Positions 1 through 64,000 of a DNA stretch of 64,000 nucleotides are shown here, one piece after another. Under the pieces are notes generated by a model. That model had not been told where the DNA came from. It searched no databases and saw only the letters and a program-made list of their open reading frames with translations. The position numbers were made by a program, and so were the translations under genes. Numbering within the stretch: position 1 is the first letter of the stretch; each line of letters starts with the position of its first letter. The DNA is taken from the IMG/VR virus record IMGVR_UViG_3300028430_000572, positions 1-64,000 of that record. One strand, given 5' to 3'. The stretch is from a virus.

Positions 1-620
1 AAGTCGGCTTCTGCGTCTTGCAAAGCGTCTACTTTGCGTGCGCCGGTTCCCTGCACGAGGGATACGACCGGCTTATCTTTCAGGAACTTGAGCGATTCGT
101 CTTTCCATTGCGAAGCGACAGACGCAGGAGCAAACACGACGGCGGGAGTACGGCTTGTGATATGCCCGCGACTTCGCATCCATGCAAACAAGCCGAGCGA
201 GCAGCAGGTCTTTCCGAGTCCGGCTTCGTCTGCAAGGATCATGCCCCATCGACCAAACCAGCATCGACGAACGGCAGCAGCGACGGCGACGACCTGATGA
301 GGCATCGGCTTGCAATCGTCAGCAAACATCGACGCGAGCAAATCGGAAAACGTGCTGTCTTTCGGGGTCAGTCGATTTCGTGGCGAAATCGAAAGCATGA
401 ACTGGTCAACGTACGACTTGGCTTCGTCAGGAACGGGAACCGCAAATCCCATCTTGCGTGCGAGCACGATCGAAGACCAGTGCATCACAATCGATCCGGG
501 GTCGCCGTCGATTGCTGGGCACGGCAGACCGGCATTATCAAACGCGCGCAGCAGCATCGGACATCGCACGGCGATGAGCCTATCTTCGGCGTTGACGCTG
601 ATAACTTCGACGGGATGCAC
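1..620 (-). CDS. SNF2/DEAD-like helicase, N-terminal part (cut by window edge)
   Basis: N-terminal 206 residues of an ATP-dependent superfamily 2 helicase, most like SNF2/Swi2 proteins. A Q-like PHQ motif is followed by a Walker A DEAGLGKT around residues 130-138 and then by motif Ia-like FAPASVASQWKDE. The start is GTG at 620, because an in-frame stop lies just upstream and a TATATT hexamer lies 5 nt before it, predicting leaderless mRNA. One dispersed inverted repeat is inside the frame, encoding ISPRN near residue 78, between an N-terminal extension and the helicase core. The rest of the gene lies outside the window. Phage helicases of this type act in recombination, repair or replication restart; the exact role is unknown. 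Confidence 0.85.
   Translation of the reverse strand, partial: MHPVEVISVNAEDRLIAVRCPMLLRAFDNAGLPCPAIDGDPGSIVMHWSSIVLARKMGFAVPVPDEAKSYVDQFMLSISPRNRLTPKDSTFSDLLASMFADDCKPMPHQVVAVAAAVRRCWFGRWGMILADEAGLGKTCCSLGLFAWMRSRGHITSRTPAVVFAPASVASQWKDESLKFLKDKPVVSLVQGTGARKVDALQDAEAD
374..390. repeat. IR copy inside helicase gene
   Basis: Perfect palindrome GATTTCG-TGG-CGAAATC inside the helicase reading frame, read there as ISPRN. Confidence 0.9.
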
Positions 621-625
621 GCGAC

Positions 626-677
626 AATATATCGCTTGCGACGCTTATCGAAATGCGATCAATTTCGCCACGAAATC
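626..677 (-). promoter_or_regulatory. IR-linked leaderless promoter of the helicase gene
   Basis: IR at 661-677, then a GATAAGCGTCGCAAGCGA box, then TATATT at 626-631, then 5 nt and the GTG start at 620. IR to hexamer spacing is 30 bp, one less than in most sister sites. The IR also supplies the last codons (SISWRN) of the upstream glycosyltransferase gene. Confidence 0.7.
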
Positions 678-1420
678 GAAGGCAGCACTTCTCGAAGCCC
701 GTGATCGATTACGTTCGGCGGCAACGAATCGATAATCTCTTGCGTGTAATCGGGTGCCCATATGTCGCCCGATCCAATCGCTTGCTCGATCGTCGGCGTT
801 GTCTGGCACGAGTTGAAGAAGTGCATTGCGAGTGCTGGAATTTTCGTCTTGACAAGGGACTTGATGTTTCGCCAGTAGTCTGGCGTGTACCCGTTGACAA
901 GTTGAGCGGGCGTAATCACCGCACGCTCGGGGAACGATCGAACGACGCGCGAGAAATACTTGACTCCGCTTTGCTCGGCCTGCCCGCCGTCGAGCGGGTC
1001 GGCGTGCTTGCGAATCGACTCGGCAAGCCTGTTAACAAGCGCCCAAGCAATCGGATTCGTCGGCGACACACCATAGAAGCAATTGTTGAGTCCGTGGCAC
1101 CACTTTGCATCGTTCGTGAAAACGTTGTCGGCGTTGTCGCAGTCGAACCAATTATCGATCGAGTCGACCCAAACCATGTCCCAATCCATGTACCATCCGC
1201 CGTATCGAGCCATGATTTCGTAGCGGACGATATCTGACTTGAACGAGTTGCCGCGAATGCGCGAAACGAGATCGCCGTTGAGCAGCGCGGGCGTGTTGCC
1301 GCTGTGCCAAACGCAAATCTTCCAGTCCGGGTGATAGTCGGCGAACCGCAGCAGCAATCGAACGAAAACGACAGGGACAGGCGGATTGAGCCAAACGAGA
1401 TTCATCGTTCTCGGGATCAT
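659..1420 (-). CDS. Glycosyltransferase with DXD motif (Gly_transf_sug / OCH1-like)
   Basis: Putative sugar transferase of 253 residues using a nucleotide-sugar donor. It opens with MIPRTMNLVWLN, matching the IPKxIHxIW start of the family, and carries RYEIMARYGGWYMDWD around residues 65-82. This holds the DXD (DWD) that binds the metal and sugar nucleotide. Start 1420 is chosen from that family motif and an AAGAGA-like SD; an upstream in-frame ATG at 1495 falls in a leader hairpin. The last six residues, SISWRN, are encoded by an inverted repeat. It is the last gene but one of the virion cluster, so it may glycosylate a virion protein, DNA or host glycan; the target is unknown. Confidence 0.75.
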   Translation of the reverse strand: MIPRTMNLVWLNPPVPVVFVRLLLRFADYHPDWKICVWHSGNTPALLNGDLVSRIRGNSFKSDIVRYEIMARYGGWYMDWDMVWVDSIDNWFDCDNADNVFTNDAKWCHGLNNCFYGVSPTNPIAWALVNRLAESIRKHADPLDGGQAEQSGVKYFSRVVRSFPERAVITPAQLVNGYTPDYWRNIKSLVKTKIPALAMHFFNSCQTTPTIEQAIGSGDIWAPDYTQEIIDSLPPNVIDHGLREVLPSISWRN

Positions 1421-1535
1421 GCAAATTCTCTTGCGATGGTGAGTGCTTGTGATCGTGTTTGAGGATGATCGGGATGTATCCCTTTTTGGATACATGATGG
1501 CGAAGCGGAAAGGCTAAAACAAGCGCAGCGAAATA
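1421..1535 (-). other. 5' leader of the glycosyltransferase gene with hairpin
   Basis: About 105 nt between the predicted start site and the chosen start codon. It contains the hairpin TGTATCC-AAAAA-GGGATACA, which overlaps the alternative ATG at 1495. Confidence 0.4.
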
Positions 1536-1582
1536 TCGATCTCGAAGCGTTATCGTTCATTCAATAATTTCGCCACGAAATC
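1530..1582 (-). promoter_or_regulatory. IR-linked promoter, leadered type
   Basis: IR at 1566-1582, then an ACGATAACGCTTCGAG box, then TATTTC at 1530-1535, 31 bp from the IR. It has the same geometry as the leaderless promoters but about 105 nt before the chosen start codon. The TGA stop of the upstream tail gene overlaps the IR. Confidence 0.6.
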
Positions 1583-3845
1583 AAATCCCGCTACCCGACG
1601 CATTCGGATCGGGATCGTTCTTATCGATCGTGCAGCAATCAACGCCAACCGTGCCGCCCGGCGCGTCAGGTCCGCCGCTGTATCCGCCCGATCCGACAGG
1701 AGCAAATGAACCGCCGCCCGCTGTTCTTCCCGGGGGACGCGAACCGCCCCCGCCAGACCCGCTGCCCCCGCCGAATGGTCCAATCACTCCGCGTTGCAAG
1801 TCGGGGTCTTGCACGACTCCGGCAACGTCTACGCCAGCAAACCATGTGCGCCATCTCACGAGCGTATCGAGTTGCGTGAACGTAATCGGCCTGTCGAAAT
1901 CAATCGTGACAGACTCTTGATATCGCGCGAGGGGTGTCAGGTCGCGGCGCTGAATCCTCGCGCGAAGATTCCACGCGGGGCGAGTGCCGGATTCGACTGT
2001 CGGGGTCCAAGTGTCGGGACCGCTTGACCAGTTGCACAAGCGAACAAACCCGCCCATCGGCCATTGCGTGTTGACGGTCGCAGCAGTCGCGAAAACGGTC
2101 AGCCCGCCGTAGACACGCTCGCGAGAAATCATGTTGAACAACTCATTGGCATACGCGCTCATGCTCGCCGTGTCGTCTCGAAGAACAACGTTGTCGATGT
2201 CGGTGTACTTGAAGAACCGAGCATCGATCATCACAAGATGCTTGTTGAGTCCGAGCGACGGATTTTCTACGACAACCTCGAACGGCTGTTTGCCGGTGTA
2301 CGTCAGCCAAACATGCAAGCCGATGTTCCAATAGCAATACACCGGCGAGTTGTTGGCCGGAGCAACCATGTTGCCGTACAAGTCGATTCCTTGCCCGATC
2401 CTGAAAACTTGGCCCGTCCAAAGATAAGTCGTTCGCGCAACCATCGGCTCTTGCGTCAAAAAGTATCCGCGTTCGATATTGCCAATAGTTGTATTTTCGA
2501 CGCTCGAAGGTGTGCCGATATTGAACAACGGACCTTCTTCTGGCGAATCCACGAGCCATGCGGGATACAAAGCCGGGTCGAGAACAACTCGCCCCCAATC
2601 GGATACAAAGCCGTTAGAAAACGATGTAATCTTCGTGCCGCCAGCGAACAGACCGATGATTAGCGCCGAGCCGTCTTCGGTTCGCCAAGTAATCGGCCCT
2701 GCTCGCCAGATGTATCGAGGCACTTCGATAAACATCGACTGCTCAAGTCTGCGATACAAATACGGGTCTGCAAGCGTGCCCGAACCTTCTCGAACGATTT
2801 TGACATCGACGATCGGGTACTGCACTTGATACCGTCGGCACACCCATTGCGAATCGCCCTTGCGGCTGGTCGGGAACCACGGAACAACGGTAAGCGAAGG
2901 CATCGCATCCCAGAAACTTCCGCCAGCGCCGTCCGCTCTAAAGAACTGCGGACGAGCGTGATTCGGGTCTGCCGGATTGAGTCGCATCGGTTGAGCGTCG
3001 GTCGAAAATCCGTTTGACGTTGTGAAGTAGCCATTGTTTAGCGGATTGCTTGACCAAGCGGAAGTTGCCTTCTCGCGTCGCTCGCGAAGATCGCCCCATC
3101 CCTTGAATGTCAGTTTGTCGTAAGTCTGCGAAACATCGACCGTGATCCTGCAATCGATTACGTTCGGCTCGGGCGATCCCGCGATGTTTTCGCCGCGAGT
3201 CGGAAGAATCGCGTTCGTCGGCACGGGAGCGGGCGATCGATTTCGCCCCGAAATGTCGAAGAGTCGAAGCGTGCCGCCGATTACGTCTCCGTCTGGAATC
3301 GTGCTCGGGTCGTACCAGTACGCAACAACGGCGATGTCTCGCAAGACGGAATCAATCAGCCCGATCCAAGTCTTGCCCGTCGTTTCGATGTCGCGAGGAA
3401 TGTACTCGCGCACGCTCGCGGGCAGGTCCGAGTAATCGATGTTGCCGATGAGCAGTCCCGGGCCGACGAGCGATCCGAATTCCGTGTCGAGAATCGTCTC
3501 GATCGTTTCTTCGGTCGGATCGTCGGCGATCGACGAGTCCGCGAGCGATCGGTTGTACCGCGAGTTAATCTCGTCGCACGGGTTGTTGCCAAGATACTCA
3601 AGCACGTCGGCGGCGGTGTAAACAACATCGTCGCCGCTCGCCGCGATCGTGATCTCTGCGGGCAGAGTTACGCCAGCAAACAACTTCACCCCGTCGCGAG
3701 TAAATTGCACTTTGGTTCGAGCAGCAAGCCTTGTATCGTCCGCGAGCGATCCGCTCGGGCGGAATCGGCAAACCGTTGCTCGGCTCATTTCTTGGATCAG
3801 ATTTTCGACGATCCAATCGGGAGAGTTCAGTTCGATAACTGACAT
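1581..3845 (-). CDS. Putative tail hub / baseplate-like tail protein
   Basis: 754-residue protein downstream of the tape measure gene, where siphoviruses encode distal tail and hub proteins. The N-terminal part (MSVIELN... with RDGVKLFAGV near residue 50) resembles the opening beta domain of gpD-like tail hub proteins. The middle is rich in aromatic and beta-forming residues. The last 80 residues are a low-complexity Gly/Pro/Ser tail ending in GSGI. Start 3845 has GAGAGG as SD. An IR variant lies in frame (encoding ISGRN), and the TGA stop overlaps another IR. No enzymatic motif was recognised. It could equally be another adhesin-bearing minor tail protein. Confidence 0.5.
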   Translation of the reverse strand: MSVIELNSPDWIVENLIQEMSRATVCRFRPSGSLADDTRLAARTKVQFTRDGVKLFAGVTLPAEITIAASGDDVVYTAADVLEYLGNNPCDEINSRYNRSLADSSIADDPTEETIETILDTEFGSLVGPGLLIGNIDYSDLPASVREYIPRDIETTGKTWIGLIDSVLRDIAVVAYWYDPSTIPDGDVIGGTLRLFDISGRNRSPAPVPTNAILPTRGENIAGSPEPNVIDCRITVDVSQTYDKLTFKGWGDLRERREKATSAWSSNPLNNGYFTTSNGFSTDAQPMRLNPADPNHARPQFFRADGAGGSFWDAMPSLTVVPWFPTSRKGDSQWVCRRYQVQYPIVDVKIVREGSGTLADPYLYRRLEQSMFIEVPRYIWRAGPITWRTEDGSALIIGLFAGGTKITSFSNGFVSDWGRVVLDPALYPAWLVDSPEEGPLFNIGTPSSVENTTIGNIERGYFLTQEPMVARTTYLWTGQVFRIGQGIDLYGNMVAPANNSPVYCYWNIGLHVWLTYTGKQPFEVVVENPSLGLNKHLVMIDARFFKYTDIDNVVLRDDTASMSAYANELFNMISRERVYGGLTVFATAATVNTQWPMGGFVRLCNWSSGPDTWTPTVESGTRPAWNLRARIQRRDLTPLARYQESVTIDFDRPITFTQLDTLVRWRTWFAGVDVAGVVQDPDLQRGVIGPFGGGSGSGGGGSRPPGRTAGGGSFAPVGSGGYSGGPDAPGGTVGVDCCTIDKNDPDPNASGSGI
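3239..3255. repeat. IR variant inside tail hub gene
   Basis: GATTTCG-CCC-CGAAATG inside the coding frame, read as ISGRN. One outer base deviates from the palindrome. Confidence 0.6.
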
Positions 3846-3862
3846 TGAGTTGTCCTCTCGAA

Positions 3863-3936
3863 TAGCGGGAGCGGGATTTGAACCCGCGACCTCCGGGTTA
3901 TGAGCCCAGCGCGCTACCAGACTGCGCTATCCCGCA
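3863..3936 (-). tRNA. Initiator tRNA-fMet (CAU)
   Basis: 74-nt cloverleaf. Acceptor TGCGGGA/TCCCGCT has an unpaired first position (U1/U72). D stem is GCGC/GCGC, anticodon arm CTGGG-CTCATAA-CCCGG with anticodon CAU, T arm GCGGG-TTCAAAT-CCCGC, discriminator A73. The 1-72 mismatch and the three consecutive G:C pairs (29-31/39-41) are the two hallmarks of bacterial initiator tRNA; an elongator tRNA-Met lacks both. The CCA end is not encoded. It sits between the tail hub gene and an unknown tail gene, transcribed with them. Confidence 0.92.
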
Positions 3937-3952
3937 AGCAAGTATAGCAATC

Positions 3953-3969
3953 GATTTCGTGGCGAAATC
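3953..3969. repeat. IR copy overlapping a stop codon
   Basis: GATTTCG-TGG-CGAAATC; the TGA stop of the next gene (3968-3970) is part of the palindrome edge. Confidence 0.9.
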
Positions 3970-4450
3970 AAGGAGCGTTCGCGGGCGACACTTTGAAGAA
4001 TCGGATCGCGAATCGAGCCCCATGTATGCCTTCGTCATCTTCGACCGAAACTTCTCGGCATGTGCAGTTAGCCAAAATCACAACGTCGCCGCTCGGCGTT
4101 TCGGAAACAACGTCGCCGAAGTTGTCGTGGATGTTGAGCAACTTAGCACGACCGCGAGGCATTTGCACAAGCGTAAAGTCGCGCACGATGAGTTCTTGTT
4201 TGATGAGTGCGACTCGCGATTGAATATCGCGCCTGACGCTTTGTGACTGATGCGATGTCAGCGGGGCGTTGCCGAAGTAGAACGAATCAACTTCTACCCC
4301 GTCGAGCACGCCGTCGGTGATTGCTCGCGAACTTGTACGGACGTTGACGTACGCGGGCGACCCGAGCGACATATCTCGTGAAAGGTAAGTCGTCGAAATG
4401 ACTGTGCCCGTTCCGCCTGATCGACGAACGAACTTGTAGATGCCGTTCAT
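3968..4450 (-). CDS. Tail-associated protein of unknown function
   Basis: 160 residues, not recognised. It lies 3 nt downstream of the tape measure gene and upstream of the initiator tRNA and hub gene, a position where siphoviruses encode distal tail (Dit-like) or hub-assembly proteins. The sequence is mixed alpha/beta without membrane segments and ends in SPANAP. Start 4450 is preceded by AAGGA. The stop overlaps an IR. Assignment to the tail rests on position only. Confidence 0.6.
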   Translation of the reverse strand: MNGIYKFVRRSGGTGTVISTTYLSRDMSLGSPAYVNVRTSSRAITDGVLDGVEVDSFYFGNAPLTSHQSQSVRRDIQSRVALIKQELIVRDFTLVQMPRGRAKLLNIHDNFGDVVSETPSGDVVILANCTCREVSVEDDEGIHGARFAIRFFKVSPANAP

Positions 4451-4453
4451 TGT

Positions 4454-7400
4454 TTATCGTCCTTCGATCGTGTTCGTAAGCCCGTCGATGTTTGCTCGCT
4501 TGAGTCGCTGGTCGATGTTCTCAACGCGACTGGCGACTTCGCTGAGTTTGTCGGCAACTTTCGTGAATGTCGATTGTACCGTCTCGGCCAAATTCGCGTT
4601 GGCGTTTGCAAGACGATCGGAAGCGGACGACAGCGACGAGGCCGCCGTATCGATCGCCACGGCTGGCGACGATCGCCCGGGTTGCGTTCCTGCGCCCGAC
4701 TCCGGCAAGTCCAGCGGCTTCGTGCTAATAAGTCCCCCGGACGATCCACGGATGATCCGCGATCCGGCGGGAGATCGAGTGTTGGCAATCGCAATCTGTT
4801 CCTCGATCGTGCGAGCACGCTGGCCGATCCTGTCCGCAGCGCCAGTGTTACCGAGTCGCCGCTGGCGTTCTTCGGCTGCACGCAACGATCCCGCTTCGCC
4901 GACGCGAGCATTCGCCCGCGTTTCGCGTTCTTGCTTCTGTCGCGCCTCTCGCTCTGCGGCGACACGGCGCTGCCGCTCGGCGTTGTACTCTTCGGCGATG
5001 ATTCGCTCGCGGGAGTTGAGTTCTCCGATTTCTTCGTCGATACGGATTCGTTCTTCTTGCGAACGCGCGCGACGGCGAGCCTGCACAAGCAAGCGACGTT
5101 CGGCGGTCAAGAGTTCTTGCGTCGTCTGTCCGAGTTGATCGAATGCTTGATTACCGGCAGCACCCTGAAACGCAGCACGCGCCGGTTGCCTTGCCGTTGC
5201 TGCGGATCGAACACCGAGGATGTCAGACAACGCAACGCGAGTGGCGGATACGCCAGCAAGCGGATCGCGAGTTACCGCGATTGCGTCGCGGACGTTTTCG
5301 CGGGCCGTCGTTGCGATGTCGCGGACTTCGCGTGCTTGGATCTGGTCGAGCCTGACCGATCGCTCTTTAGCGTTGTTGATTTGATTGAGCGTGTCGAGAA
5401 TATCGCGGCGCAGTCGCCTTTCAAGTTCGAGATTGCCTTGAGCAGCAGCGCGAGCGGCTTCTCCGGCGAGACGATCGACTTCGGCGATTCGCTCGCGGTC
5501 TTGCTTGGCTTCTTCGTTGCGACGCTTTTCGGCTTTGCCCGCTTCCGATGCCTCGAACTCGGCGCGTTGCACGCCTTCGATTTCGCTACGAAATCGGTCG
5601 TTCGCTGCTGCGATTGCGGCATTGATTTGCTCTTCGCTTCGCTTGCCTCGCTGTTCTTCGATTTGAGCGAGTCGCTCGATCCTTGATTGTTCGATTTCGG
5701 CTCGCTGCGCTGCGGAACTCGATCCTTCGCCACCGGCTCGCAATGCGGCGATTCTGTCGGATGCGATTGACGCGGCGAAGCGTCGGTCTTCTTCGCGACG
5801 CTTGCGGTTCTCTTCGTCGATTTGCTTTTTGCGTTCTTCGGACGCTTCTGCGTCGGCCTTGAGTTTTGCGTCCTTCGCGTCTTCGATCGCTTCGATCTCT
5901 GCGGCGTAGTTGGCTTGGATGGTTGCGAGTTTGGCTGCTCGAATTTCACGGTCTTTCTCCTTGTTTGCGTCGGCGATTTCTTGAATGAGCCGAGCCTCGG
6001 CCTCAAGTCTCGCTGCGGCTGTTTCGTCATCATACCGACGCTCGTTCGCCGCACGCTCAAGCAATCCCTGAATTTGGATTTGCGTGCGGGCAGCCTGCTC
6101 CCGTTCGGCGCGGTTGCGTTCGATATCGGCAACGCCCCGATTGAAGTCGTCGATAGCAGACTGACGGCGACTGGACGCGGCAGATGAGTTGGGGTCGAGT
6201 TGCCCTTCGGAGATTTGCTGTGCGATCTTCGCGAGTTCTTCTCGTCGCTTGATCGTAAGTTCAAGCAACGCCGCTTCGTCTTCGTTGCCTTTGCGGCGAG
6301 CGTCGCGTATCTTGCGTTCGAGTTCCTCAAAGCCTTCGACGCGAGCACGATTGAATGCGTCGATTGAATTCAGTTCCGCTTCGCGGGCAGCGCCAGTGAA
6401 ATCAGAATCACCGAGCCGCCCTTCTGACGATTGCTGAAACAAGATTCGGGGATTAAATGCAATCGCCGCTCCGGTTGTTACCGCATTGAAAATGTCGCCA
6501 AGGCTTGTGCTGGTGCCGGTAACGGCACGAATAGCCGAGTTCGCTCCGCGAGTGATTGCGTCAAACGCTTTGGCAGCAGGATCAACAATTGCATTGAGCG
6601 AACCCGCGAGGCCCTCAAGTGCCGAGTTGAGCCCCGTTCCGCGACGCGAGCCGGCAACACCGAGCGACTCGCCAAGCGATCGGAACGATGCCGCAAGCCG
6701 ATTTGTTTCTGTGAACGACTGACCATAAACTGCGCGAGCCTCTGCGAGTTGTCGCGTGAGCGTTCTAACGCCGATCGCGGCAACGCCGAGCACCGCTCCG
6801 CCAATGCCGAACAATCGAAAGAATGCGGACAGTCGGGTGCCTTGCGCCGTCGCCGATTGTCCAAGAACGCCGATGGCTTCGCTCTGCTCTCGCACGGCGC
6901 GAGTTGTTTGCTGGATCGTCGATGCGTTGCCAGACGATCCGGCAGCGTCACGCAATGATCGTCCGCCAAGCGCGCCTTGCTCGGCTTGCTGGATAAGAAA
7001 CAAGTCGCGGCGACTCAGCGACGATCCGGCGACTCCGAGTTGCGAAGAAATAGCGCCGCCGCGAGTCGAACCAAAGTCGTCGATTGACAAAGCATCTTCG
7101 CGACTCAGAAATCGACCAGTGCGACGATTGACGGGGCGACCGCCTCTGTCCTCGATGTCCTCAAAGAGAACATTAAATCGCCCGGTGCTGGGATTTCGCG
7201 GACGCGATGCGTTTGCAATGCGAGAAGCGGCGGCCTCAGCCTTGCCAGCGTCTTGCTGCAACTGTCTGACCGCGTTCGAGATTTGATTCGTCGATGCGGT
7301 AGCGTTCTGCGCGACAGACTGGAACGCCTGTGATGCTGCACGAAGCGAGTTCGCAACAGAAGCAAATGCGGACTTAGCCGTCGTATCGACGCTCGAAACA

Positions 7401-7516
7401 TCGCGCGTCACCCTGTCCGTTGTTTCACGGACGGTCTTTCGCAATCCTTCGCTGCTGACGACCGCCTGCCGCGTGTCGGCGGTAAACCTGACATTGATTG
7501 ATCCGATTTGCGACAC
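4454..7516 (-). CDS. Tail tape measure protein
   Basis: 1,020-residue protein that sets tail length. The N-terminus (SINVRFTADT) is followed by Ala/Gln/Arg/Glu-rich coiled-coil stretches for most of the length and a hydrophobic patch near residue 235 (GIGGAVLGVAAIGV). It is directly downstream of the tail chaperone pair and is one of the longest genes here, as expected. The GTG start at 7516 follows GGGAG. From family practice (about 1.5 angstrom per residue) the length suggests a tail around 150 nm. An IR lies in the middle of the frame at 5579-5595, read as RFRSEIE, so the repeat is tolerated inside a helical region. Confidence 0.88.
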   Translation of the reverse strand: MSQIGSINVRFTADTRQAVVSSEGLRKTVRETTDRVTRDVSSVDTTAKSAFASVANSLRAASQAFQSVAQNATASTNQISNAVRQLQQDAGKAEAAASRIANASRPRNPSTGRFNVLFEDIEDRGGRPVNRRTGRFLSREDALSIDDFGSTRGGAISSQLGVAGSSLSRRDLFLIQQAEQGALGGRSLRDAAGSSGNASTIQQTTRAVREQSEAIGVLGQSATAQGTRLSAFFRLFGIGGAVLGVAAIGVRTLTRQLAEARAVYGQSFTETNRLAASFRSLGESLGVAGSRRGTGLNSALEGLAGSLNAIVDPAAKAFDAITRGANSAIRAVTGTSTSLGDIFNAVTTGAAIAFNPRILFQQSSEGRLGDSDFTGAAREAELNSIDAFNRARVEGFEELERKIRDARRKGNEDEAALLELTIKRREELAKIAQQISEGQLDPNSSAASSRRQSAIDDFNRGVADIERNRAEREQAARTQIQIQGLLERAANERRYDDETAAARLEAEARLIQEIADANKEKDREIRAAKLATIQANYAAEIEAIEDAKDAKLKADAEASEERKKQIDEENRKRREEDRRFAASIASDRIAALRAGGEGSSSAAQRAEIEQSRIERLAQIEEQRGKRSEEQINAAIAAANDRFRSEIEGVQRAEFEASEAGKAEKRRNEEAKQDRERIAEVDRLAGEAARAAAQGNLELERRLRRDILDTLNQINNAKERSVRLDQIQAREVRDIATTARENVRDAIAVTRDPLAGVSATRVALSDILGVRSAATARQPARAAFQGAAGNQAFDQLGQTTQELLTAERRLLVQARRRARSQEERIRIDEEIGELNSRERIIAEEYNAERQRRVAAEREARQKQERETRANARVGEAGSLRAAEERQRRLGNTGAADRIGQRARTIEEQIAIANTRSPAGSRIIRGSSGGLISTKPLDLPESGAGTQPGRSSPAVAIDTAASSLSSASDRLANANANLAETVQSTFTKVADKLSEVASRVENIDQRLKRANIDGLTNTIEGR
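5579..5595. repeat. IR copy inside tape measure gene
   Basis: GATTTCG-CTA-CGAAATC, fully palindromic arms, within a coiled-coil coding region far from any gene border. Confidence 0.85.
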
Positions 7517-7528
7517 GATGATGCTCCC

Positions 7529-7545
7529 GATTTCGTGGCGAAATC
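7529..7545. repeat. IR copy 13 bp upstream of the tape measure start
   Basis: GATTTCG-TGG-CGAAATC between the tail chaperone and tape measure genes. The SD GGGAG lies between the IR and the GTG start. The same 13-bp spacing recurs upstream of the genes starting at 15816 and 19284. Confidence 0.9.
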
Positions 7546-7566
7546 GGCGGGGTCTTGTATCTTACG

Positions 7567-7869
7567 TCACAACGTCGCATGACCCAAGAATTTGTCTTGA
7601 TCTTCGAGCGACATCGATCGGAGATCGACTGCGCCCGGGGAGCGAGCCATTGATTCGAGTGCTGCCGACGCTTCGGATTCTGTGAGTTGTTCTGCCCCGA
7701 ACGATCGCGCTGACTTGCGGGATGGCCTGTGAAAGTCGGCGTGCTGATCCGCCATGATGATGAGCCATCTCATCGGCAGTTCCGCGAGTTCGCTCGGCGT
7801 GCGAGCAAGACGCAGCACTTGATTTGCAACGTACGCGATTTGCGCCCAGTCCGTTCGCTTGCTCTTTAC
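7567..7869 (-). CDS. Tail assembly chaperone, frameshifted downstream part (gpT-like)
   Basis: Open segment of about 100 codons in the -1 frame relative to the preceding gene, beginning where that gene stops (TAA at 7866-7868). It encodes SKRTDWAQIAYVANQV... and ends LEDQDKFLGHATL, with a plausible amino-acid mix unlike the third frame. A pair of short overlapping frames just before the tape measure gene is the standard place for a programmed-frameshift tail chaperone (lambda G/GT). I see no canonical X-XXY-YYZ slippery heptamer in the overlap, so the slip site is unresolved. A separate start at GTG 7818 is the alternative. Confidence 0.6.
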   Translation of the reverse strand, partial: VKSKRTDWAQIAYVANQVLRLARTPSELAELPMRWLIIMADQHADFHRPSRKSARSFGAEQLTESEASAALESMARSPGAVDLRSMSLEDQDKFLGHATL

Positions 7870-8312
7870 TGAACGGGCTGGGCGTGAGTAGGGTTAATCG
7901 CGTCCTCAACGACCGCTTGGATCGCGGCGAAGTTGCAAAGCGGCATGGCCTCTTGGATTTCCTCTGACGTAACGGAATCGGTGTGCGTGCTGATGAGCAC
8001 TGCGAGAATATCGCAGAGTTGGCGAATCGAAAGCAAGAAACGATCCTGCCCCGAATCGATGGCGGCTTTCGACTCTTGCTCGTGCCGGTCAAGAATCGGC
8101 TTGAGCCTGACGTATTGCCCGACAGTGACAGGCCGCACTCGGAGTTGCCTTCCGGCGATTTCAAGCGGGATCGGCGTATCGAGACAAAGCACTTGCGCCA
8201 AGGTAATCTCTCGCCCAAGTTCGCTGACGTTGCCAGCGGCAATCTTGTCGGCGAGTTCTTTGAGTTTGGCAGCCTGCGCCGGGTCGTTTCGATTGATGAG
8301 CATCGCGGGCAT
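7866..8312 (-). CDS. Tail assembly chaperone, upstream part (gpG-like)
   Basis: 148-residue, mostly helical protein (MPAMLINRND... to THAQPVQ) between the tail tube gene and the tape measure gene. Size and position match the gpG-type chaperone that coats the tape measure during tail assembly. Start ATG 8312. The -1 frame continues open past its TAA stop into the gpT-like segment, so a minority of ribosomes may make a fusion of about 250 residues. A terminator-like hairpin (8325-8358) separates it from the highly expressed tail tube gene. Confidence 0.7.
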   Translation of the reverse strand: MPAMLINRNDPAQAAKLKELADKIAAGNVSELGREITLAQVLCLDTPIPLEIAGRQLRVRPVTVGQYVRLKPILDRHEQESKAAIDSGQDRFLLSIRQLCDILAVLISTHTDSVTSEEIQEAMPLCNFAAIQAVVEDAINPTHAQPVQ

Positions 8313-8324
8313 TGTCTGGCTCCG

Positions 8325-8358
8325 TGAAAGCCCCGTATCGGCATGACTCGATACGGGG
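8325..8358 (-). terminator. Terminator-like hairpin after the tail tube gene
   Basis: Stem CCCCGTATCG / CGATACGGGG (10 bp) with an 8-nt loop, followed on the minus strand by CTTTC. The short U run suggests partial termination that would lower chaperone expression relative to tail tube. Confidence 0.6.
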
Positions 8359-8383
8359 CGAGTGGGGACATTCTTGCCGAGTC

Positions 8384-8400
8384 GATTTCGACACGAAATC
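8384..8400. repeat. IR copy overlapping tail tube stop
   Basis: GATTTCG-ACA-CGAAATC; the stop codon at 8399-8401 overlaps its edge. Confidence 0.9.
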
Positions 8401-8941
8401 AATCGACAAGCGTGATTCGTGCGTACTGCTGGCCGACCGTCTTGCTTTCGTCGGCCTGAGCCGTGAAGTTGACGGGGTAGGTAATGAACTCTTCTTCGGC
8501 AAAGTTCAGCGTCACTTCGCCGCCGACGATCGACTTGAAGACTTCGATTTGGATGATCTTGCCGTCGGATCGCGTGTGCTCAAAGAGTACGTTGTACTCG
8601 GTGATAACGCGACCGCCGCCGAACGTGATGCGGTTGTTCGTGCCGGGAGTGGCGTTGCTGAGCGTGCTCGGGATCAGCCTGTTGAGTGTCGCGATGTTAA
8701 CTTCCGCCGCCGTTACGTTCATGGAAAACGTATCGCGGAAAACAAGTTGCTTGATGAGCACGCCGCCCGACTCGAAATTGCGGAGTTCGCGGTTGTACGA
8801 AATGCCGCAACCCTTGATGTATCCGATGTCGGCGAACGCAGCGGGCGGGCTGCCCAGCGGGAGTGCTCGAATGCCGAGGATACCGAGGCCGAGAAGAATC
8901 GCGCTCGGAGTCTTGACTGACGTAATCGTGTTGACTGCCAT
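8399..8941 (-). CDS. Major tail (tube) protein candidate
   Basis: 180 residues (MAVNTITSVK... to YARITLVD), beta-rich, in the slot between the tail terminator-like gene and the tail chaperones. Siphoviruses place the major tail tube gene there, and the size fits. Start ATG 8941 has AAAGGG as SD. A hairpin with a short U run follows, as expected for a gene needed in large amounts. The stop overlaps an IR. The assignment rests on order and size; no diagnostic motif is visible. Confidence 0.65.
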   Translation of the reverse strand: MAVNTITSVKTPSAILLGLGILGIRALPLGSPPAAFADIGYIKGCGISYNRELRNFESGGVLIKQLVFRDTFSMNVTAAEVNIATLNRLIPSTLSNATPGTNNRITFGGGRVITEYNVLFEHTRSDGKIIQIEVFKSIVGGEVTLNFAEEEFITYPVNFTAQADESKTVGQQYARITLVD

Positions 8942-8999
8942 TTGTGCCCTTTCGGTCAAGTTCGCGTCTGCGCGGGCCTGTGGTTCTAACAGTAGGCAA

Positions 9000-9419
9000 T
9001 CAAACGTCAACAATCACAACGTCGAGTCGGATGATCGATTCCCAAAGGTTGTTCGTCGGCGATATCGAGTCAACGCCTGCCGCGGTCGAAACTCGTACGA
9101 ATCGAACGGCGGGATTTGTTACCGCCCAGTTCTTTGACTTCGATCGATCCATTGCGCCGACGACCGAATAGTGCGATTTGTGTGCGTCGTCCCGAGTGCC
9201 GGACTTGATGCAACGAAGCGTCAACTGAACGCGAGACGAAAACTCGTCTTCGGGATTGGCGGTCGAGCCCGGGTCAATAAACACGCCTTGTCCAACGGGA
9301 GCGGATTGCAGTCCGCCAGAAAACACGACCGGCGATCCAAAATTCGCTCGCACTTGCGAATCGCCCTTGAGGATTGCGACTACCCACATCCTGACATTGG
9401 CAACGATGTCGGCCATCAC
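9000..9419 (-). CDS. Tail terminator-like / tail completion protein
   Basis: 139 residues with an N-terminal helix (MMADIVANVRMWVVAILKGD) and a beta-strand pattern afterwards (VQLTLRCIKSG, IIRLDVVIVDV), as in small tail-completion proteins of the gpU / gp17 type that cap the tail tube. It overlaps the HK97 gp10-like gene by 4 nt (ATGA) and precedes the tail tube gene, the expected position. Function is inferred from order, fold pattern and size. Confidence 0.5.
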   Translation of the reverse strand: MMADIVANVRMWVVAILKGDSQVRANFGSPVVFSGGLQSAPVGQGVFIDPGSTANPEDEFSSRVQLTLRCIKSGTRDDAHKSHYSVVGAMDRSKSKNWAVTNPAVRFVRVSTAAGVDSISPTNNLWESIIRLDVVIVDV

Positions 9420-9979
9420 AATCCTCCCGTTCGAGCAAGTTCTTTGACGCGAGTAACAAAGATAGGCGTAGTCGATCGGAACGCGGGAACAAGAAACGGT
9501 CGAGGGGCAATACCGAAGTTGGCGATCTTGCGAGAAACAAGAAACGCGACAGATCGAACATCGTCGCGAGTCGGCTTACGTGCTCGCCCCGACCGCGTTC
9601 TTCCGCTCGGCGCAAAGTCGCGATACTTGCGACGGACCCACGACTCGATAGCGCCGACGTTGGGCCATGCCGCAGTTGCCGCGAGCGGCGAAGCGTTTAC
9701 GCCGGGCGGAGAAACAATCAGTCCACGACGACCGAACTCTACCCACGGGGCATGACGCGAAGATGCAAAGACGGTCCCTTCGATGCCTTGCGAAGTTCGG
9801 CGAATCGAATAGTCGATAGACGCTCGCAGGAGTCCCGTGTCGATAGCACCATTACCAAGAATGTTCTGCTTCGCAGTCGATGCGCACGCGATGCACGCTT
9901 CTTCGACTGCGGCGTAGATGCCGCGTTCAATGCGAGCAACGGCTTGAGCGATGCGTTGGGATGGATCGTTGTTTGCCAC
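9416..9979 (-). CDS. HK97 gp10-like head-tail protein
   Basis: 187 residues. Matches the HK97-gp10 family pattern: AIDTGLLRASI near residue 45, HAPWVEFGRRG near 75 and the C-terminal APRPFLVPAFRST. These proteins act at the head-tail interface or tail completion in siphoviruses. It is preceded by a head-closure candidate and overlaps the next tail gene by 4 nt. A basic linker (GRTRSGRARKP) interrupts the usual length. Start ATG 9979. Confidence 0.75.
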   Translation of the reverse strand: MANNDPSQRIAQAVARIERGIYAAVEEACIACASTAKQNILGNGAIDTGLLRASIDYSIRRTSQGIEGTVFASSRHAPWVEFGRRGLIVSPPGVNASPLAATAAWPNVGAIESWVRRKYRDFAPSGRTRSGRARKPTRDDVRSVAFLVSRKIANFGIAPRPFLVPAFRSTTPIFVTRVKELARTGGL

Positions 9980-9993
9980 GCATTATCGTAGCG

Positions 9994-10338
9994 TTATCCA
10001 ACGGCAGTCACGAGATACGTTGCGTGATCGGCGCGACCAGAGATCGCGTAATACACTTCTGCTGATCGAACCATGAATCGCTTATCTGTGCCGCCGTTGG
10101 CGATCGTTACAAAATCGCCAACGGCTCCCGTCAAAAACGATTCGCTAATCAGCCTCGTTGCAACTGACTTAATGCCGTTCTCATCTCGAAACGATGCCGA
10201 CTGGCTATCGATCGAACAAAGTACCGAAGCAGGAAACCCCGGCGCGTTCGTTTGAACGCGATCGCCGTAAGCATCGGTGGCGGTTAGCGAAAACCGCTCC
10301 CAAGTAACTGACGATTGCGATGATCCGGGGAAGGACAT
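9994..10338 (-). CDS. Head closure / stopper candidate
   Basis: 114 residues, beta-rich (FSLTATDAYGDRV..., FVTIANGGTDKRFMVRSAEV), typical in size and pattern for head-closure (stopper) proteins of the SPP1 gp16 / lambda FII type. It lies between an unknown structural gene and the HK97 gp10-like gene. Start ATG 10338. Not recognisable by a signature motif. Confidence 0.45.
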   Translation of the reverse strand: MSFPGSSQSSVTWERFSLTATDAYGDRVQTNAPGFPASVLCSIDSQSASFRDENGIKSVATRLISESFLTGAVGDFVTIANGGTDKRFMVRSAEVYYAISGRADHATYLVTAVG

Positions 10339-10341
10339 GTG

Positions 10342-10938
10342 TTACCTCACGCCGGTAGCGCCGCGACGCTCTCGGATTGCTTGCAGTTTCATCGAAACAA
10401 CGTTAGCCGCGTTCAAGTCGAGATCATCACGATCGCCGTACTTGCGGACATCTTGGGCGATCATCGTCAACCAGATGTTGAGAACTTCGATTGTGTTCGA
10501 CGCGGACGGCGACATCCTCGCGATGTATCGACGTTGCCCGCCGACAATAACGGGCTCGGCCTCGGGCTTGTCGGGATCGCCGGAAGTGCGGGGCAAAACG
10601 GGCTCACCCTCGATAAATCGCCAGCCGTCGAGATAGTTCTGTGCGAATCCGTCAACTCCGACTCCCGGGCCGACGTTGTAACTGATCGCAATCGGCGCAA
10701 CGCGAGTGCCGCACGGGCTGAGCATTCGTACGAAAGGCTGGCCGTTGGAAATAGAGTCGAACGGTTCAACCTTGAACTCGCTTTGATTTCGTGGCGAAAT
10801 CGTTTGATCGTTCGCGGTCGGTTCGGCGATCGCTTCTCGCCTCGGCTTGTTCGCCGGGCGAGGAATCTTGGGCGGCGACGCGATCCTGCTCGGGGCGGTC
10901 GGCAATTTGAAACGCTTGTCATTCTGCGATGCGGTCAT
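10342..10938 (-). CDS. Head-tail region protein of unknown function
   Basis: 198 residues. The first 60 are basic, Pro/Ala-rich and low complexity (RFKLPTAPSRIASPPKIPRP). This part contains an in-frame IR read as TISPRNQ, as if the repeat had been placed in a disordered linker. The C-terminal part (YIARMSPSASNTIEVLNIWL onwards) is more ordered and helical. It is tightly packed between the DUF115-like gene and the head-closure gene. Function unknown; possibly a head decoration or connector protein. Confidence 0.6.
   Translation of the reverse strand: MTASQNDKRFKLPTAPSRIASPPKIPRPANKPRREAIAEPTANDQTISPRNQSEFKVEPFDSISNGQPFVRMLSPCGTRVAPIAISYNVGPGVGVDGFAQNYLDGWRFIEGEPVLPRTSGDPDKPEAEPVIVGGQRRYIARMSPSASNTIEVLNIWLTMIAQDVRKYGDRDDLDLNAANVVSMKLQAIRERRGATGVR
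10785..10801. repeat. IR copy inside a structural gene
   Basis: GATTTCG-TGG-CGAAATC in the low-complexity N-terminal coding region, read as ISPRN. Confidence 0.9.
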
Positions 10939-10940
10939 GC

Positions 10941-11777
10941 TTACTTTCTCCTTGTGCGGGTCTTTGTGATCGATCGCAACGGCATCTCGTTCAAGAGATC
11001 ATAGGGGTCGCCCTTGCGAATGTCGGGCACTTTGGAATCAATCGACAAGTTCAACATATCGATCCCGAGTTCGCGCGCCTGCTTGTAAGCGTGAGAATAC
11101 CCCGCGAGCATCATTTGGCCTTGCGGGTAGTTGCGGTGCTTCTCGTCTTGATACCGCACGCCCCATGCGTGCGTCCGACCGCCGATAGTCGTCAGGTCGT
11201 GCCCGAGCAACGCAATCGAATCTACGCCAGCCCACATCGCCATTTGCGCGCCGAAGCATCCCGACGACTCGCCGTGGAAGCCGATGCCGGGCGTATATGG
11301 GGGATTGGCGTCTGCTGTCGCGTGCATCGCAACGGCAGCGGGCATGTAGTCGATATCTTCATGCTCAGGATCAAAGGCAAGGCAAAGCACGGCATTCTTT
11401 GAGCGAACGTAGCCTTTGATTTCGTCACGAAATTGCTGCCAAAAAGGTTCATCGAGTACGACGTGGTAATGCACGTTGCGAACCAACTTGATCGAGTCGC
11501 ACTTCCATGCTGCGTTGCAGGTGATGATAAGCGGGTCGTTTCGCCTGACCCATACCGAAACAAAGTCCGGGCATAGATCAGACGCAGACGGGCCATTTGC
11601 AACGCAAAGCGCGCTGCCGCCTCGATTCATCGCAAGCAACGTCGATAAGTGCTCGCTTCGACGATCGGGGAACGGATCAACTCGCCATCCTTCGGACTTG
11701 AGTCGATCAAGTGAAGCAATCGGGCAAGTTACCCTGCGATTGTCTGGCGAGAGAAGCCGTATGCCGGGATCGTTCAT
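10941..11777 (-). CDS. DUF115/MptE-like putative sugar or pterin transferase
   Basis: 278 residues. An N-terminal ALCVANGPSASDL resembles the glycine-rich nucleotide-binding loop (GxGPS) of the DUF115 / motility-accessory-factor group. CFGAQMAMWAGVDSIALLGHDL resembles its later GxxxAxxxG...IxLxGxD motif. Members are linked to sialic-acid-type glycosylation or pterin metabolism. It follows the coat gene after a strong terminator, so it is expressed less. An IR lies in frame (read QFRDEIK). A role in glycosylating the capsid or tail is possible, but the substrate is unknown. Confidence 0.5.
   Translation of the reverse strand: MNDPGIRLLSPDNRRVTCPIASLDRLKSEGWRVDPFPDRRSEHLSTLLAMNRGGSALCVANGPSASDLCPDFVSVWVRRNDPLIITCNAAWKCDSIKLVRNVHYHVVLDEPFWQQFRDEIKGYVRSKNAVLCLAFDPEHEDIDYMPAAVAMHATADANPPYTPGIGFHGESSGCFGAQMAMWAGVDSIALLGHDLTTIGGRTHAWGVRYQDEKHRNYPQGQMMLAGYSHAYKQARELGIDMLNLSIDSKVPDIRKGDPYDLLNEMPLRSITKTRTRRK
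11418..11434. repeat. IR copy inside the DUF115-like gene
   Basis: GATTTCG-TCA-CGAAATT within the frame, read as QFRDEIK. Confidence 0.8.
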
Positions 11778-11793
11778 GGTGTAATGCTATCCC

Positions 11794-11830
11794 CAAAAAC
11801 AACGAGCCCCGGGCACAATGCCCGGGGCTC
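11794..11830 (-). terminator. Strong intrinsic terminator after the coat gene
   Basis: Perfect stem GAGCCCCGGGCA / TGCCCGGGGCTC with a 3-nt loop, followed on the minus strand by GTTGTTTTTG. Best intrinsic terminator in the window, placed right after the major capsid gene. Confidence 0.9.
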
Positions 11831-11870
11831 GGACCCGCCGATCGCGGACGAATCCGCGTCAGACTTCGGA

Positions 11871-12767
11871 TTACGCCGCGAGGATGGTCGAGGGCAGGAC
11901 GAACGCGAGGGCCGCGTCGAGCGTCTTGACACCCCAAACCGTGTCCACGACAGCGGTGTTGCGGAGTTTGTTGATGTCGTAGCCGGTCGTAAACCGGATG
12001 CTCAAGCCAGCATCCGGCTCATTGCGAACGATCTGCGTCACGCCGTTCGCGTTCGTCACCGGGAGCGGACGAACTGCGAGCGTAATCGCGTTGCGGTGCA
12101 ATGCCATGTTGCGGCGCTGGGCGGGCGAGCCGACGCTCGCAACATTCGACGAACGGGTTTGCTGGAAGCCCTTGATACGAGTAATCGCGCCGCCGGTCAC
12201 ACCAGCGGTCGGAGTCTCGTTCGATCGCTCGAACTGCGCGATGCCAGCCAGCGCACCCTCGTCGTCGTCGGACAGCACGAGGTAGCGATTGTCTTCCGGC
12301 ACGAGGTTCTTGTTGAGCCGCGTCCGCGCGTTGTTGATCGCCGTCTTGAGTCCACCGGCAGAAGCCGAAGACGCAAGAGCGGTAAAGTCAACGTAGCGGG
12401 CGAGGATCGAAGTGTCCACGGCCTTGGCGATCGCGAGCATCGCGGGGTCCATGTAGAGTTCGATGAGTTGGTTGATGGACTTGGACTGCTCAACATCGAA
12501 CACATCGAAGGCAACGTGCTCGTGGTTGTTGAGGACGATCGGGATGTTCGTCGCCGTTGCATCCTGACGCACGATGTCATTGCCCATCGTAAGCGGATTG
12601 CTGACGAACTTGCCGGGCTTTCGCGTGTTGACAGTATCGCCGGGATTGGCGAAGTCGGGCTCAAAGTCCCGGTTGATGAGCCCCGGCATCACGCACTTCT
12701 CGCGAAGAATCGCGACCATGATGCGGCTCCAAGTCGTCGGGTTGAACGGGGTAAAACTGTTCGGCAT
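11871..12767 (-). CDS. Major capsid (coat) protein, P22 coat-like
   Basis: 298 residues. The N-terminus (FNPTTWSRIMVAILREKCVMPGL) and the NREFE-like NRDFEPDF with GDTVNTRKPGKF fit the P22 gp5-type coat family (HK97 fold with insertion). Start ATG 12767 has a clean CAGGAG SD. It is preceded by a scaffold-like gene and followed by a strong terminator, the usual arrangement for the most abundant virion protein. It is shorter than P22 gp5 (about 430), so the inserted domain may be reduced. Confidence 0.8.
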   Translation of the reverse strand: MPNSFTPFNPTTWSRIMVAILREKCVMPGLINRDFEPDFANPGDTVNTRKPGKFVSNPLTMGNDIVRQDATATNIPIVLNNHEHVAFDVFDVEQSKSINQLIELYMDPAMLAIAKAVDTSILARYVDFTALASSASAGGLKTAINNARTRLNKNLVPEDNRYLVLSDDDEGALAGIAQFERSNETPTAGVTGGAITRIKGFQQTRSSNVASVGSPAQRRNMALHRNAITLAVRPLPVTNANGVTQIVRNEPDAGLSIRFTTGYDINKLRNTAVVDTVWGVKTLDAALAFVLPSTILAA

Positions 12768-12827
12768 TGCTGATACTCCTGCTGCGGTGTTCTTGCGTTA
12801 CCCGACGTTCACGCGAAAGCCGGGCGA

Positions 12828-13595
12828 TTACTTGTTGAACGCGCGGTGCTTGATGCCAAGCGCTGCGCCAAACTGCTTGTCATCGAGGCGGTCGAGTTCT
12901 TCCGCCTTCATCTTGCTTGCGTCACGCGCCGATCCCGAGCCCGATCCCTGCGAAGGCTTGACAGTTTGCAGGTACGGGCGACTGGCAATGAACGTTTCGA
13001 CAAGTCGCTGCGACGTGAGATCGGCGGTCGGCCTGTCGGGGTCTTGCGGAGCACTGCCGTCGGGATTGGGGCGAACAACGATCTTGCCCTTGTCATCGAC
13101 ATCGAGAGACGCAGCGATCGAAGAGAGGAAGTCGGAAACGGGGAACGCGGTGATTTGCTCCCACGCATTGCGAACAAACGAGTGGATTAGCAACTCGTTT
13201 CGGGAACGCTTCGCGGCCTCGGCTTCCGCCTTTGCTTCGGCGACCGTCTTCTCGGTCGTCTGGCGAAGTTTGTTGAGTTGCTCGTTGAGTACCGTAATCT
13301 CGCTCTGCTCGCGCTGGCGACGGGCCTCGGCCTCTTTCGCTTGATTGCGGAGCGCTTCGAGTTCCTCGGGGTTCGCCGATGTCTGCTTGAGCGATTCGAT
13401 TTGCTTCTTGAGATCGGCGATTTCGCGACGACGTGCAGCCGACTCGGCGTTCACATCGCTGAGTCGCTTCTTGAGCGAATCAACACTCTCATCATCGCCG
13501 CCGCCCGAATTGTCGTCGGGCGAAAATCGGATACGATCAAGCATCGATCCGTAAGCGAACAGAAACGCGGGAACATTGCCATTCTGGCGGGTCAT
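12828..13595 (-). CDS. Capsid scaffolding protein
   Basis: 255 residues, predominantly coiled coil (charged heptads from about residue 35 to 135, e.g. RRREIADLKKQIESLKQ), with a Gly/Ser-rich stretch near residue 220 and a short basic C-terminus (GIKHRAFNK). This is the classic scaffold composition: a helical body and a basic coat-binding tail. It is immediately upstream of the coat gene. Start ATG 13595 is chosen because GGAG lies at the right distance. Upstream is the only TTGACA-type promoter sequence I see. Confidence 0.75.
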   Translation of the reverse strand: MTRQNGNVPAFLFAYGSMLDRIRFSPDDNSGGGDDESVDSLKKRLSDVNAESAARRREIADLKKQIESLKQTSANPEELEALRNQAKEAEARRQREQSEITVLNEQLNKLRQTTEKTVAEAKAEAEAAKRSRNELLIHSFVRNAWEQITAFPVSDFLSSIAASLDVDDKGKIVVRPNPDGSAPQDPDRPTADLTSQRLVETFIASRPYLQTVKPSQGSGSGSARDASKMKAEELDRLDDKQFGAALGIKHRAFNK

Positions 13596-13711
13596 ACCGA
13601 AACTCCGATTACTTTGCGAACGAACTAGCCGTCGTTCAAGGCGAGCCTCGCGGCTCAACATGGCGCATCACACGCCGACAGTCTTGAGACTGGCTCGGGC
13701 AGACCGAGCAT

Positions 13712-13741
13712 GAGATAGTGTAGGCACTATTTAGATGTCAA
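13712..13741 (-). promoter_or_regulatory. Possible sigma70-type promoter for scaffold/coat
   Basis: TTGACA (complement of 13736-13741) followed by TACACTATCTC about 13-18 nt later, upstream of the scaffold gene. The -10 is imperfect and several registers are possible. It differs clearly from the IR-linked promoters. Confidence 0.45.
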
Positions 13742-13744
13742 ATC

Positions 13745-13761
13745 AATTTCGCCACGAAATC
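13745..13761. repeat. IR copy overlapping connector stop
   Basis: AATTTCG-CCA-CGAAATC; the TGA stop of the connector gene (13760-13762) overlaps it. Confidence 0.9.
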
Positions 13762-14275
13762 ATCTTCGCAAGTTCGGTACTGCTGTCATTCCACCGCGAC
13801 CGCCAAAAAGCAATCCAGCGTTCGCAAGGATTCGAGATGCCGCTGACGATCCGACTTGATCCGCCGATGCCCCCGAAAGCGTCGCGGACTTTTGGCCGAA
13901 CGAAAACGATTGGATGCCTTGTGCTGCCGCTGCTTCCGCTTCGCTCGGCGATGTGAGCATTCGACACGCTTCGGCGACTTGTGCTTGCTTGACGACATCG
14001 GGGATGTTGTCGTTGGCCCAAGTAAGTCCCGTGCCGAGTCGAGGAAACGCGAGTCGCTGGTCGGGGTCTTTCGGCGTGCCGATAAACGCAAACGCGGACA
14101 CTGAATCAGCCGCGAACTTGAGTGCCGCCTCTCGCGTGTCATTGTTTGCGGAGTTCCACGCCGTAGCGCTTACGCGAAGATGAGAGATCGAAGAGAGAAT
14201 CGAAGCGATGATCGTTGCTTCGGCAACTGAAACAAACGAATCGGCGAGCGGGTCTGGCGGGAGCGTAAGTGGCAT
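13760..14275 (-). CDS. Head-tail connector (adaptor) candidate
   Basis: 171 residues, helical, with DSFVSVAEATIIASILSS at the N-terminus, GTGLTWANDNIPDVVKQAQVAEACRML in the middle and a Gly/Pro-rich tail. Small helical proteins between the MuF-like gene and the scaffold or coat gene are usually head-tail adaptors (gp6/gp15 type). The stop overlaps an IR. Function comes from position and composition. Confidence 0.5.
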   Translation of the reverse strand: MPLTLPPDPLADSFVSVAEATIIASILSSISHLRVSATAWNSANNDTREAALKFAADSVSAFAFIGTPKDPDQRLAFPRLGTGLTWANDNIPDVVKQAQVAEACRMLTSPSEAEAAAAQGIQSFSFGQKSATLSGASADQVGSSAASRILANAGLLFGGRGGMTAVPNLRR

Positions 14276-14283
14276 GAGCGATA

Positions 14284-15342
14284 TTAGCCGCCGCGAATCT
14301 TTGCCGCCAATCGTTCGACTCTCGCTCGTTGCTTAGACGAAAGCGAAGCAAGCAAATCCGAATCGTCGATAGTGCTTGTGCCGTCGGCGTGAACCAATTT
14401 GTCGAGCGATGCAACGCGCGACTCGAAGGCTGCCCGCTTAATAATCGATGGGAAGAAGTCGGCCCTTCGCTCGGGCGGACCTTTGCGAAGCCATTGCGAG
14501 AAACTCGAACTTGGTCCAGCATCGGGATTGCGTTGCGACGCTCGGCGCACGTCACGATCTACGTTTGCATTGCCGAAAACTGGAACCCACACGCACCGAC
14601 AACCGGGATGAGCTGGGATCGCCGGAGCGTCATCGATCGGGAACTCCCGATCGTGATTGGACGCACACACGGGGCACGTTCGCGTATCAAACGTCGCATT
14701 CCATCGCAAGCCTACGACGCGCCCTGAGTCGCGATACGACTCGATTGCTGCCTCGTTGCTCGCGGCCATGAGCGTTGTTCTTGCGAGCGAAGCGGCTTCG
14801 TTGCTTGTCGATTGAATGATCGTCCGCAGTTGCGGGACGATTTCTCGCAGCGGCACCGATTCTGCGAGCGACTTTGCAAGCAAAGACCTTGCGCGTCGCT
14901 CCGCTTGTGCGCCGATGTTCCAAACCGTTTGCGATCCGGGGATGCGAGCACTCAACAACGCGCGGACTTGTCTTTGCGGGATCGCAGCAAACGACACGGC
15001 CAAAGAGCCGCCGCGAGATCGAGCAACGGACCTGCCCACGATTTCAGAGTATCGCGCCCTTTCGACCCTGAACGCATCGCGGCGAACGCGGGAAGCAATC
15101 CGCAAAGCCGCGTCTCGCTGAGCCTTCGTAATCTGCCCGATCATAAACAAGACTTCGGCGCGTCTTGCTTGTTCCGTTTGATCGGTCGCAGTTCTGATAA
15201 CGCGATTAAAATCGCGGACCCACTGCTTCGTGATTTTGTCGATCTGCGACTTTGCTCGATCGGATACGGCCTGCTCGCGAAGGATCAACCGCGATCGCTG
15301 AGCGAGAACATCTTGTCCGATCCTTCGTGCTGCCTTTGCCAT
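14284..15342 (-). CDS. MuF-like minor head protein (phage Mu gpF / SPP1 gp7)
   Basis: 352 residues. The diagnostic C-terminal MuF signature is clear: GLRWNATFDTRTCPVCASNHD, a short gap, then IPAHPGCRCVWVPV around residues 210-260. The rest is helical and basic. The family joins portal vertices in procapsids and may be ejected with DNA. The gene is one base away from the stop of the preceding small gene (TAAT, coupled). Start MAKAAR at 15342 is favoured over a TTG six bases upstream. Confidence 0.85.
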   Translation of the reverse strand: MAKAARRIGQDVLAQRSRLILREQAVSDRAKSQIDKITKQWVRDFNRVIRTATDQTEQARRAEVLFMIGQITKAQRDAALRIASRVRRDAFRVERARYSEIVGRSVARSRGGSLAVSFAAIPQRQVRALLSARIPGSQTVWNIGAQAERRARSLLAKSLAESVPLREIVPQLRTIIQSTSNEAASLARTTLMAASNEAAIESYRDSGRVVGLRWNATFDTRTCPVCASNHDREFPIDDAPAIPAHPGCRCVWVPVFGNANVDRDVRRASQRNPDAGPSSSFSQWLRKGPPERRADFFPSIIKRAAFESRVASLDKLVHADGTSTIDDSDLLASLSSKQRARVERLAAKIRGG

Positions 15343-15353
15343 GAGCAATCGTA

Positions 15354-15596
15354 TTACGCTTGCAGTCGAGGATCGGAATGGTCGATGTTGTGCTTATCGC
15401 AAAGTTCTTGGATCGTCTTCGCAAGACGCGACGCGATTTCGTAATCGGGAGTTCCGATCTGACTTGCAAGCGGATGTTTCTTGACGAACATCGTCAGACG
15501 ATCAATCGAAGAAACGATTTCGCCCGGAAGCGGGTCGCTCGCTTCATTCTGATTCTCGCGTTCCGCGCTTGCGCCTGTAAACTCGGAGGTCTTCAT
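15354..15596 (-). CDS. Small unknown protein upstream of MuF
   Basis: 80 residues (MKTSEFTGASAEREN... to DHSDPRLQA), soluble, charged, helical. Start ATG 15596 lies inside the preceding gene (53-nt overlap). Not recognised. Its position between the tail fibre and MuF-like genes suggests a virion-assembly accessory role, but there is no direct evidence. Confidence 0.6.
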   Translation of the reverse strand: MKTSEFTGASAERENQNEASDPLPGEIVSSIDRLTMFVKKHPLASQIGTPDYEIASRLAKTIQELCDKHNIDHSDPRLQA

Positions 15597-15816
15597 CACG
15601 AGATGATAGCCATTGCTGAGCCATACCCATTTGTGCGTGCTGATTGCCGATCGTGCGATAGAGCGTGTAGGTCGTGCCTTCTTGATCCGTCGATGTAAAC
15701 ATGAGCACGGCATGGTCGATAAACGAGTCTTGTGCAGCCTCTTCGACACGATCGACGGCCTTCTCCATCTTGTCAACGAAGTCCTCGCTGTGCTGGCCAT
15801 TATCTTCGTCGGACAT
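15544..15816 (-). CDS. Small unknown protein (paralogue of part of 34229-34774)
   Basis: 90 residues. An N-terminal acidic helix is followed by DHAVLMFTSTDQEGTTYTLYRTIG and GMAQQWLSSR. The central segment resembles CAILMFSSQDEHGHDRMFRFRFG and the following helix in the gene at 34229-34774, so the two share a small domain. SD AAAGGATAACT precedes ATG 15816. The 3' end overlaps the next gene by 53 nt. Function unknown. Confidence 0.65.
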   Translation of the reverse strand: MSDEDNGQHSEDFVDKMEKAVDRVEEAAQDSFIDHAVLMFTSTDQEGTTYTLYRTIGNQHAQMGMAQQWLSSRDEDLRVYRRKRGTRESE

Positions 15817-15828
15817 AGTTATCCTTTC

Positions 15829-15845
15829 GATTTCGTGGCGAAATT
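15829..15845. repeat. IR copy 1 of a tandem pair
   Basis: GATTTCG-TGG-CGAAATT. The second copy starts 33 bp further on. This is the only close pair in the window, 13 bp upstream of the start at 15816. Confidence 0.9.
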
Positions 15846-15861
15846 GGTTTGACGATCATTC

Positions 15862-15878
15862 GATTTCGTGGCGAAATC
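15862..15878. repeat. IR copy 2 of a tandem pair
   Basis: GATTTCG-TGG-CGAAATC overlapping the stop of the tail fibre gene (15877-15879). Confidence 0.9.
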
Positions 15879-18800
15879 AAACGAGCAAGAGCGGCGACAC
15901 TTGCGGCACGCGGGACGCACGGGAGGCAACGAGTTCTCCTGTCCATGAAACAGACCGCACGATGTCGGCGAGTTCATTGATCGTGCTCGAATCGCCGATG
16001 CGGCACGTCCCGCCGCCGTACTGCATCCCGTCAACAACCGTGCGATCATTGTTGCTGCAACGAAACTCGTTGAAGTTCGCGGCGGCGAGTGCTGTCATCA
16101 TCGCGCCGGTAATCGCTGGGGATGTCGCCGCCCCGATCGTCCGCGTGTGAACGGTTTGTCCGCCGCATTGCAGAGCGATGCGAAGTTCGCCAGCGGCGCG
16201 ATCAAGACTCATCGCGAATTGTACTGACTGCTCTGCCTCGAACGAAACTCCGAGTGCAAAGTCGGTTACGTCGATCGTCGTGCCATTCGCGCGGATGCGA
16301 AGGCTGAAACGCGATTCGCGAGTGACGGTCGAGCCCGACATCGTGATAAACGGGCTGGGGCGGAGTTCGATCCAGTTGTTTGCATCGGCCCAAAGCGTAC
16401 CGATGCACCAATCAGGAGCAGCGCCGTTACGAGGCGGGCCGAATTGATCCCACCCGAAGCCTGCGGGCGACACGGCCATTGCCCATGCCGTCGTCCATGC
16501 TCCGGTAAGCCCAAGCCCCGTCACGGTTGCAATCTCGTCGGGGCCGGTGAACGTGCCGCCGATCGTCGCCGATCGCTGCAATGAATATGGGAACGCTCCT
16601 TGGCCTTCGATAACCTCAGTGCATCCGGTGAAATACAGGTCTTGCGGATACTTGAGATTCGCGAGCGTGCTATCCGCGAGCATCCATCCGTCGTTTGTGT
16701 TCGGGCTGTTTCGTTGAATCAGATCGGCGAACGTGATCGGGAACCACTCATTGCTTGTCGGAACCGTGATAGCGCCGCTTGGCCGATTGTCGTAGGGCGG
16801 GCCAGACTCGGATCGAAGGAACAACGGCGAGTTGCCCGTTGCAGCGTCGCCCATGTTTCCTCCGGTCGCTGATCGAATCCACGACTCGGACAATCCATGT
16901 CGATGAGCGGCCCAGCAGCGAACGCGGACGTGCGTAGCCGTCAAAGCAAAGTTGGTCGAATATTGGTTCGCGCCGACGAGCGAGTTGGAAGCGAATGAGC
17001 ATCGCACAAGTCCGGTCGAAGACAACGAAGTTCCTTGCGTGAGCCCGAAGAATATTGCCATAACTCGCGGCGAGTTCTGATTCGACGAGTCGTGCCAAAA
17101 CGGTGGCGGCGAGAAGTCGCCGACCGACTGCCCGACCGAGCCCGACGCAGAATCGTTCGCGATCTTGAATCGTTGCAGATTGCCGCCGATCTTTCGCTGG
17201 CCGCTCGATGCAAACGCAATCCCGTTCCTGCCAGCGAGCGAAGCAATCGAAAACGCGGAGTCCGCGAGCCCATCGTTAGCGCGATTTACGCCGCCGCACG
17301 AAACGTTGAGAAGTCGCGCAGATCGAACATCGGGGAGTCGCTGGCGGACGATGCGATTGTCGGATTGCCGCCGGTAGTAAATAAAGCCGTTTGCAATGTT
17401 CGATCCAAGGGAGAACGGCTCGCGAGTGAATCCGCAGAAAGCCCACGTCCGCCCGCCGTCGCGAGAAATGACGGCTTGATCGATGCCGGTGACGTTGCGC
17501 GAGTTGAGTTGCTGATTGGCCGACCATTCGCCGAGAATGTCGAAGTTGCCGCTCGCGTCGCCTTCGGGCCTGTCCGCTTGAATTACAAGCGTGAGCGTAC
17601 CTTGCGATCCCCAATTTGCGAGATTGACATCGACACCAGACACGGCCCCGGAGATACCCGATCGAGCATTGCGAACGCCGCCAGCGACGCGAGCGATGCG
17701 CGGAACGTAATTCGTCGCCGAAGTACCGACGATGTATTCGCAAAGAAACGAGTTGACAGCATCCGGCCCGAGAATGAGTTTGTTCGTTTCGACGTGCGGG
17801 GCCATGCCGACCCAATTCGATCCTTGGAACTGCGTGCCGCGAATGCGACCGGCAACGCCAGTGCTCGTCAGTACGCCGTTGGTAAACACACCCGAGTCTT
17901 GTACGCCATCGCGATTGTAAGAAACCTCGAAGTCGTCGTACGAATCGGGCTGGAATCGAACTTCGGTAATTGATGAGTAACCGATGTCCGACTCGTGCTG
18001 CAACAAAGCGATTTTGCCGTCGTCTCGAAGAACCATGCCCACGCCCTGCGGCTGGCAGTTCTGCGGGCCAATGTTCTGCCATCGAGTGCCGATCGTCGCG
18101 GGCGCGTCACTCTCGGGCGGCGTTGCGTTCGCGCTATGCGCCACAAAGCAAGCGTACACCTTGCCATTCGGTCGGCTGACAAGATCCCCGACGATGTAGT
18201 TTGTCGCCGCTGACCATGCGGGCGGTCTCGTAATGCCGTTGCCGCTCGGGCCGATATCTCGCCAGTTCGTCGGATCGGACAGAGGGGCAGTCGTGCCTGA
18301 GCCGTTTGTTCTCCGCTCGTATCCGCGACCGACGGACGCAACGCGATCGCCGATCGCGTAACTGCGACCAGACTCCCAAGCAAACAGAGTTGCCGCCGCC
18401 TTGCTGAATCGGCCCCACTTGATTTGATTTGGCGTGCCGGTTTGATCGGGCACAAATCGCGACGCTGCATCGGGTCGCGTCATCCTGAACCAGTACGACG
18501 TGCCGCCATCGGGCTCAACGTTCGCACCTTCGCCGCTGCCCGGGTTGTTGAAGTAATCCTGAGCACACAACCAAACTTCGGTGAGCGGCTGACCGATCGT
18601 GCGGCGAGGGCACCAGTACGACTGGAACGACCACATATTGCCGCGAGCCTTGCCCTTGTTCGTCGGCGTAAGGCGATCGTCAATCGTGTATTGCCACGTC
18701 TGGCCGTAATCGTTGCTGACAGCGAACGCGCAGCCGATTGTCTCGTCGCCGGTCCAGTTCGTTGCTGTGCCGCCCGTACGCTCAACGATGCGGCAGAATG

Positions 18801-19284
18801 CAACGATCGTGCCGTGGACGATCTGTGCTCGGATGAGTTGATACAGGAACCCGTCATCGTTTGCCGTGCCTGCAATGCGACGCAAGTCGGGGCCGCGAGA
18901 GCCTGTCGCCCGCACATACGAAAGGTTAGTCAAGAGCGTTTCTTGGCCGGTCTGCTCGTTGATGCGAACGACTTTGATCGTGCCGGTCGAGTTGTCGCCC
19001 GAAAGAAGTCGATTGAAGACAAGCGTTGTGCCGTCGATATCGCGACCGACAGCGATAGCGGCATCGCTCGTCGTGTCGCCGCTGACGATGTTCGCAATCG
19101 TTTCAACCGGACCCGGAGCGCCAGCGATCGAAATGCGGCGACCGTATCGCGGGACGTTTGCGGCGACTCGTTCGCCAACGGGCGACATCGTTTCAACGTT
19201 GCGAGAGAACTGCAAGTATGACGGAGTGCCGGTGCCCGCGCGCTGGGTGAGATCAAAGTTGCGAATCGAAGTAAATTGGCTCAA
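15877..19284 (-). CDS. Sialidase-like tail fibre / receptor-binding protein
   Basis: 1,135 residues, the longest gene. Sialidase-type Asp-box repeats (SNDYGQTW near 190, SRDGGRTW near 600) suggest a BNR beta-propeller. Two carbohydrate-binding modules of the ChtBD3/CBM5-12 type follow each other near residues 290-400 (AWESGRSYAIGDRVAS and AWSAATNYIVGDLVS). The last 200 residues look like a concanavalin-type lectin fold (NNWIELRPSPF...). Together this indicates host-glycan binding and possibly cleavage. Start is TTG 19284 after GGGAG. Unusually it lies between the portal and MuF-like genes rather than among the tail genes. The stop overlaps an IR. Confidence 0.7.
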   Translation of the reverse strand: MSQFTSIRNFDLTQRAGTGTPSYLQFSRNVETMSPVGERVAANVPRYGRRISIAGAPGPVETIANIVSGDTTSDAAIAVGRDIDGTTLVFNRLLSGDNSTGTIKVVRINEQTGQETLLTNLSYVRATGSRGPDLRRIAGTANDDGFLYQLIRAQIVHGTIVAFCRIVERTGGTATNWTGDETIGCAFAVSNDYGQTWQYTIDDRLTPTNKGKARGNMWSFQSYWCPRRTIGQPLTEVWLCAQDYFNNPGSGEGANVEPDGGTSYWFRMTRPDAASRFVPDQTGTPNQIKWGRFSKAAATLFAWESGRSYAIGDRVASVGRGYERRTNGSGTTAPLSDPTNWRDIGPSGNGITRPPAWSAATNYIVGDLVSRPNGKVYACFVAHSANATPPESDAPATIGTRWQNIGPQNCQPQGVGMVLRDDGKIALLQHESDIGYSSITEVRFQPDSYDDFEVSYNRDGVQDSGVFTNGVLTSTGVAGRIRGTQFQGSNWVGMAPHVETNKLILGPDAVNSFLCEYIVGTSATNYVPRIARVAGGVRNARSGISGAVSGVDVNLANWGSQGTLTLVIQADRPEGDASGNFDILGEWSANQQLNSRNVTGIDQAVISRDGGRTWAFCGFTREPFSLGSNIANGFIYYRRQSDNRIVRQRLPDVRSARLLNVSCGGVNRANDGLADSAFSIASLAGRNGIAFASSGQRKIGGNLQRFKIANDSASGSVGQSVGDFSPPPFWHDSSNQNSPRVMAIFFGLTQGTSLSSTGLVRCSFASNSLVGANQYSTNFALTATHVRVRCWAAHRHGLSESWIRSATGGNMGDAATGNSPLFLRSESGPPYDNRPSGAITVPTSNEWFPITFADLIQRNSPNTNDGWMLADSTLANLKYPQDLYFTGCTEVIEGQGAFPYSLQRSATIGGTFTGPDEIATVTGLGLTGAWTTAWAMAVSPAGFGWDQFGPPRNGAAPDWCIGTLWADANNWIELRPSPFITMSGSTVTRESRFSLRIRANGTTIDVTDFALGVSFEAEQSVQFAMSLDRAAGELRIALQCGGQTVHTRTIGAATSPAITGAMMTALAAANFNEFRCSNNDRTVVDGMQYGGGTCRIGDSSTINELADIVRSVSWTGELVASRASRVPQVSPLLLV

Positions 19285-19296
19285 GGGACAACTCCC

Positions 19297-19313
19297 AATT
19301 TCGTGGCGAAATC
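19297..19313. repeat. IR copy upstream of tail fibre gene
   Basis: AATTTCG-TGG-CGAAATC, 13 bp upstream of the TTG start with the GGGAG SD in between. Confidence 0.9.
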
Positions 19314-19347
19314 GAACGACGAGTGATTCGACTGTTTGTGATTGTGA

Positions 19348-19704
19348 TTACGGCAGCTCGATGCCGTAGCCGTACCTTGCCGCCCCGCCGACCCCGCGAA
19401 CGAAAAGGGCTTGCACGTTGCCGACTGCGAGCGGATCGCCGTTGCTTACGACTGCACCGAACGCGCGACGCTCGCCAGCCTTGAGTCGCTCCCAATATTC
19501 TTCGACCACAACGCCATTGCGAACGCGGTCGTAGGCAGGAATGCGAACCTCAAGCGGGAAGTTGCTGTCGAGTTCGCAAACGACCCACACGGCGCGAGGC
19601 GGCTCGCCATCGGGTCGAATCGATCCTGCGGTCGAGCGACAATCGAGAGGGGTAGAGAACGACGGAGAAACGGCGCTTGTCAAATCGCGGCCCGTAGATG
19701 CCAT
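19348..19704 (-). CDS. Unknown small virion-region protein
   Basis: 118 residues (MASTGRDLTS... to YGYGIELP), beta-rich, without signal or membrane segment. It sits between the portal and tail fibre genes. ERRAFGAVVSNGDPLAVGNVQA suggests a small compact beta fold, perhaps a head fibre or decoration protein. Not recognised. Confidence 0.6.
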   Translation of the reverse strand: MASTGRDLTSAVSPSFSTPLDCRSTAGSIRPDGEPPRAVWVVCELDSNFPLEVRIPAYDRVRNGVVVEEYWERLKAGERRAFGAVVSNGDPLAVGNVQALFVRGVGGAARYGYGIELP

Positions 19705-19740
19705 GACGATGCTCCCATGTTACGGGCGGGTCGATTGATG

Positions 19741-21525
19741 CTAGGCGTTGTCGCCGCCGTCTTCTTCGTCGTTATCTTCGTCGTCCTGCGATTCGATGCT
19801 TTCGTATTCGGAATCGTCGTCTTGCATTTCAGGATCGCCGACATCGCCGACGAGTTGCGATGTTTCTGTTGCCGCGTTGTGAAGTGCCATTCGCGAGAGC
19901 AAAGCGGACTTGAGATCGTCGGGCATACCCATTGCACGGACGAGCATCTCGGCCGTGAGGATACCTTCTCGCTGCAACTCCGAGATCGAAGAAACAAGCG
20001 ACGGCGTGATATTGAACTGCCGCGCGACTTCTTCTGCGTACTCACGATCGTCGGAAAACGGTTCGAGTTTGGCGATGATGCGCTCGATTACGCGACGAAG
20101 CAATGTCGGGGGAACGAACGGGGCGGTCGCAAGTTCTTTGGCAATCGAGATCATCTCGCCGATTGAAGCAACGTCGAACTGCCGCGAGTATGTCGTATGC
20201 GATGCGAGTTCCGACTTATCGCCAAGAATCCCGAGCATCGTGGCGAGCCAGTTGTCAATCGTTTCGATCGAATCGGTAGCCTGCTCAAGGTACTTGTAGA
20301 GCGGCTCCATATCTCGAATCTTCTTCGTCGCCGCTTCTGCAACGTTCTTGCTTGCGGTGTTGTCGAGGCACGCGACTTCGTACATCTCGGTCACGATTGC
20401 GTCCGCACTTTCGGCGAGCGATCGAGCCTGATCGGGATCAGCGCCGAACGATCCGACTTTGGCGTTTTCGTTGGAAATGAAAATCGTGTTGCCGGGTCCT
20501 GACGCAATCGACGAGTTGCCCTGCCCTTCAACGCCGACGATGTACCTCTGCGTAAACGTTGCTTGTGCGTGCTCTTCGTTCTTGTACGAGATGAGATTCG
20601 TGTGCGTCCGCTGCATGTTCGCCAGCGGCATCGAAGGGAACATCACATCGAGAAACGCCCACGGGCAAGCCGGGAAGTTGTGCGTCTGCACTTCGACAAT
20701 CTTGAGCACGGTCTTGGCTACTTGCGACTTGCCTTCGCCCGAAACTTCGATTTCTTCGATGTACTTCGCCCACCACTGATCGGTCCATTCGATCCAGAAC
20801 TTGCTTTCGACTTCGGGGCTTGCAAACGACTCGCGGGATCGCTGCGTGTACTCAATGACAACGCGATACACGCGACCTTGTTTGAACGTGCTTTTGTCGT
20901 CGTAATCGACAGAGTAATCGACGATCGAATCGGGCTCGGCAGAGACGATGTACGGCCTGCCTTGATTCTCGGGGTCTTGCTGACGTGCAGCCGCTGCCGT
21001 TACGATCGGCTGGCCGCGAGCATCGCGGGAGTCTGGCTCGATTCGCTTCGAGTCAACGCCGATCCATGCTCTGCCAAACTTGAGCGAGTCGTAGACAGTC
21101 GCCGCGATCCATTCGTCCATCTTGACGCGAGCAAACTCGGACGCGAGCGATTCGGCACGCTTGGGCTTTGCAGACGTGAGATAACCGGCAACTTGTGACA
21201 CAATCGAGCGAAAGTGCGGGACGGGACTCGCCATCGAAACGCGGCGACGATACCGAAGCGATCCGGCGGCGCTGCCTTGCGCCATCGACTGCTGCACAGT
21301 CGTAGCGGTGCCTGTCGCGCCGCCGATTTGCGCTTCGCCTTCGTGCGGCAAAATAATCGGCTCGCCGAACTGATCCAACCCGCGACGATAATCGTCGTCG
21401 CAGTTGTAAGACATCCTCAAGAATCGAACGTTGTTCTTGTTGGCGTACGCCCACGATGCGAACGTAGCACCGTTTGAGCCGGGGACAACGCCGACTTGCG
21501 GCAGAGGGAGTTGCTTGATCTTCAT
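19741..21525 (-). CDS. Portal protein
   Basis: 594 residues, the right size for a portal. Directly downstream of terminase (one methyltransferase in between). N-terminal DYRRG..., YRRRVSMASPVPHFRSIVSQVAGYL, and a long helical C-terminal half with ASKNVAEAATKKIRDMEPL and SIETIDNWLATMLGI, the helical wing pattern of portals. It ends in a very acidic tail (DDEDNDEEDGGD). Start ATG 21525 overlaps the methyltransferase stop (ATGA). The portal ring docks terminase and threads DNA. Confidence 0.8.
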   Translation of the reverse strand: MKIKQLPLPQVGVVPGSNGATFASWAYANKNNVRFLRMSYNCDDDYRRGLDQFGEPIILPHEGEAQIGGATGTATTVQQSMAQGSAAGSLRYRRRVSMASPVPHFRSIVSQVAGYLTSAKPKRAESLASEFARVKMDEWIAATVYDSLKFGRAWIGVDSKRIEPDSRDARGQPIVTAAAARQQDPENQGRPYIVSAEPDSIVDYSVDYDDKSTFKQGRVYRVVIEYTQRSRESFASPEVESKFWIEWTDQWWAKYIEEIEVSGEGKSQVAKTVLKIVEVQTHNFPACPWAFLDVMFPSMPLANMQRTHTNLISYKNEEHAQATFTQRYIVGVEGQGNSSIASGPGNTIFISNENAKVGSFGADPDQARSLAESADAIVTEMYEVACLDNTASKNVAEAATKKIRDMEPLYKYLEQATDSIETIDNWLATMLGILGDKSELASHTTYSRQFDVASIGEMISIAKELATAPFVPPTLLRRVIERIIAKLEPFSDDREYAEEVARQFNITPSLVSSISELQREGILTAEMLVRAMGMPDDLKSALLSRMALHNAATETSQLVGDVGDPEMQDDDSEYESIESQDDEDNDEEDGGDNA

Positions 21526-22298
21526 GTGACAAGTCTAGGCAGCGGCGATTTCGTGTCGAAATTGAGCAACACATCTTGTAGCCTGCGTTTCGACACCTCG
21601 AAATATCGATCGTCGAGTTCGATGCCGATAAACCTGCGATTGGTCTTGATAGCGACCTCGCCCGTCGTGCCGGAGCCCATGAAGCAATCGAGCACGGTGC
21701 CTCGATTAAACGGTTCACATCTGTCGATGATCCATCGCATGAAATCGATAGGCTTCGCGCACGGGTGAGTGTGCTTCGGAGCAGATGGACTCATTGTTCT
21801 AAATATCAATGTATCGCTTCTGGCTCCGAGTCCGTTCGCGAGATATGGGTCAGGGCCATATACAACCACCGGATGAGTGTTCTGCCATCCCCACGAACAC
21901 CGACTGCCCGCTGCTGGCGATGAGACGCTAAGTACCCAAGTCGGCATCGGATAAAGCCACTCGGAAAGACGACCGGGAGTGAAAACAACGATCGGAGCAA
22001 TTCTGCGGGCTTGCGGTAGCCATAGTCGAGCGAGAGCGGCAACATTCTCGCGCGTGTCATCGAACGATCTGTAATCAAGCCCTACGCCGTAGGGAGGATC
22101 GGTGCAGACAAGATCGACGCATCCATCTGGCATTGCCGACATTACCTCTTCGCACTTGCCGCGATAGATCGTGACCCGCCCGCAGTCGCTCTGCCATTTG
22201 TCTTGCGTTGAATAAACGACCGGGCCGACATTCTTCCACCAGAGCGAAGAAATGCGTTCGGGCTTACGAGAGATTTTTTTGGTGTTCCGTTTAGCCAT
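21522..22298 (-). CDS. DNA methyltransferase (DPPY type) inside the packaging operon
   Basis: 258-residue amino-methyltransferase (N6-adenine or N4-cytosine). Motif IV DPPYG is at residues 67-71 and the SAM-binding CFMGSGTTG near residue 213, followed by FIGIELDDRYF. Order IV then I is the beta class. It lies between terminase large subunit and portal and overlaps portal by 4 nt, so it is co-translated with packaging genes. An IR variant is in frame near the C-terminus (NFDTKS). Likely protects phage DNA from host restriction; no cognate nuclease is adjacent. Confidence 0.85.
   Translation of the reverse strand: MAKRNTKKISRKPERISSLWWKNVGPVVYSTQDKWQSDCGRVTIYRGKCEEVMSAMPDGCVDLVCTDPPYGVGLDYRSFDDTRENVAALARLWLPQARRIAPIVVFTPGRLSEWLYPMPTWVLSVSSPAAGSRCSWGWQNTHPVVVYGPDPYLANGLGARSDTLIFRTMSPSAPKHTHPCAKPIDFMRWIIDRCEPFNRGTVLDCFMGSGTTGEVAIKTNRRFIGIELDDRYFEVSKRRLQDVLLNFDTKSPLPRLVT
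21547..21563. repeat. IR variant inside methyltransferase gene
   Basis: GATTTCG-TGT-CGAAATT near the 3' end of the frame, read as NFDTKS. Confidence 0.75.
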
Positions 22299-22300
22299 TT

Positions 22301-22317
22301 GATTTCGCCACGAAATT
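22301..22317. repeat. IR copy between terminase and methyltransferase
   Basis: GATTTCG-CCA-CGAAATT lying entirely in the 22-nt gap between the two genes. Confidence 0.9.
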
Positions 22318-22320
22318 GAA

Positions 22321-23748
22321 TCAAGTCCACCCGATACGCAGCGTGCTCGCGTTGCGTGACTTCGGCACGGGATACTTCTTGACGATGTAGTACGACACCG
22401 CATCGCTCATGTGCGTGAGCCGCCGATCGGGTCCGGGGTCGAGTTCGCCCGAACCTTTCTTGTATGCCACTTGCTCAAAGTCTTGGATGAGCGTCTTGCA
22501 TTTTGACGAAACGATAATCCTCGGTTGTCCTGCCGCTGGCTTGAGCGATCCGTTTACCGCTGCGATGCGCTCTTGTATCGCCGGGTTCGCTTTGCTCCAC
22601 GCGGGAACAAACCTTGACCCGAAAGACGACGACATTTTGATCGAAATCATGTCGTAATCCGAGTGATTGCTTTTCGTGTTGCGCTGATTGCCGCTCGCGT
22701 CGCCGTACACGCTTACGACGGAAGGCGACAGGGCATTCACGCGACGCGCGACCTCATCGAACATCGAAGGCGTGTCGGCACCATCCATGACGATTTCATC
22801 GAACGCAATCGACTTGTCTGGCAACTCGCAAAGCAAACACACGCAGTACGGCGAACGGTTGAAGTCAACCGCGACGACGATACGCAGCGATCCGGGATCG
22901 GGCAGTTTGAACTCGCTCGGCTGGACAACATGCAACTTGCGATCAAACGAACGGTAAACATGCCCTTTGCGGAGCGATACAAATTTGCCGTCTACTTCCT
23001 GAGCCAAGAACGTTTCGTCGTATGACTCTTCCAATCGCTGAACGAATGACTTTGGCAGATAGTCATTGTCCCGCGTCGTCATTTGAATCATGCGATGATC
23101 GGCGGTCTGTCGAGTCGCGAACCGATCGTAAATCCAGTCATACCCGTTGGGAGTCGTCGTCAGTCGGATAATGCGACGCCTAGCCTTCGGGCATCGCAAT
23201 CGACCAATAACAATGTCATACGTGCCCTGCACGATATCGCGCGCTTCGTCGAGCACCGCCCACCCGAGATCAAGTCCGCGAATCGCGTCGGGGTTATCAA
23301 GCGACCGAGCGACCGCTTGGCCCCATGCGCGAACCGTAAGCACGCCGTCGTGTTTCTTGAAGTTGCTTGCAAATCCCCACTCGGCAGGCGGCTGTCGATT
23401 GAACACCCAATCGATGCCCTGCTCAAGCCCCATCTCTGACAAAAACGCCCAGAGTCGAGGCAAGACCGACTGATGCAACTGCGAGTAAGTGTTGGCGAAG
23501 ATGCCGCCGATCGTCCCTGTCCCTGCCTCGGATTGCATGATGATCGTAACCGCACGCATGAGCGCATGGGTCTTACCAGAGCCGATGCCACCAACGCCAG
23601 CGATTGCGAACGTATCGAGATCGGTCAAGAACTCGTATTGCCAAGGCAAGCAAGCGAATCGATGCTCGCGGATGATCGGCCCCGTATCGCTCGCCTGCTG
23701 CTGCGTGTCGATTTCGATATTGCCGATTGTGCTTTTGCCGAAAATCAT
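22321..23748 (-). CDS. terL: Terminase large subunit
   Basis: 475 residues. ATPase: Walker A GIGSGKT at 54-60, Walker B GWAVLDEARD at 162-171, coupling motif LTTTPNG. Nuclease: VVAVDFNRSPY with the first catalytic Asp, followed by conserved Asp-rich segments (VYGDASG) and RLTHMSDAVSYYIVKK near the C-terminus. This motor packages DNA into the prohead and cuts the concatemer. It overlaps the upstream gene by 4 nt (ATGA). Length is normal for siphoviruses. Confidence 0.93.
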   Translation of the reverse strand: MIFGKSTIGNIEIDTQQQASDTGPIIREHRFACLPWQYEFLTDLDTFAIAGVGGIGSGKTHALMRAVTIIMQSEAGTGTIGGIFANTYSQLHQSVLPRLWAFLSEMGLEQGIDWVFNRQPPAEWGFASNFKKHDGVLTVRAWGQAVARSLDNPDAIRGLDLGWAVLDEARDIVQGTYDIVIGRLRCPKARRRIIRLTTTPNGYDWIYDRFATRQTADHRMIQMTTRDNDYLPKSFVQRLEESYDETFLAQEVDGKFVSLRKGHVYRSFDRKLHVVQPSEFKLPDPGSLRIVVAVDFNRSPYCVCLLCELPDKSIAFDEIVMDGADTPSMFDEVARRVNALSPSVVSVYGDASGNQRNTKSNHSDYDMISIKMSSSFGSRFVPAWSKANPAIQERIAAVNGSLKPAAGQPRIIVSSKCKTLIQDFEQVAYKKGSGELDPGPDRRLTHMSDAVSYYIVKKYPVPKSRNASTLRIGWT

Positions 23749-24278
23749 GGCACCGCCGCCTGCGGCTTGCCGCGATACCGCTCAAGTTCGCGCTGGGCTT
23801 TGAGGAGTCGCAGCGTTGCTTCGACGTGATCGGCCCGCGCCGATACAACCATTTGTGCAATCGGTCGAGTGATGAGTTCGGATACGTCAGACACGACCGA
23901 GCCGTTCGGAAGGATGATGCCCGATTCTGTTGCTTTGCGAATCACAAACAACGCAGACGGGATCGGGATGTTTGCAAGCGAAACCGCCCGCTCAACAAGT
24001 GCGTCCGCGTCTTGCTTCGTGCGTTCCCACAAGTACCACAATCGAGAGTCGGTCGTGAGTCGTTGCCAGTCGCGGATCGAAACGGGACCGTAATCCTTCG
24101 CGACCATATCGGCACTTACCGACATCCACGCAGACAGAACGACCGACCACTTCGATTCGCTTTTGACAACGCCGAATCGATACGACTCGGACGATACGGC
24201 TTTGCTGAGTTGCCCGATCGCAGTAATCCAAGGTATCGACGGGACAGCAATCGCTGGCTTGGAGTTTGATTTCGTCAC
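23745..24278 (-). CDS. Unknown protein, terminase small subunit by position
   Basis: 177 residues, helical, no clear helix-turn-helix. It overlaps terL by 4 nt, the usual place of the small terminase subunit. Start is GTG 24278: AGGAAAG lies 8 nt upstream and the stop of the preceding gene is just before it. Remarkably this GTG is inside an IR (GATTTC-GTG-ACGAAATC). The C-terminus (LLKAQRELERYRGKPQAAVP) is a charged helix. Identity as TerS is inference from location. Confidence 0.55.
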   Translation of the reverse strand: MTKSNSKPAIAVPSIPWITAIGQLSKAVSSESYRFGVVKSESKWSVVLSAWMSVSADMVAKDYGPVSIRDWQRLTTDSRLWYLWERTKQDADALVERAVSLANIPIPSALFVIRKATESGIILPNGSVVSDVSELITRPIAQMVVSARADHVEATLRLLKAQRELERYRGKPQAAVP

Positions 24279-24284
24279 GAAATC
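24268..24284. repeat. IR copy containing a GTG start codon
   Basis: GATTTCG-TCA-CGAAATC; read on the minus strand it contains GTG at 24278-24276 used as start, with the SD just outside the repeat. Confidence 0.85.
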
Positions 24285-24293
24285 GCTTTCCTG

Positions 24294-24797
24294 TTAGAAC
24301 TTGTAGACTCGATCCGAACCTGCGATTTCGTCAAGCCCCGGCAGCACGTCGGAGACTTTGGCGGCTTCACGCCGACCATTTGATTCAATCGACCCGGCGA
24401 CTCCCATCGCCGATCCCATCGCGGGATAGGTTGAGTAAAGATACGCTCGCTCGAACTCCGAGAAGTGAGCACGAACGAAATCGGCTCGCGGCATCTTGAT
24501 ATCGAGCCGCCCCGTCATCATCGCTTGTACGGTCGCGGCGATTTGCGTCCGACGCAGGAAGTCTTTGATTGATTGCGTCGTAGCGCTCGCACACTCGGCG
24601 CAAACATCGAATCGCCCCGTCACGTCGAAGATGCGGACCTGATACATCGCTGACGGGCTGACAAGTTCGGCGAGTTTATCGTCCGTCGATTCGTGCGTTG
24701 CAAATGAGAACTTGTTGAGTGCCCCCGGGATGAGCACAATCGAAATCGAGAACTTGCCGACGGGGCGGCGAAACGTCTGATCGTTGATCGGGGTCAT
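24294..24797 (-). CDS. Unknown protein
   Basis: 167 residues (MTPINDQTFRRPVGK... to GSDRVYKF). The N-terminal half is beta-rich (FSISIVLIPGALNKF, YQVRIFDVTGRFDVC). The C-terminal half is helical with ARADFVRAHFSEFERAYLY-like charged and aromatic segments. It sits between a methyltransferase and the TerS-position gene. Not recognised; possibly part of the packaging or DNA-modification set. Confidence 0.6.
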   Translation of the reverse strand: MTPINDQTFRRPVGKFSISIVLIPGALNKFSFATHESTDDKLAELVSPSAMYQVRIFDVTGRFDVCAECASATTQSIKDFLRRTQIAATVQAMMTGRLDIKMPRADFVRAHFSEFERAYLYSTYPAMGSAMGVAGSIESNGRREAAKVSDVLPGLDEIAGSDRVYKF

Positions 24798-24817
24798 GCA
24801 ACAACGATAGGCGCTTC

Positions 24818-24834
24818 GATTTCGTCACGAAATC
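24818..24834. repeat. IR copy whose centre is a TGA stop
   Basis: GATTTCG-TCA-CGAAATC; on the minus strand the centre reads TGA and terminates the methyltransferase frame (ends QSIS). Confidence 0.9.
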
Positions 24835-25625
24835 GACTGAGCGAAACGGGCGATCTTGGCTTGCCACGGGGCGAGCGCTTCGGCGATTCGCTTCGTCGCA
24901 ACATCGTGGTACTCGGGCAGGATTTCGCTGCCGATAAATGAGCGACCTACGTTAATCGCGGCAACGCCCGTCGTGCCGCTGCCTGCAAACGGATCGCAGA
25001 CGATCCCGCCCGGCGGCGCTGCGCGGCAGAGTCGTTCCATGAGCGGCACGGGTTTGGTCGCGGGGTGATCCCAAAAAGAATCCCGACGATTATGTATATT
25101 TTCGGTCATTACGTCCGAATGCACGACAAGTTTGTGCTCGCCCTTGCCGGGCTTAGCGAACGAGCCGACTCGCCAAACGTAAATCGTTTCAAACTTGTAA
25201 AACACATTATTTGAAGAAACCGGAAGTCCTCGGTATTTCGGTGCCCAAATCATTACACGATCGGGCTTGAGTATCGCGAGATCGCGATGGAGCGTCGCCG
25301 ACGCTCCAAACCAAAACACAGGGCCTCGCGACACACGGAGCATTTCGGGCAGCAAGTACGCGATTCTTGCTTCCCATCCATCACGGCGATCGTCATACTT
25401 CGAGTTCGACTCGTGATCTACGCCGTAAGGCGGATCGGTAATCACCGCATCGACCGACTTATCTCCGAGCGACGCAAGCAACTCGCGAGCGTCGCAAAGT
25501 TTGACATCCGCGGATATCGGCTTTGTACTTGCGTCGCTGGAAGCGACAGCACGCGACCAGAGATCGCTCATCGTCCGGGGCTTGCGCTTCGGGTCGGGAC
25601 GCTTGCGAACTTGTGTTGTGCTCAT
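24825..25625 (-). CDS. DNA methyltransferase (DPPYG / AGSGTTG type)
   Basis: 266 residues. Motif IV VITDPPYGVD at 61-70 and motif I CDPFAGSGTTGVAA near residue 218, then FIGSEILPEYHDVA: a beta-class N4-cytosine or N6-adenine methyltransferase. Start ATG 25625 overlaps the stop of a 32-residue gene. The stop codon is the centre of an IR. It is the second of four methyltransferase-like genes in the window and has no obvious restriction partner, so self-protection or expression control is likelier than a restriction-modification pair. Confidence 0.85.
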   Translation of the reverse strand: MSTTQVRKRPDPKRKPRTMSDLWSRAVASSDASTKPISADVKLCDARELLASLGDKSVDAVITDPPYGVDHESNSKYDDRRDGWEARIAYLLPEMLRVSRGPVFWFGASATLHRDLAILKPDRVMIWAPKYRGLPVSSNNVFYKFETIYVWRVGSFAKPGKGEHKLVVHSDVMTENIHNRRDSFWDHPATKPVPLMERLCRAAPPGGIVCDPFAGSGTTGVAAINVGRSFIGSEILPEYHDVATKRIAEALAPWQAKIARFAQSIS

Positions 25626-25720
25626 GGTGATTCTGCGATTGATTCTTCGCACTCATCCGCGCCTTCGATAATGAACGGCGGAACGTACGCTCCCCAAGAC
25701 GAACGATGCGTAGTGCTCAT
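25622..25720 (-). CDS. Small acidic protein, leaderless
   Basis: 32 residues beginning MSTTHRSSWGAYVPP and ending in acidic EGADECEESIAESP. Start ATG 25720 is 4 nt after a TATATT hexamer, so its message should be leaderless. Its stop overlaps the methyltransferase start (ATGA), indicating translational coupling. The first residues MSTT match those of the next protein. It may be a coupling peptide or a real microprotein; function unknown. Confidence 0.6.
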   Translation of the reverse strand: MSTTHRSSWGAYVPPFIIEGADECEESIAESP

Positions 25721-25724
25721 GCAC

Positions 25725-25730
25725 AATATA
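25725..25730 (-). promoter_or_regulatory. Leaderless promoter without IR
   Basis: TATATT 4 nt upstream of ATG 25720. No IR lies within 100 bp upstream, so it shows the -10 rule without the repeat. Confidence 0.55.
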
Positions 25731-25772
25731 CGAAATCGCCCGCGCCGCTTTCGCTTCGCGGGCAACGATTAA

Positions 25773-26690
25773 TTACAGTCGGTCTTCGCGCTTGATCTCG
25801 GTGATCGTGTCGGCATCGCCGGGATCAGCCTGCTTGCCGATTTCTTGCTTCGCGGCCTCGTAAGCGTCCGGGGATTGATCCTTGAGCGATGCAACGCCGC
25901 CGACGACCGCTCGCAGGGCTTCCTTGTATTGTCCGCCCTTGCGGGCGTTCCATTCGGCCCAAACGTACACGCCGCCAGCGATAGCGGCAGCCAAGCCGAT
26001 CATCACCCACGCCCACGCGGGTAGGAACGATGCAACGATCAGCGAGCCGCCGACGACTCCGGCGACGATCGCAGCACGACGCAATCCGAAGTAGAAGCAC
26101 GTGCCAGCGCCGAGCACGCACGCTATACCGGCGACAAGCAACCAATTGAACTCGGGCAGAGGCGTGCTGGCCTTCGACTTGCTCTTTGCATCGCCGCCGG
26201 TCGCACCGCCGCCGCCCGGGATGTCAATGCTCGGCGCTGAGCCGGTAAAGTCGCCCGAGATGTCAGTCCCGCGAGCAATCGCAGACGCGCCGGTCGCGTC
26301 GGCGTTGAACTCAATTTCTCGCGATGTAAGTTGATCCTGCACGATCGTTCGAGTCGTGCGCGACACGGGCTTGCCGCTTTCGTCGAGTTGCTCGGTGACG
26401 ACAACCTGCTTCGCTGCGGGCTCGATCGGCTTGATGCGTTCGATGTTCGATACCGTCGTCTTCGCGGGCTTGATCTCGGTAAACGACTGCGGGGCCGAGC
26501 ACCCGGCAAGCACGATCGCCAGCACGAACACAATCGCCGTCAAGACAGCACCGACGATCGCCCCTTCGATGCGATATCGCGTCTGCACGCGATCCCAAGC
26601 ACCGAGTCCCGTCTCGTTGACCGCACGCCGCACGCTCGGCGAAATCGGCGACAGGACAGAATCAAGAATCTTGTCGAGCAACTTCCACAT
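25773..26690 (-). CDS. Membrane protein with lipobox-like motif
   Basis: 305 residues. One hydrophobic helix near residues 40-62 ends in VLAGC-SAP, a lipobox-like sequence, although the preceding 50 residues make a normal lipoprotein signal unlikely. A charged linker and Gly-rich stretch follow, then two to three more membrane helices around residues 185-250 and a soluble acidic tail. SD GGAGACAG precedes ATG 26690. Together with the one-helix protein at 27442 it may belong to a lysis or envelope module, but no holin or endolysin signature is visible. Confidence 0.6.
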   Translation of the reverse strand: MWKLLDKILDSVLSPISPSVRRAVNETGLGAWDRVQTRYRIEGAIVGAVLTAIVFVLAIVLAGCSAPQSFTEIKPAKTTVSNIERIKPIEPAAKQVVVTEQLDESGKPVSRTTRTIVQDQLTSREIEFNADATGASAIARGTDISGDFTGSAPSIDIPGGGGATGGDAKSKSKASTPLPEFNWLLVAGIACVLGAGTCFYFGLRRAAIVAGVVGGSLIVASFLPAWAWVMIGLAAAIAGGVYVWAEWNARKGGQYKEALRAVVGGVASLKDQSPDAYEAAKQEIGKQADPGDADTITEIKREDRL

Positions 26691-26742
26691 AACTGTCTCC
26701 TTTGTGTTGACGTAATCGACAACGACTGATGATAGGTCAAAC

Positions 26743-26775
26743 GAAAAGCCCCGCAACACTTTCGCGCAGCGGGGC
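26743..26775 (-). terminator. Intrinsic terminator
   Basis: Stem GCCCCGC / GCGGGGC with a GC-rich loop, followed on the minus strand by TTTTCG; between the gene at 26820 and the membrane protein gene. Confidence 0.8.
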
Positions 26776-26800
26776 AGAGGAGAAAGAGATGCGATGTTTC

Positions 26801-26817
26801 GATTTCGCCGCGAAATC
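26801..26817. repeat. IR copy upstream of terminator
   Basis: GATTTCG-CCG-CGAAATC, 3 bp after the stop of the gene at 26820; the intrinsic terminator follows 26 bp further on. Confidence 0.9.
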
Positions 26818-26819
26818 GA

Positions 26820-27386
26820 TTAGATCGGGAACTGCCTTGATCGCGCGTTGTTCGCGTGCACAACGAAGTCACCGAGGCAACCAATCGCACGCTCGATGTC
26901 TTGCAGGTACTCGTCCGAATAAGACTCGGGCGCTGACACGATCTCGGCGTAAGCACGCGCGACGATTGCTTGTGCGATTCGCTCGAACGTCGCCCCGTCT
27001 TGACCCATCGGGTGAGTCGAGAAGTGCAGCACGATGCCATTGCCGACGATTTCGCCACCGCTCGGGCGACCATCGACGACCGTTGTAACGCGCGGGCGGA
27101 ACTGGTTGAGATCGGGATTCTCTTTGAGTTGCATCGTGATCTGCTCGATGAACTCGGCGCGGTCGAACTCCGGCTCTTCCTGCGGCAACGGTTCGACAGC
27201 CGGGGCGGGATCGACTGGCAGGACAGGGGCTGACGGATAGATCGGATTGGCGGTTGCGGGCTCCTGTTCGGCGGTCCAAGTCGAGTTCGCCCACTTGTCA
27301 TTCGGGGCAGCAGCGGCGGAACCCTTCGCAACGTTCGGTCGCGCAGGTCGGGGCGGTCGATTGGGGCTCTTACTCTGGTCGTTCAC
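26820..27386 (-). CDS. Unknown protein with proline-rich N-terminus
   Basis: 188 residues. The first 75 are Pro/Ala/Asn-rich and disordered. From EPEFDRAEFIEQITMQL on it is folded, with a beta hairpin (RVTTVVDGRPSGGEIVGNGIVLHFS) and helices (FERIAQAIVARAYAEIV). GTG start 27386 is supported by AAGGA at the right distance. Not recognised. An intrinsic terminator follows. Confidence 0.6.
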   Translation of the reverse strand: MNDQSKSPNRPPRPARPNVAKGSAAAAPNDKWANSTWTAEQEPATANPIYPSAPVLPVDPAPAVEPLPQEEPEFDRAEFIEQITMQLKENPDLNQFRPRVTTVVDGRPSGGEIVGNGIVLHFSTHPMGQDGATFERIAQAIVARAYAEIVSAPESYSDEYLQDIERAIGCLGDFVVHANNARSRQFPI

Positions 27387-27441
27387 TTTGATTCCTTGTG
27401 CTCGCCTTTGCTCGTGTTCGTAATCGCGGGCGATGTCGCGA

Positions 27442-27687
27442 CTACGGCTTTGCTTGCATCTTGTCTTGCAGTCGCTCGACTTCTCGAAGTCGAGCGTTGT
27501 ACGAATCAAACGTCTTCTCGATTTTGCCGTCGATCGAATCAACACGCGATTCGATCGTTTCGATGGATTGCGCGATGCGGCCAAACAAATAGGCGACTGA
27601 TAAAACCGCTGCGAGCATCGACACAACGCCGACAATCATTCCGATCGTTGCATAACTGACTTGCTGTTTCGACTCATCGGACGACAT
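27442..27687 (-). CDS. Single-span membrane protein with coiled coil
   Basis: 81 residues: a short polar N-terminus, one membrane helix (IGMIVGVVSMLAAVLSVAYLFG, about residues 14-35) and a coiled coil (IETIESRVDSIDGKIEK...). The architecture fits phage holin/antiholin accessory or spanin-like proteins, but also generic anchors. Start ATG 27687 is chosen because GGGAG sits 6 nt upstream. Function unproven. Confidence 0.6.
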   Translation of the reverse strand: MSSDESKQQVSYATIGMIVGVVSMLAAVLSVAYLFGRIAQSIETIESRVDSIDGKIEKTFDSYNARLREVERLQDKMQAKP

Positions 27688-27752
27688 ACGCACTCCCGTC
27701 TGTCTGTTGATTGTGTAGATCGGCGGGCCGTGCGTGAGTTTATGCCGAGCGA

Positions 27753-28151
27753 TTAATCGACGATGCCGAGTATTTCATCGCAAACGATAACGGCGTACTT
27801 GGCTGTCTTTCCCGAATCGTCGGCGAACAACATATCGTGTCCGCACAAGCGGTCGATTACAACGATGTCGCCGGGGCACGGCATCGCGTCAGGGCGGGCT
27901 GCGTGTCCTTCATCGATCGGCGGCAGACCGCACGCGACAACTCGCGCCTTAGACCGCGTGCGTCGCTTCTGGTCGTACGTCTGCACGATAGCGATCGGGC
28001 CTGAGTCGGGCGAGTCGATGCGTTGCACGAGCACGCGACCACGCGCGGGCTTGAACTGGCTCGCGGGAACGCTGCTCAAGTCAATGAACGGCTTACGCAA
28101 CTGCGCGAGTGTGTTACTGTCGATGTGTTCGGGGATGTTCTCAAAGCACAC
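27753..28151 (-). CDS. GroES-like co-chaperonin
   Basis: 132 residues. From residue 33 it follows Cpn10/GroES order: FKPARGRVLVQRIDS (beta strand 1), a mobile-loop-like GPIAIVQTYDQ, KARVVACG (G-loop strand), PGDIVVIDRLCGHDMLF and the terminal YAVIVCDEILGIVD, matching the family's VGDxVxF... and ...ILAIVE ends. Phage co-chaperonins such as T4 gp31 replace host GroES to fold the coat protein. GTG start 28151. It lies behind a hairpin and an 11-codon frame, which may regulate it. Confidence 0.7.
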   Translation of the reverse strand: MCFENIPEHIDSNTLAQLRKPFIDLSSVPASQFKPARGRVLVQRIDSPDSGPIAIVQTYDQKRRTRSKARVVACGLPPIDEGHAARPDAMPCPGDIVVIDRLCGHDMLFADDSGKTAKYAVIVCDEILGIVD

Positions 28152-28168
28152 TGTCGTTCTCCTGATTC

Positions 28169-28185
28169 GATTTCGCTACGAAATC
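28169..28185. repeat. IR copy upstream of groES-like gene
   Basis: GATTTCG-CTA-CGAAATC, 18 bp upstream of the GTG start, directly after a terminator-like hairpin. Confidence 0.9.
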
Positions 28186-28226
28186 AACAAGGCCCGAGAC
28201 AAGCCACAATGACTTATCCCGGGCCT
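28186..28226 (-). terminator. Terminator/attenuator-like hairpin before groES-like gene
   Basis: Stem AGGCCCGGGATAAG / CTTGTCTCGGGCCT with two G:U pairs and a 9-nt loop, followed by TGTTGATT on the minus strand. Confidence 0.6.
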
Positions 28227-28259
28227 GTGTGTTTAATGTCGCCGTTGGCGATGCTGGCA

Positions 28260-28295
28260 TTACTTGGTGGTCGCGTAAGTGTTGGAACTCTTCAT
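28260..28295 (-). CDS. Possible 11-residue leader peptide
   Basis: MKSSNTYATTK preceded by an excellent SD (AAAGGAG, 8 nt from ATG 28295), far better than most genes here. Its stop (TAATG) overlaps the start of a 39-codon open frame running through the hairpin and IR towards the groES-like gene. Leader-peptide control or a decayed gene are both possible. Confidence 0.4.
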   Translation of the reverse strand: MKSSNTYATTK

Positions 28296-28353
28296 AGGCC
28301 ACACTCCTTTCTTGATAATTGCTAATTGGTTCAAGTCGTGCTGCGGGTGGTAC

Positions 28354-28491
28354 TCACCGAACGATCGCAACAACGAACAGGACGCACAACATACCGACAA
28401 GCATCGCATCGACGATCAGCAAAACGATCGAAGACTTCGTATTGCTTGCTGGCCTTCGGATCATCGGAACGTGCCGAGTGATTGCTGACAT
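28354..28491 (-). CDS. Small single-span membrane protein
   Basis: 45 residues: a basic N-terminus (MSAITRHVPMIRRPASNTK) and one strong membrane helix to the end (IVLLIVDAMLVGMLCVLFVVAIV). SD CAGGAG lies 8 nt before ATG 28491, 14 nt after the stop of the FkbM-like gene. Size and topology resemble small phage holin-like or superinfection-exclusion proteins; there is no direct evidence for either. Confidence 0.65.
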   Translation of the reverse strand: MSAITRHVPMIRRPASNTKSSIVLLIVDAMLVGMLCVLFVVAIVR

Positions 28492-28505
28492 CGAAGAACT
28501 CCTGT

Positions 28506-29336
28506 TTAGATTGATCGAACGCGGTCGCCGAAGAACGTCGGCGATGATGATACGTTCGGCTGATCGCTGACGACTGCCGTGCTGATGGTTTGATTTCGTG
28601 GCGAAATCGCCCGACGCGATGTAAACACGATGTCCCGTTGGAAGTCGGGCTCGGCGCTTGTCTCGTGGGCGTAATGCCATCCGTTGATGTCGCTTGATGC
28701 TTCGTACGGCAAGCCGCGAAAGAACTCCCGCCACGCGCTAACGGCGTTTGTGACTTCGCCGAACTCTTCGGGCCAGCCGGTGTAGTGCGGCACGTAGTCG
28801 TGATCGACTTCGCATTGCATGTGCTCGATCTCGCCGTTCACGAGCCACTGGCGGACGCTCTTGACGATCGAGAGATCGAGCCCCTGACAATCGGTGATGA
28901 GTGCAACGATGCGGAATCTTTGTTGCAGTCGAGATGCGTTGTGCGCGATCATCGCGATTTCGTTTGGGAGATCAGTCGTGATTACGTTCTCGAAGCCTCG
29001 AAGGGAGAAGTGGCCTCGCGGGTACTTCGTTGATTCGAGTACCGCTCGCGACTGCTCCGATACTTCTTGTGCAAGTGAGTCCGATCCGTGCTGATACCCG
29101 AAGTGATGTAGTCTTGCTTGCTTGACCTTCGAGCGGTCTGGCACGACTGCGTTCGGGCAGATCATCACTCGGGGGTGATTGCGAAATCGGTTGGCGAGTT
29201 CGGCGACGTTCTCGCTCGCCGGTTCGTAAACGTACCAGTGTGCATCGGGGAACATTTCGATGTGACTCGCAACACCATCGCCGCGATGCCCGCCGACGTA
29301 TAAGCCGATCTGCTGGTCTGGTTGGTTGTGCTTCAT
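28506..29336 (-). CDS. FkbM-like SAM-dependent methyltransferase
   Basis: 276 residues. YVGGHRGDGVASHIEMFPDAHWYVYEPASENV is a Rossmann motif I with acidic motif II, followed by ITDCQGLDLSIVKSV (post-II DxxG) and EIEHMQCEVD: the FkbM pattern. FkbM enzymes often O-methylate sugars and accompany glycosyltransferases. An IR lies in frame near residue 245 (AISPRNQT), and the 30 residues after it look like a non-homologous tail gained by read-through. It overlaps the upstream gene by 4 nt. Confidence 0.65.
   Translation of the reverse strand: MKHNQPDQQIGLYVGGHRGDGVASHIEMFPDAHWYVYEPASENVAELANRFRNHPRVMICPNAVVPDRSKVKQARLHHFGYQHGSDSLAQEVSEQSRAVLESTKYPRGHFSLRGFENVITTDLPNEIAMIAHNASRLQQRFRIVALITDCQGLDLSIVKSVRQWLVNGEIEHMQCEVDHDYVPHYTGWPEEFGEVTNAVSAWREFFRGLPYEASSDINGWHYAHETSAEPDFQRDIVFTSRRAISPRNQTISTAVVSDQPNVSSSPTFFGDRVRSI
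28592..28608. repeat. IR copy inside FkbM-like gene
   Basis: GATTTCG-TGG-CGAAATC, read as ISPRN, at the junction between the enzyme domain and a Ser-rich tail. Confidence 0.9.
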
Positions 29337-29695
29337 TGGATGAACGGGTCTACTTGAGGTTGTGAGTCCACGAGATCATACTCGCCCCATCTGTCGGGCA
29401 TGTAGTTCGACGGCCAAGATTTGTGCTCTTTTCTCGCGTTCACAAGCATCATCTCAACGTCCATCGGCACCGTGCCTTGATAGTTGCACTTGAGCAACAT
29501 GCGCCTGAGAACCGGGCTATCAGCCTTGGCCTTCTTGATAACAACCGATTTGGTCTTCGTAATCGAAAGGAAAAATCCCTGATAACGCCAAGTCGATCGC
29601 TCTCGGCTGTAGACCTTCCAAGCGTGCCATTGGCTAATCGGCTTGACCGAGAGTTGTGTTTGTGCGAGTTGTGGCGAGGGTTCGAGTTGTGTCAT
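29333..29695 (-). CDS. Unknown protein
   Basis: 120 residues: an N-terminal Gln/Ser-rich segment, then WHAWKVYSRERSTWRYQGFFLSI and LKCNYQGTVPMDVEMML, ending DPFIQ. Start ATG 29695; it overlaps the FkbM-like gene by 4 nt. Not recognised. Its basic, beta-rich composition could fit a nucleic-acid-binding protein. Confidence 0.6.
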   Translation of the reverse strand: MTQLEPSPQLAQTQLSVKPISQWHAWKVYSRERSTWRYQGFFLSITKTKSVVIKKAKADSPVLRRMLLKCNYQGTVPMDVEMMLVNARKEHKSWPSNYMPDRWGEYDLVDSQPQVDPFIQ

Positions 29696-29713
29696 TGCTT
29701 GTTCCCGTAAATC

Positions 29714-29730
29714 GATTTCGTGGCGAAATC
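29714..29730. repeat. IR copy in an intergenic gap
   Basis: GATTTCG-TGG-CGAAATC, 19 bp upstream of the start at 29695. Confidence 0.9.
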
Positions 29731-29753
29731 GGTTAGGCGTATGATCGGCGTAG

Positions 29754-30035
29754 TTAGCCCCCGAGTTTTTTGCGCTTCGCGTCCCATGCTTCGTCGGTCG
29801 GTGACTCGATAAGGCCTATTGCATGAAACACTTTTAGTTGTATATCCCGTGCGCCACGGCACAAATGCGTTGATTGCGGCCATCCCGTTGAGTGGCACAT
29901 TTGCGATGCTTCGGTGAGCACGCGCTCGGTTACTTTGGCCGCGAGTTGTGGGTCGTTGCGGAACGGACATGTCTTGCACTTTTCGGGCATGACCGGCAAT
30001 TTGCTGATGTCATACTTCGGCTTGTGCTGCGTCAT
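29754..30035 (-). CDS. DUF6283-like cysteine-rich protein
   Basis: 93 residues. CKTCPFRNDP near residue 20 and MCHSTGW...HLCRGARD near 45-62 match the CxxCPxR ... C-H ... C-G pattern of the small DUF6283-type family found in phages and plasmids, presumably metal-binding. Start ATG 30035. No function is established for the family as far as I know. Confidence 0.65.
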   Translation of the reverse strand: MTQHKPKYDISKLPVMPEKCKTCPFRNDPQLAAKVTERVLTEASQMCHSTGWPQSTHLCRGARDIQLKVFHAIGLIESPTDEAWDAKRKKLGG

Positions 30036-30048
30036 GCGTCGCTCTTTG

Positions 30049-30345
30049 CTATCGCGGGAAGTGTGCTTCGAGCCCGTGTTTTGCCGCTTCTTCGATTGGG
30101 GCAAGATCGCCAACGTCGATGTAGGCATACCAGTTGTGCGAGCCTCTCATGCCCTTGTCCGCAATCGTCACCATCATCGCGCGATGGCTTACGTTCGACC
30201 GCATCGCGACGCAACATATCACCCCAGCGCCGAACCTGCGAGTGCGACCGCTAAGCGTCGGCGGGAATTCGCCGATGTCGTGTGAGGCGTACCAAACGCC
30301 AGCGGTCTTTGTGACGTACGACTTGCCGGGCTTCACTCTGTTCAC
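30049..30345 (-). CDS. Unknown protein
   Basis: 98 residues (VNRVKPGKSYVTKTAGVWY... to GLEAHFPR). GTG start 30345 is supported by AAAGG and by a GTGA overlap with the previous stop. FGAGVICCVAMRSNVSHRAMM and SHNWYAYIDVGDLAPIE suggest a small beta-rich fold. Not recognised. Confidence 0.6.
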   Translation of the reverse strand: MNRVKPGKSYVTKTAGVWYASHDIGEFPPTLSGRTRRFGAGVICCVAMRSNVSHRAMMVTIADKGMRGSHNWYAYIDVGDLAPIEEAAKHGLEAHFPR

Positions 30346-30863
30346 GTTGTCGCCTTTCGCTGGCTCGTGTCGGGGTTCTGTGGCTGAACGCGGAGTTGCC
30401 AATAAGCAAAAGCTGCATTGGGCGGACGATGCGAATTCTGGATCGAAATTTCAGAAACAGGCACCCCGATCGAATCCGCGAATTGCTTAGCGACGATATT
30501 GATGGCCACGCGATCGAATAGCATGTCAGGACCGAGCCCGGGGTCAACGTGCTTGCCCGGATCGATCCAGTACGAAAGAGTCGGGAGAGTTGTCGCTCGC
30601 GCAAGAACTTCGCGGGCGGCTTCGATTGCAGCATCCGTATCAACGCGCTTGTTTCCGTCTGCGTCACGCGGAACAAAGCCGTCATCGCAAAGGCGCACAA
30701 ACTCCCGAACAACCGAAAGCAAATCTGGGGCAGCCCGCACGACTAGGCTTTCGCGGGCAACTTTTTCGGCAAAAGCCGCTTGCTCGGCGGCGATTGCCGC
30801 CCAGTCAGTGCCGGGAGCGGTGGCGAGAATTGCGGGCGCGTGTTTCGGGCGTGGATTACTCAT
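30342..30863 (-). CDS. Unknown helical protein, leaderless
   Basis: 173 residues, Ala-rich, mostly helical (TDWAAIAAEQAAFAEKVARE...), then IAINIVAKQF-like segments and SEISIQNSHRPPNAAFAYWQLR. Start ATG 30863 lies 5 nt after TATATT. Not recognised; it overlaps the next gene by 4 nt, forming a two-gene unit behind one leaderless promoter. Confidence 0.6.
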   Translation of the reverse strand: MSNPRPKHAPAILATAPGTDWAAIAAEQAAFAEKVARESLVVRAAPDLLSVVREFVRLCDDGFVPRDADGNKRVDTDAAIEAAREVLARATTLPTLSYWIDPGKHVDPGLGPDMLFDRVAINIVAKQFADSIGVPVSEISIQNSHRPPNAAFAYWQLRVQPQNPDTSQRKATT

Positions 30864-30868
30864 GCCGC

Positions 30869-30921
30869 AATATATCACGATCGCGGCGCTATCGTGCATC
30901 GCTCAATTTCGTGGCGAAATC
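30869..30921 (-). promoter_or_regulatory. IR-linked leaderless promoter
   Basis: IR at 30905-30921; 9 nt; ACGATA; 15 nt; TATATT at 30869-30874; 5 nt; ATG 30863. IR to hexamer distance 31 bp. Confidence 0.75.
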
Positions 30922-31112
30922 GACGCGACCCTCCTGCACGCCCCCGCCGCCAACTCCAAGCACGTCGGGCACAACCCGCCGCCGGAGACCGTCTCCCGCT
31001 CGCACGCCTCGCACGGGCCGGGCTGGCTGCACCTGGCGCGGTCCGTGGCGGTTGCCCGCTCCTGCCGTGCGAAGTCGTCGAGGATCGCGGCGATGCGGGT
31101 GTAGACGGTCAT
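30903..31112 (-). CDS. Small zinc-ribbon-like protein
   Basis: 69 residues: a helix (MTVYTRIAAILDDFARQ), then CEAC...CPTC pairs that probably bind zinc. The last residues SISPRN and the stop come from an IR. Start ATG 31112 overlaps the previous stop (ATGA). Its bases are richer in G+C than neighbouring genes, as are the next ones up to about 31.5 kb, suggesting separate acquisition. Confidence 0.65.
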   Translation of the reverse strand: MTVYTRIAAILDDFARQERATATDRARCSQPGPCEACERETVSGGGLCPTCLELAAGACRRVASISPRN

Positions 31113-31501
31113 TCGCCCGCCTCCTTCATCACCGCCTCCGCCGCCAGCAGGTAGCGGTCGCGGGTTTCGTCGCCGGTGTCGGGGACAGTGACAACTCCCC
31201 ACCTGTTTGCGCCGATCTGCATCGCAGACCACTTCAGCAGAAGCCCTTGCGGGTTGGGAGTGGGTCCGCCGTCCCGCGTCCACCACCACCCCTCCGGCAT
31301 CGCGGACGCGGCACCGTCGAGGGTGGGAGGGAAGGGGTGTTCGTACTGCGAACCGTCAGGATGATCGTGGCCGCGTTGCCAGTTGGCGTCCCGCTTGTGC
31401 CACACCGGGTCGCCTTCAACGCCGGGTTCATACTTCCACCCCGCCCGCTCTGCGTGCCAGTCGCAGAGTTGGGCCGTGGTCATGGTGTCGAGGTCGGTCA
31501 T
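31109..31501 (-). CDS. Unknown protein (accessory)
   Basis: 130 residues rich in Trp, Gly, Pro and His (WHAERAGWKYEPGVEGDPVWHKRD, MPEGWWWTRDGG). Such short Trp-rich proteins are common in phage accessory regions. It is part of a run of overlapping genes from 33.0 to 30.9 kb. Start ATG 31501. Function unknown. Confidence 0.6.
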   Translation of the reverse strand: MTDLDTMTTAQLCDWHAERAGWKYEPGVEGDPVWHKRDANWQRGHDHPDGSQYEHPFPPTLDGAASAMPEGWWWTRDGGPTPNPQGLLLKWSAMQIGANRWGVVTVPDTGDETRDRYLLAAEAVMKEAGE

Positions 31502-31806
31502 GCCTTCTCCTCTCTCGCCGCCTCGGCGGCTTCGCGGGTGGAGTACCAAACAGAATGATCAGTCCTTGATCCCTCCATCCGGAGATAGGGCACACCAGTT
31601 ACCGATCCGATGTGATACTGAGCGTGGATGCCTTGCCCGACTATGCACCCATCCGCCGTCACCGGCAGCGTCCCCAGCACGCGGCGAATCTTGCCATCGG
31701 GCCCGATCAACCCCGCCGCCTTCGCGTCGGCTTCGATCTTGCGGAGGCGGGCGAGTTCGGCTTCGAGTTTCATCGACATCTCTGCCATGTCGGCGTACTT
31801 GCTCAT
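31498..31806 (-). CDS. Coiled-coil plus small domain protein (family A)
   Basis: 102 residues. An N-terminal coiled coil contains LRKIEADAKAAGLIGPDGK, nearly identical to a segment of the protein at 32339-32860. Then a small beta domain (YHIGSVTGVPYLRMEG) and a C-terminal STREAAEAAREEKA. SD GGAG before ATG 31806. It is one of two or three related genes in a row, probably made by duplication. Function unknown. Confidence 0.6.
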   Translation of the reverse strand: MSKYADMAEMSMKLEAELARLRKIEADAKAAGLIGPDGKIRRVLGTLPVTADGCIVGQGIHAQYHIGSVTGVPYLRMEGSRTDHSVWYSTREAAEAAREEKA

Positions 31807-32342
31807 TGGGGCTCCTTCGATTCGATGCCTCGTCTCTTCATCACAGCCAACAAAGCCGGGACAATCGCCTTGTAGTCGTCGTGTTCCGGCGCGTCGGTCA
31901 GTCTCGCCATAAACTCGGACACGCTGCCTGAGAAGCAACCCGTGTTGATTCGCAGGCCGATCTTGCGGTCTTTGTGCAGCGTGATGAAGTCATTGCGAGA
32001 ACCGATCGGGCCGACGCAGATGTAGTCAGTGGTCTTTTGAATGTCGCCGTAGCCGCAGACCCGTGCCGAGTCGCAGACTAGTGCCGAGCCGCAGACCCGT
32101 GCCGAGTCGTAGACCCGTGCCGAGCCGCAGACTAGTGCCGAGCCGTAGACCTGTGCCGAGCCGCAGACTAGTGCCGAGCCGTAGACCTGTGCCGAGCCGC
32201 AGACCCGTGCCGAGTCGTAGACCTGTGCCGAGCCGCAGACTAGTGCCGAGCCTTCTATAAAAGATGTCGGCCACCCATCGGGCGACTTCCATCCGTGCTC
32301 GCTTGAGAATGGCGGGGTGCTTGCGCAGTCAACGAGTCTCAT
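31803..32342 (-). CDS. Beta-solenoid repeat protein
   Basis: 179 residues. Residues 31-97 are about eleven six-residue repeats of the type GSALVC / GSARVY / GSAQVY, the hexapeptide pattern of left-handed beta helices seen in YdcK-like phage and prophage proteins. A C-terminal domain follows (DYICVGPIGSRNDFITLHKDRKIGLRINTGCF) that recurs with such repeats. DNA repeats underlie it, so copy number may change easily. Overlaps both neighbours by 4 nt. Role unknown. Confidence 0.7.
   Translation of the reverse strand: MRLVDCASTPPFSSEHGWKSPDGWPTSFIEGSALVCGSAQVYDSARVCGSAQVYGSALVCGSAQVYGSALVCGSARVYDSARVCGSALVCDSARVCGYGDIQKTTDYICVGPIGSRNDFITLHKDRKIGLRINTGCFSGSVSEFMARLTDAPEHDDYKAIVPALLAVMKRRGIESKEPQ
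32059..32252 (-). repeat. 18-bp tandem repeat array within the beta-solenoid gene
   Basis: About ten imperfect 18-bp units (e.g. GTGCCGAGCCGCAGACTA) encode paired GSA hexapeptides. Unit variants alternate CGCAG/CGTAG and GACTAGT/GACCTGT. Confidence 0.9.
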
Positions 32343-32860
32343 GTGTGATCCTTCCTTGCCGCTTCGATCGCGGCGAGGGCGGTGGAGTAGCAGTTGTTGA
32401 GTGGCAGATCAAAGTCGTCAAACTCAAACACCCAACCTTGGGATGTCCAAACTATCCTGATGCCCTCAACGCAGACATTTCTGAACGGGTGGCCAGCAAC
32501 GCAGTGCCACACACGACCGTTGTTTACGTACAACGAGCCGTCGCCAAGCAGCGGCAGCGGGTGCCGCGCATCGACGCACAGTTCCCGAAACTTGCCGTCA
32601 GGCCCGATCAAGTTCGCCGCCTTCGCGTCGGCCTCGATCTGGCGGAGGCGGGCGTTCTCAGTGCGGAGGTGGGCAAGTTCGGCGAGTTGAGTCTCGATAA
32701 TGAAGAGGGAGTCGATAGCGTGGCGGTTCTCGTTGCCCCAGCTCAACTTTGCCGCCCACGTTCGGATGTTCTGCGAACAATGCGGGCTTGGGATGATGTG
32801 CTTGCAATGCGGGCACTGATCTGTGGTCCCGATAACGCCCTTCGATTCGATGTTGCTCAT
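32339..32860 (-). CDS. Zinc-finger plus coiled-coil protein (family A)
   Basis: 173 residues. An N-terminal CPHC...H-C cluster probably binds zinc. A coiled coil with LRQIEADAKAANLIGPDGK is shared with the protein at 31498-31806. The C-terminal beta domain (NGRVWHCVAGHPFRNVCVEG) ends in AIEAARKDHT. Start ATG 32860 after GGAG. It looks like a longer relative of its neighbour. Function unknown. Confidence 0.6.
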   Translation of the reverse strand: MSNIESKGVIGTTDQCPHCKHIIPSPHCSQNIRTWAAKLSWGNENRHAIDSLFIIETQLAELAHLRTENARLRQIEADAKAANLIGPDGKFRELCVDARHPLPLLGDGSLYVNNGRVWHCVAGHPFRNVCVEGIRIVWTSQGWVFEFDDFDLPLNNCYSTALAAIEAARKDHT

Positions 32861-32998
32861 TGGGGCTCCTTCTGTGCCCTTACCGCTTCGATCGCGGCGC
32901 GGGCGATGTCAATGTGACTGTTCAAGCGGCTCCAGTCTGCCGCCGTGCGATGCGCCTTTGATTGGCCGTCACGGCTTGAGATTGCGCTGGCCGATCAT
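32857..32998 (-). pseudogene. Frameshifted small gene
   Basis: A leaderless promoter drives ATG 32998, but the frame ends after nine codons (MIGQRNLKP, TGA at 32969). The +1 frame then stays open to the next start (ATGA) and encodes ADWSRLNSHIDIARAAIEAV, similar in style to the C-termini of the two family A proteins. Either a decayed gene, a +1 frameshift at CCG-TGA-C, or a sequence error. Confidence 0.45.
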
Positions 32999-33003
32999 GC
33001 CCC

Positions 33004-33056
33004 AATATATCGCGATCATCGCGATACGAGCGATCAGTCGATTTCGTGGCGAAATT
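33004..33056 (-). promoter_or_regulatory. IR-linked leaderless promoter
   Basis: IR at 33040-33056, TATATT at 33004-33009 (31 bp), 5 nt, ATG 32998. The IR also encodes the last residues (QFRHEID) of the upstream small gene. Confidence 0.75.
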
Positions 33057-33168
33057 GATTGATCGTCGCGATGATCGCACAAGTCGCCATCGGGACGATT
33101 AACGCAAATGCGAGCACGCACGCAAAGCCGACGGCGACCGTAATGACAAGATTGATAATCGGCTCCAT
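33034..33168 (-). CDS. Small single-span membrane protein
   Basis: 44 residues, almost entirely one hydrophobic helix (IINLVITVAVGFACVLAFAL, then IVPMATCAIIATI), ending NQFRHEID encoded by an IR. Start ATG 33168. It lies directly downstream of the tRNA cluster. Topology resembles small holin-like or inner-membrane phage proteins; role unknown. Confidence 0.65.
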   Translation of the reverse strand: MEPIINLVITVAVGFACVLAFALIVPMATCAIIATINQFRHEID

Positions 33169-33183
33169 AGTTTCTTCTTCAAA

Positions 33184-33256
33184 CTGGCTGACTCGGGCTC
33201 GAACCGAGAACCACTCGCTTCAAAGGCGAGCGCACTGCCAATTGTGCTATCAGCCA
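33184..33256 (-). tRNA. tRNA-Gln (UUG)
   Basis: 73-nt cloverleaf: acceptor TGGCTGA/TCAGCCA perfect, D arm GCAC/GTGC, anticodon arm CTCGC-CTTTGAA-GCGAG, T arm CTCGG-TTCGAGC-CCGAG, discriminator G. The CCA end is not encoded. Confidence 0.92.
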
Positions 33257-33257
33257 A

Positions 33258-33329
33258 CATGCCGAAAGGGACTCGAACCCGTACTTGCTGATTTGGAATC
33301 AGCCGTGCTACCGTTAACACTATCGGCAT
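33258..33329 (-). tRNA. tRNA-Trp (CCA)
   Basis: 72-nt cloverleaf: acceptor ATGCCGA/TCGGCAT perfect, anticodon arm GCTGA-TTCCAAA-TCAGC, T arm ACGGG-TTCGAGT-CCCTT with one mismatch, discriminator G. One base from the Gln tRNA. Confidence 0.9.
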
Positions 33330-33339
33330 TCTGATATCG

Positions 33340-33420
33340 ATCTAATCCCTCGGGCCGGAGTCGAACCGGCTGATTCGCACTTGCAGTCTTCTCGACTGGT
33401 CAACGCACTAGATCGGCCTT
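33340..33420 (-). other. tRNA-like remnant
   Basis: A perfect T arm (GCCGG-TTCGACT-CCGGC) and a TGCAA anticodon-loop-like stretch follow the Trp tRNA, but no matching acceptor or anticodon stem can be folded. Probably a decayed tRNA (possibly Cys). Otherwise the gap 33330-33502 holds nothing I recognise. Confidence 0.35.
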
Positions 33421-33502
33421 TTATGTGCTTGATACGGCCAGCAACATCAGCCTCAAGTCTGGGCCTCGCGTGTCACCGTCCACGCCGCCGAGAGAGTTAT
33501 CT

Positions 33503-34219
33503 TTACGGATTGTCCCATGCCTTGCGAGCGTAATCAAGATTGTGGTTGTAAACGTCGATCGGTGTCGCGTCTTCAATCGAGATCGGGCAGACTACACCGA
33601 TGCCAGACACCGACTGCTCGATGTTATCAAACTGCGACCACCCGACGACTTTCGCTTGCTTGTTCGGTTCGCCAACGATGATCGTCACACACTCAGCGCC
33701 AAGGAACTCAGCGACACGCACAAGTTCCGAAATCTTGAACGTGATGTGCTTATGCGTCATCGGCGACGCTGCTTGCATCGCTTCTGCAAGAGGCGGGAAT
33801 GTCGCGTCTAAACACTCCGCTTCTTTCGATACCCCGTTGCGATAAGCGCGAGCAACGCCGTTGGAAAGTTGCAACGGATTCCGCTTTCGGTCGGACTTCT
33901 GCAACAAACCGGCAGGAACAATCGATCCGATCGACTTGTTTTCGCCACCGGGAGTCTTGCCGGACTCCTTGTGCTTGCGACGATCGTTGATGTTCGATTC
34001 GTCGCCTTCGATTACAGGCGCGAACATGATCGCGCCAGACGTGCCGACGCTTGCGCAAACAATGCACTGGCGAGTCGCGTCTCGCTCGATCGATGTCGGG
34101 CGAATGTAAACGCCGCTCATTGCGAAAGAGCACGAGCCCGTCGTTCCGGGCTTCATGGAAATTTGGTGCAGCGGACGAGGAGGCAGATCGATTGTGACGG
34201 ACGTTGCGTTGTCGAACAT
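33503..34219 (-). CDS. Unknown protein
   Basis: 238 residues. N-terminal beta-rich part with CIVCASVGTSGAIMFAPVIEG. A basic linker (DRRKHKESGKTPGGENK). The C-terminal half is alpha/beta (HKHITFKISELVRVAEFLGAE, then CVTIIVGEPNKQAKVVGWSQ). Good SD (GAAAGGTAACC) before ATG 34219. Not recognised; the CxxC near residue 50 could bind metal. Confidence 0.6.
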   Translation of the reverse strand: MFDNATSVTIDLPPRPLHQISMKPGTTGSCSFAMSGVYIRPTSIERDATRQCIVCASVGTSGAIMFAPVIEGDESNINDRRKHKESGKTPGGENKSIGSIVPAGLLQKSDRKRNPLQLSNGVARAYRNGVSKEAECLDATFPPLAEAMQAASPMTHKHITFKISELVRVAEFLGAECVTIIVGEPNKQAKVVGWSQFDNIEQSVSGIGVVCPISIEDATPIDVYNHNLDYARKAWDNP

Positions 34220-34228
34220 GGTTACCTT

Positions 34229-34774
34229 TCAGATAAAGAGCGACGCGACAATATACAAAGCGAATCCGATGTTGATAATAGCGCAGCAGAAAACAACCCA
34301 AGTGACGGCAAGATGCTTAATGCGATCGCGATAATCTTTGATTCGATCGTTCGTCGGGCGAACATCTGGCTCCGCGTCAGGCTCATCGGAATCAGAGTCG
34401 ATGTTTCGATCGTTCCCGTCCGAAAGTCGGAACGTCGGATCGTCGAACGTTTCGCTCCAGTTGACCGATCGAAAATCAGATGCAACGTAATTGTCCGCAA
34501 ACTCTGATCTCTCGGCATCGAGAATGCGGGCGTAGTTGTCGAACAACCCTTCTTGCATGAGCGACGATCCAAAGCGAAACCGGAACATGCGATCGTGGCC
34601 GTGCTCATCCTGCGAAGAAAACATGAGTATCGCACAATCAGCGCCGTGAGCACGAAGCGTTCCGAGCGAACTCAAGGCAATGCGGTTCATCGCGTTCGAC
34701 TTCCGACTGTCGAACGACGTTGTCTCCGGCATGTCGTCATCTTCGTGATCTTGCTTGTTCAAGTGATGCTCCAC
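34229..34774 (-). CDS. Unknown protein with C-terminal membrane anchor, leaderless
   Basis: 181 residues. A polar N-terminus, a domain CAILMFSSQDEHGHDRMFRFRFG also present in the 90-residue protein at 15544-15816, an acidic linker (DSDSDEPDAEPD) and one C-terminal membrane helix (WVVFCCAIINIGFALYIVASL): a tail-anchored topology. GTG start 34774 lies 5 nt after TATATC, so the mRNA should be leaderless. The shared domain suggests a common unknown role. Confidence 0.6.
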   Translation of the reverse strand: MEHHLNKQDHEDDDMPETTSFDSRKSNAMNRIALSSLGTLRAHGADCAILMFSSQDEHGHDRMFRFRFGSSLMQEGLFDNYARILDAERSEFADNYVASDFRSVNWSETFDDPTFRLSDGNDRNIDSDSDEPDAEPDVRPTNDRIKDYRDRIKHLAVTWVVFCCAIINIGFALYIVASLFI

Positions 34775-34779
34775 GCTGC

Positions 34780-34832
34780 GATATATCAGGCTCGCAGCGT
34801 TATCGTGCGTCGGTCAATTTCGTGGCGAAATC
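34780..34832 (-). promoter_or_regulatory. IR-linked leaderless promoter
   Basis: IR at 34816-34832; 9 nt (GACCGACGC); ACGATA; 15 nt; TATATC at 34780-34785 (31 bp from IR); 5 nt; GTG 34774. The 9-nt spacer is identical to that at 50809-50817. Confidence 0.75.
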
Positions 34833-35034
34833 AAGTGAAGTCGTCGGCATCGTCCGAAAAGTCGTCCAGTGAAGTGCTCGCGATGCAATCGTCTACATCG
34901 TGGTTGTTGGCGAAGCACCTTTCACAAAACGGCTTATGGCATCCCTCGCAATCTTGCCAATCGCCCATCTTGCCGCATCGAGAGCAAGCGCAGTCGCCGA
35001 ACATTTGATCGCAATCGTTTTCGTGATCGCTCAT
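34831..35034 (-). CDS. Small zinc-finger protein
   Basis: 67 residues, acidic, with CSRCGKMGDWQDCEGCHKPFC around residues 15-35: closely spaced CxxC...CxxC...C pairs for one or two zinc ions. An acidic tail DDFSDDADDFT ends at a stop overlapping an IR. ATG 35034 overlaps the ThyX stop. Possibly a protein- or nucleic-acid-binding adaptor. Confidence 0.65.
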   Translation of the reverse strand: MSDHENDCDQMFGDCACSRCGKMGDWQDCEGCHKPFCERCFANNHDVDDCIASTSLDDFSDDADDFT

Positions 35035-35894
35035 CGCAATGCGCCCGTTGTAAGTTGACCAGCGAGAATCTCGCGCTTGAGCAAATGCTCTTGGAACTCG
35101 CCGCGACTCATGCCTATCGAGTTCGTGTAATTCATCATTGATTCGGACAGATACGACGTTCCGATCGGAAACGAAACGATCGTCTTGATGTCGAGCGCTG
35201 ACAGGGTGATCGAGTTCAGCACGTAATCGCAAAACGCAGTTACGGCGATCGGGAAGTGCTCACGCGCGACATCGAGCATGAGCCTCGCGACTTCTGCCGT
35301 TTCTTGTTGAGCGTCAGCGTTGATTCGCAATCGAATGAAGTTGAACAAGTTGTGCAGGTCTATGCAGAACCTCATGCGGGTAAACGTGCCGAGCGGCAAG
35401 CACGATCTCGCCTGCTCGCGCGACACGCCCGCAGTTCTGCGGTTGAAATATTCGATGCCGCAAATTGCTTCTGCCGAAAGCCCGCCCACTTCGTTTGTCG
35501 AGTATTCCCCGGGCTTGTAATTTACAATGCCGCTGCTGGCCTGACGATTGCTTTTGGATTGCCCGCGCCATGGATACTTTTCGCTGCCGGGTCGATAGCA
35601 ATCGAACTCTTCTGGAAGGTCGCTGTATCGCTGCGAGAACTCGTTGACGTTTGCCGTGCGATGCCTGATTACTTGTCTTGCAACGAAGATCGGGCACTCG
35701 ATCTCGAAGTGCAACTTGCCGAACTCAAACGGCGAAGTGTGACGATGGCGAATCAGGTATCGAATCAGCGACGCGATCGATGCCGGATCTTCTTTCGATT
35801 GCGACTGCTGATCGTTCTTGTTTGATGTCAATCGGGCTGCTCGCACGATCGACAAGTCCGACCCCATCTTCTCGATCAAAGTTACGCTCGTCAT
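35031..35894 (-). CDS. thyX: Flavin-dependent thymidylate synthase
   Basis: 287 residues. The ThyX signature RHRTANVNEFSQRY is at 77-90 (RHRxxSxNExSxRY class), preceded by RHRHTSPFEFG, and SREQARSCLPLG...LHNLFNFIRLR...AQQETAE matches the C-terminal flavin/dUMP-binding half. It makes dTMP from dUMP with methylenetetrahydrofolate and FAD, feeding phage DNA synthesis. SD AAGGGAT before ATG 35894. In some hypermodifying phages such enzymes make altered pyrimidines, so product identity deserves care. Confidence 0.9.
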   Translation of the reverse strand: MTSVTLIEKMGSDLSIVRAARLTSNKNDQQSQSKEDPASIASLIRYLIRHRHTSPFEFGKLHFEIECPIFVARQVIRHRTANVNEFSQRYSDLPEEFDCYRPGSEKYPWRGQSKSNRQASSGIVNYKPGEYSTNEVGGLSAEAICGIEYFNRRTAGVSREQARSCLPLGTFTRMRFCIDLHNLFNFIRLRINADAQQETAEVARLMLDVAREHFPIAVTAFCDYVLNSITLSALDIKTIVSFPIGTSYLSESMMNYTNSIGMSRGEFQEHLLKREILAGQLTTGALR

Positions 35895-36171
35895 TCAATA
35901 TCCCTTCGTCAAGAGAAAAGTCTGCGCTCGCGGCGTAATCAGTCACGCGGCGAGCAAGTTTGTTGAGTTGAATGGTCGTCGGGCCTTCGCGGCGACTGTG
36001 ATACCGTTCGACGATTTCATTCGCAACGATCGCCATTTCGTTGGCCGATCGAATAAGCATCCTGAGTTTGACAAGTTCCGCAGAAGCGGATCGATTGCTT
36101 TTAGCGAGTGCTCGCATTGCACGGTCGATCGTGGCATATCGCGACTCGTCGATTGATTTTGATTTCGCCAC
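35725..36171 (-). CDS. Unknown helical protein with long overlap into thyX
   Basis: 148 residues, helical and charged (RAMRALAKSNRSASAELVKLR...). The start is the GTG inside an IR (36171), with AAGGA upstream, exactly as in the gene starting at 24278. Its 3' end overlaps the first 57 codons of thyX in another frame, unusually long here. The last 45 residues may be non-essential extension. Function unknown. Confidence 0.5.
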   Translation of the reverse strand: MAKSKSIDESRYATIDRAMRALAKSNRSASAELVKLRMLIRSANEMAIVANEIVERYHSRREGPTTIQLNKLARRVTDYAASADFSLDEGILNDERNFDREDGVGLVDRASSPIDIKQERSAVAIERRSGIDRVADSIPDSPSSHFAV

Positions 36172-36177
36172 GAAATC
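36161..36177. repeat. IR copy containing a GTG start codon
   Basis: GATTTCG-CCA-CGAAATC; on the minus strand the GTG at its centre is the predicted start of the gene at 35725-36171. Confidence 0.85.
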
Positions 36178-36192
36178 AATCCTTGAACGGGT

Positions 36193-36633
36193 TTAGAACG
36201 GGTCTACTTCTTGGTCGTCGATATCGATGAGATCGAGTAACGAAACGATCGCGGCCCGATCGATTCGATCGCTAACGTCTACGGCATACTTCGGACACAA
36301 TCCGCTTTCGATCGTTGATATCGAAGCAATAGCAATCGACTTGACGGCGCAGAACGAAAGAACGCACGCAAGGTTTTCATTTGACGACACGACGACAGCA
36401 CGCGGGCTTTGCTTGGCGGGAGGATCGACAAGTTGCCCGCAGTCGATTGCTTTGATCTGGTCAAGTAAGATCGACTTGACGTTTCGCAATTTTTGCTCGG
36501 ATGTCAGGCTTTTGCGCATTCGAGCAAAATGGTCGTCGAGTTCTTCGACGATTTCTTGGCACTGGTCGCGCACCGATTCGGCGCGAACGATTCGACCTTG
36601 TATGTATTCTCGATCGTTTTGAGTGCTGCTCAT
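36193..36633 (-). CDS. Unknown protein
   Basis: 146 residues: an N-terminal helical half with coiled-coil character (VRDQCQEIVEELDDHFARMRKSL...) and a C-terminal alpha/beta half (RAVVVSSNENLACVLSFCAVKSIAIASIST) ending in acidic DIDDQEVDPF. Start ATG 36633 follows GGAG and lies 21 nt after a TATATT hexamer, so it has a short leader. Not recognised. Confidence 0.6.
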   Translation of the reverse strand: MSSTQNDREYIQGRIVRAESVRDQCQEIVEELDDHFARMRKSLTSEQKLRNVKSILLDQIKAIDCGQLVDPPAKQSPRAVVVSSNENLACVLSFCAVKSIAIASISTIESGLCPKYAVDVSDRIDRAAIVSLLDLIDIDDQEVDPF

Positions 36634-36653
36634 ACTGCGCTCCGTGTTCGCCC

Positions 36654-36705
36654 AATATATCGACCTCGGCAAAACTACGCTTCGGTTTGATTTCGTGGCG
36701 AAATC
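36654..36705 (-). promoter_or_regulatory. IR-linked promoter with short leader
   Basis: IR at 36689-36705, TATATT at 36654-36659 (30 bp). The start codon is 21 nt further with a GGAG SD, so the IR to -10 geometry is kept while the leader differs. Confidence 0.65.
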
Positions 36706-36974
36706 GAGCCTTTGGGCTTGCGCTTACGGACCTGATCGATGTCGAACGTGCTGCGAAATACGTCGGTCGGATAGGTCAACACTTCACTCGGCAGATGAGT
36801 CTCGCCGGGGACAGAGAACTCGTCAGGCACGCAGAGTCGAACCCTGACGAACGATCCGCCGATTGCTTTGACGTGCTCAAGCACGATTACCGAAGCCATC
36901 CCAGACTTCTGCTTCCATCGACTGCCGACGCGAATCGATTGCACTTTCTTGCCGGTCGCCTTGCTGCCAGCCAT
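36675..36974 (-). CDS. Unknown basic protein
   Basis: 99 residues. Basic N-terminus (MAGSKATGKKVQSIRVGSRWKQK), then a beta-rich middle (SVIVLEHVKAIGGSFVRVRLCVPDEF). The frame runs through an IR at its 3' end (GSISPRNQTEA). Likely a small DNA- or RNA-binding protein by composition; not recognised. Confidence 0.6.
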   Translation of the reverse strand: MAGSKATGKKVQSIRVGSRWKQKSGMASVIVLEHVKAIGGSFVRVRLCVPDEFSVPGETHLPSEVLTYPTDVFRSTFDIDQVRKRKPKGSISPRNQTEA

Positions 36975-36976
36975 GC

Positions 36977-37903
36977 TTATCCTTGTAAAGAGGGATATAG
37001 GGTTGCTTGCATGACGAGCCCGCGCGTGATCGCCGCTCGCCTTTCATTGTCCATTTTGACGTTGTATCGCTCAAAAAACGAAAACAACTTGCCTTTGCGA
37101 GACTGATAAATGCCTTGATCGTGAAACGCATAGTCCTGCACATGATTCAAATATGCGGGACGCGGGAACCCGTGCCTTGACCAGTGATGATGATAGTGCA
37201 TCATCGTGGCATCGACTTTGAGTATCTTGCGTTTGGATGCGATATCGAACAACTCCCGGTCGCAATACAAATGGCGATAAATGTCGTAATACGGGCCGCA
37301 CCCAGCATCGGCCCGAAGCCCGACGGCTGCCGCACGATTGAATATCGGCGATCCGCAGATGCCTTTCGTCTCGCCGAACGAGTCGCCCGTCGGCTGATAG
37401 ATCCCGGGATCGCAATTGCGAGGACCGATCGGCAACCTGATTACATCCGACGCGAGCGCCCCGATGTCTTGATACGGGCCACCGATCGGCGCGCCGACTG
37501 GTTGCAGAGGGTCCATATCGTCGCCAGCAACGGCGATCAGTTCGCAATACGGGTCGCGCAACGCAATGCGTATGCCTTGATTGGCGAGCCTCGCAAACGA
37601 GTATTGGCCTGATCGAACAACTTGGAAGTCGCAATCTTTGCCGCTTTGTGGCTCGTGGTTCGGTTCAACAATCGCAAGCACCATCCATCCGGCCCGAGCC
37701 CACCGCGAATAGAACCTTGCAAGGTTCGCAGGGTTGGCCGACGGAACAACGACGATGGCGTTCCAATTTCGTCGCGAAATCGGCTGAGCGTTGTGACACA
37801 ATGGGAGCGGATTGCGGTGCAGCACTACTTCGCCGTCGATTTCGCCGGAAGGCGTTTCGATCGGATCGAGATTGACGTAGCGAGTGAACGGCGATCTTGT
37901 CAT
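36977..37903 (-). CDS. Glycosyltransferase-like protein (GT-A)
   Basis: 308 residues. NAIVVVPSANPANLARFYSRW...MVLAIVEPN is a GT-A-like opening strand and helix. FARLANQGIRIALRD...ELIAVAGDDMDP contains the acidic DDMD expected for metal and nucleotide-sugar binding. Later DRELFDIASKRKILKVDATMMHYHHHW resembles the acceptor part of family 2-like enzymes. An IR lies in frame near residue 42 (ISRRN), before the enzyme core. Overlaps the next gene by 4 nt. Target unknown (DNA base, capsid or host). Confidence 0.55.
   Translation of the reverse strand: MTRSPFTRYVNLDPIETPSGEIDGEVVLHRNPLPLCHNAQPISRRNWNAIVVVPSANPANLARFYSRWARAGWMVLAIVEPNHEPQSGKDCDFQVVRSGQYSFARLANQGIRIALRDPYCELIAVAGDDMDPLQPVGAPIGGPYQDIGALASDVIRLPIGPRNCDPGIYQPTGDSFGETKGICGSPIFNRAAAVGLRADAGCGPYYDIYRHLYCDRELFDIASKRKILKVDATMMHYHHHWSRHGFPRPAYLNHVQDYAFHDQGIYQSRKGKLFSFFERYNVKMDNERRAAITRGLVMQATLYPSLQG
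37765..37781. repeat. IR variant inside glycosyltransferase-like gene
   Basis: AATTTCG-TCG-CGAAATC within the first 50 codons, read as ISRRN. Confidence 0.8.
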
Positions 37904-39009
37904 TTCGGAATCTCCGGGATTGGGCCACCGATGATCGTCGAAACGCCGTGCTCTTTGTCGATTGAAACGATGATGCCATCGGCGTTGATGAGCACAACTT
38001 GGTTGTCTTGCACGACTTCGTTTGCAACATCGATGAGCCGATGGAGTGCAACGATCGTCTGCTCTTGTCGAGCATCGAACCCGACCCCGTTCCTGCCCGC
38101 CAACATCGCAGCGTGAAGCGTCGTGCCGCTCCCCGAGAACGGGTCGAAAACTGTTCCGTTCGGCGGACAGAATGACCGAATGAATCGATCTGGCAACGCC
38201 ACGGGATACGGGGCCTCATTACGATGAGCAAGCGGATGCCCGAGATGCCCGCCACCGACAGCGCCGCAGTCGATGATCGATCCGGGGTTCGTTTTCGCGG
38301 GCTGCTTGAACGCCCGTCCGCTCACGCGCGATCCATTGCGTTTGCGAGACGACGGATTGCCGCCGACAGGGAACTTCGGCGGCGAGCCGCACGCGGTCAC
38401 GTCTGACCATTGCATCTTGCCTCGGGCAGTTACGACGATGATCGGCTCGTGATCGGCGCGGAAGTAATCGGGTCCGCCGCTGCCCGGAATGCCAAACCGC
38501 TTGTAGACGAGCGGGCGACGGACGCACATCCGCAAGTCTTGACAAGCAACGGCAAGGCGTTCCGGCGCGAGCGAGTATTCGTAATGCCGGGTCACGCCAG
38601 ATACAACGTACGCGATCGTCTTGATGCCGCTGGTCAAGTAGCATCGGATCATGCAAGCGTGCTGCATCGCCCACTCTTGCCCCGTCGCCAGCACGAACTC
38701 CGATCGAATGCCGTAGGTTCGCGAGTTTTCGTAGGGCGGCGAAGTGACAACGAGATCGGCGTGCGGCGCAAGTGCTGGCTTGTGCCACCCGTGCGTGATC
38801 GTGCGAAGTTCGTAAGTATTGACATCGCGACCCGACTGCTTTGCTTTGTCGATGATCGACTGAAAGTAAGCCGAAGGCATGTATCGATCAAAATGGAACT
38901 TCGCAATCCCTGCTTCTGCAATCGATCTGGCAACCGAATTGATCGAACGGTTTTTCATTCGCGCCGCCACGATCTTCGCAGCCTGTTTCGCCGACGGTTT
39001 TGCTTTCAT
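37900..39009 (-). CDS. DNA methyltransferase (TSPPY type)
   Basis: 369 residues. Motif IV TSPPY at 89-93 and motif I FDPFSGSGTTLHAAMLAG near residue 300; the SPPY form is typical of N4-cytosine methyltransferases. Long insert between the motifs may hold target recognition. Strong SD (CAGGAG) before ATG 39009. Its first 40 codons overlap, in another frame, the end of the HNH gene. Expected to modify phage DNA; no matching endonuclease except possibly that HNH protein. Confidence 0.85.
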   Translation of the reverse strand: MKAKPSAKQAAKIVAARMKNRSINSVARSIAEAGIAKFHFDRYMPSAYFQSIIDKAKQSGRDVNTYELRTITHGWHKPALAPHADLVVTSPPYENSRTYGIRSEFVLATGQEWAMQHACMIRCYLTSGIKTIAYVVSGVTRHYEYSLAPERLAVACQDLRMCVRRPLVYKRFGIPGSGGPDYFRADHEPIIVVTARGKMQWSDVTACGSPPKFPVGGNPSSRKRNGSRVSGRAFKQPAKTNPGSIIDCGAVGGGHLGHPLAHRNEAPYPVALPDRFIRSFCPPNGTVFDPFSGSGTTLHAAMLAGRNGVGFDARQEQTIVALHRLIDVANEVVQDNQVVLINADGIIVSIDKEHGVSTIIGGPIPEIPK

Positions 39010-39322
39010 GGTTTCTCCTGTTTGCCTCTTGCAAGTTGTCGAGCATCGTCATCGGGACAAGATGCTTTGGGTTCACACACCTTGGGTTGTTGCAGGTGTG
39101 ATGGATCGTCATCGACTCGGGAATTTGGCCGACAAACATTCGGTACGATACCCGATGAGCAAGGTACATCTTGCCTTGCATCTTGAAAACGCAATACCCG
39201 CGACTGTTGGAAGAGCCCTTGTAGATGATGCAGCCCGATAGCCAGTTTTCGCACTTGCGAAGAAACCTTCGATAGTCTTGCATCGAAGGATCGGGGATCG
39301 GGATAGGGTGCTTGAATTGCAT
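38888..39322 (-). CDS. HNH endonuclease
   Basis: 144 residues. AHRVSYRMFVGQIPES followed by IHHTCNNPRCVNPKHL is a full HNH motif (His-His, Asn, His with Cys zinc ligands), then DNLQEANRR, as in homing-type phage HNH proteins. The remaining 40 residues overlap the methyltransferase start and may be incidental. TAATG coupling with the upstream gene. It could be a free-standing homing endonuclease that inserted next to the methyltransferase. Confidence 0.85.
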   Translation of the reverse strand: MQFKHPIPIPDPSMQDYRRFLRKCENWLSGCIIYKGSSNSRGYCVFKMQGKMYLAHRVSYRMFVGQIPESMTIHHTCNNPRCVNPKHLVPMTMLDNLQEANRRNHESKTVGETGCEDRGGANEKPFDQFGCQIDCRSRDCEVPF

Positions 39323-40137
39323 TACGCGACGATATCAATCGGGCGACGGATGTTGAGCGGCGTGCTCATCGGATTGCGCCAGGTGTTAACCCATTCGCAA
39401 ATAGCAGGAACGCGATATCGAGCATCTAGCATTGCTTGAATCACCGACTGCGTAGCACTTAGCCGACGCATAAGACTGATTCGATTCCATTCGATGAGAT
39501 TATTATCTACGCATCCCGGCGAAGAATTGGCGGGACCGCCCGTCATCCAACTTCGCTCGCAGAACGCATCGCCGATCAGCAAAGACACGTCGCCGAACAG
39601 TTTGCTCATCGCTTTCTCACTTGAAAGCAATCCCGACACCTTGGCCGTTTCGACAACTCGATTGTTGACGCGAAAGTAATCCGATTGCTCGGCGGTGAAC
39701 GCGAGCACTTCCATTTCATCGTTGCCCTTGAGTGCGTGACGGAACGCTCGGTGATTGCCATCGATGAGCAACACGGAGCCGTCGGGTTCGATTACAACGA
39801 ACGGCGGGCCGTCGCTCAGTTCGCCGGATACCGCGTGAGTCAAGTCGATATGCTGCCGTCCCGAAGAAACGCTTTCGAGGAACGGAGCAAGTTTGATTCG
39901 GCCAAGTTCGCCGTAGCCCGACTTCGCCATCGCTGCTGCGGTGTTGATGCAGTAGATTCGATGGTCTTTGTCGTAGGTCGATGAGGAAGCTTGTCGTGAT
40001 TGCAGGATCGAAGCGAAGCCTTCGGGCGTGTCGATAGTGGCGAGACATGGGCAAGGCAAGAACCCTTGGCCGACGGGCCAGTTTGCGCCGACCGGCAAGA
40101 GTTTGATCGGATTGCGTGATTGCGGAAGTGTGCTCAT
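39322..40137 (-). CDS. ParB/sulfiredoxin-fold protein, leaderless
   Basis: 271 residues. FVVIEPDGSVLLIDGNHRAFRHALKG near residues 113-138 is the ParB-Srx core (DGNHR corresponds to the DGxHR/GxxR nucleotide-binding motif), with an extra helical C-terminal part. The superfamily includes DNA-clamp CTPases, nucleases and kinases, some of which sit in phage DNA-modification clusters. Neighbours here (methyltransferases, Mom-like protein) point to such a cluster. Leaderless ATG 40137, 5 nt after TATATC. Confidence 0.6.
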   Translation of the reverse strand: MSTLPQSRNPIKLLPVGANWPVGQGFLPCPCLATIDTPEGFASILQSRQASSSTYDKDHRIYCINTAAAMAKSGYGELGRIKLAPFLESVSSGRQHIDLTHAVSGELSDGPPFVVIEPDGSVLLIDGNHRAFRHALKGNDEMEVLAFTAEQSDYFRVNNRVVETAKVSGLLSSEKAMSKLFGDVSLLIGDAFCERSWMTGGPANSSPGCVDNNLIEWNRISLMRRLSATQSVIQAMLDARYRVPAICEWVNTWRNPMSTPLNIRRPIDIVA

Positions 40138-40142
40138 GCCGC

Positions 40143-40195
40143 GATATATCGAACTCGCGGCGATATCGGTAGCCGTTCAATTTCGTGGCGAAATC
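40143..40195 (-). promoter_or_regulatory. IR-linked leaderless promoter
   Basis: IR at 40179-40195, CGATATCGCCGCGAG box, TATATC at 40143-40148 (31 bp), 5 nt, ATG 40137. The IR encodes the last residues (SISPRN) of the upstream gene. Confidence 0.75.
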
Positions 40196-40923
40196 GACCC
40201 GCCCGAATCGACCACTTCTCGCATCGTGCGGGATGCTTGATGATGCACGACGATCGGCTCTACGACGCTCGGCATGAGATCGGGGATGCAGCACAACTCG
40301 GGGCACATCGGCGAAACGATACCCTTGGCGACATCCCAGAGCGATTCTTGGTCAAGTTGTTCAGGGTCGGCGGCGCATCGAGTCGCCCATGCAACGAGTA
40401 TCGATTCGCCCGTGCGGCCTTCGCCGACCCAAAGCGTGCCTGAGCAAAGATTGGAGTTGATGAGCGGGAATCGCTTTTTGTAAGACGGCGACAATGCGGG
40501 GCAGAATGCCGCGATCGTCGCGCCGCCGATCCCGCTCTTGCCGTCAGCCAGTCGAGCGATAGCCTCGTGTGCGGCTTTCGTGTTTGGGATTTCGCTGTCA
40601 GCGTCGAGCCAAAGTATCGGCATTCCAAACATCTGAGCCGCCTTGAGCATTACGAGCGGCTTGAGTGCACAGTTGCGAGCCCATCCGCCGAGCGACTGGC
40701 CCCGAAACCTTGCGATCGGCAATGTCGCTTCGCCACGCTTGACGCGACGGCAAGACGATGCAAGCCGGTCGTCTACGCCAGCGTACTCGGGCGTAGTCAT
40801 TGTGACAACGGCGAAGCCGAAGATGTCACGCGCGAGATCGAAGTATTCGGACAGGATGGGTCTTTGGGAAACTACGTTTGATTCCAGCAGCGGTCGCTTG
40901 CCGAACGACATTGGCGTTGTCAT
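40177..40923 (-). CDS. Glycosyltransferase-like protein (GT-A, DXD)
   Basis: 248 residues. MPILWLDADSEIPN near residue 110 is a DXD motif after a hydrophobic strand. LINSNLCSGTLWVG and LDQESLWDV resemble the later N-x-G and DQ motifs of nucleotide-diphospho-sugar transferases. Terminal GGSISPRN is encoded by an IR. Start ATG 40923 lies inside the preceding gene (98-nt overlap). Could add sugar to modified DNA or to virion protein; the substrate is unknown. Confidence 0.55.
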   Translation of the reverse strand: MTTPMSFGKRPLLESNVVSQRPILSEYFDLARDIFGFAVVTMTTPEYAGVDDRLASSCRRVKRGEATLPIARFRGQSLGGWARNCALKPLVMLKAAQMFGMPILWLDADSEIPNTKAAHEAIARLADGKSGIGGATIAAFCPALSPSYKKRFPLINSNLCSGTLWVGEGRTGESILVAWATRCAADPEQLDQESLWDVAKGIVSPMCPELCCIPDLMPSVVEPIVVHHQASRTMREVVDSGGSISPRN

Positions 40924-41701
40924 GCTCTTTCGCCTGATTGTCGTCGCGGCTCCAAGCAACGGCGGCGATGCGGTACTTGCGTTGAGGGTATCCTGCCCCT
41001 GACTTGTTCCATCCGTAAATATACGTCGGCCAAGTTACCCACGAATCAACAATTTCGCAAGTCAGGCTATTGCCGACGTTGATAACCGCTGGCACTCTCG
41101 CCATCGATAGTTGCAGGTACGCCATCTTGCAGCACAACGGATCAACGTCTTGCAGCGTTGCGAAGAGTTGTGTTTCAATGTGCAATCCTCGATCTCTCGC
41201 GGCCATCGCTGCTGCGAGCATTGTGCCGCCAGCGCCGCACGCGGGATCGCCGATGTGAGCAAACCGTTTCTTGCTCTTTGTGATCCATTCGATGCCCGGC
41301 ATGGTCATCGATGCCATAAGGCGGGAGATGCAATCGGGCGTGAAGAACTGCCCGCGATTGGAATTCGACACTTCCATGCTCATGTAGAGCCCGCCGAGAT
41401 GATCTGCGAAACGATCAGCGTCGAAACAACGCGAAAGCAACGCGAGGCATTCGCAAAACTTGTCTACGCAATCGCGATCGTACTTTTTGACGATGCGAAG
41501 ATACTCGTCTTCGCGAGACTTGCGAACGTCGGGCGGGCTCGGCCATCGATTCGCTATTGCGACAGCAGACATCGAAACGAAGTCGCCGAACAACTCCCAC
41601 GGCGATCGACCGCACGAACGGGAAATGCTGTAAATGGCATCTGCGATCGGTCGCCAGTGCTCTTGCTTCGATCCGTGCTTCTGCGCGTGAGTTCGTCCCA
41701 T
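40826..41701 (-). CDS. N6-DNA-methylase-like protein lacking a visible NPPF motif
   Basis: 291 residues. RGQFFTPDCISRLMASM and HIGDPACGAGGTMLAAA are the HsdM/Eco57I-type GQFFTP and SAM-binding DPACGxG motifs. The catalytic (N/D)PP(F/Y) normally found downstream is not visible; the corresponding region reads TWPTYIYGWNKSG. It may be inactive or catalytically divergent, as in similar mobile-element proteins. Leaderless ATG 41701. The last 33 codons overlap the next gene. Confidence 0.7.
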   Translation of the reverse strand: MGRTHAQKHGSKQEHWRPIADAIYSISRSCGRSPWELFGDFVSMSAVAIANRWPSPPDVRKSREDEYLRIVKKYDRDCVDKFCECLALLSRCFDADRFADHLGGLYMSMEVSNSNRGQFFTPDCISRLMASMTMPGIEWITKSKKRFAHIGDPACGAGGTMLAAAMAARDRGLHIETQLFATLQDVDPLCCKMAYLQLSMARVPAVINVGNSLTCEIVDSWVTWPTYIYGWNKSGAGYPQRKYRIAAVAWSRDDNQAKEHDNANVVRQATAAGIKRSFPKTHPVRILRSRA

Positions 41702-41706
41702 GCGCC

Positions 41707-41759
41707 AATATACGGGATCGGGAGCGGCGAAGTGAGTCGGTCGATTTCGTCACGAAATC
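41707..41759 (-). promoter_or_regulatory. IR-linked leaderless promoter
   Basis: IR at 41743-41759, TATATT at 41707-41712 (31 bp), 5 nt, ATG 41701. On the minus strand the IR centre is TGA, the stop of the Mom-like gene. Confidence 0.75.
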
Positions 41760-42469
41760 GCTTTGCCGTACAACTTCTTGTAGAACTCGCACTTTTTGAT
41801 TCGGCGACGGGCAGACGCACACATAGGCATTGCGAATCGGTACTTGATCGCATCTTGTATCAGTTGCGCATTCGGGTCCACGTTCGCACGAATCTTGGCG
41901 ATCGCAGCATAACCATACCGAGCCCCGACGCTTCTAACGTGAACCTTGACACCATGTATCATCATCGAGGTAGCATTTGATTCGCCGAGATATATCCACC
42001 CGCCCGCCTTGTAAATGCCGCCGCGATGATTTTGTCCGCTGTCTGCATAGGACATAATGGCATCGATTTCCGGCTTGATTTTGCGAAGCGATCGAAGTGC
42101 GAGTTTCACAAACGCAGAAACCTGAGTGGTGTGATCTTTCATTGCCACACGCACAAGTTCCCACGCAACGTCCACATTTAGCGCGACTGCATAGCCGTTT
42201 CTCGATAGCGAGCCCGTACCAAAGGCAATGATGCCCACTCGCTTGCCGAACTCGATACACTCAAACACAATCGCGTTCATCGGGAGAGTTCCCGAGTAAT
42301 GAAAGTTCTTGCACCACCATGACGCAACTCTGACATCGACTCGTTCGACATAGTAATCGAACTTGCCGCGAGATCCGAGTAGCGACATCGATTGCTTCGT
42401 TTCCCCGATACGGGAGACAACGCTCGACAACTTCTCGGGCTTATGTGAGAGAGGACGCATCGAGGACAT
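41750..42469 (-). CDS. Mom-like DNA adenine modification protein
   Basis: 239 residues. Landmarks of the phage Mu Mom family are in order: KNFHYSGTLP (54-63), an IGIIAFGTG-like strand, ELVRVAMKDHTTQVSAFV (104-121), LRKIKPEIDAIMSYAD (128-143) and NHRGGIYKAGGWIYLG (147-162). Mom (a GNAT-fold enzyme) converts adenine to N6-carbamoylmethyl-adenine in DNA, blocking many restriction enzymes. It is flanked by methylase-like, ParB-like and glycosyltransferase-like genes. The stop is the centre of an IR. Start MSSMRP at 42469, next to a tRNA-like gene. Confidence 0.8.
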   Translation of the reverse strand: MSSMRPLSHKPEKLSSVVSRIGETKQSMSLLGSRGKFDYYVERVDVRVASWWCKNFHYSGTLPMNAIVFECIEFGKRVGIIAFGTGSLSRNGYAVALNVDVAWELVRVAMKDHTTQVSAFVKLALRSLRKIKPEIDAIMSYADSGQNHRGGIYKAGGWIYLGESNATSMMIHGVKVHVRSVGARYGYAAIAKIRANVDPNAQLIQDAIKYRFAMPMCASARRRIKKCEFYKKLYGKAIS

Positions 42470-42470
42470 A

Positions 42471-42543
42471 AGCGGATGGACAGGGATCGAACCTTCCTCC
42501 CTCACTTGGTAAGTGAGTGCATCGCCGTTGATGCTTCATCCGC
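42471..42543 (-). tRNA. Atypical tRNA, anticodon ACC (Gly?)
   Basis: Acceptor GCGGATG/CATCCGC perfect, D arm GCAT/ATGC, anticodon arm CTCAC-TTACCAA-GTGAG, T loop TTCGATC. Odd points: position 8 is A instead of U, the T stem has mismatches or an extra base, and A34 is unusual for glycine. Possibly functional but degenerating. Confidence 0.5.
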
Positions 42544-42579
42544 ACATTGGTTACTGACTGCGAATCGATTAACGAGAAA

Positions 42580-43299
42580 TCAGTCTTTCGACCGACGCAT
42601 GAGTGAGTCGCAGATTCCGACGATGGCCGATGCGTCATCCTCAAACTCATTTCCGTCAGCGACCCATGCCGCGATCGCCGCCTTGATCTTGCCGTATTGC
42701 TCCGCCGTGAAGTCAACGCGCGTAGCCTCGGCGATCTTCGATTGTTTGTCAGGAGCAGAGATGGTCGGATCGACGGGAGCGAGAGTCGCCGGATCATCGC
42801 CCGGCACGTCGAGCATCTTCGCAAGTTCCTCCGACGACCAGCCGAGCCCGAGGCGATCGTCGGGGTCAATGGATTGCATGGCAACCTTCAACGCTTCGTC
42901 ATCGAACTCGGAGAGGTCCGCAAGTCGGTTGTCGGCGATTGCGAATCGCTTGAGATCGTGCTTGGCCGGGTCTACCTTGATCGCCGCAATGTGCGTCCAA
43001 CCGTTCTTCGCTGCGGCAGCAAACGTCGCATTGCCAGCAGCCACAACTCCGGTCTTGGCATTGACAACGATCGGCTTGAGTTGACCAATGCTCGCGAGCG
43101 ACGCGGACAACTCGGCAATCTGAAACTCCGAGTGCAGTCGCGCGTTGTCGGGATCGAGTTGCAAGTCGCCGACAGGAACGAGCATTGATTTCAAGCCGTC
43201 TGCGACTTTGCACACGACATCGGGATCGTTCTTCGGTTGCTCGGGCGGCCTGCGTGTAGGCTTGACGGGCGGGCGAGGCTTCGGCAATGGCGTGCTCAA
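42580..43299 (-). CDS. ParB-like nuclease/CTPase-domain protein
   Basis: 239 residues. VGDLQLDPDNARLHSEFQIAELSASLASIGQLKPIVV then TGVVAAGNATFAAAAKNGWTHIAAI is the ParB N-terminal domain common in phages. The helix ADNRLADLSEFDDEALKVAMQSI follows. The N-terminus is Pro-rich and disordered. TTG start 43299 is supported by GGAG and gives a normal MSTPLP beginning. Such stand-alone ParB-domain proteins are often next to small terminase or methyltransferase genes. Molecular role open. Confidence 0.75.
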   Translation of the reverse strand: MSTPLPKPRPPVKPTRRPPEQPKNDPDVVCKVADGLKSMLVPVGDLQLDPDNARLHSEFQIAELSASLASIGQLKPIVVNAKTGVVAAGNATFAAAAKNGWTHIAAIKVDPAKHDLKRFAIADNRLADLSEFDDEALKVAMQSIDPDDRLGLGWSSEELAKMLDVPGDDPATLAPVDPTISAPDKQSKIAEATRVDFTAEQYGKIKAAIAAWVADGNEFEDDASAIVGICDSLMRRSKD

Positions 43300-43314
43300 T
43301 GAATTACTCCGCTT

Positions 43315-43331
43315 GATTTCGTGGCGAAATT
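43315..43331. repeat. IR copy upstream of ParB-like gene
   Basis: GATTTCG-TGG-CGAAATT, 16 bp upstream of the TTG start, SD between. Confidence 0.9.
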
Positions 43332-43356
43332 GATGCGACTGCAAACGATCATAGCA

Positions 43357-44166
43357 CTATTGCGGATCGGGAATCGACTTGAACACTGGGCGAGGCGGCG
43401 AAGTTGGAACGAGTTTGATTTTCGCAGCGTCGAGTTGAGCACTGGTATTTCGCATTGACACTTCGGCACGATTGAGCGTCTTGTTGGCTTGCTTGATCGG
43501 GGGGGGTTCGTGCTGCTGCGTTGCTCGGCTCGGAACTTCGGGGATTGCTTTGACTTCTTCGCGTCGCTTGTCAGCGCCCGTAATTCGCATGAGGTGCCCG
43601 AGATCAACCGCACACTCGGTCAGTGACTTGAGCGTGCGAGCGATGTTGGCCCCTTCCGTCGTTGTCAGTTCCGTATTTGGAATGGCCTGCCCGTCATGCA
43701 CACGCTCCGAAATCGCCGCTGTCCATTGGGACATCACTTGCGCCGACTGCGTAAGCCTTTTGACGAGCGTTACGAATGCTTCATTGCCGACCTTTGGATT
43801 CGTTTCGGTGGCGTAGAGGTAATTGACTTTGCGAGCGGTCGAAATGCCGCCGTCGATAATCGCGGCCTGCTTCGCGACGGTACGCAAACCGCCAGCCTCG
43901 TATGCGGTCCAGAACGGGATATGGAAATGCCAGCAGAAGTCTTTGAGCGAAAACGTCGGCCACATATTCCATTGTCTGCGAATCTCTGGCCAGTTGTAGA
44001 CCATGCCCTTTGGCGAAACTTGAGCGAACCCCCAAAGCACGCACCGGCGAGTGCCCGGAAACGGCAAATCGTTTTCGAGCGGGTTGTGCTTCGGATATGT
44101 AGCCGTTTCGATGCCGATGGGCTTCTTTGATTCGCCAGCGGTATTGAACTTGCGACGCTTCGGCAT
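43357..44166 (-). CDS. Unknown protein, possible small-terminase-like
   Basis: 269 residues. Basic start (MPKRRKF). FSLKDFCWHFHIPFWTAYEAGG near residue 75 could be a helix-turn-helix. A helical middle (VGNEAFVTLVKRLTQSAQVM) and a Pro-rich C-terminus with charged helix follow. The layout (HTH, helical oligomerisation part, tail) resembles small terminase subunits, and the ParB-like neighbour fits such a pairing, but terL is 20 kb away. TAATG coupling with the gene upstream. Confidence 0.45.
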   Translation of the reverse strand: MPKRRKFNTAGESKKPIGIETATYPKHNPLENDLPFPGTRRCVLWGFAQVSPKGMVYNWPEIRRQWNMWPTFSLKDFCWHFHIPFWTAYEAGGLRTVAKQAAIIDGGISTARKVNYLYATETNPKVGNEAFVTLVKRLTQSAQVMSQWTAAISERVHDGQAIPNTELTTTEGANIARTLKSLTECAVDLGHLMRITGADKRREEVKAIPEVPSRATQQHEPPPIKQANKTLNRAEVSMRNTSAQLDAAKIKLVPTSPPRPVFKSIPDPQ

Positions 44167-45251
44167 TACGCGCACTCCGAGATGATTTTCTTCGCGCGAC
44201 GATGAGCGTCGCTGCCGGACTTGCTCATCGTAGTAGCAATGCTATCCAGCAGCGTAACGGGCGAATCGCCGCCGATCGTTTGCTCGCGAATCTGCCTGAC
44301 GATTTCGTTGATTTCCATTTCGTCGAGCGGAGCGGCCTGCTCTTTCTCTTCTGCGAACGCGAGCGACGACTCAGTTCTCGGCAACGCAATGCGAGACACG
44401 CGACACTTTTCGCCGATGATGCACAGTCGCGTCATCGTGGGCGAGTGATGATCCTCGCCTTTACCGACGATGATCGAAGTTCCGACTTGCAAAAACAGCC
44501 CGCGACCAGCGCCAAACTTGTCGGCGTAATCGACTTTGCCCGAGCCGGTCTGATCGTGCAAGTGCCCATTGCAAACGACCGACGATCGAGCGAGCATCCC
44601 GCCGTGAGAAGCGACTACGAGTTCGTGTGCTTCAGTCGTTGCGATGTAAGCATCGGCATGTGACAATCCTACAACGAACGTCGCCACACCGTGCTTCATG
44701 CACGCCGCCGCCGAACGCTCCATTGCAGATACCGCCATACCGTGCGAAGTCTTGTATCCAGCGCCGATAATGCCGACAGCCGTATTGCCAACTTTGATAC
44801 GCGCTGGATCAAGTTCAGCGTCTCGAACGAGTCCCGATTGCAGCAGCACGCCGAACGCCTGAGACAATCGCGATGTCGAAGGGTCGCCAGCGAACTGGTC
44901 GTGATTGCCGTCGATGCCGAGGATAGGGCCGGTCATCTTGACAATCGGACGAAGCAGTTGCATAAGTGCAATGGCTTCCGCACACGACGCGCCCTTGCGA
45001 TGGAACCAATCTCCGACGCAGCACACGATCGGGTATTGCCCGCTCGCAGCGTGCTCTTTGGAGACTTGTTCGGCCACGAACTTGAGCACCGATACAAGGT
45101 CTTTGGCGTAAGTATCGTTTCGTCCCGAAGGCGGATTGATCGAGAAGTGCAGATCGCCAAGAACGTAAACAATCACTTCGTCGGCATCGATATTGGCGAC
45201 GGGAGCGGCTGGTCGATTTCGTGGCGAAATTGATTGCTTACTTGTGGGCAT
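44166..45251 (-). CDS. SbcD/Mre11-like metallophosphoesterase
   Basis: 361 residues. Metal-binding motifs in order: VLGDLHF (near 31), CVGDWFHRK (near 80), GIDGNHDQF (near 112), then SHADAY and CNGHLHDQ. This is the nuclease partner of Rad50/SbcC in double-strand end processing (T4 gp47 equivalent). It overlaps the SbcC-like N-half gene by 14 nt. The first 15 residues contain IR-encoded ISPRN ahead of the enzyme domain. The C-terminus (helical, DAHRRAKKIISECA) probably contacts the ATPase. Confidence 0.85.
   Translation of the reverse strand: MPTSKQSISPRNRPAAPVANIDADEVIVYVLGDLHFSINPPSGRNDTYAKDLVSVLKFVAEQVSKEHAASGQYPIVCCVGDWFHRKGASCAEAIALMQLLRPIVKMTGPILGIDGNHDQFAGDPSTSRLSQAFGVLLQSGLVRDAELDPARIKVGNTAVGIIGAGYKTSHGMAVSAMERSAAACMKHGVATFVVGLSHADAYIATTEAHELVVASHGGMLARSSVVCNGHLHDQTGSGKVDYADKFGAGRGLFLQVGTSIIVGKGEDHHSPTMTRLCIIGEKCRVSRIALPRTESSLAFAEEKEQAAPLDEMEINEIVRQIREQTIGGDSPVTLLDSIATTMSKSGSDAHRRAKKIISECA
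45215..45231. repeat. IR copy in 5' coding end of the SbcD-like gene
   Basis: GATTTCG-TGG-CGAAATT, 20 bp downstream of the ATG, read as ISPRN. Confidence 0.9.
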
Positions 45252-46248
45252 GTTGATTGTCCATCGGGCGACCGCACGTTGGGCACTTGCGCGACATCGC
45301 CGCGAGTTGATTGTTCAATTCGGCAATGCGAAGCAACAATTGATCGCTCCGCGACTCGGCATCTTCTGGAATCGCGGTAAGCGATAACAAAAACGATTCG
45401 ACTGCTTCATGCTTCGATTTCGCTGCCTTGATTTTATCGAGCAGCGATTTGATATCGGCAATCGACTTTGACAACTCATCATGCCGCCGACTCATGCTTT
45501 CGATGTCGATGCTGCTATCGAACGTCGCGACAATATCGAGTGCTGCATCGCGAGCCTTCGCGTCGCGAGCGATGTCGCGTTCGGTCGATTCGATATCGGT
45601 AACAAGCGACTCGATTTTGTCGGCGTTGATAATCGCCGGGTCGGACTCGGCGGCAGACAGTCGCGATTCGGCATCTTGCATCATTTTCGATTTCGTATCG
45701 AAATCGCGAGCAGCGGACGCGGCATCCGTCTTTGCTCGCCCGGACGCTTCCATCGCAATCGAAGCCCCTGACGCAGCGCCGATAATCTTGGCGACACGGC
45801 CAGCAGGATCATCGACAAGAATCGCGGCCTCGCGTTGTGTTTGGATGTTGAGCAAAATATCGATCCCGGCGATACGAGTCGGGCCGAGGCCGACAGTTGC
45901 AATCCAATCGTCGGGCAAGGACCGCCCCGGGTTCGTGAGGGATCGACGAGACACTTTGCCCGTTTTCGCGTCTTTTGTCGATGCAACGTATTCGCCTTTG
46001 CCGTCAGACTTGCGAACGACCGATATTTGCTTGCCGTCTGCGAAGTCAACAACGATCTTGCCTTCTTCAAATCCGTCCCTGACAAACGATGCGGCTGGCG
46101 AAGGATGTGAGCACGCCACAAGCGAGCGAACGATGTTGCTTTTGCCTGAGTCGGACGACCCGAAGATTACGCTCAGCCCTGGGCTAAGCGCAATGTCGGT
46201 CGATTCGTGCGAACGTACGTTCGTCAGTCTGATTCGCGAGATCGTCAT
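45238..46248 (-). CDS. SbcC/Rad50-like ATPase, N-terminal half with zinc hook
   Basis: 336 residues. Walker A FGSSDSGKSN at 29-38 follows the typical NVRSHESTDIALSPG start. A coiled coil runs from about 175 to 315. The protein ends with the Rad50 hook KCPTCGRPMDNQ (Cys 322/325). Everything after the hook (returning coil, signature motif, Walker B) is absent here and appears to be encoded separately at 49848-50471. It lies between recA-like and sbcD-like genes. An IR is in frame (DFDTKS). Confidence 0.85.
   Translation of the reverse strand: MTISRIRLTNVRSHESTDIALSPGLSVIFGSSDSGKSNIVRSLVACSHPSPAASFVRDGFEEGKIVVDFADGKQISVVRKSDGKGEYVASTKDAKTGKVSRRSLTNPGRSLPDDWIATVGLGPTRIAGIDILLNIQTQREAAILVDDPAGRVAKIIGAASGASIAMEASGRAKTDAASAARDFDTKSKMMQDAESRLSAAESDPAIINADKIESLVTDIESTERDIARDAKARDAALDIVATFDSSIDIESMSRRHDELSKSIADIKSLLDKIKAAKSKHEAVESFLLSLTAIPEDAESRSDQLLLRIAELNNQLAAMSRKCPTCGRPMDNQHAHK
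45689..45705. repeat. IR copy inside the SbcC-like N-half gene
   Basis: GATTTCG-TAT-CGAAATC in the coiled-coil coding part, read as DFDTKS. Confidence 0.85.
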
Positions 46249-47406
46249 TTAGTCGTCCATCCCCGCGAGCATTACGCGACCCTTGACTTGCTGCTGCGAC
46301 TTAATGCCTTTTGCTTCGTTCGATGCGACGGTTCGCTCCATCGCGTCGCGGAACTTTTTGTCCGATCGCAGTCGCTCGATTACCTTGATCGCGCTGCCAA
46401 GATTGACCGCCTCGCGTCCCGGAGCAGCGATCGTGCAAGTGCGACCGTTCTTGATTACGCCTGCTTCGACTGCGCGATCGAATAGTTCGACTTCGGCACT
46501 GATGCCTACACCGTGCCCGAGTTCATATGTCGCGACGTTGCCGCGAAGTCCTGTGACTTTGTTCTTCATGCAACGAATGTTGCAAATCTTCCCGGCAGAG
46601 AAGTATCCGGGCTTGTGCGATCCCGATACGTCGAGTTTGATTGCGTCGAAGTATTCGGTCGCCTTGCCGCCGGGCGTTGTGCGAGGATCGCCGAACGCAA
46701 CGCCAATCTTATCTCGCCACTGATTAATGAGAATGGTCGTGCATCCATTCCGAGCCATCGAGCCGGTCATGCGGCGGAACATTTTGTTGAGTTGTCGCGG
46801 GAGCAGTCCGACAGTGTTGCTCGCCATTGACAAGTCTTGCTCAGCGGCAGACAGCATCGCCGGGATCGAGTCTACAACGACGAGTCCGAACTCGCCGGTG
46901 TCACACAATGCAACGGCGATGTCTACGCCTTCTTCGAGCGTGGCCGGAGAATGCACAAAGAGATTGGCGCTATCGATATTTGCAATCTTCCCGTTCGTGT
47001 CGGCGACTGCAACGACGGCACTCGGAGCACACGCTTTGAGATACGTCATATCAAGCGTGTGCTCGAAGTCGAGGTAGAGCACTTTGCGAGGCACGGGCGT
47101 TGTCTTCATGCCTTCGGCAGAAGGCGACACGAACGTTGCGTCGGCGGGCTGCGACATCACCGCCTCCGCGAGCGTGAACGCAAGAGTCGTCTTGCCGCTC
47201 GCGGCGTTGCCGACAATTTCAATCCAGTATCCAGAAGGGAGACCCGGGGATTGCTCGCCGCCGAGCAGCACGCCGAGCGACTTGTGACGCATCGGAACGA
47301 TGCGCCGAGACGACGGCATAAACAGCGGCACGTCGAGTTGCTTGCGAAGCGCGTTGATTACGCCGTCGAGAGAATGACCGGCGACCTTGACTCGTTCTTT
47401 GCTCAT
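46249..47406 (-). CDS. recA: RecA-family recombinase
   Basis: 385 residues. Walker A VGNAASGKTT at 65-74, Walker B FGLVVVDSIPAM, and ILINQWRDKIG...DPRTTPGGKATEYF matching RecA's INQxRxKIG...TTGGxAxxFY loop L2 region. It forms filaments on single-stranded DNA for strand exchange and recombination-dependent replication (UvsX role). Start ATG 47406 is 4 nt after TATATC, predicted leaderless. It heads a recA - sbcC(N) - sbcD unit with overlapping or abutting frames. Confidence 0.92.
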   Translation of the reverse strand: MSKERVKVAGHSLDGVINALRKQLDVPLFMPSSRRIVPMRHKSLGVLLGGEQSPGLPSGYWIEIVGNAASGKTTLAFTLAEAVMSQPADATFVSPSAEGMKTTPVPRKVLYLDFEHTLDMTYLKACAPSAVVAVADTNGKIANIDSANLFVHSPATLEEGVDIAVALCDTGEFGLVVVDSIPAMLSAAEQDLSMASNTVGLLPRQLNKMFRRMTGSMARNGCTTILINQWRDKIGVAFGDPRTTPGGKATEYFDAIKLDVSGSHKPGYFSAGKICNIRCMKNKVTGLRGNVATYELGHGVGISAEVELFDRAVEAGVIKNGRTCTIAAPGREAVNLGSAIKVIERLRSDKKFRDAMERTVASNEAKGIKSQQQVKGRVMLAGMDD

Positions 47407-47410
47407 GCTT

Positions 47411-47463
47411 GATATACCCCGAACTGCGAGCGATTATCGATGGTTTGATTTCGTCACGAAATT
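47411..47463 (-). promoter_or_regulatory. IR-linked leaderless promoter of recA
   Basis: IR at 47447-47463, GATAATCGCTCGCAG box, TATATC at 47411-47416 (31 bp), 4 nt, ATG 47406. Confidence 0.75.
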
Positions 47464-47465
47464 GA

Positions 47466-48122
47466 TTACTTGTTACGGGCGATTTCGTCCGCGTGAACTC
47501 GATTGGCGCACGTCAAGGCGATCGCGATTGCATCTACCGCGTGCTCGCCGAGCGTGTTGATGTTGCCGTTGTAAGTATGCCCGTAATCGCGGGCAAGTGC
47601 TCGCTGCACCGATACCTTGTCGGGCATCGAAGACTTGTATTTGATGCCGCGATGTGCGGGCGATGCGAGCCAGTTTGCTTTCGACAATCCCGGCCATTGG
47701 GGGCAACAGAATACCTTGTGCTGGCGAGGGGTAATCGCGACTTTGTTTGCCGCGTCGAACGCTCGCGACATGCCCGAAGCGCGAGACGACCACCACGCCT
47801 TGATACCGAGCATTGCACAAGCAAGACCGATCCCGGCTTCTTCGCGTCGATTCATAAAGCCGCGAGCGAATCCTTCGTACGCGATTACGTCGATGTGTGC
47901 TGGCGATCCGTTCTGCCGAAGGATCGAGATAGCGCGATTGCAAGATACCGTGATTCTGTCAGGCAGATTGATCTTGGCCCATGCCGAGTGTTCGACCGAT
48001 TGATCGGCCCAAAGAACTTTCGTCGTGTTGACATACGAATCGCAATCGATACGAACAAGCGCCATGCCGACGGACTTGATCGAGTGATCTACGCCGAGAA
48101 CGTACTTGTAATTGGTCGCCAT
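47466..48122 (-). CDS. RuvC-like Holliday junction resolvase
   Basis: 218 residues. YVLGVDHSIKSVGMALVRID supplies the first catalytic Asp of the RNase H fold, IDVIAYEGFARG the Glu, and GEHAVDAIAIALT the C-terminal DA(I/D)A motif with the last acidic residues. Phage RuvC-like enzymes resolve recombination intermediates before packaging. It lies between the SSB-like and recA genes. ATG 48122 has only a weak SD. The stop precedes an IR. Confidence 0.8.
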   Translation of the reverse strand: MATNYKYVLGVDHSIKSVGMALVRIDCDSYVNTTKVLWADQSVEHSAWAKINLPDRITVSCNRAISILRQNGSPAHIDVIAYEGFARGFMNRREEAGIGLACAMLGIKAWWSSRASGMSRAFDAANKVAITPRQHKVFCCPQWPGLSKANWLASPAHRGIKYKSSMPDKVSVQRALARDYGHTYNGNINTLGEHAVDAIAIALTCANRVHADEIARNK

Positions 48123-48156
48123 AAAGCGCCGGAATCGCTTTCGCAATCCCGGAGCC

Positions 48157-48173
48157 GATTTCGTCACGAAATC
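48157..48173. repeat. IR copy overlapping SSB-like stop
   Basis: GATTTCG-TCA-CGAAATC; the stop codon 48172-48174 overlaps its edge. Confidence 0.9.
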
Positions 48174-49335
48174 AATCGAGCAGTTCGTCGTCAGTGCTCG
48201 CAGGCCGCGCGGTCGGCTTTGAGGGGCCGGGCCTGACAGCGGGCTTGGCGACGGGCTTACCGGGAGCGGGTCGCGCGACAGGCTTGGCGACCGGCTTAGC
48301 GACAGGCTTGGCGGGAGCGGGGCGAGCGGCGGGCTTCGGAGCAGGAGCAGGCTCGCCGAGCAAGTCGGCATCATCGTCGCCCGATTCCGCTTCGTCGCCG
48401 GTGTCGTCCGCTTCGTCGCCGGTGTCGTCCGCAACATCGCCGAGCAAGTCGGCGGCTTCGTCATCGGTGATTTCGGCCTCGGGCTCCGGCTCGGCCTGCT
48501 TCGCCGAGCGAGCATTGCGACGCGACGGAGCGGGAGCCTCGTCCTGCACGAGATCGGACTCGTCGCCCTCGCTCGCCCCGCCGCCCATCATGCGAGCAAT
48601 CGACGCTTCGAGTGAAGCCGCAGGCTCGGGCGCGATGTAATCGGCGAGCACTTGCCAAAGGCCCGGGTGCCACGGATCGCCGTCGGGGATGTCGGCATCG
48701 GACTCGGGATCGCGACTGCGGAGCATGTTGTTTTCCCGCACGATCGCAACGACATCTTTGAGCGAAGCAGTCGGGTTAGCGGCGACTTGGAAGTTCAACT
48801 CCTTGAACTTCTCTTTGCCGGGCACAAGCGACGCGACAAGTTCGACTTGTCGCAAGTGCTTCTTGCCTCCCTTGACGGGATCGGGAATCGAGTTGCGAAG
48901 AATCTCCCGCAACTGCACGAACTTGCCGCCAGCGAACCCCCAAGGGAGAATCTGATTGACCTTCTGCGTCCGCCCTTTGCTTGTCGTGGCGACGTGCGCA
49001 ACGACCGTCGCGTAGCGCTTGGCGCGAGCAACGTTGGCGGGCGTGATAAGCCCGAGACGGAACAACGGGCAGCCAGCCTTGAGCGTGTCCCAATCGTTGT
49101 TCTGCAAAGCCTCATCGATCGCCCCCGCGTCCAGCACGGAATGGGCGAAGAACCCGCTCGTGTCATCGGGCGACGAAACGCGCGTGCCGTAGTAGATAAC
49201 GGGGTCGGCCAAGATGCGGAAGTGGTAGGTGCTGCCCTTGGTGCTCGGGTCGAACGCCTCGGGACGCTCGATGTACCCGCCAGCGGTCACACTGTCATCG
49301 TCGAATCCGGTCGTCTTGATGTTCGGCTTACCCAT
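48172..49335 (-). CDS. Single-stranded DNA-binding protein candidate
   Basis: 387 residues. The first 240 form a globular, OB-like beta-rich domain (YHFRILADPVIYYG, KRYATVVAHVATTSKGRTQ, ELVASLVPGKEKFKEL). The rest is disordered: acidic DDTGDEADD repeats, Pro/Ala/Lys repeats of the PAKPVAKP type, and a final acidic TDDELLD, the signature end of SSBs that recruits partners. It sits among replication and recombination genes like T4 gene 32. There is no sequence-level motif proof. Confidence 0.6.
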   Translation of the reverse strand: MGKPNIKTTGFDDDSVTAGGYIERPEAFDPSTKGSTYHFRILADPVIYYGTRVSSPDDTSGFFAHSVLDAGAIDEALQNNDWDTLKAGCPLFRLGLITPANVARAKRYATVVAHVATTSKGRTQKVNQILPWGFAGGKFVQLREILRNSIPDPVKGGKKHLRQVELVASLVPGKEKFKELNFQVAANPTASLKDVVAIVRENNMLRSRDPESDADIPDGDPWHPGLWQVLADYIAPEPAASLEASIARMMGGGASEGDESDLVQDEAPAPSRRNARSAKQAEPEPEAEITDDEAADLLGDVADDTGDEADDTGDEAESGDDDADLLGEPAPAPKPAARPAPAKPVAKPVAKPVARPAPGKPVAKPAVRPGPSKPTARPASTDDELLD

Positions 49336-49356
49336 CGTTCTTGCCTTTCGATTGAA

Positions 49357-49851
49357 TCAAACACGGTACCCGGACACGCTGCCCGGGGATTGCTCATTCA
49401 TGCGGCGAATCGCGTTGAGCGTTTCCTTCATTTGCTCATTGGATTTGATCGCCGAGTCTATTTGCTCCATGACCATTGCGAGATCAGTGACGCGAGCGCG
49501 GGCGACCGCCAACTGTGCTGCCACGTCTTGCGTAATCGCGTCAACTTCTGCCATCTTGTCGGATCGATTTCGCAGCGAAATCACAACGGGATCGGACATC
49601 GCCTTGCTACGTTCAACTCGATTAAGTTCGGAGAGCAGATGTACCCTGCGCCGCGCTTCGGCGAGCAGCGGGGCGGTCTTGAGTTTCAGTGCGTCGAGCG
49701 ATTGTCGCTTCGACATGCAATCGAGCATTTGGACGGCCAGCCCTGCGAAGTCGATTTCTTCGCCCGGCTGAGGCGTGCGGACTCGCGGGACGAGCGACGC
49801 GAGCCGCTGCGCGAGTTTCGTCCAGTTCACTTTTGGTATGGCTTGGCTCAT
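49357..49851 (-). CDS. Coiled-coil protein next to SbcC-like C-half
   Basis: 164 residues, helical, with coiled coil from about 60 to 150 (RRRVHLLSELNRVERSK, VARARVTDLAMVMEQIDSAIK). An IR lies in frame, read as ISLRN. It overlaps the SbcC-like C-half gene by 4 nt. It may be a structural partner (for example an arm of the split SMC-like complex). Not recognised. Confidence 0.55.
   Translation of the reverse strand: MSQAIPKVNWTKLAQRLASLVPRVRTPQPGEEIDFAGLAVQMLDCMSKRQSLDALKLKTAPLLAEARRRVHLLSELNRVERSKAMSDPVVISLRNRSDKMAEVDAITQDVAAQLAVARARVTDLAMVMEQIDSAIKSNEQMKETLNAIRRMNEQSPGSVSGYRV
49566..49582. repeat. IR copy inside coiled-coil gene
   Basis: GATTTCG-CAG-CGAAATC; read as ISLRN in the frame. Confidence 0.85.
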
Positions 49852-50471
49852 TGCACAGTGACGCGAGAAACGTTGTTCGTCCGGGTGACAAATATACGAG
49901 TCGAAGCGGACGCGGCGAGTTCTGGTTCGTGAGAAACAACGATGATCTGTACTTTGAGTTCGTCCGCGAGCCTGCGAACCATTTGCGCGACGTAGCCCAT
50001 TCGATCAGAAGACACGTGCCGGAACGGCTCATCCGCGATGATGATCGGCGCAACCGTGCGGCGGCTCATCGCAACGACCGACAATCGCAGTGCGAACGCC
50101 ACGACATCGACAACGCCGCCGCCGACATCAGCGAGCGAACGCCACGCGATCGACTTGCCGACGGTGTAGCCGACGAGCGGGGTCATTTCGATTTGGCCCC
50201 GACGCTGGGCGACTTCGAGTTGGAAATGCACGCCTTGCCCAAACGCGATCGCGAGCGCGAGCCCGACCACTCGCTCGATCCGCTGCCTGATCGCCGATCG
50301 GGACGCATCGGCGACGGCGAGTAGCATCGCTGCGGCATCGGCGGCAACAGCGGCCTCGTGTTCGGCGGTGTCGCGCGCAGCACGGGCCGCGTCCGCGTCG
50401 CGTCGTGCTGCCGCAACGGCCCCGCGTGCCGCTGCGACGATATCAAGCGCCCGTCGCGTTGTCGTGCTCAT
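49848..50471 (-). CDS. SbcC/Rad50-like ATPase, C-terminal half
   Basis: 207 residues. A short Ala/Arg-rich coiled coil, then the ABC signature-like SLADVGGGVVDVVAFALRL at 112-130, Walker B and D-loop region APIIIADEPFRHVSSDR at 141-157 and the switch His VVSHEPELA. These are exactly the motifs missing from the N-half at 45238-46248, and no Walker A or hook Cys is present here. The two would form one composite ATPase. G+C-richer than the N-half. ATGA overlaps on both sides. Confidence 0.8.
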   Translation of the reverse strand: MSTTTRRALDIVAAARGAVAAARRDADAARAARDTAEHEAAVAADAAAMLLAVADASRSAIRQRIERVVGLALAIAFGQGVHFQLEVAQRRGQIEMTPLVGYTVGKSIAWRSLADVGGGVVDVVAFALRLSVVAMSRRTVAPIIIADEPFRHVSSDRMGYVAQMVRRLADELKVQIIVVSHEPELAASASTRIFVTRTNNVSRVTVQ

Positions 50472-50776
50472 GGGTGCCCCGACCTGCCCGCCTCATCGCG
50501 TGCGGCGGCGATGTCGGTAAGCGTCGCGTCAAGTGCTGCGGCCATCTTGGCGAGCCTGCCCTCGGCTGCGGCAATACGCTCGCCGAGCGTTGTCGCGGCT
50601 GCCCCGATCGCGGCCACGGGATCGTCGCCCGGATCGATACTCATCCGTTGGCAGAAATCGCTCGCTCGCTTGCGGTCGGATTCGTGGGCGCGAAGCGTCG
50701 CCGTGATCTCGGCGAGTTCCCGTTCGGCGGCGGCGATGCTTCGCCGCACGCTGTCGGTTTGTATCGGAGTGCTCAT
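50468..50776 (-). CDS. Coiled-coil protein, leaderless, coupled to SbcC-like C-half
   Basis: 102 residues, one long coiled coil in two stretches (SVRRSIAAAERELAEITATLR and TLGERIAAAEGRLAKMAAALD). ATG 50776 lies 5 nt after TATATC; the stop overlaps the C-half start (ATGA). It may supply coil length missing from the C-half. No other homology visible. Confidence 0.6.
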   Translation of the reverse strand: MSTPIQTDSVRRSIAAAERELAEITATLRAHESDRKRASDFCQRMSIDPGDDPVAAIGAAATTLGERIAAAEGRLAKMAAALDATLTDIAAARDEAGRSGHP

Positions 50777-50781
50777 GCCAC

Positions 50782-50834
50782 GATATATCGGGCTCGCGTG
50801 CTTATCGTGCGTCGGTCGATTTCGTGGCGAAATG
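50782..50834 (-). promoter_or_regulatory. IR-linked leaderless promoter
   Basis: IR at 50818-50834; GACCGACGC; ACGATA; 15 nt; TATATC at 50782-50787 (31 bp); 5 nt; ATG 50776. Practically identical to 34780-34832. Confidence 0.8.
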
Positions 50835-50867
50835 AAAACCGCCCGGCGTGGCGACGCGCCGGGCGGC
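50833..50867 (-). terminator. Intrinsic terminator adjacent to IR
   Basis: Stem CCGCCCGGCG / CGCCGGGCGG with 8-nt loop followed on the minus strand by TTTTC, immediately before an IR. It separates the G+C-rich block from the sbcC(C) unit. Confidence 0.88.
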
Positions 50868-50903
50868 GATGCGGGGCTCAGCCCCGGACAGGATCGGCGT
50901 AGG

Positions 50904-51221
50904 TCATTCGTCGTCGGACTCAGGATCGGGCGAGATGTCCAGTTGCTCGTTCGCCCGGCGGTACAAAGTGTGCCCCAGCGATTCGAGCACGGTCCGCGCG
51001 TTGCGTTGCACGCTGCCCTCGGTGCCCGGGGCGTTGAGTCGGGCAAGGCATCCCTCGATCAAGTCCTGCTCGTTGTGGCCCGACCAGACGTTGAGATCGT
51101 GCGATTCTCGCCAGTCTTCGCCGTAGTGCTTCTCGGGGTCGCTGCAAACCCGGCCCCTCATCGCGCAGTGGTCGGCGTAGATCGCGACTTCCACCCTGCT
51201 GTCGTTGTTCGGCGTGCTCAT
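50904..51221 (-). CDS. Unknown acidic protein
   Basis: 105 residues (MSTPNNDSRVEVAIYADHCA... to DISPDPESDDE) with RGRVCSDPEKHYGEDWRESHDLNVW and a helical C-terminal half. SD GGAG before ATG 51221. It is the last gene of the G+C-rich block and has a long hairpin-rich leader. Not recognised. Confidence 0.6.
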   Translation of the reverse strand: MSTPNNDSRVEVAIYADHCAMRGRVCSDPEKHYGEDWRESHDLNVWSGHNEQDLIEGCLARLNAPGTEGSVQRNARTVLESLGHTLYRRANEQLDISPDPESDDE

Positions 51222-51335
51222 TCGTCGTGCTCCTGTCAGTTTGCCCGATCGGCCCGGGCGTGCCTTGGGGCGTTGTGCCTCGGAATCCGCCCGGGGCGCT
51301 TTCGCGCCCCGGGCGTTCGTGTCCTTCGTCCCGCG
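51222..51335 (-). other. Structured leader, family member 1
   Basis: Hairpin-rich G+C sequence between ParB and the next gene: stems GCCCGGGGCG/CGCCCCGGGC, GAGGCAC..., GCCCGGGCCGATCGGGC and then CTGACAGGAGC. Closely similar to 57828-57929 and in part to 52473-52589. Confidence 0.6.
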
Positions 51336-52472
51336 TTAGGCCAGCGACTTGCGGATGTTCTCCAACTCGGTCGCCACGTCCGTGGCACTCACCTTGGCGA
51401 AGGCCTTGGCGATCGCCTTGGCGAGATCGAACTTGGCGAAGTCGGCGGGATCCGTGTGGATCGAGATGCGGGCCGTGATCGTGTGGCCGCCCTTACCGCC
51501 CTTGTCCGTACCCGTCTCGCGCTTGAGTGTGACGGCGATGCCGGTCGCGTCGAAGTTCAGCGACGCGGGCGACACCGAGCCTACGCTCGGCTTCCGCCCG
51601 GCCTTGCCCGCCGCGCGGCGGGTGCCAGACGACTGCACCGCCGAGTTCGCGGCGGCGGCGGTGACGGCCTTGCCGTTGCTCGCCTCAAGCAGCGTGCGGA
51701 GCATGGATTCGAGTTCGGCGGCGGTGCTGGCCTTCGTCGCGAGACGATACGCGACTTCGGGCGAGATCAGGCCATCCGCGAGCATCTGCTCCAACAACTT
51801 GCCGGACTTCGCGGCGAGGGAGATCGCCTTGCTGATCTGCGCGGTCGAGATACCGAGGGCCTTCGCCGCGTCGGCTTGGTCGGTAAACATTTTCGTGGCG
51901 ATAGCGTCTTGCACCTGCTTCGCGAGTTCGAGCGGGGAGATGTCGGTCCGCGCGACGTTTTCGGCGATGGTCATGGCGAGCGTCGCGGCCTCGGTGCTCG
52001 CGAGCACTTCGCCGGTCTTCGGATGTACGGCGTACTGGGCCGGAATCTTGTCGTAGCCGAGCAACTTGTAGGCCGCGAGTCGGCCATCGCCGCAGACAAC
52101 TCGATTGTCGCTACCGATCGTGATCGCGTGCCGCAGGCCGGTCGCCTTGATCGACTTAGCCAGCATCTTGATCGACTCTTCGGAGTGATTGCGGCTGCCG
52201 TTGGGCGCGATCGACGCGACCGGGAACATCTGCCCCATGTGCGGGCCGGACCACTCAACTTCGCCGCCCTCGTCCGTGCCCTCGGGCTGGGCCTCCTCGT
52301 TGGCCTCGTCGTTGGCCTCGTCGCTGGCCTCGTCGCCGCCCTCGGGCTGGGACTCGTCCTGCGTCGGCTCGTCGCCGCCGAGCAGAGCATCCGCGTCCTC
52401 GTCGTCGATGAGCGTGGACTGCGAGTCCTGCTGGGCCTGATTCTTGCGGCTGCCGTTAGTCTTCTTCGCCAT
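51336..52472 (-). CDS. ParB/KorB-like protein with helix-turn-helix
   Basis: 378 residues. An acidic N-terminal 75 residues. The ParB CTP-binding domain from FPVASIAPNGSRNHSEESIKML through VVCGDGRLAAYKLLGYDKIPAQ (GDGRxxA for GxxRxxA). EAATLAMTIAENVARTD. A helix-turn-helix AAKALGISTAQISKAISLA near 205-225. A Ser/Gly linker and a C-terminal domain follow. ParB proteins load at 13-16-bp palindromes and slide; KorB members repress many promoters from dispersed palindromes. It is a candidate reader of the IR family here. Confidence 0.8.
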   Translation of the reverse strand: MAKKTNGSRKNQAQQDSQSTLIDDEDADALLGGDEPTQDESQPEGGDEASDEANDEANEEAQPEGTDEGGEVEWSGPHMGQMFPVASIAPNGSRNHSEESIKMLAKSIKATGLRHAITIGSDNRVVCGDGRLAAYKLLGYDKIPAQYAVHPKTGEVLASTEAATLAMTIAENVARTDISPLELAKQVQDAIATKMFTDQADAAKALGISTAQISKAISLAAKSGKLLEQMLADGLISPEVAYRLATKASTAAELESMLRTLLEASNGKAVTAAAANSAVQSSGTRRAAGKAGRKPSVGSVSPASLNFDATGIAVTLKRETGTDKGGKGGHTITARISIHTDPADFAKFDLAKAIAKAFAKVSATDVATELENIRKSLA

Positions 52473-52589
52473 TGTCGTCTCCTGCGGGTCGACCCGCGTC
52501 AGTTTGCCCGAGTCGCTCGGGCGAGCGTTGGGGCATCGCGCCCCGAATCCGCCCGATGGCTCGCTTCCGCGAGCGGGGCGGGATGTGCG
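52473..52589 (-). other. Structured leader, family member 2
   Basis: Leader of the parB-like gene: stems around CGGGGCGCGATGCCCC and GCCCGAGCGACTCGGGC, then AAACTGACGCGGGTC and the SD. Same element order as members 1 and 7. Confidence 0.55.
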
Positions 52590-52874
52590 TCAGTGCACGA
52601 CGATTTCGATATCCATCATCCCGGCCACGCTCACGGTCACGCTGCCGCCTTTGATCGCGTCGCCCTTGACGCTCATGGCCTGCCCGTTTTCGATCGACAC
52701 CCGAGCGATCTGCACAAGATCGGTCGCGGGGATCTTGACCCCGAAAGCCCCGTTGGTAGTGCCGGTGATGTCGGCGGTCTGAGTCTTGCCGCCGACCGTC
52801 ACATTCACGCGGTTGGCCTTGTCGAGCATGAGGACCACGCGGCGGGTCATCTTCGTGCTGGTCTTGGTCGTCAT
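52590..52874 (-). CDS. Small beta-rich protein
   Basis: 94 residues: basic start (MTTKTSTKMTRRVV), then alternating beta strands (VVLMLDKANRVNVTVGGKTQ, GQAMSVKGDAIKGGSVTVSV). The start is shared in style with the protein at 57930-58307 (MTTKKIT). Function unknown; composition fits a small beta barrel. Confidence 0.55.
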   Translation of the reverse strand: MTTKTSTKMTRRVVLMLDKANRVNVTVGGKTQTADITGTTNGAFGVKIPATDLVQIARVSIENGQAMSVKGDAIKGGSVTVSVAGMMDIEIVVH

Positions 52875-52946
52875 TCGTCTGCTCCTGTCGTGCCCTGTCC
52901 GCCGGGCTCGCGTGTCGGGGTCATTCGCCCCGACCCCATAAAGATA
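52875..52946 (-). other. Structured leader, family member 3
   Basis: From TATCTT down to the SD: GGTCGGGGCGAATGACCCCGAC hairpin region and CGCGAGCCCGGCGGACAGGGC, similar to leaders at 53965 and 58308. Confidence 0.55.
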
Positions 52947-52999
52947 CCCGACATTCACGCATCGGGCGACAAATCGGGGCTCGATTTCGTGGCGAAATT
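52941..52999 (-). promoter_or_regulatory. IR-linked promoter, 37-bp class
   Basis: IR at 52983-52999 followed 37 bp on by TATCTT at 52941-52946, then TATGGGG and the structured leader. Flanking bases are almost identical to 55659-55717. Confidence 0.6.
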
Positions 53000-53689
53000 G
53001 CCAAATCCCCCATTTGCGGGGGTCGTACCCCGGTTATTCGTGCGATATCCGGGGGCGGGTCGGGGCGGGCGACGATGCCCCGCGACCGGCGACGATGCCC
53101 CGGGGCGGGCCGATGTGCGGGGCGACCCGCTGCACGCATCGGGATCGGGAGCGAGCCACGGCGAGTCGTCGGGCGGCAGGACGAGCCGTACTCCTGCCGC
53201 ATCCTCAGCATCGAGCGTTTCGGCTCGCGTGAGCCTCACGCCGAGTTCGTGCGGATACCAGTGCCAGCCGCGAGCATCGCGCAAGGTCGGCCCGAGCGGC
53301 AAATCCATCCCGCTCGGCGTGTGGCCTTCGGGCACGCGACCCGTCGCGATCGCGGCGACGTTCAAGAATCGAAGCCACTGCATTTCCCGCCACGATGTCG
53401 GCGAGTCGCTATGGCTTTGCAGCGCAAACATCCCGACGGGCAGCCTCGCCGTCTCGATCGTCTGCCCGTCGGCATCGACGCGCGCGACGCGCAGCACTTG
53501 GGAGTCGTTGTCGGGCTGGGACTCGGTAACGATCATCGCCACGGCGAATCGCACGCCGTACTGGATCGGATGCACGAGCGGGATTCGTCGCCCGATCAAC
53601 TTGCCGCGCGACTCGGCGACGGCTTGACGCTCGGCGGCGCTGGCGGCGACAGTATCGAAATCGCGATAGGCGGTCTGCTGCATGGTCAT
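52955..53689 (-). CDS. Unknown protein with read-through tail
   Basis: 244 residues. An ordered part (about 1-165) with RIPLVHPIQYGVRFAVAMIV, PTSWREMQWLRFLNVAAIATG and HWYPHELGVRLT. After residue 165 a Pro/Ser/Arg-rich tail runs through the hairpin and IR (NFATKS), probably incidental. Start is one of two close ATGs (53689/53683). Not recognised. Confidence 0.55.
   Translation of the reverse strand: MTMQQTAYRDFDTVAASAAERQAVAESRGKLIGRRIPLVHPIQYGVRFAVAMIVTESQPDNDSQVLRVARVDADGQTIETARLPVGMFALQSHSDSPTSWREMQWLRFLNVAAIATGRVPEGHTPSGMDLPLGPTLRDARGWHWYPHELGVRLTRAETLDAEDAAGVRLVLPPDDSPWLAPDPDACSGSPRTSARPGASSPVAGHRRPPRPAPGYRTNNRGTTPANGGFGNFATKSSPDLSPDA
53002..53022 (-). terminator. Weak terminator-like hairpin
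   Basis: CCCCC-GCAAAT-GGGGG followed by ATTTGG on the minus strand, directly before an IR; a nearly identical copy is at 55721-55740. Lies within the 3' end of the preceding frame. Confidence 0.4.
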
Positions 53690-53715
53690 GCTCCTTGGGT
53701 GTGCGGAAAGATTCG

Positions 53716-53964
53716 TCAGCGAATCGGACGCTCATCGCGAGCGGCGGTGTCGGTCGCGTTCAGGATCAGCCCGGCAGCGAGCACGGACAACGCGAGCAAG
53801 CCGAACGCCACGCCAGCGACGACGAACGCGACGCGAGGCCCGTAGATCGCGAATGCGAGCAGCAGGGCAAGCGTCGCGCCAATGGCGAGGCCGACAACGG
53901 GATTTTGGATGCGAGCGGGACGAACGGGGCGGCGAAGTCGAATCCGTGCGATGCGATGGCTCAT
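53716..53964 (-). CDS. Two-span membrane protein
   Basis: 82 residues: a basic N-terminus (MSHRIARIRLRRPVRPARIQ), two membrane helices (VVGLAIGATLALLLAFAIYG and VAFVVAGVAFGLLALSVLAAG) and a short polar tail, giving a hairpin topology with both ends in the cytoplasm. SD AGGAG before ATG 53964. Could be a membrane partner of the RavA/VWA-like system, or holin-like. Confidence 0.65.
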   Translation of the reverse strand: MSHRIARIRLRRPVRPARIQNPVVGLAIGATLALLLAFAIYGPRVAFVVAGVAFGLLALSVLAAGLILNATDTAARDERPIR

Positions 53965-54015
53965 GGCCGATCTCCTGTGGCCCCTGTCCGCCGGGGCTCG
54001 CGTCTGCCCAATATA
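53965..54015 (-). other. Structured leader, family member 4
   Basis: GGGCAGACGCGAGCCCCGGCGGACAGGGGC followed by the SD AGGAG; shares the GAGCCCCGGCGGACAGGGG hairpin with members 3 and 8. Confidence 0.55.
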
Positions 54016-54068
54016 CGAGCAATCCGCCGCGAGCGCGTCAGCACGCGCGGCGATTTCGTGGCGAAATC
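54010..54068 (-). promoter_or_regulatory. IR-linked promoter, 37-bp class
   Basis: IR at 54052-54068 and TATATT at 54010-54015 (37 bp), then a leader with SD. The IR edge overlaps the stop of the VWA gene (54067-54069). Confidence 0.65.
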
Positions 54069-55596
54069 AGAGCGAGTCGTAGATATCGGCGACCGGGGCA
54101 TCCTCGAAGCACGACGACGACCAAACCTTATCGGCGAAGGTGCGGGTCTGCTTCGCCATGTGATCGGAGCAACCGATTAGCATCGCGAAGATCGAAGCGC
54201 CGCGCGTAGCCCGTAGCGAGTTGAGGCGATCGATTGTGGACTTGCCGATCGGCCCTTCGCCGTCGGTCAGCATGAGCACGTCGGCGCGTTCGTACTTGGC
54301 CGAGGCGATCATGTCCGCCGCGCGGCAAAGCGGCGGGTCGAAGTTTGTCCCGCCGCCTGTACCCCGGCGAGCGAAGGCGGCAAGCGTCCGATCGGCGAGC
54401 GAGATACCCGCCGATCGCGTCGAAGCGTCGCGAGCGAGCACCGAAAATTCGGCAGTGACCGAACCTTGGAAGCACACGCACGCCCAGTCACGATTCTGAC
54501 GCGCGGCGACATTCGCCAGCGCGAGCGAGATGGCCTTGGCCTTCGCCTCGTTCTGCCCGCTCATAGATCCCGACTCATCGAGCAGCACGATAATCGGCCC
54601 GCGACCTTGCGGCTCTTTGTGCTCAACTTCGTATGAAGCGGCAGCAGCATCGGCAAGGCGAGCCATTGCGAGCAATCGGCGCGGGCGAGACGGCGAGCAG
54701 AGTTCGACCAATTCCTCGTCAAGCAGTCGGGCGGGATCATCGCCCAGCGTGATATCGACGATGGCCCCGGCATCGTGCCGGCACTTCGCGGCCTGCTTGT
54801 CAAGCGCCGTCGAAGTCTCGCGCCCCAAGATTTCGAGCAGCCGCCGAAACTTCGGCCCGGCGTTCTTTACGGCATTGGCAAGTCGAATCTTCTCGGACAC
54901 GGGCAGCCCGCCCATAGCCTCAGAGGAGCCGAGCCCGAACAATCGCGCGGCCTGCTTGACGGCCTGAGCATCGTCCACGGCCTTGCCCATCGCGCGATCG
55001 ACTACCTTCGCCATGCTCGCGCCGTTCTCGCTGATCGCACGACCGAGATCGCTCGCGGCGGCGTTGGCACGGGCCTCAGCACGCTCGGCGTTTTCGCGCT
55101 GGTCGATGATGTCGCTCGGGTCCGCGTTTTCGTCGCTCGCCATCATCTCGGCAAGAGCCTTCGCATCATCGGCCTCGGCCTTCGCCTCGGCGGCGTTCTT
55201 CGCGGCCTTCTGCACTTCGTCGGGAGTCGCTTGGCACACTTCGCAAGCGATCGAAGCCACGCCGAGCGCTGCGGCGAGATCGTCGCCAACCGTGTGCTGG
55301 CGGAGCGTGTAGTACTGGTCATGCTTGCGGAGCCGGTTCGCGAGATCGCGAGCGAGCGCCGATCCGTTGCCCGAATCCTGCGGGCGATGCTTGGCGAGCA
55401 AGTTGAACGCATCGAAGCCGAAAGATTCAACGACCGGGCCGGGGAGTTTGGTACGATACTGCGATTCAAGGGCCTCGTTCATCGCGCCGCACGAGTCGCG
55501 TGCGGCGGCGAATGAGATTTCGTCTACCCGCGTGTGCTTTATCGCTTGCCCGTTCGGGTCGAATCGCTTGGCGGGCGTTTGTGTCGGCGTGTCCAT
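54067..55596 (-). CDS. VWA-domain protein (ViaA/CobT-like)
   Basis: 509 residues. A C-terminal von Willebrand A domain carries a complete metal site: IVLLDESGSMSG at 337-348 (DxSxS), GGGTNFDPPL (Thr) and VLMLTDGEG (Asp). The N-terminal 330 residues are helical and Ala/Glu-rich. VWA proteins of this layout pair with MoxR-type AAA+ ATPases (ViaA with RavA, CobT with CobS); such an ATPase is 0.9 kb upstream. SD CAGGAG before ATG 55596. The substrate in a phage is unknown. Confidence 0.85.
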   Translation of the reverse strand: MDTPTQTPAKRFDPNGQAIKHTRVDEISFAAARDSCGAMNEALESQYRTKLPGPVVESFGFDAFNLLAKHRPQDSGNGSALARDLANRLRKHDQYYTLRQHTVGDDLAAALGVASIACEVCQATPDEVQKAAKNAAEAKAEADDAKALAEMMASDENADPSDIIDQRENAERAEARANAAASDLGRAISENGASMAKVVDRAMGKAVDDAQAVKQAARLFGLGSSEAMGGLPVSEKIRLANAVKNAGPKFRRLLEILGRETSTALDKQAAKCRHDAGAIVDITLGDDPARLLDEELVELCSPSRPRRLLAMARLADAAAASYEVEHKEPQGRGPIIVLLDESGSMSGQNEAKAKAISLALANVAARQNRDWACVCFQGSVTAEFSVLARDASTRSAGISLADRTLAAFARRGTGGGTNFDPPLCRAADMIASAKYERADVLMLTDGEGPIGKSTIDRLNSLRATRGASIFAMLIGCSDHMAKQTRTFADKVWSSSCFEDAPVADIYDSL

Positions 55597-55664
55597 CGTC
55601 GTCTCCTGTCTGCCCGATCCGCTCGGGCGTGCGTCGTCGCGTGCATCGCGACACCATGAATGTA
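55597..55664 (-). other. Structured leader, family member 5
   Basis: Leader of the VWA gene: CATGGTGTCGCGATGCACGC then GCCCGAGCGGATCGGGC hairpin and SD. Confidence 0.5.
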
Positions 55665-55717
55665 CCCGCCATTCGCGACCCGGGCGACAAATCGGGGCTC
55701 GATTTCGTGGCGAAATC
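55659..55717 (-). promoter_or_regulatory. IR-linked promoter, 37-bp class
   Basis: IR at 55701-55717 and TACATT at 55659-55664 (37 bp). Surrounding sequence repeats that at 52941-52999, including GAGCCCCGATTTGTCGCCC. Confidence 0.6.
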
Positions 55718-55720
55718 GCC

Positions 55721-55740
55721 AAATCCCCCATTTGCGGGGG
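55721..55740 (-). terminator. Weak terminator-like hairpin
   Basis: CCCCC-GCAAAT-GGGGG then ATTTGG on the minus strand; second copy of the element at 53002-53022, here just after the stop of the HTH gene. Confidence 0.45.
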
Positions 55741-55748
55741 TCAAGTGT

Positions 55749-56357
55749 TTATCGATCTGAGCGTGCGGGCAAAGCGTGTCCGAGCCGCCCGTTTCGCCGC
55801 ATCGTCGCGAGCGTGTCCGCGAGCACTCGCATCCGCCGCGTCGCCGTCGGCGGGTGTATACCCGCCATCTTCGCGGCGTGCGTGATCGAGCGCGCTCCGT
55901 GCGCAATCGCGTAGATGAGGGCATGGTCCTTGTCGTCTGCCATCGCGAGCACGGCCTCGGCTTCGGCGAATCGATCGGGGTCCGAACTCGCGAGCGTCGC
56001 CGAGATCATCGCGAGCGAATCGCCGCCCGGTTGCTCGCGCGTTCGCGGGCGACGCTTGAGGAATTGCTTGTAGCGTGCGCAGATGAATTGTGCATCGGCG
56101 TTGCCGGTCGCCTTGCGCCGATCGAACCATGCCGACCAGACGCGGCGGCGATCCGCCATGAACTCCACGAACGCGGAAATCGATTCGTCAGCGTCAGTCC
56201 CGATCGGCGTGAGCGAAGCGAGCAACGCGCGATTGGCGGCGACCCACTCGAAGAACTGCACGATGGTCATGCTGGCCCACGCGGGCCGAGCGTGCCGCCG
56301 GATGATCGCGAGCAAGTTGTCGGTCGGGAAGTCGAGGCGAGAAAACGGGCGTGCCAT
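55749..56357 (-). CDS. Helix-turn-helix protein between RavA-like and VWA genes
   Basis: 202 residues, helical. N-terminal MTIVQFFEWVAANRALLASL-type helices. C-terminal ITHAAKMAGIHPPTATRRMRVLADTLATMRRNG reads as a winged or simple HTH. Position between the AAA+ and VWA genes suggests a regulator or adaptor of that pair. SD AGGAC before ATG 56357. Not recognised further. Confidence 0.6.
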   Translation of the reverse strand: MARPFSRLDFPTDNLLAIIRRHARPAWASMTIVQFFEWVAANRALLASLTPIGTDADESISAFVEFMADRRRVWSAWFDRRKATGNADAQFICARYKQFLKRRPRTREQPGGDSLAMISATLASSDPDRFAEAEAVLAMADDKDHALIYAIAHGARSITHAAKMAGIHPPTATRRMRVLADTLATMRRNGRLGHALPARSDR

Positions 56358-56471
56358 GTGCGATGTCCTGTCTCGCCCCGATCCGCCCGGGGCTCGCGTG
56401 CGGGGCGTTGTGCCCCGAAGCGAGCGGGACGGCGCTGGCCGTCCCGCTCGTGATTTCGTCGCGAAATCGGC
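56358..56471 (-). other. Structured leader, family member 6
   Basis: Contains a perfect 12-bp stem GAGCGGGACGGC / GCCGTCCCGCTC, then CGGGGC/GCCCCG and AGCCCC/GGGGC stems before the SD. Confidence 0.6.
56452..56468. repeat. IR copy after RavA-like gene
   Basis: GATTTCG-TCG-CGAAATC in the gap downstream of the AAA+ gene; no -10-like hexamer at 31 or 37 bp. Confidence 0.85.
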
Positions 56472-57827
56472 TTAGCCGATATTCATCGCGGCCAAGTCTT
56501 CGAGTGCCAACCCGCCGTCGCGTCCCTGCGCGACCTTCGCGATGATGCCGGTAAGTTCGTCGATAGCCGTCCGCGTATCGGCAAGCAGCACGCGGTCGTC
56601 CGCATCCTCGGCATCGCTTGCGAAGATGTCGAGTTTCGCGGCGGCGGAATTCATGGCCGAGTGTGACTTGAGTGCCGCCGATGCCGCCGCGATCAGGTCC
56701 ACCGACTTGCCCGGGTCGCGAGCCGGGCCGACGTTTGCAGCCTTGAGCAACGCCGCGCGCTCTTCGCGGACTTCTTCGAGCAGGCCGCGCACGCCGTGAG
56801 CGAAGGGCGACAGATACGCCGGGAGAACTTCGCGGATCGTGCCCGCGTCCTGGTCAGTGTTCCACGCGATCATGGCGAGCGGGGCAAGGTCTTTGCTGAT
56901 CGCGGCAGTACGGCCCGCGAGCACGGCGTAGGCGCGAATGATGCGGATGGCCTGCACCCATCGGCGGTCGGAAATCTGCACGCCCTTCGTCGCGAGCGTG
57001 CGGCGAATCTGCCCGAGCGGCTCGATGATTCGCGACACATCGACCGCCGCCACGAGCCGGTCCATTTCGGCGAGATCGGTATCGGTGAACTTCACAGGGC
57101 AGGCCGCAGGAGCGGGCGAAGAGACAGTGCCGAGCATCCGCGAGAAGTCGGCATCGTCGAGCGGGCGGACTGTCAGTTTAATCGGGAATCGGTCGAAGAA
57201 CGCCGCGAGCAGGGCGGGGTCTTCGGGGTATTCATTGGACATCCCAACAAGCGTGCGAGTCGGAGTCGCGTGCATCTGCCCGTTGTCGGCGAACTGCCGT
57301 TCATTCGCGATTCGGAGCAGCGCGTTCAAGATTGCAGACGAACCTTTGAATACTTCGTCGAGGATGCCGACCTTGGCGCTGGGCAGGAAGCCCGCAGTCT
57401 TCGTACGAGTCTCGCCGCGCTCAAGTGCCGCGATGTCGATAGGGCCGAATACTTCGGCAGGCCGCGAGAACTTCGACAGCAGCACATCGAAAACATCGCC
57501 CGGCTGATCGGCGAAGGTGCTCGCCCACTTCTGGGCGACCATCGTCTTGCCGGTGCCGGGCGGGCCGAGCAGGAGCACGTTTGCTCGGGCGAGCACGCCG
57601 AGCGTCATGGCTCGCACCACTTCGTCGCGCCCGATGGCCTGAGATCGGACCCACGCCTCGGCGGCTTTGATCCGCGCAACGAGATCGGGATTCGCGATCG
57701 CGGCGGGCTTCGGGGCGGCGGGCTTGGGCTGAGCCGTCGCGGCGGGCCTCGGCGTGCTGGGCAGCCGATGCTCAAGGGGAGTCGAGCCGGGCTTGCGGGT
57801 CGGGGGTTTGGGGAGATTTGTCGCCAT
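56472..57827 (-). CDS. MoxR-type AAA+ ATPase, RavA-like
   Basis: 451 residues. Walker A LLGPPGTGKT at 86-95, then SKFSRPAEVFGPIDIAALE (the RavA FSRPEEVFGP motif), AGFLPSAKVGILDEVFKGSSAILNALL (Walker B with RavA-like LDEIWK), NERQF and sensor 1 VGMSNEYPEDPALLAAFFDRF. Such ATPases remodel partners together with a VWA protein (here 54067-55596). In E. coli RavA-ViaA acts at the membrane and with respiratory complexes. N-terminal 45 residues are Pro-rich linker. Phage use could be assembly, host takeover or defence. Confidence 0.88.
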   Translation of the reverse strand: MATNLPKPPTRKPGSTPLEHRLPSTPRPAATAQPKPAAPKPAAIANPDLVARIKAAEAWVRSQAIGRDEVVRAMTLGVLARANVLLLGPPGTGKTMVAQKWASTFADQPGDVFDVLLSKFSRPAEVFGPIDIAALERGETRTKTAGFLPSAKVGILDEVFKGSSAILNALLRIANERQFADNGQMHATPTRTLVGMSNEYPEDPALLAAFFDRFPIKLTVRPLDDADFSRMLGTVSSPAPAACPVKFTDTDLAEMDRLVAAVDVSRIIEPLGQIRRTLATKGVQISDRRWVQAIRIIRAYAVLAGRTAAISKDLAPLAMIAWNTDQDAGTIREVLPAYLSPFAHGVRGLLEEVREERAALLKAANVGPARDPGKSVDLIAAASAALKSHSAMNSAAAKLDIFASDAEDADDRVLLADTRTAIDELTGIIAKVAQGRDGGLALEDLAAMNIG

Positions 57828-57929
57828 AGGTGATGTCCTGTCAGTTTGCCCGATCGGCTCGGGCGTGCCTTGGGGCGTTGTGCCCCGAATCCGCCCGGCC
57901 TGCTTTCGCGGGCCGGGCGGGGCGTTGTG
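57828..57929 (-). other. Structured leader, family member 7
   Basis: Leader of the RavA-like gene: stem CCGCCCGGCC / GGCCGGGCGG, then CGGGGC/GCCCC and GCCCGA...TCGGGC, then AAACTGACAGGAC. Long near-identity with member 1. Confidence 0.6.
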
Positions 57930-58307
57930 TCAGTCGATCGCGCTGCCAACTTCGGCCATGCTCGTCGTGCCGATTGTCCAACAACCCATCGCGTTTGCCG
58001 TAGCGATCATCGTGCCGACCGATTCGCGCAACGCACGATACTGCCCGGCGAGATTTTCGATTTGCGGCATTCCTTGAAGGATGCCGTAGGGATTCAACTC
58101 GTGAGCATTTCCGGCGAGCACCCGCTCGGCGGCGCGATCGAGTTCGCGGCGTTCGCTGGCGATGCGGCGAGCGAGCGTCGCGGCGACGCGATCCATCTCG
58201 CGAAGCGTGAGATAGGTGCCGCTCAAGATATGCCCCTGCGGCGTGTCAATCTTGGTGTCGCCCATCATGGCCCGCACGGAGTCGCTCGTGATTTTCTTAG
58301 TCGTCAT
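57930..58307 (-). CDS. Unknown helical protein
   Basis: 125 residues (MTTKKITSDSVRAMMGD...). GHILSGTYLTLREMDRVAATLARRIASERRELDRAAERVLAG is a long amphipathic helix region; the C-terminus is small-residue rich. Start ATG 58307 with weak AGGGAC SD. First gene of the RavA/VWA block; function unknown. Confidence 0.6.
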   Translation of the reverse strand: MTTKKITSDSVRAMMGDTKIDTPQGHILSGTYLTLREMDRVAATLARRIASERRELDRAAERVLAGNAHELNPYGILQGMPQIENLAGQYRALRESVGTMIATANAMGCWTIGTTSMAEVGSAID

Positions 58308-58379
58308 TTGTCGTCCCTGTCGTGTGCCCCTGTCCGCCGGGGCTCGCGTTGTCGGTCGATCGCCGACACCATGAATATA
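58308..58379 (-). other. Structured leader, family member 8
   Basis: CATGGTGTCGGCGATCGACC, then GAGCCCCGGCGGACAGGGGC hairpin, then the SD. The gap 58380-58517 holds the promoter, an IR and a diverged copy of the hairpin CCCCC...; nothing else seen. Confidence 0.55.
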
Positions 58380-58431
58380 CACCATATCGACGAGCCGGGG
58401 TACAAATCGCGGTCAATTTCGCCGCGAAATC
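58374..58431 (-). promoter_or_regulatory. IR-linked promoter, 36/37-bp class
   Basis: IR at 58415-58431 and TATATT at 58374-58379 (36 bp), then CATGG and the structured leader, as at 55659. Confidence 0.6.
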
Positions 58432-58517
58432 GTCAATATCCCTCAATCGCGGGGGTCGATGCCGCGATGCGGGCAAAATATCGGCGATCGAGCACCCCCG
58501 CGATTGGGGGATACGGC

Positions 58518-60164
58518 TCACGCCCCATGCCCCAATTCTCGGGCGATCGCGTCCGCCGCCCGCTCCCGCGCGTTGCCGGAGATCGTCGAGCCCGTGGCCT
58601 CATCGATCGCCCCGAGGGCCTCGGCGGGATGCTCATCGGGATCTGAGCCCTCGGGCATATCGACGATCATCGATACGATCCCGCGAGCCCTGAGCGTCGC
58701 GGCGGACTCGCTCGCTCCGAGTCGGCCCGCCTCGTCGCCGTCGGCGAGCACTACCGCTCGATCAATCTTGAGCCGACGCAGCCACTCGGCCTGCCGAGCC
58801 GTGAGTCGCGATGAGCCGACCGCGAGCACGGGCGGGCAAGCGCGACGAGCGGCGAGCGCGAGTCGCTTATCGAATCGCGCGGCGGGATACGGCGAGCGGA
58901 GTTTGTGCTGATCGCGCAGCACGCGGCGGAACATCGCCATCTCCACCGCCGCCGCATCGATCGGCCCCTCCACGAGCACGGCCACGCCATGAGCGGCGGC
59001 GCGGATCATCGTCTGCGGGCTTCGCCACTGGAACGATGAGCCCTTGGAGTAGATCCATGAGTTCGGCGTAGACCACCATTTCGGCGTGCGGTCGCCGTCG
59101 AGATCGCGAGCACCGAAGCCGATTGGAGTGCGGCCCGAGATCGATAGGATCGGGACGACGAGCCGCCCCGCGAGTTTGTCGGCAAGCGCCCGGGTCATCG
59201 CGAGCGGCGGGGTCGAGCCGTTAATTTGTGCGCGGGCGCGCTCGGCCTGCTTGAAGAGTTGCTCGGCATCGCCGAACACTTGAAACGGCATCATCGGCGT
59301 ATTGAGATCGTCGGACGGGATGCGGCGATCGATGATGTTCGGCGTGCCAAACTCGCGGAAGCCGACGTTGAATATCCGCTTGCGTGCCATATATCGCGAG
59401 AGCATGATGTCGGCGGTCTGCCGGTCATCGTCGAACCCGGACCTGCTCGGGCTGCCGAGTATCGCGTTGTCGAGAAGCCAAGATAGATATCGCTCTTGCA
59501 GAGATGCAATTGCGTTGTGATGCTCAAGTCCGACTGTTGATCCGTTGCCGGTCGCGTGCGACCATTTGAGGTTTGTATCGATCGGAAACGATTTCGTCAC
59601 GAAATCGAATCCGGTCTTTGCGGACACGCATTCGAGCCTGTGAAACATCCCGGCCATTTTCGCTGGCTCGGGCCGCATCTGGCACTCTTCGCGATCGCGG
59701 ACAATTTTGTCCCACGCGCGATCGATCGTTTGCATGATCGGCGGATCGTAACTGGCCTGCTTTCGATCTTCGATGATCGTACGAAATCGGTCGATAGCAT
59801 CATCGATTACGTCGCCGTCGCTGTCGTCGGTGATGCCGAGTCGAGCGGCGAGGTTCGCGATGGCCTTGCCTTTCGCGAGCCCTTCGGCGTGCGCGATGTA
59901 GTCGATTACATCGCCGCCAACTGCGCACGAGAAGCAGTGCCAACGATCGTCGTAAAGGTGCAGCGTCGCCCTGCTCTTGCTTGTCTTCGAGCAGGCGGGG
60001 CACGGGTGGTTCGCTTCTTTGCGAGAGTAATCGAAGCCGTAAGCGATCGCGGCCTTGACGATATCGAGTCGCTGCTTGATAAGCCCGGCAACGCGAGAAA
60101 TGTTGCGTATCGGCACTTCGCAGGTTATCGAGTCGTCATCGAATGAAGCCGTGTTGATCGACAT
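58518..60164 (-). CDS. dnaG: DnaG-type primase
   Basis: 548 residues. N-terminal zinc domain CPAC (55-58) ... WHCFSCAVGGDVIDYIAHAEG (76-96). The RNA-polymerase core ISGRTPIGFGARDLDG, TPKWWSTPNS, then TOPRIM motifs VLVEGPIDAAAVEMA and RAVVLADGDEAGR carry the catalytic Glu and Asp residues. It makes RNA primers for the phage replisome. An in-frame IR (DFVTKS) falls in a variable linker around residue 190. ATG 60164 overlaps the helicase stop (TAATG). The 3' third is more G+C-rich. Confidence 0.9.
   Translation of the reverse strand: MSINTASFDDDSITCEVPIRNISRVAGLIKQRLDIVKAAIAYGFDYSRKEANHPCPACSKTSKSRATLHLYDDRWHCFSCAVGGDVIDYIAHAEGLAKGKAIANLAARLGITDDSDGDVIDDAIDRFRTIIEDRKQASYDPPIMQTIDRAWDKIVRDREECQMRPEPAKMAGMFHRLECVSAKTGFDFVTKSFPIDTNLKWSHATGNGSTVGLEHHNAIASLQERYLSWLLDNAILGSPSRSGFDDDRQTADIMLSRYMARKRIFNVGFREFGTPNIIDRRIPSDDLNTPMMPFQVFGDAEQLFKQAERARAQINGSTPPLAMTRALADKLAGRLVVPILSISGRTPIGFGARDLDGDRTPKWWSTPNSWIYSKGSSFQWRSPQTMIRAAAHGVAVLVEGPIDAAAVEMAMFRRVLRDQHKLRSPYPAARFDKRLALAARRACPPVLAVGSSRLTARQAEWLRRLKIDRAVVLADGDEAGRLGASESAATLRARGIVSMIVDMPEGSDPDEHPAEALGAIDEATGSTISGNARERAADAIARELGHGA
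59590..59606. repeat. IR copy inside primase gene
   Basis: GATTTCG-TCA-CGAAATC in frame, read as DFVTKS between the zinc domain and the catalytic core. Confidence 0.9.
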
Positions 60165-61576
60165 TACACGCCCACGATCGGGAGGATGGCAGCCGACTCG
60201 TAGCACCCGTGCGCAGGCCAGCCCTGCACGTCGCCGGGGCCACGACGATCCAGCATCACACTAATACGCACTTCGCCAAGGTCTTGCATTTGCTGATCGC
60301 GATAAATGCCGATCGCAACATCCGCCGAACGCTCGGCCTCAGACGACCCGCCGAGATCGCGAGGCAAGTAATAGCCGCCACGCTTCTCGGCGAAGTCGCG
60401 ACCGTCGCGCGATATCTGATGGCACGCAACAACCCAAGCGCCGCGACCGTCCTTGAAGTCGAGCGAGAGTTGCTTGAGTTCGCGCAGCACTTCGGCCAAC
60501 TTTGCAACGTCGGATCGCTGAGGATTCGTTGGTTCAAATAACATCGTGTGATCGACCATAATGAGATCGACCGGATGCTTGCGCGACACTTGCTCGGCGA
60601 CCGCTGCAATGTCAGAAACGGTCGTGCCGCGCGACGCTTGCCAATACGAAATCGCCCCGCGACTGCCCGACGAAAGATCGGCGACCGATGCTCGAAGCGC
60701 CGACTCTTCGCTCGGCGATAGCGTTCCGCGATCGTATCGACGATGATCGATGCCGCCGTTAATAAAGTTGTGCGAATGCCTGAGAATCATCATCGTGCGA
60801 ACGTCTGACCGCTGCTGCTCGGCGGTGACAACGAAGCATCCAAACTTGGCCTCGGACGCACCGTACACGAACTCTTTGGCGAGTTGCGTCTTGCCGTCTT
60901 TGGCATACCCCGCGACAAGCCACAAGCGGCCAGCACATCCGCCGCCCGTCAGACTGTCGATGCGAACATGCCCGGTTGCAATACGACGCTTGCTGTCGCC
61001 GCGCTTAGCGTTGTCGTAATCGACGAGGGCTTGCGATGCGTCGTCGGAAAGCGTGCTGATCTCTTGGCCTGACGAGACAGACGCGATTTCGCTTGCAAGG
61101 TTCGCAATGTCTTTGGCGATGCCGCGAGCACCGTTCGACTTGAATCGCTTTGAAATGTCGAGAAGTCGCTGGGCTGCGATATCGTCTGCGGACGATTCGA
61201 TAATCGCGTCTATCGCCGCACGAAACTCGTGATGAGTGATTGCATCGATCGACTTCGACTCGATGCACATAATCGAGTCGATGCAAGATATCGTCGCTTC
61301 GGCAAGACGGCGGCGCGGTTTGTGTTCGGGGCTTGTCGATTTCAGCGTCTTGGCAAGTCGCTTGCGCGCGAGCGAAACAACGAGAGATGCAGGGGCAAAT
61401 CGCCGCTTCCCGGCAAGCGAAGCCTGAATGCGATGCGACCGCATGACAGTCAAAACGATTTTGAGTTCATGCGATGTTGCGTGCTTGATGTCGATCGATT
61501 GCAATTCTTCGATTCGCTCGGGCGACTGTGCAAGGCCAAGCAAGATTGTCCGTTCGTCTGGCGGGAGATCGGTCAC
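60164..61576 (-). CDS. dnaB: DnaB-type replicative helicase
   Basis: 470 residues. RecA-type core: WLVAGYAKDGKTQLA (Walker A, GxxxDGKT variant), CFVVTAEQQ, VDLIMVDHTML (Walker B), WVVACHQISRDG and SSEAERSADVAIGIYRD with the arginine finger region. The N-terminal 170 residues are helical. It unwinds the fork ahead of the DnaE-type polymerase and binds the primase encoded directly downstream. It overlaps the loader-like gene by 4 nt, so loader, helicase and primase form one coupled unit. Confidence 0.88.
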   Translation of the reverse strand: MTDLPPDERTILLGLAQSPERIEELQSIDIKHATSHELKIVLTVMRSHRIQASLAGKRRFAPASLVVSLARKRLAKTLKSTSPEHKPRRRLAEATISCIDSIMCIESKSIDAITHHEFRAAIDAIIESSADDIAAQRLLDISKRFKSNGARGIAKDIANLASEIASVSSGQEISTLSDDASQALVDYDNAKRGDSKRRIATGHVRIDSLTGGGCAGRLWLVAGYAKDGKTQLAKEFVYGASEAKFGCFVVTAEQQRSDVRTMMILRHSHNFINGGIDHRRYDRGTLSPSEESALRASVADLSSGSRGAISYWQASRGTTVSDIAAVAEQVSRKHPVDLIMVDHTMLFEPTNPQRSDVAKLAEVLRELKQLSLDFKDGRGAWVVACHQISRDGRDFAEKRGGYYLPRDLGGSSEAERSADVAIGIYRDQQMQDLGEVRISVMLDRRGPGDVQGWPAHGCYESAAILPIVGV

Positions 61577-62226
61577 GGCCTGCCTCCGAGTCGATGAATA
61601 GATTGCAAAGCAGCCTTGTCGCGAAGCACGCGGCTTGATGGCAAAGCCTTGACGCGAGCGGCAAGCGTAGCACCGTATTTTGCGGGCATTTCTCGAATGT
61701 CATCTCTTGTAGCGATGATCGTCAAGCACGCCCGGCTCGATCGCTTGATAAGAACGTCCGCAATGACTTGAGGCACGAACTTGCTCGCTGTGTCATCGTT
61801 CACGACGATCGCCAAAGCGTGAGCGTTACGAACGTCGATATTCCATCGCTCAGACTCGGGTTCGTTCGGCTTGAAGATGGCGTTTACGCCGTCGTCCACG
61901 AGTCGATACCCGGCCTTGCGACCCGAGTCGATTGCGTGTCTGATCGGGTACGCCGCACAATCAATGCGAGTCTGCAAATGGGCAACGTGAATCCATACCA
62001 GTTCGTGCGATGCGTGAGTTACGATTTTGCGGAAGAAGATCGCAGCAGCGGTCGCAGACTTGGATTGCAAGTAATCTGCCCCGCAGCACACTTCGGGCAA
62101 TCCGGCGCGATGATACTCGGCTCGCCGCGACGCTTCGAGCACGCACTCGCAGCGAACCGACTTGCCGCGATCGAACGTATATCCGCGTCCGCCGCATTTG
62201 ACGCAAGTTGTGATAATCGAAGTCAT
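61573..62226 (-). CDS. DnaC/DnaI-like helicase loader, Walker A not visible
   Basis: 217 residues. An N-terminal zinc ribbon CVKCGGRGYTF...VRCEC like DnaI/phage loaders. The middle FFRKIVTHASHELVWIHVAHLQTR replaces the usual P-loop. ALAIVVNDDTASKFVPQVIADVLIKRSSRACLTIIATRDD matches the DDLG...TSN part of DnaC. It appears to be a loader that has lost ATP binding, or a loader-derived adaptor. Leaderless ATG 62226; ATGA overlap with dnaB supports the role. Confidence 0.55.
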   Translation of the reverse strand: MTSIITTCVKCGGRGYTFDRGKSVRCECVLEASRRAEYHRAGLPEVCCGADYLQSKSATAAAIFFRKIVTHASHELVWIHVAHLQTRIDCAAYPIRHAIDSGRKAGYRLVDDGVNAIFKPNEPESERWNIDVRNAHALAIVVNDDTASKFVPQVIADVLIKRSSRACLTIIATRDDIREMPAKYGATLAARVKALPSSRVLRDKAALQSIHRLGGRP

Positions 62227-62231
62227 CGGCC

Positions 62232-62284
62232 AATATACCCGAACTGACGGTGATTTGACGGACGATCAATTTCGTGGCGAAATC
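62232..62284 (-). promoter_or_regulatory. IR-linked leaderless promoter of the helicase-primase unit
   Basis: IR at 62268-62284, TATATT at 62232-62237 (31 bp), 5 nt, ATG 62226. The IR encodes the final ISPRN of the polymerase. Confidence 0.75.
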
Positions 62285-64000
62285 GACGCGATGAGATCAG
62301 CCGAGATTCGATCTACCGAAACCGGCTTCGGTTCATTGGCAACAAGAACCTGCCCGTCCCGCTCAATCGAGCACGAGAAGATAATCACTGATCCGGGCTT
62401 GGCGACTGCGGCAAACGGCTTCCACGAGCCAGAGAAGCATGTCGCTCGCATGGGCGATCCAATGTGCGGTTGCAGCGTCAAGAATCCCATCGTCCTGCCG
62501 CGCTTGTCTTTGTGATTGCGTACAGACGAAACAAGAAACGCGCGACGGCCCGGCCCGCGATCGTTCGGCGAGCGAAGGCGGCCAGCAGCAACAAGGGCAC
62601 GCACCTTGTCGATGCGTGAGTTGATTTTCCAAGGCGACACCCAATGAGAGAAGCCGAGCGCCTTGGCCTCGAAGATCGAAAACAGTTCCGGGTCGGCTAC
62701 GGTGGTCTTGCAATCGTGATTCGGATTGTTGACAATCGAAGACATCATCGACGCAACATGGGTCGGCTTCGCCTTCGCTTCTTTGAGCATTGCGATAGCG
62801 TCGATGCTCAAAGCCCACGCCTGTTCGCCGCTCGGTATCGACGCATACGACTTGAGTAGCAGCGACCGCAAAGCGCCCGAGCACGCAAGCGAATCGAGCG
62901 ACTTCGAGTTGCACAACTTTTTGTGAGACAACGCCCATCGAATGAACTCGCAGAACGGATCGGGCGTTGCGATAGCGGACTTCGCGGCATCGGAAATTGC
63001 TTTCGCCGACGTTTCGCTTACGCCGAGCAGCACGCAAAGCGGGGCACGAATGCCGCTGCGATCGATCGTCCATCGATCAGAAGATGCGCCGACCATCGGC
63101 GGGCGAATCCTGCACCCGAGCGACTCGGCGGCCTTCATCGTCAGTGCAAGTTTGCGGTCAGCGTCGGCACGCTTGGCGGATTGGTTCGGCGTGCGATTGA
63201 GCAGCGACAAGAAGAAATCGTCCCTTCGCGTCGCGCGAAGCATCGCCGTAATCCAAGACAACACGCCGTAAGAAGCCGCGTGAGCGGCGTTGAACGAATA
63301 CCCGGCGAAGTCATACACGACACCGAAGATTCGCTCGGCGGCATCTTTGCGAAGCGGCGGCGACGCTTTCGTTGTCGAGTAAGCAATGAACCCGTCTTTA
63401 GCAGCAGCGATTTTCGCAGCGTCCTTCTTGGAGATTGCCTTGATGATGCCGTATGCGTCACGCAGCGCCATGCCGCCGAGCGTCGATAGAAGCAGCATCA
63501 CTTGCTCTTGATACACAAGAATGCCGTAGGTTCGCTTCGTGATTTCGTCGTACTTCGGATGGATCGCTTCGACGTGCTCTTGCCCGTTCGCGCGTCGAAT
63601 AAACGTCTCAACGAATTGCAGCGATCCCGGGCGATACAGCGCAATCGCAGCGATCAAATCATCGACCGACTTCGGGCGAAGCGCCTTGACAATCGACGCG
63701 AGCCGCTGGTCTGACTCGGCAAGTTGGTGAATGCCGTGGCCGTCGCCCGACGAAAGTTCCTTGAGCACAACGGGGTTTTCGTAATCAATACCCCAGCAGT
63801 CGATCCCGTTCGGCAACAATGCGCCGACAACGGCGACAGTTTCGAGTCCGAGCAAATCGACTTTCATAAGCCCGGTCGGCGAGATGTGCTGTGCGGCTTG
63901 CCCTTCGATCCATGCGGTTACAACTTCGGCAGACCGACCGCCGATGCCACGATCGACCGGGATGTGATTTTGCAAAGGATCGGGAGAAGCAACGAACCCG
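62266..64000 (-). CDS. dnaE: DNA polymerase III alpha (DnaE-type), C-terminal part
   Basis: 578 codons up to the window edge, no start inside. LMKVDLLGLETVAVV contains the third catalytic Asp region (KxDFLGLxTL). GIHQLAESDQRLASIVKAL, YGILVYQEQVMLLLSTLGGM and FAGYSFNAAHAASYGVLSW are signature C-family segments. A C-terminal OB fold (AFLVSSVRNHKDKRGRTMGFLTLQ) follows. It is the phage replicative polymerase, coupled with its own loader, helicase and primase. The last residues SISPRN and stop come from an IR. Confidence 0.9.
   Translation of the reverse strand, partial: GFVASPDPLQNHIPVDRGIGGRSAEVVTAWIEGQAAQHISPTGLMKVDLLGLETVAVVGALLPNGIDCWGIDYENPVVLKELSSGDGHGIHQLAESDQRLASIVKALRPKSVDDLIAAIALYRPGSLQFVETFIRRANGQEHVEAIHPKYDEITKRTYGILVYQEQVMLLLSTLGGMALRDAYGIIKAISKKDAAKIAAAKDGFIAYSTTKASPPLRKDAAERIFGVVYDFAGYSFNAAHAASYGVLSWITAMLRATRRDDFFLSLLNRTPNQSAKRADADRKLALTMKAAESLGCRIRPPMVGASSDRWTIDRSGIRAPLCVLLGVSETSAKAISDAAKSAIATPDPFCEFIRWALSHKKLCNSKSLDSLACSGALRSLLLKSYASIPSGEQAWALSIDAIAMLKEAKAKPTHVASMMSSIVNNPNHDCKTTVADPELFSIFEAKALGFSHWVSPWKINSRIDKVRALVAAGRLRSPNDRGPGRRAFLVSSVRNHKDKRGRTMGFLTLQPHIGSPMRATCFSGSWKPFAAVAKPGSVIIFSCSIERDGQVLVANEPKPVSVDRISADLIASISPRN

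What the first reader, a model, noticed from the sequence alone, without database searches (positions are those of the whole stretch)
45238..50776. Rad50/SbcC ATPase split into two distant genes
The 336-residue protein has Walker A, one coiled coil and ends exactly at the zinc hook. The signature motif, Walker B and switch His are found on a 207-residue protein 3.6 kb upstream, which has no Walker A or hook. The gap contains recA, a resolvase, an SSB candidate and a coiled-coil gene. A third coiled-coil protein (50468-50776) is coupled to the C-half. The hook would dimerise only N-halves unless partners add coil, so the complex should have unusual geometry.
Basis: partly seen in the sequence, partly recalled or inferred. 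Interest (0 to 1): 0.7.

Follow-up and report, generated by a model that had tools for sequence, protein, structure and literature searches.

The report
Phage DNA-repair ATPase in separate genes
This phage encodes the DNA-break-repair ATPase Rad50 as two separate half-proteins plus a small helper and the Mre11-type nuclease, and the same undescribed split turns up in many unrelated phages, which suggests a working multi-part version of a universal repair machine rather than a broken gene.

Summary
One Rad50/SMC ATPase domain is divided between two genes. The N-half (45238-46248, -) has Walker A, the Q-loop and an arm, and ends at a CxxC zinc hook. The C-half (49848-50471, -) has one helix, then signature, Walker B and switch His. 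The 68-kb record holds no other SMC/Rad50 domain.

The split is not peculiar to this window. It recurs, hook terminus included, in a Bacillus phage, a Microcystis phage, the jumbo phage Tunturi_5, a 485-kb phage and many IMG/VR contigs; in a Bacillota survey 65 of 398 genomes had C-half-family hits, nearly all stand-alone. A small helical-hairpin gene (here 50468-50776) and an Mre11/SbcD-type nuclease (44166-45251) accompany the halves almost everywhere. I therefore read it as a four-component Mre11-Rad50 (SbcCD) complex of phages, working in DNA-end processing for recombination.

New details: N-half arms vary in length in steps of about 47 residues and carry a 47-residue repeat absent from SMC arms, while the C-half helix stays constant, so the two arms do not match as in canonical Rad50; the signature serine is glycine in every C-half examined. 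I found no paper describing the split. Assembly, geometry and activity are inferred, not shown.

The parts
45238..46248 (-). Rad50 N-half: ABC lobe I (Walker A, Q-loop), helical arm, C-terminal CxxC zinc half-hook
   Evidence: phrog_16465 1.2e-21 and AAA_23 1.6e-11; family profile hits Rad50 5f3w_B 4e-21 and zinc-hook structures 6zff_A 3e-6, 1l8d_A 3e-5; AF2 and Foldseek
49848..50471 (-). Rad50 C-half: 75-residue helix plus ABC lobe II (GGG signature, Walker B, D-loop, switch His)
   Evidence: phrog_15167 2.9e-26; family profile hits Rad50 3qkr_B 4e-16; AF2 pLDDT 92.7, Foldseek 1f2u_B TMt 0.79
50468..50776 (-). small helix-loop-helix coil protein, conserved partner gene
   Evidence: 4-nt overlap with the C-half start; family found in the other loci, 21 of 32 members phrog_18563; palindrome and -10-like motif 42 nt before this ATG support the start
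44166..45251 (-). Mre11/SbcD-type metallophosphoesterase (true start may lie after the palindrome at 45215-45231)
   Evidence: family profile hits Mre11/SbcD structures, best 3qg5_C 2.8e-16; invariant D33, H35, G80, D81, G115, H117, D118, G229, H232; 14-nt overlap with N-half
46249..47406 (-). RecA/UvsX recombinase immediately upstream of N-half (TAA|ATG junction)
   Evidence: RecA 3.5e-34, phrog_97 9e-44; junction
47466..48122 (-). RuvC-like Holliday junction resolvase (context)
   Evidence: phrog_159 8e-7; start taken after palindrome at 48157
48172..49335 (-). 387-aa protein, SSB candidate by position only (context)
   Evidence: no Pfam or PHROGs hit
49357..49851 (-). 164-aa coil protein, 4-nt overlap with C-half end; not conserved with the system
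   Evidence: no relative among the related loci then held
50818..50834 (.). 17-bp palindrome before the coil-C-half unit
47447..47463 (.). 17-bp palindrome before the recA-N-half unit

Best explanation
A phage-encoded, four-component Mre11-Rad50 (SbcCD) complex. Lobe I (N-half) and lobe II (C-half) assemble in trans into one ABC head; two heads dimerise on ATP; the Mre11/SbcD-type nuclease binds at the head and trims DNA ends for the neighbouring UvsX/RecA-RuvC pathway. The arm leaves the head from the N-half only, lengthens in 47-residue units, and ends in a CxxC that joins two N-halves through zinc. The small hairpin protein probably packs on the C-half helix and arm base in place of the missing return arm. 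Shown by sequence: the split, the motifs, the partner genes, the hook terminus, the repeat. Predicted: the folds. Inferred: assembly in trans, zinc dimerisation, nuclease activity, role in recombination.
For: Complementary pieces of one SMC_N domain and no other copy in the record. N-half family present in 15 of the 16 records that have the C-half family; the exception has its C-half at a contig end. N-half ends within 8-32 residues of a CxxC in 80 of 81 listed frames, duplicates included. Nuclease and hairpin gene in nearly all loci with enough flank. Profiles reach Rad50 lobe I, zinc-hook and lobe II structures and Mre11. Solved Rad50 head structures exist with the two lobes as separate chains (1f2u, 1ii8 A and B), a precedent for assembly in trans. 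recA adjacent here and in L010.
Against: No complex could be modelled and I know of no biochemistry. The signature serine is glycine in all 70 C-halves, so ATP handling may differ from Rad50. In Magritte the N-half lacks the hook and no hairpin gene was found. Tunturi_5 keeps the hairpin gene with the N-half, 108 kb from its C-half, so the hairpin's binding partner is uncertain. The record may be incomplete.
Confidence: 0.8

Rival explanations
1. The halves are decayed or recently broken pieces of one rad50 gene, no longer working together.
For: Halves are 3.6 kb apart here and far apart in Magritte and Tunturi_5.
Against: Catalytic and hook residues are invariant or nearly so across highly divergent loci; the same fission point recurs in dozens of loci; 65 of 68 C-half hits in Bacillota are stand-alone frames.
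Confidence: 0.03
2. Each half pairs with a host SbcC/Rad50 and poisons or redirects it (an anti-host or anti-defence role) rather than with the other half.
For: Bacterial hosts generally carry their own SbcCD (general knowledge, not tested here).
Against: Halves co-occur with each other and with their own nuclease and hairpin gene; both ATP-binding half-sites are largely kept.
Confidence: 0.06
3. It is a defence-type SMC-like system (Lamassu LmuB-like) carried by phages.
For: N-half matches LmuB 1.4e-14 and both halves match MADS mad3.
Against: These matches fall mostly on the shared ABC head; LmuB profiles are single chains of about 600 positions; here the genes sit in a recA-ruvC module with an Mre11-type nuclease.
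Confidence: 0.06

Closest known systems
Mre11-Rad50 / SbcCD
   Same: ABC head motifs, zinc-hook CxxC, Mre11-type phosphoesterase with its metal-site motifs, neighbouring recombination genes
   Different: Rad50 is two polypeptides; hook sits at the C-terminus of the N-half; no return arm in the same chain; extra hairpin protein; signature Ser replaced by Gly; N-arm built from 47-residue repeats and longer than the C-half helix
PHROGs phrog_15167 ('ATPase'), phrog_16465 ('exonuclease'), phrog_18563 (unknown)
   Same: These are the C-half, N-half and hairpin families themselves
   Different: The annotations do not link them or say they are parts of one split Rad50
Rad50 head crystal constructs with lobes as separate chains (PDB 1f2t/1f2u, 1ii8)
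   Same: Lobe I and lobe II as two polypeptides forming one head
   Different: Laboratory truncations (my understanding of those entries) without hook, from one natural polypeptide
Fused nuclease-lobe I-lobe II chains of about 700 aa in Bacillota (L083-L085)
   Same: Same head and nuclease families
   Different: One chain, no arm or hook; the L085 copy lies beside genes resembling addB-addA (by inspection)

Membership tests
Rad50/SbcC | Lobe I with Walker A and Q-loop | tested here: met
   N-half G30, G35, K36, Q138 invariant; profile to Rad50 4e-21
Rad50/SbcC | Lobe II with signature LSGGQ-type, Walker B, D-loop, switch His | tested here: inconclusive
   Walker B DE in 70/70, switch His in 69/70, signature glycines kept, but the signature serine position is Gly in 70/70
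Rad50/SbcC | Zinc hook CxxC at the arm tip | tested here: met
   80 of 81 listed N-half frames end at CxxC; profile end matches zinc-hook structures 6zff and 1l8d
Rad50/SbcC | Both lobes and both antiparallel arms in one polypeptide | tested here: not met
   Separate genes; C-half arm 66-108 residues whatever the N-arm length of 160-358
Rad50/SbcC | Partner Mre11/SbcD nuclease | tested here: met
   Mre11-type gene near the N-half or C-half in nearly all loci with flank
Rad50/SbcC | ATP-driven head dimerisation and DNA-end processing | not testable with these tools
   needs biochemistry
Lamassu LmuB | Single-chain SMC-like protein with a Lamassu effector gene | tested here: not met
   Split chain; no PADLOC hit for the neighbouring nuclease or the two coil genes

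The most novel reading that the evidence does not exclude
A distinct branch of the SMC/Rad50 superfamily with a one-way, modular arm: 47-residue repeats carry the hook away from the head with no return arm in any chain, and the ATPase head is completed by a separately encoded, exchangeable C-half plus hairpin protein, so that assembly of the head itself could be the regulated step.
Probability: 0.35. Interest if true: 0.75.

Novelty: new variant of a known kind. Interest (0 to 1): 0.6.

Why it matters
Rad50/SMC proteins are understood as single chains whose two arms zip together. A natural and common version with the halves on separate genes, a hook only on the N-half and a repeat-built arm of variable length shows which parts of that design are dispensable, and makes arm function directly testable: the length steps and a removable C-half are natural experiments. 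It also links several families annotated apart ('exonuclease', 'ATPase', hypothetical) into one phage system.

Tried and rejected
Gene decay or assembly error: rejected, see rivals. Host partner or anti-host role: kept at low confidence. Lamassu-like defence: matches fall mostly on the ABC head. Coil 49357-49851 as part of the system: no relative in the related loci searched. Hairpin protein plus C-half helix as a return arm matched to the N-arm: rejected for long arms, since their summed length does not rise with N-arm length (rho -0.44; the C-half arm alone rho 0.23), though the shortest arms (160-169) are close to that sum. Alignments of all C-halves or N-halves were too divergent for collection scans. 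Papers: eight searches; none of the listed papers describes a split phage Rad50 as far as titles and abstracts show (one paper was searched further for SMC/Rad50 passages). The AF2 tool gave no coordinates, so I could not tell a kinked straight rod from an up-down helical bundle; the 57 A rmsd between two models of nearly the same sequence hints at an extended arm.

Full report
Observation. The window is 64 kb of a 68,353-bp IMG/VR virus record. All genes of interest are on the minus strand. The N-half (45238-46248, 336 aa) carries lobe I of a Rad50/SMC ATPase and ends CPTCGRPMDNQHAHK; the C-half (49848-50471, 207 aa) is one long helix followed by lobe II. Pfam SMC_N matches the record twice only: profile 2-44 in the N-half and 139-215 in the C-half. 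So one domain is divided between two genes and no complete copy is present.

Partners. Directly after the N-half lies a metallophosphoesterase whose family profile matches solved Mre11/SbcD proteins (2.8e-16) with its motif residues invariant. Before the C-half, overlapping its start by 4 nt, lies a 102-aa helix-loop-helix protein; relatives of it were found in the other loci.

Recurrence. Starting from weak phage hits I found the same set in Bacillus phage vB_BboS-125, where the nuclease is unannotated, Microcystis phage Mvi-JY20, IMG/VR contigs and Bacillota genomes. Of 16 records with the C-half family, 15 also have the N-half family; the exception has its C-half at a contig end. Halves can be far apart: 93 kb in Magritte, 108 kb and opposite strands in Tunturi_5. 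In a draw of 398 Bacillota genomes, 65 had C-half-family hits; 65 of 68 hit places were stand-alone frames of 155-314 aa and three were about 700-aa chains in which nuclease, lobe I and lobe II are fused without arm or hook. In 60 of 71 loci the order is N-coil-C, in 10 N-nuclease-coil-C, and the window alone is coil-C-...-N-nuclease; several loci are near-identical, so these are not independent counts.

Hook. 80 of 81 listed N-half frames (duplicates included) end 8-32 residues after the start of a CxxC; the exception is Magritte. The end of the N-half profile matches zinc-hook crystal structures 6zff and 1l8d. The N-half therefore stops where the canonical chain would turn back.

Arm. From a fixed head position to the hook, arm lengths fall in classes near 160-169 (window 169), 200-209, 263, 310 and 357; in a non-redundant set of 47, quanta of 48.5-50.5 score 0.84-0.85 against a null 99% maximum of 0.43 when measured from anchors 138 or 153 (from anchor 112 the best was 23). 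Sequence autocorrelation peaks at lag 47 (combined z 34) and 94 (z 19); SMC arms from three genomes peak mostly at multiples of 7 and show nothing at 47 (z -0.9). The C-half arm stays at 66-108 residues (median 76). The canonical picture of two equal antiparallel arms cannot apply to the long classes. AF2 breaks the window arm into helices 162-201, 204-246, 249-290 and 297-319; I could not see coordinates.

C-half. In 70 aligned C-halves the catalytic Walker B Glu is invariant and the switch His present in 69, while the signature reads xGGGxxD, with Gly at the usual signature serine.

Mechanism. I infer that the halves assemble in trans, with separately solved Rad50 lobes (1f2u, 1ii8) as precedent, that the nuclease acts at the head, and that zinc joins two N-halves. 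The gene neighbourhood (UvsX/RecA, RuvC-like) points to recombination. The hairpin protein's role is the least certain step.

Novelty. Eight searches of the open-access library gave no listed paper whose title or abstract describes this split; subscription journals are not held, so this is not proof of novelty. I rate it a new variant of a known kind.

Noticed in passing
window-wide, e.g. 26801, 34816, 40179, 41743, 47447, 50818, 62268: 17-bp palindrome GATTTCGNNNCGAAATC, 52 matches with up to 3 mismatches against 9 expected, 44 with at most 1. At these sites a minus-strand start codon follows about 41-42 nt on, usually just after a TATAT-like box, as in leaderless promoters. It precedes both the recA-N-half and the coil-C-half units.
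   Followed up: partly
window 45689-45705 and 49566-49582: Two copies of the same palindrome lie inside coding sequence, in the N-half and in the 164-aa coil gene.
   Followed up: no
L083 2652-4754, L084 5764-7818, L085 6583-8670: About 700-aa single chains joining nuclease, lobe I and lobe II with no arm or hook; beside genes resembling addB-addA in L085.
   Followed up: partly
L050 12210-12845: The C-half appears broken again into ORFs of 95 and 111 aa; frameshift or second split not resolved.
   Followed up: no
L002 9407-9979 and L006 4943-5347: In L002 an ORF annotated as an AP2 domain protein sits between N-half and hairpin gene; L006 has a 134-aa ORF that looks similar in the same place. 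Possibly homing-endonuclease relics.
   Followed up: no
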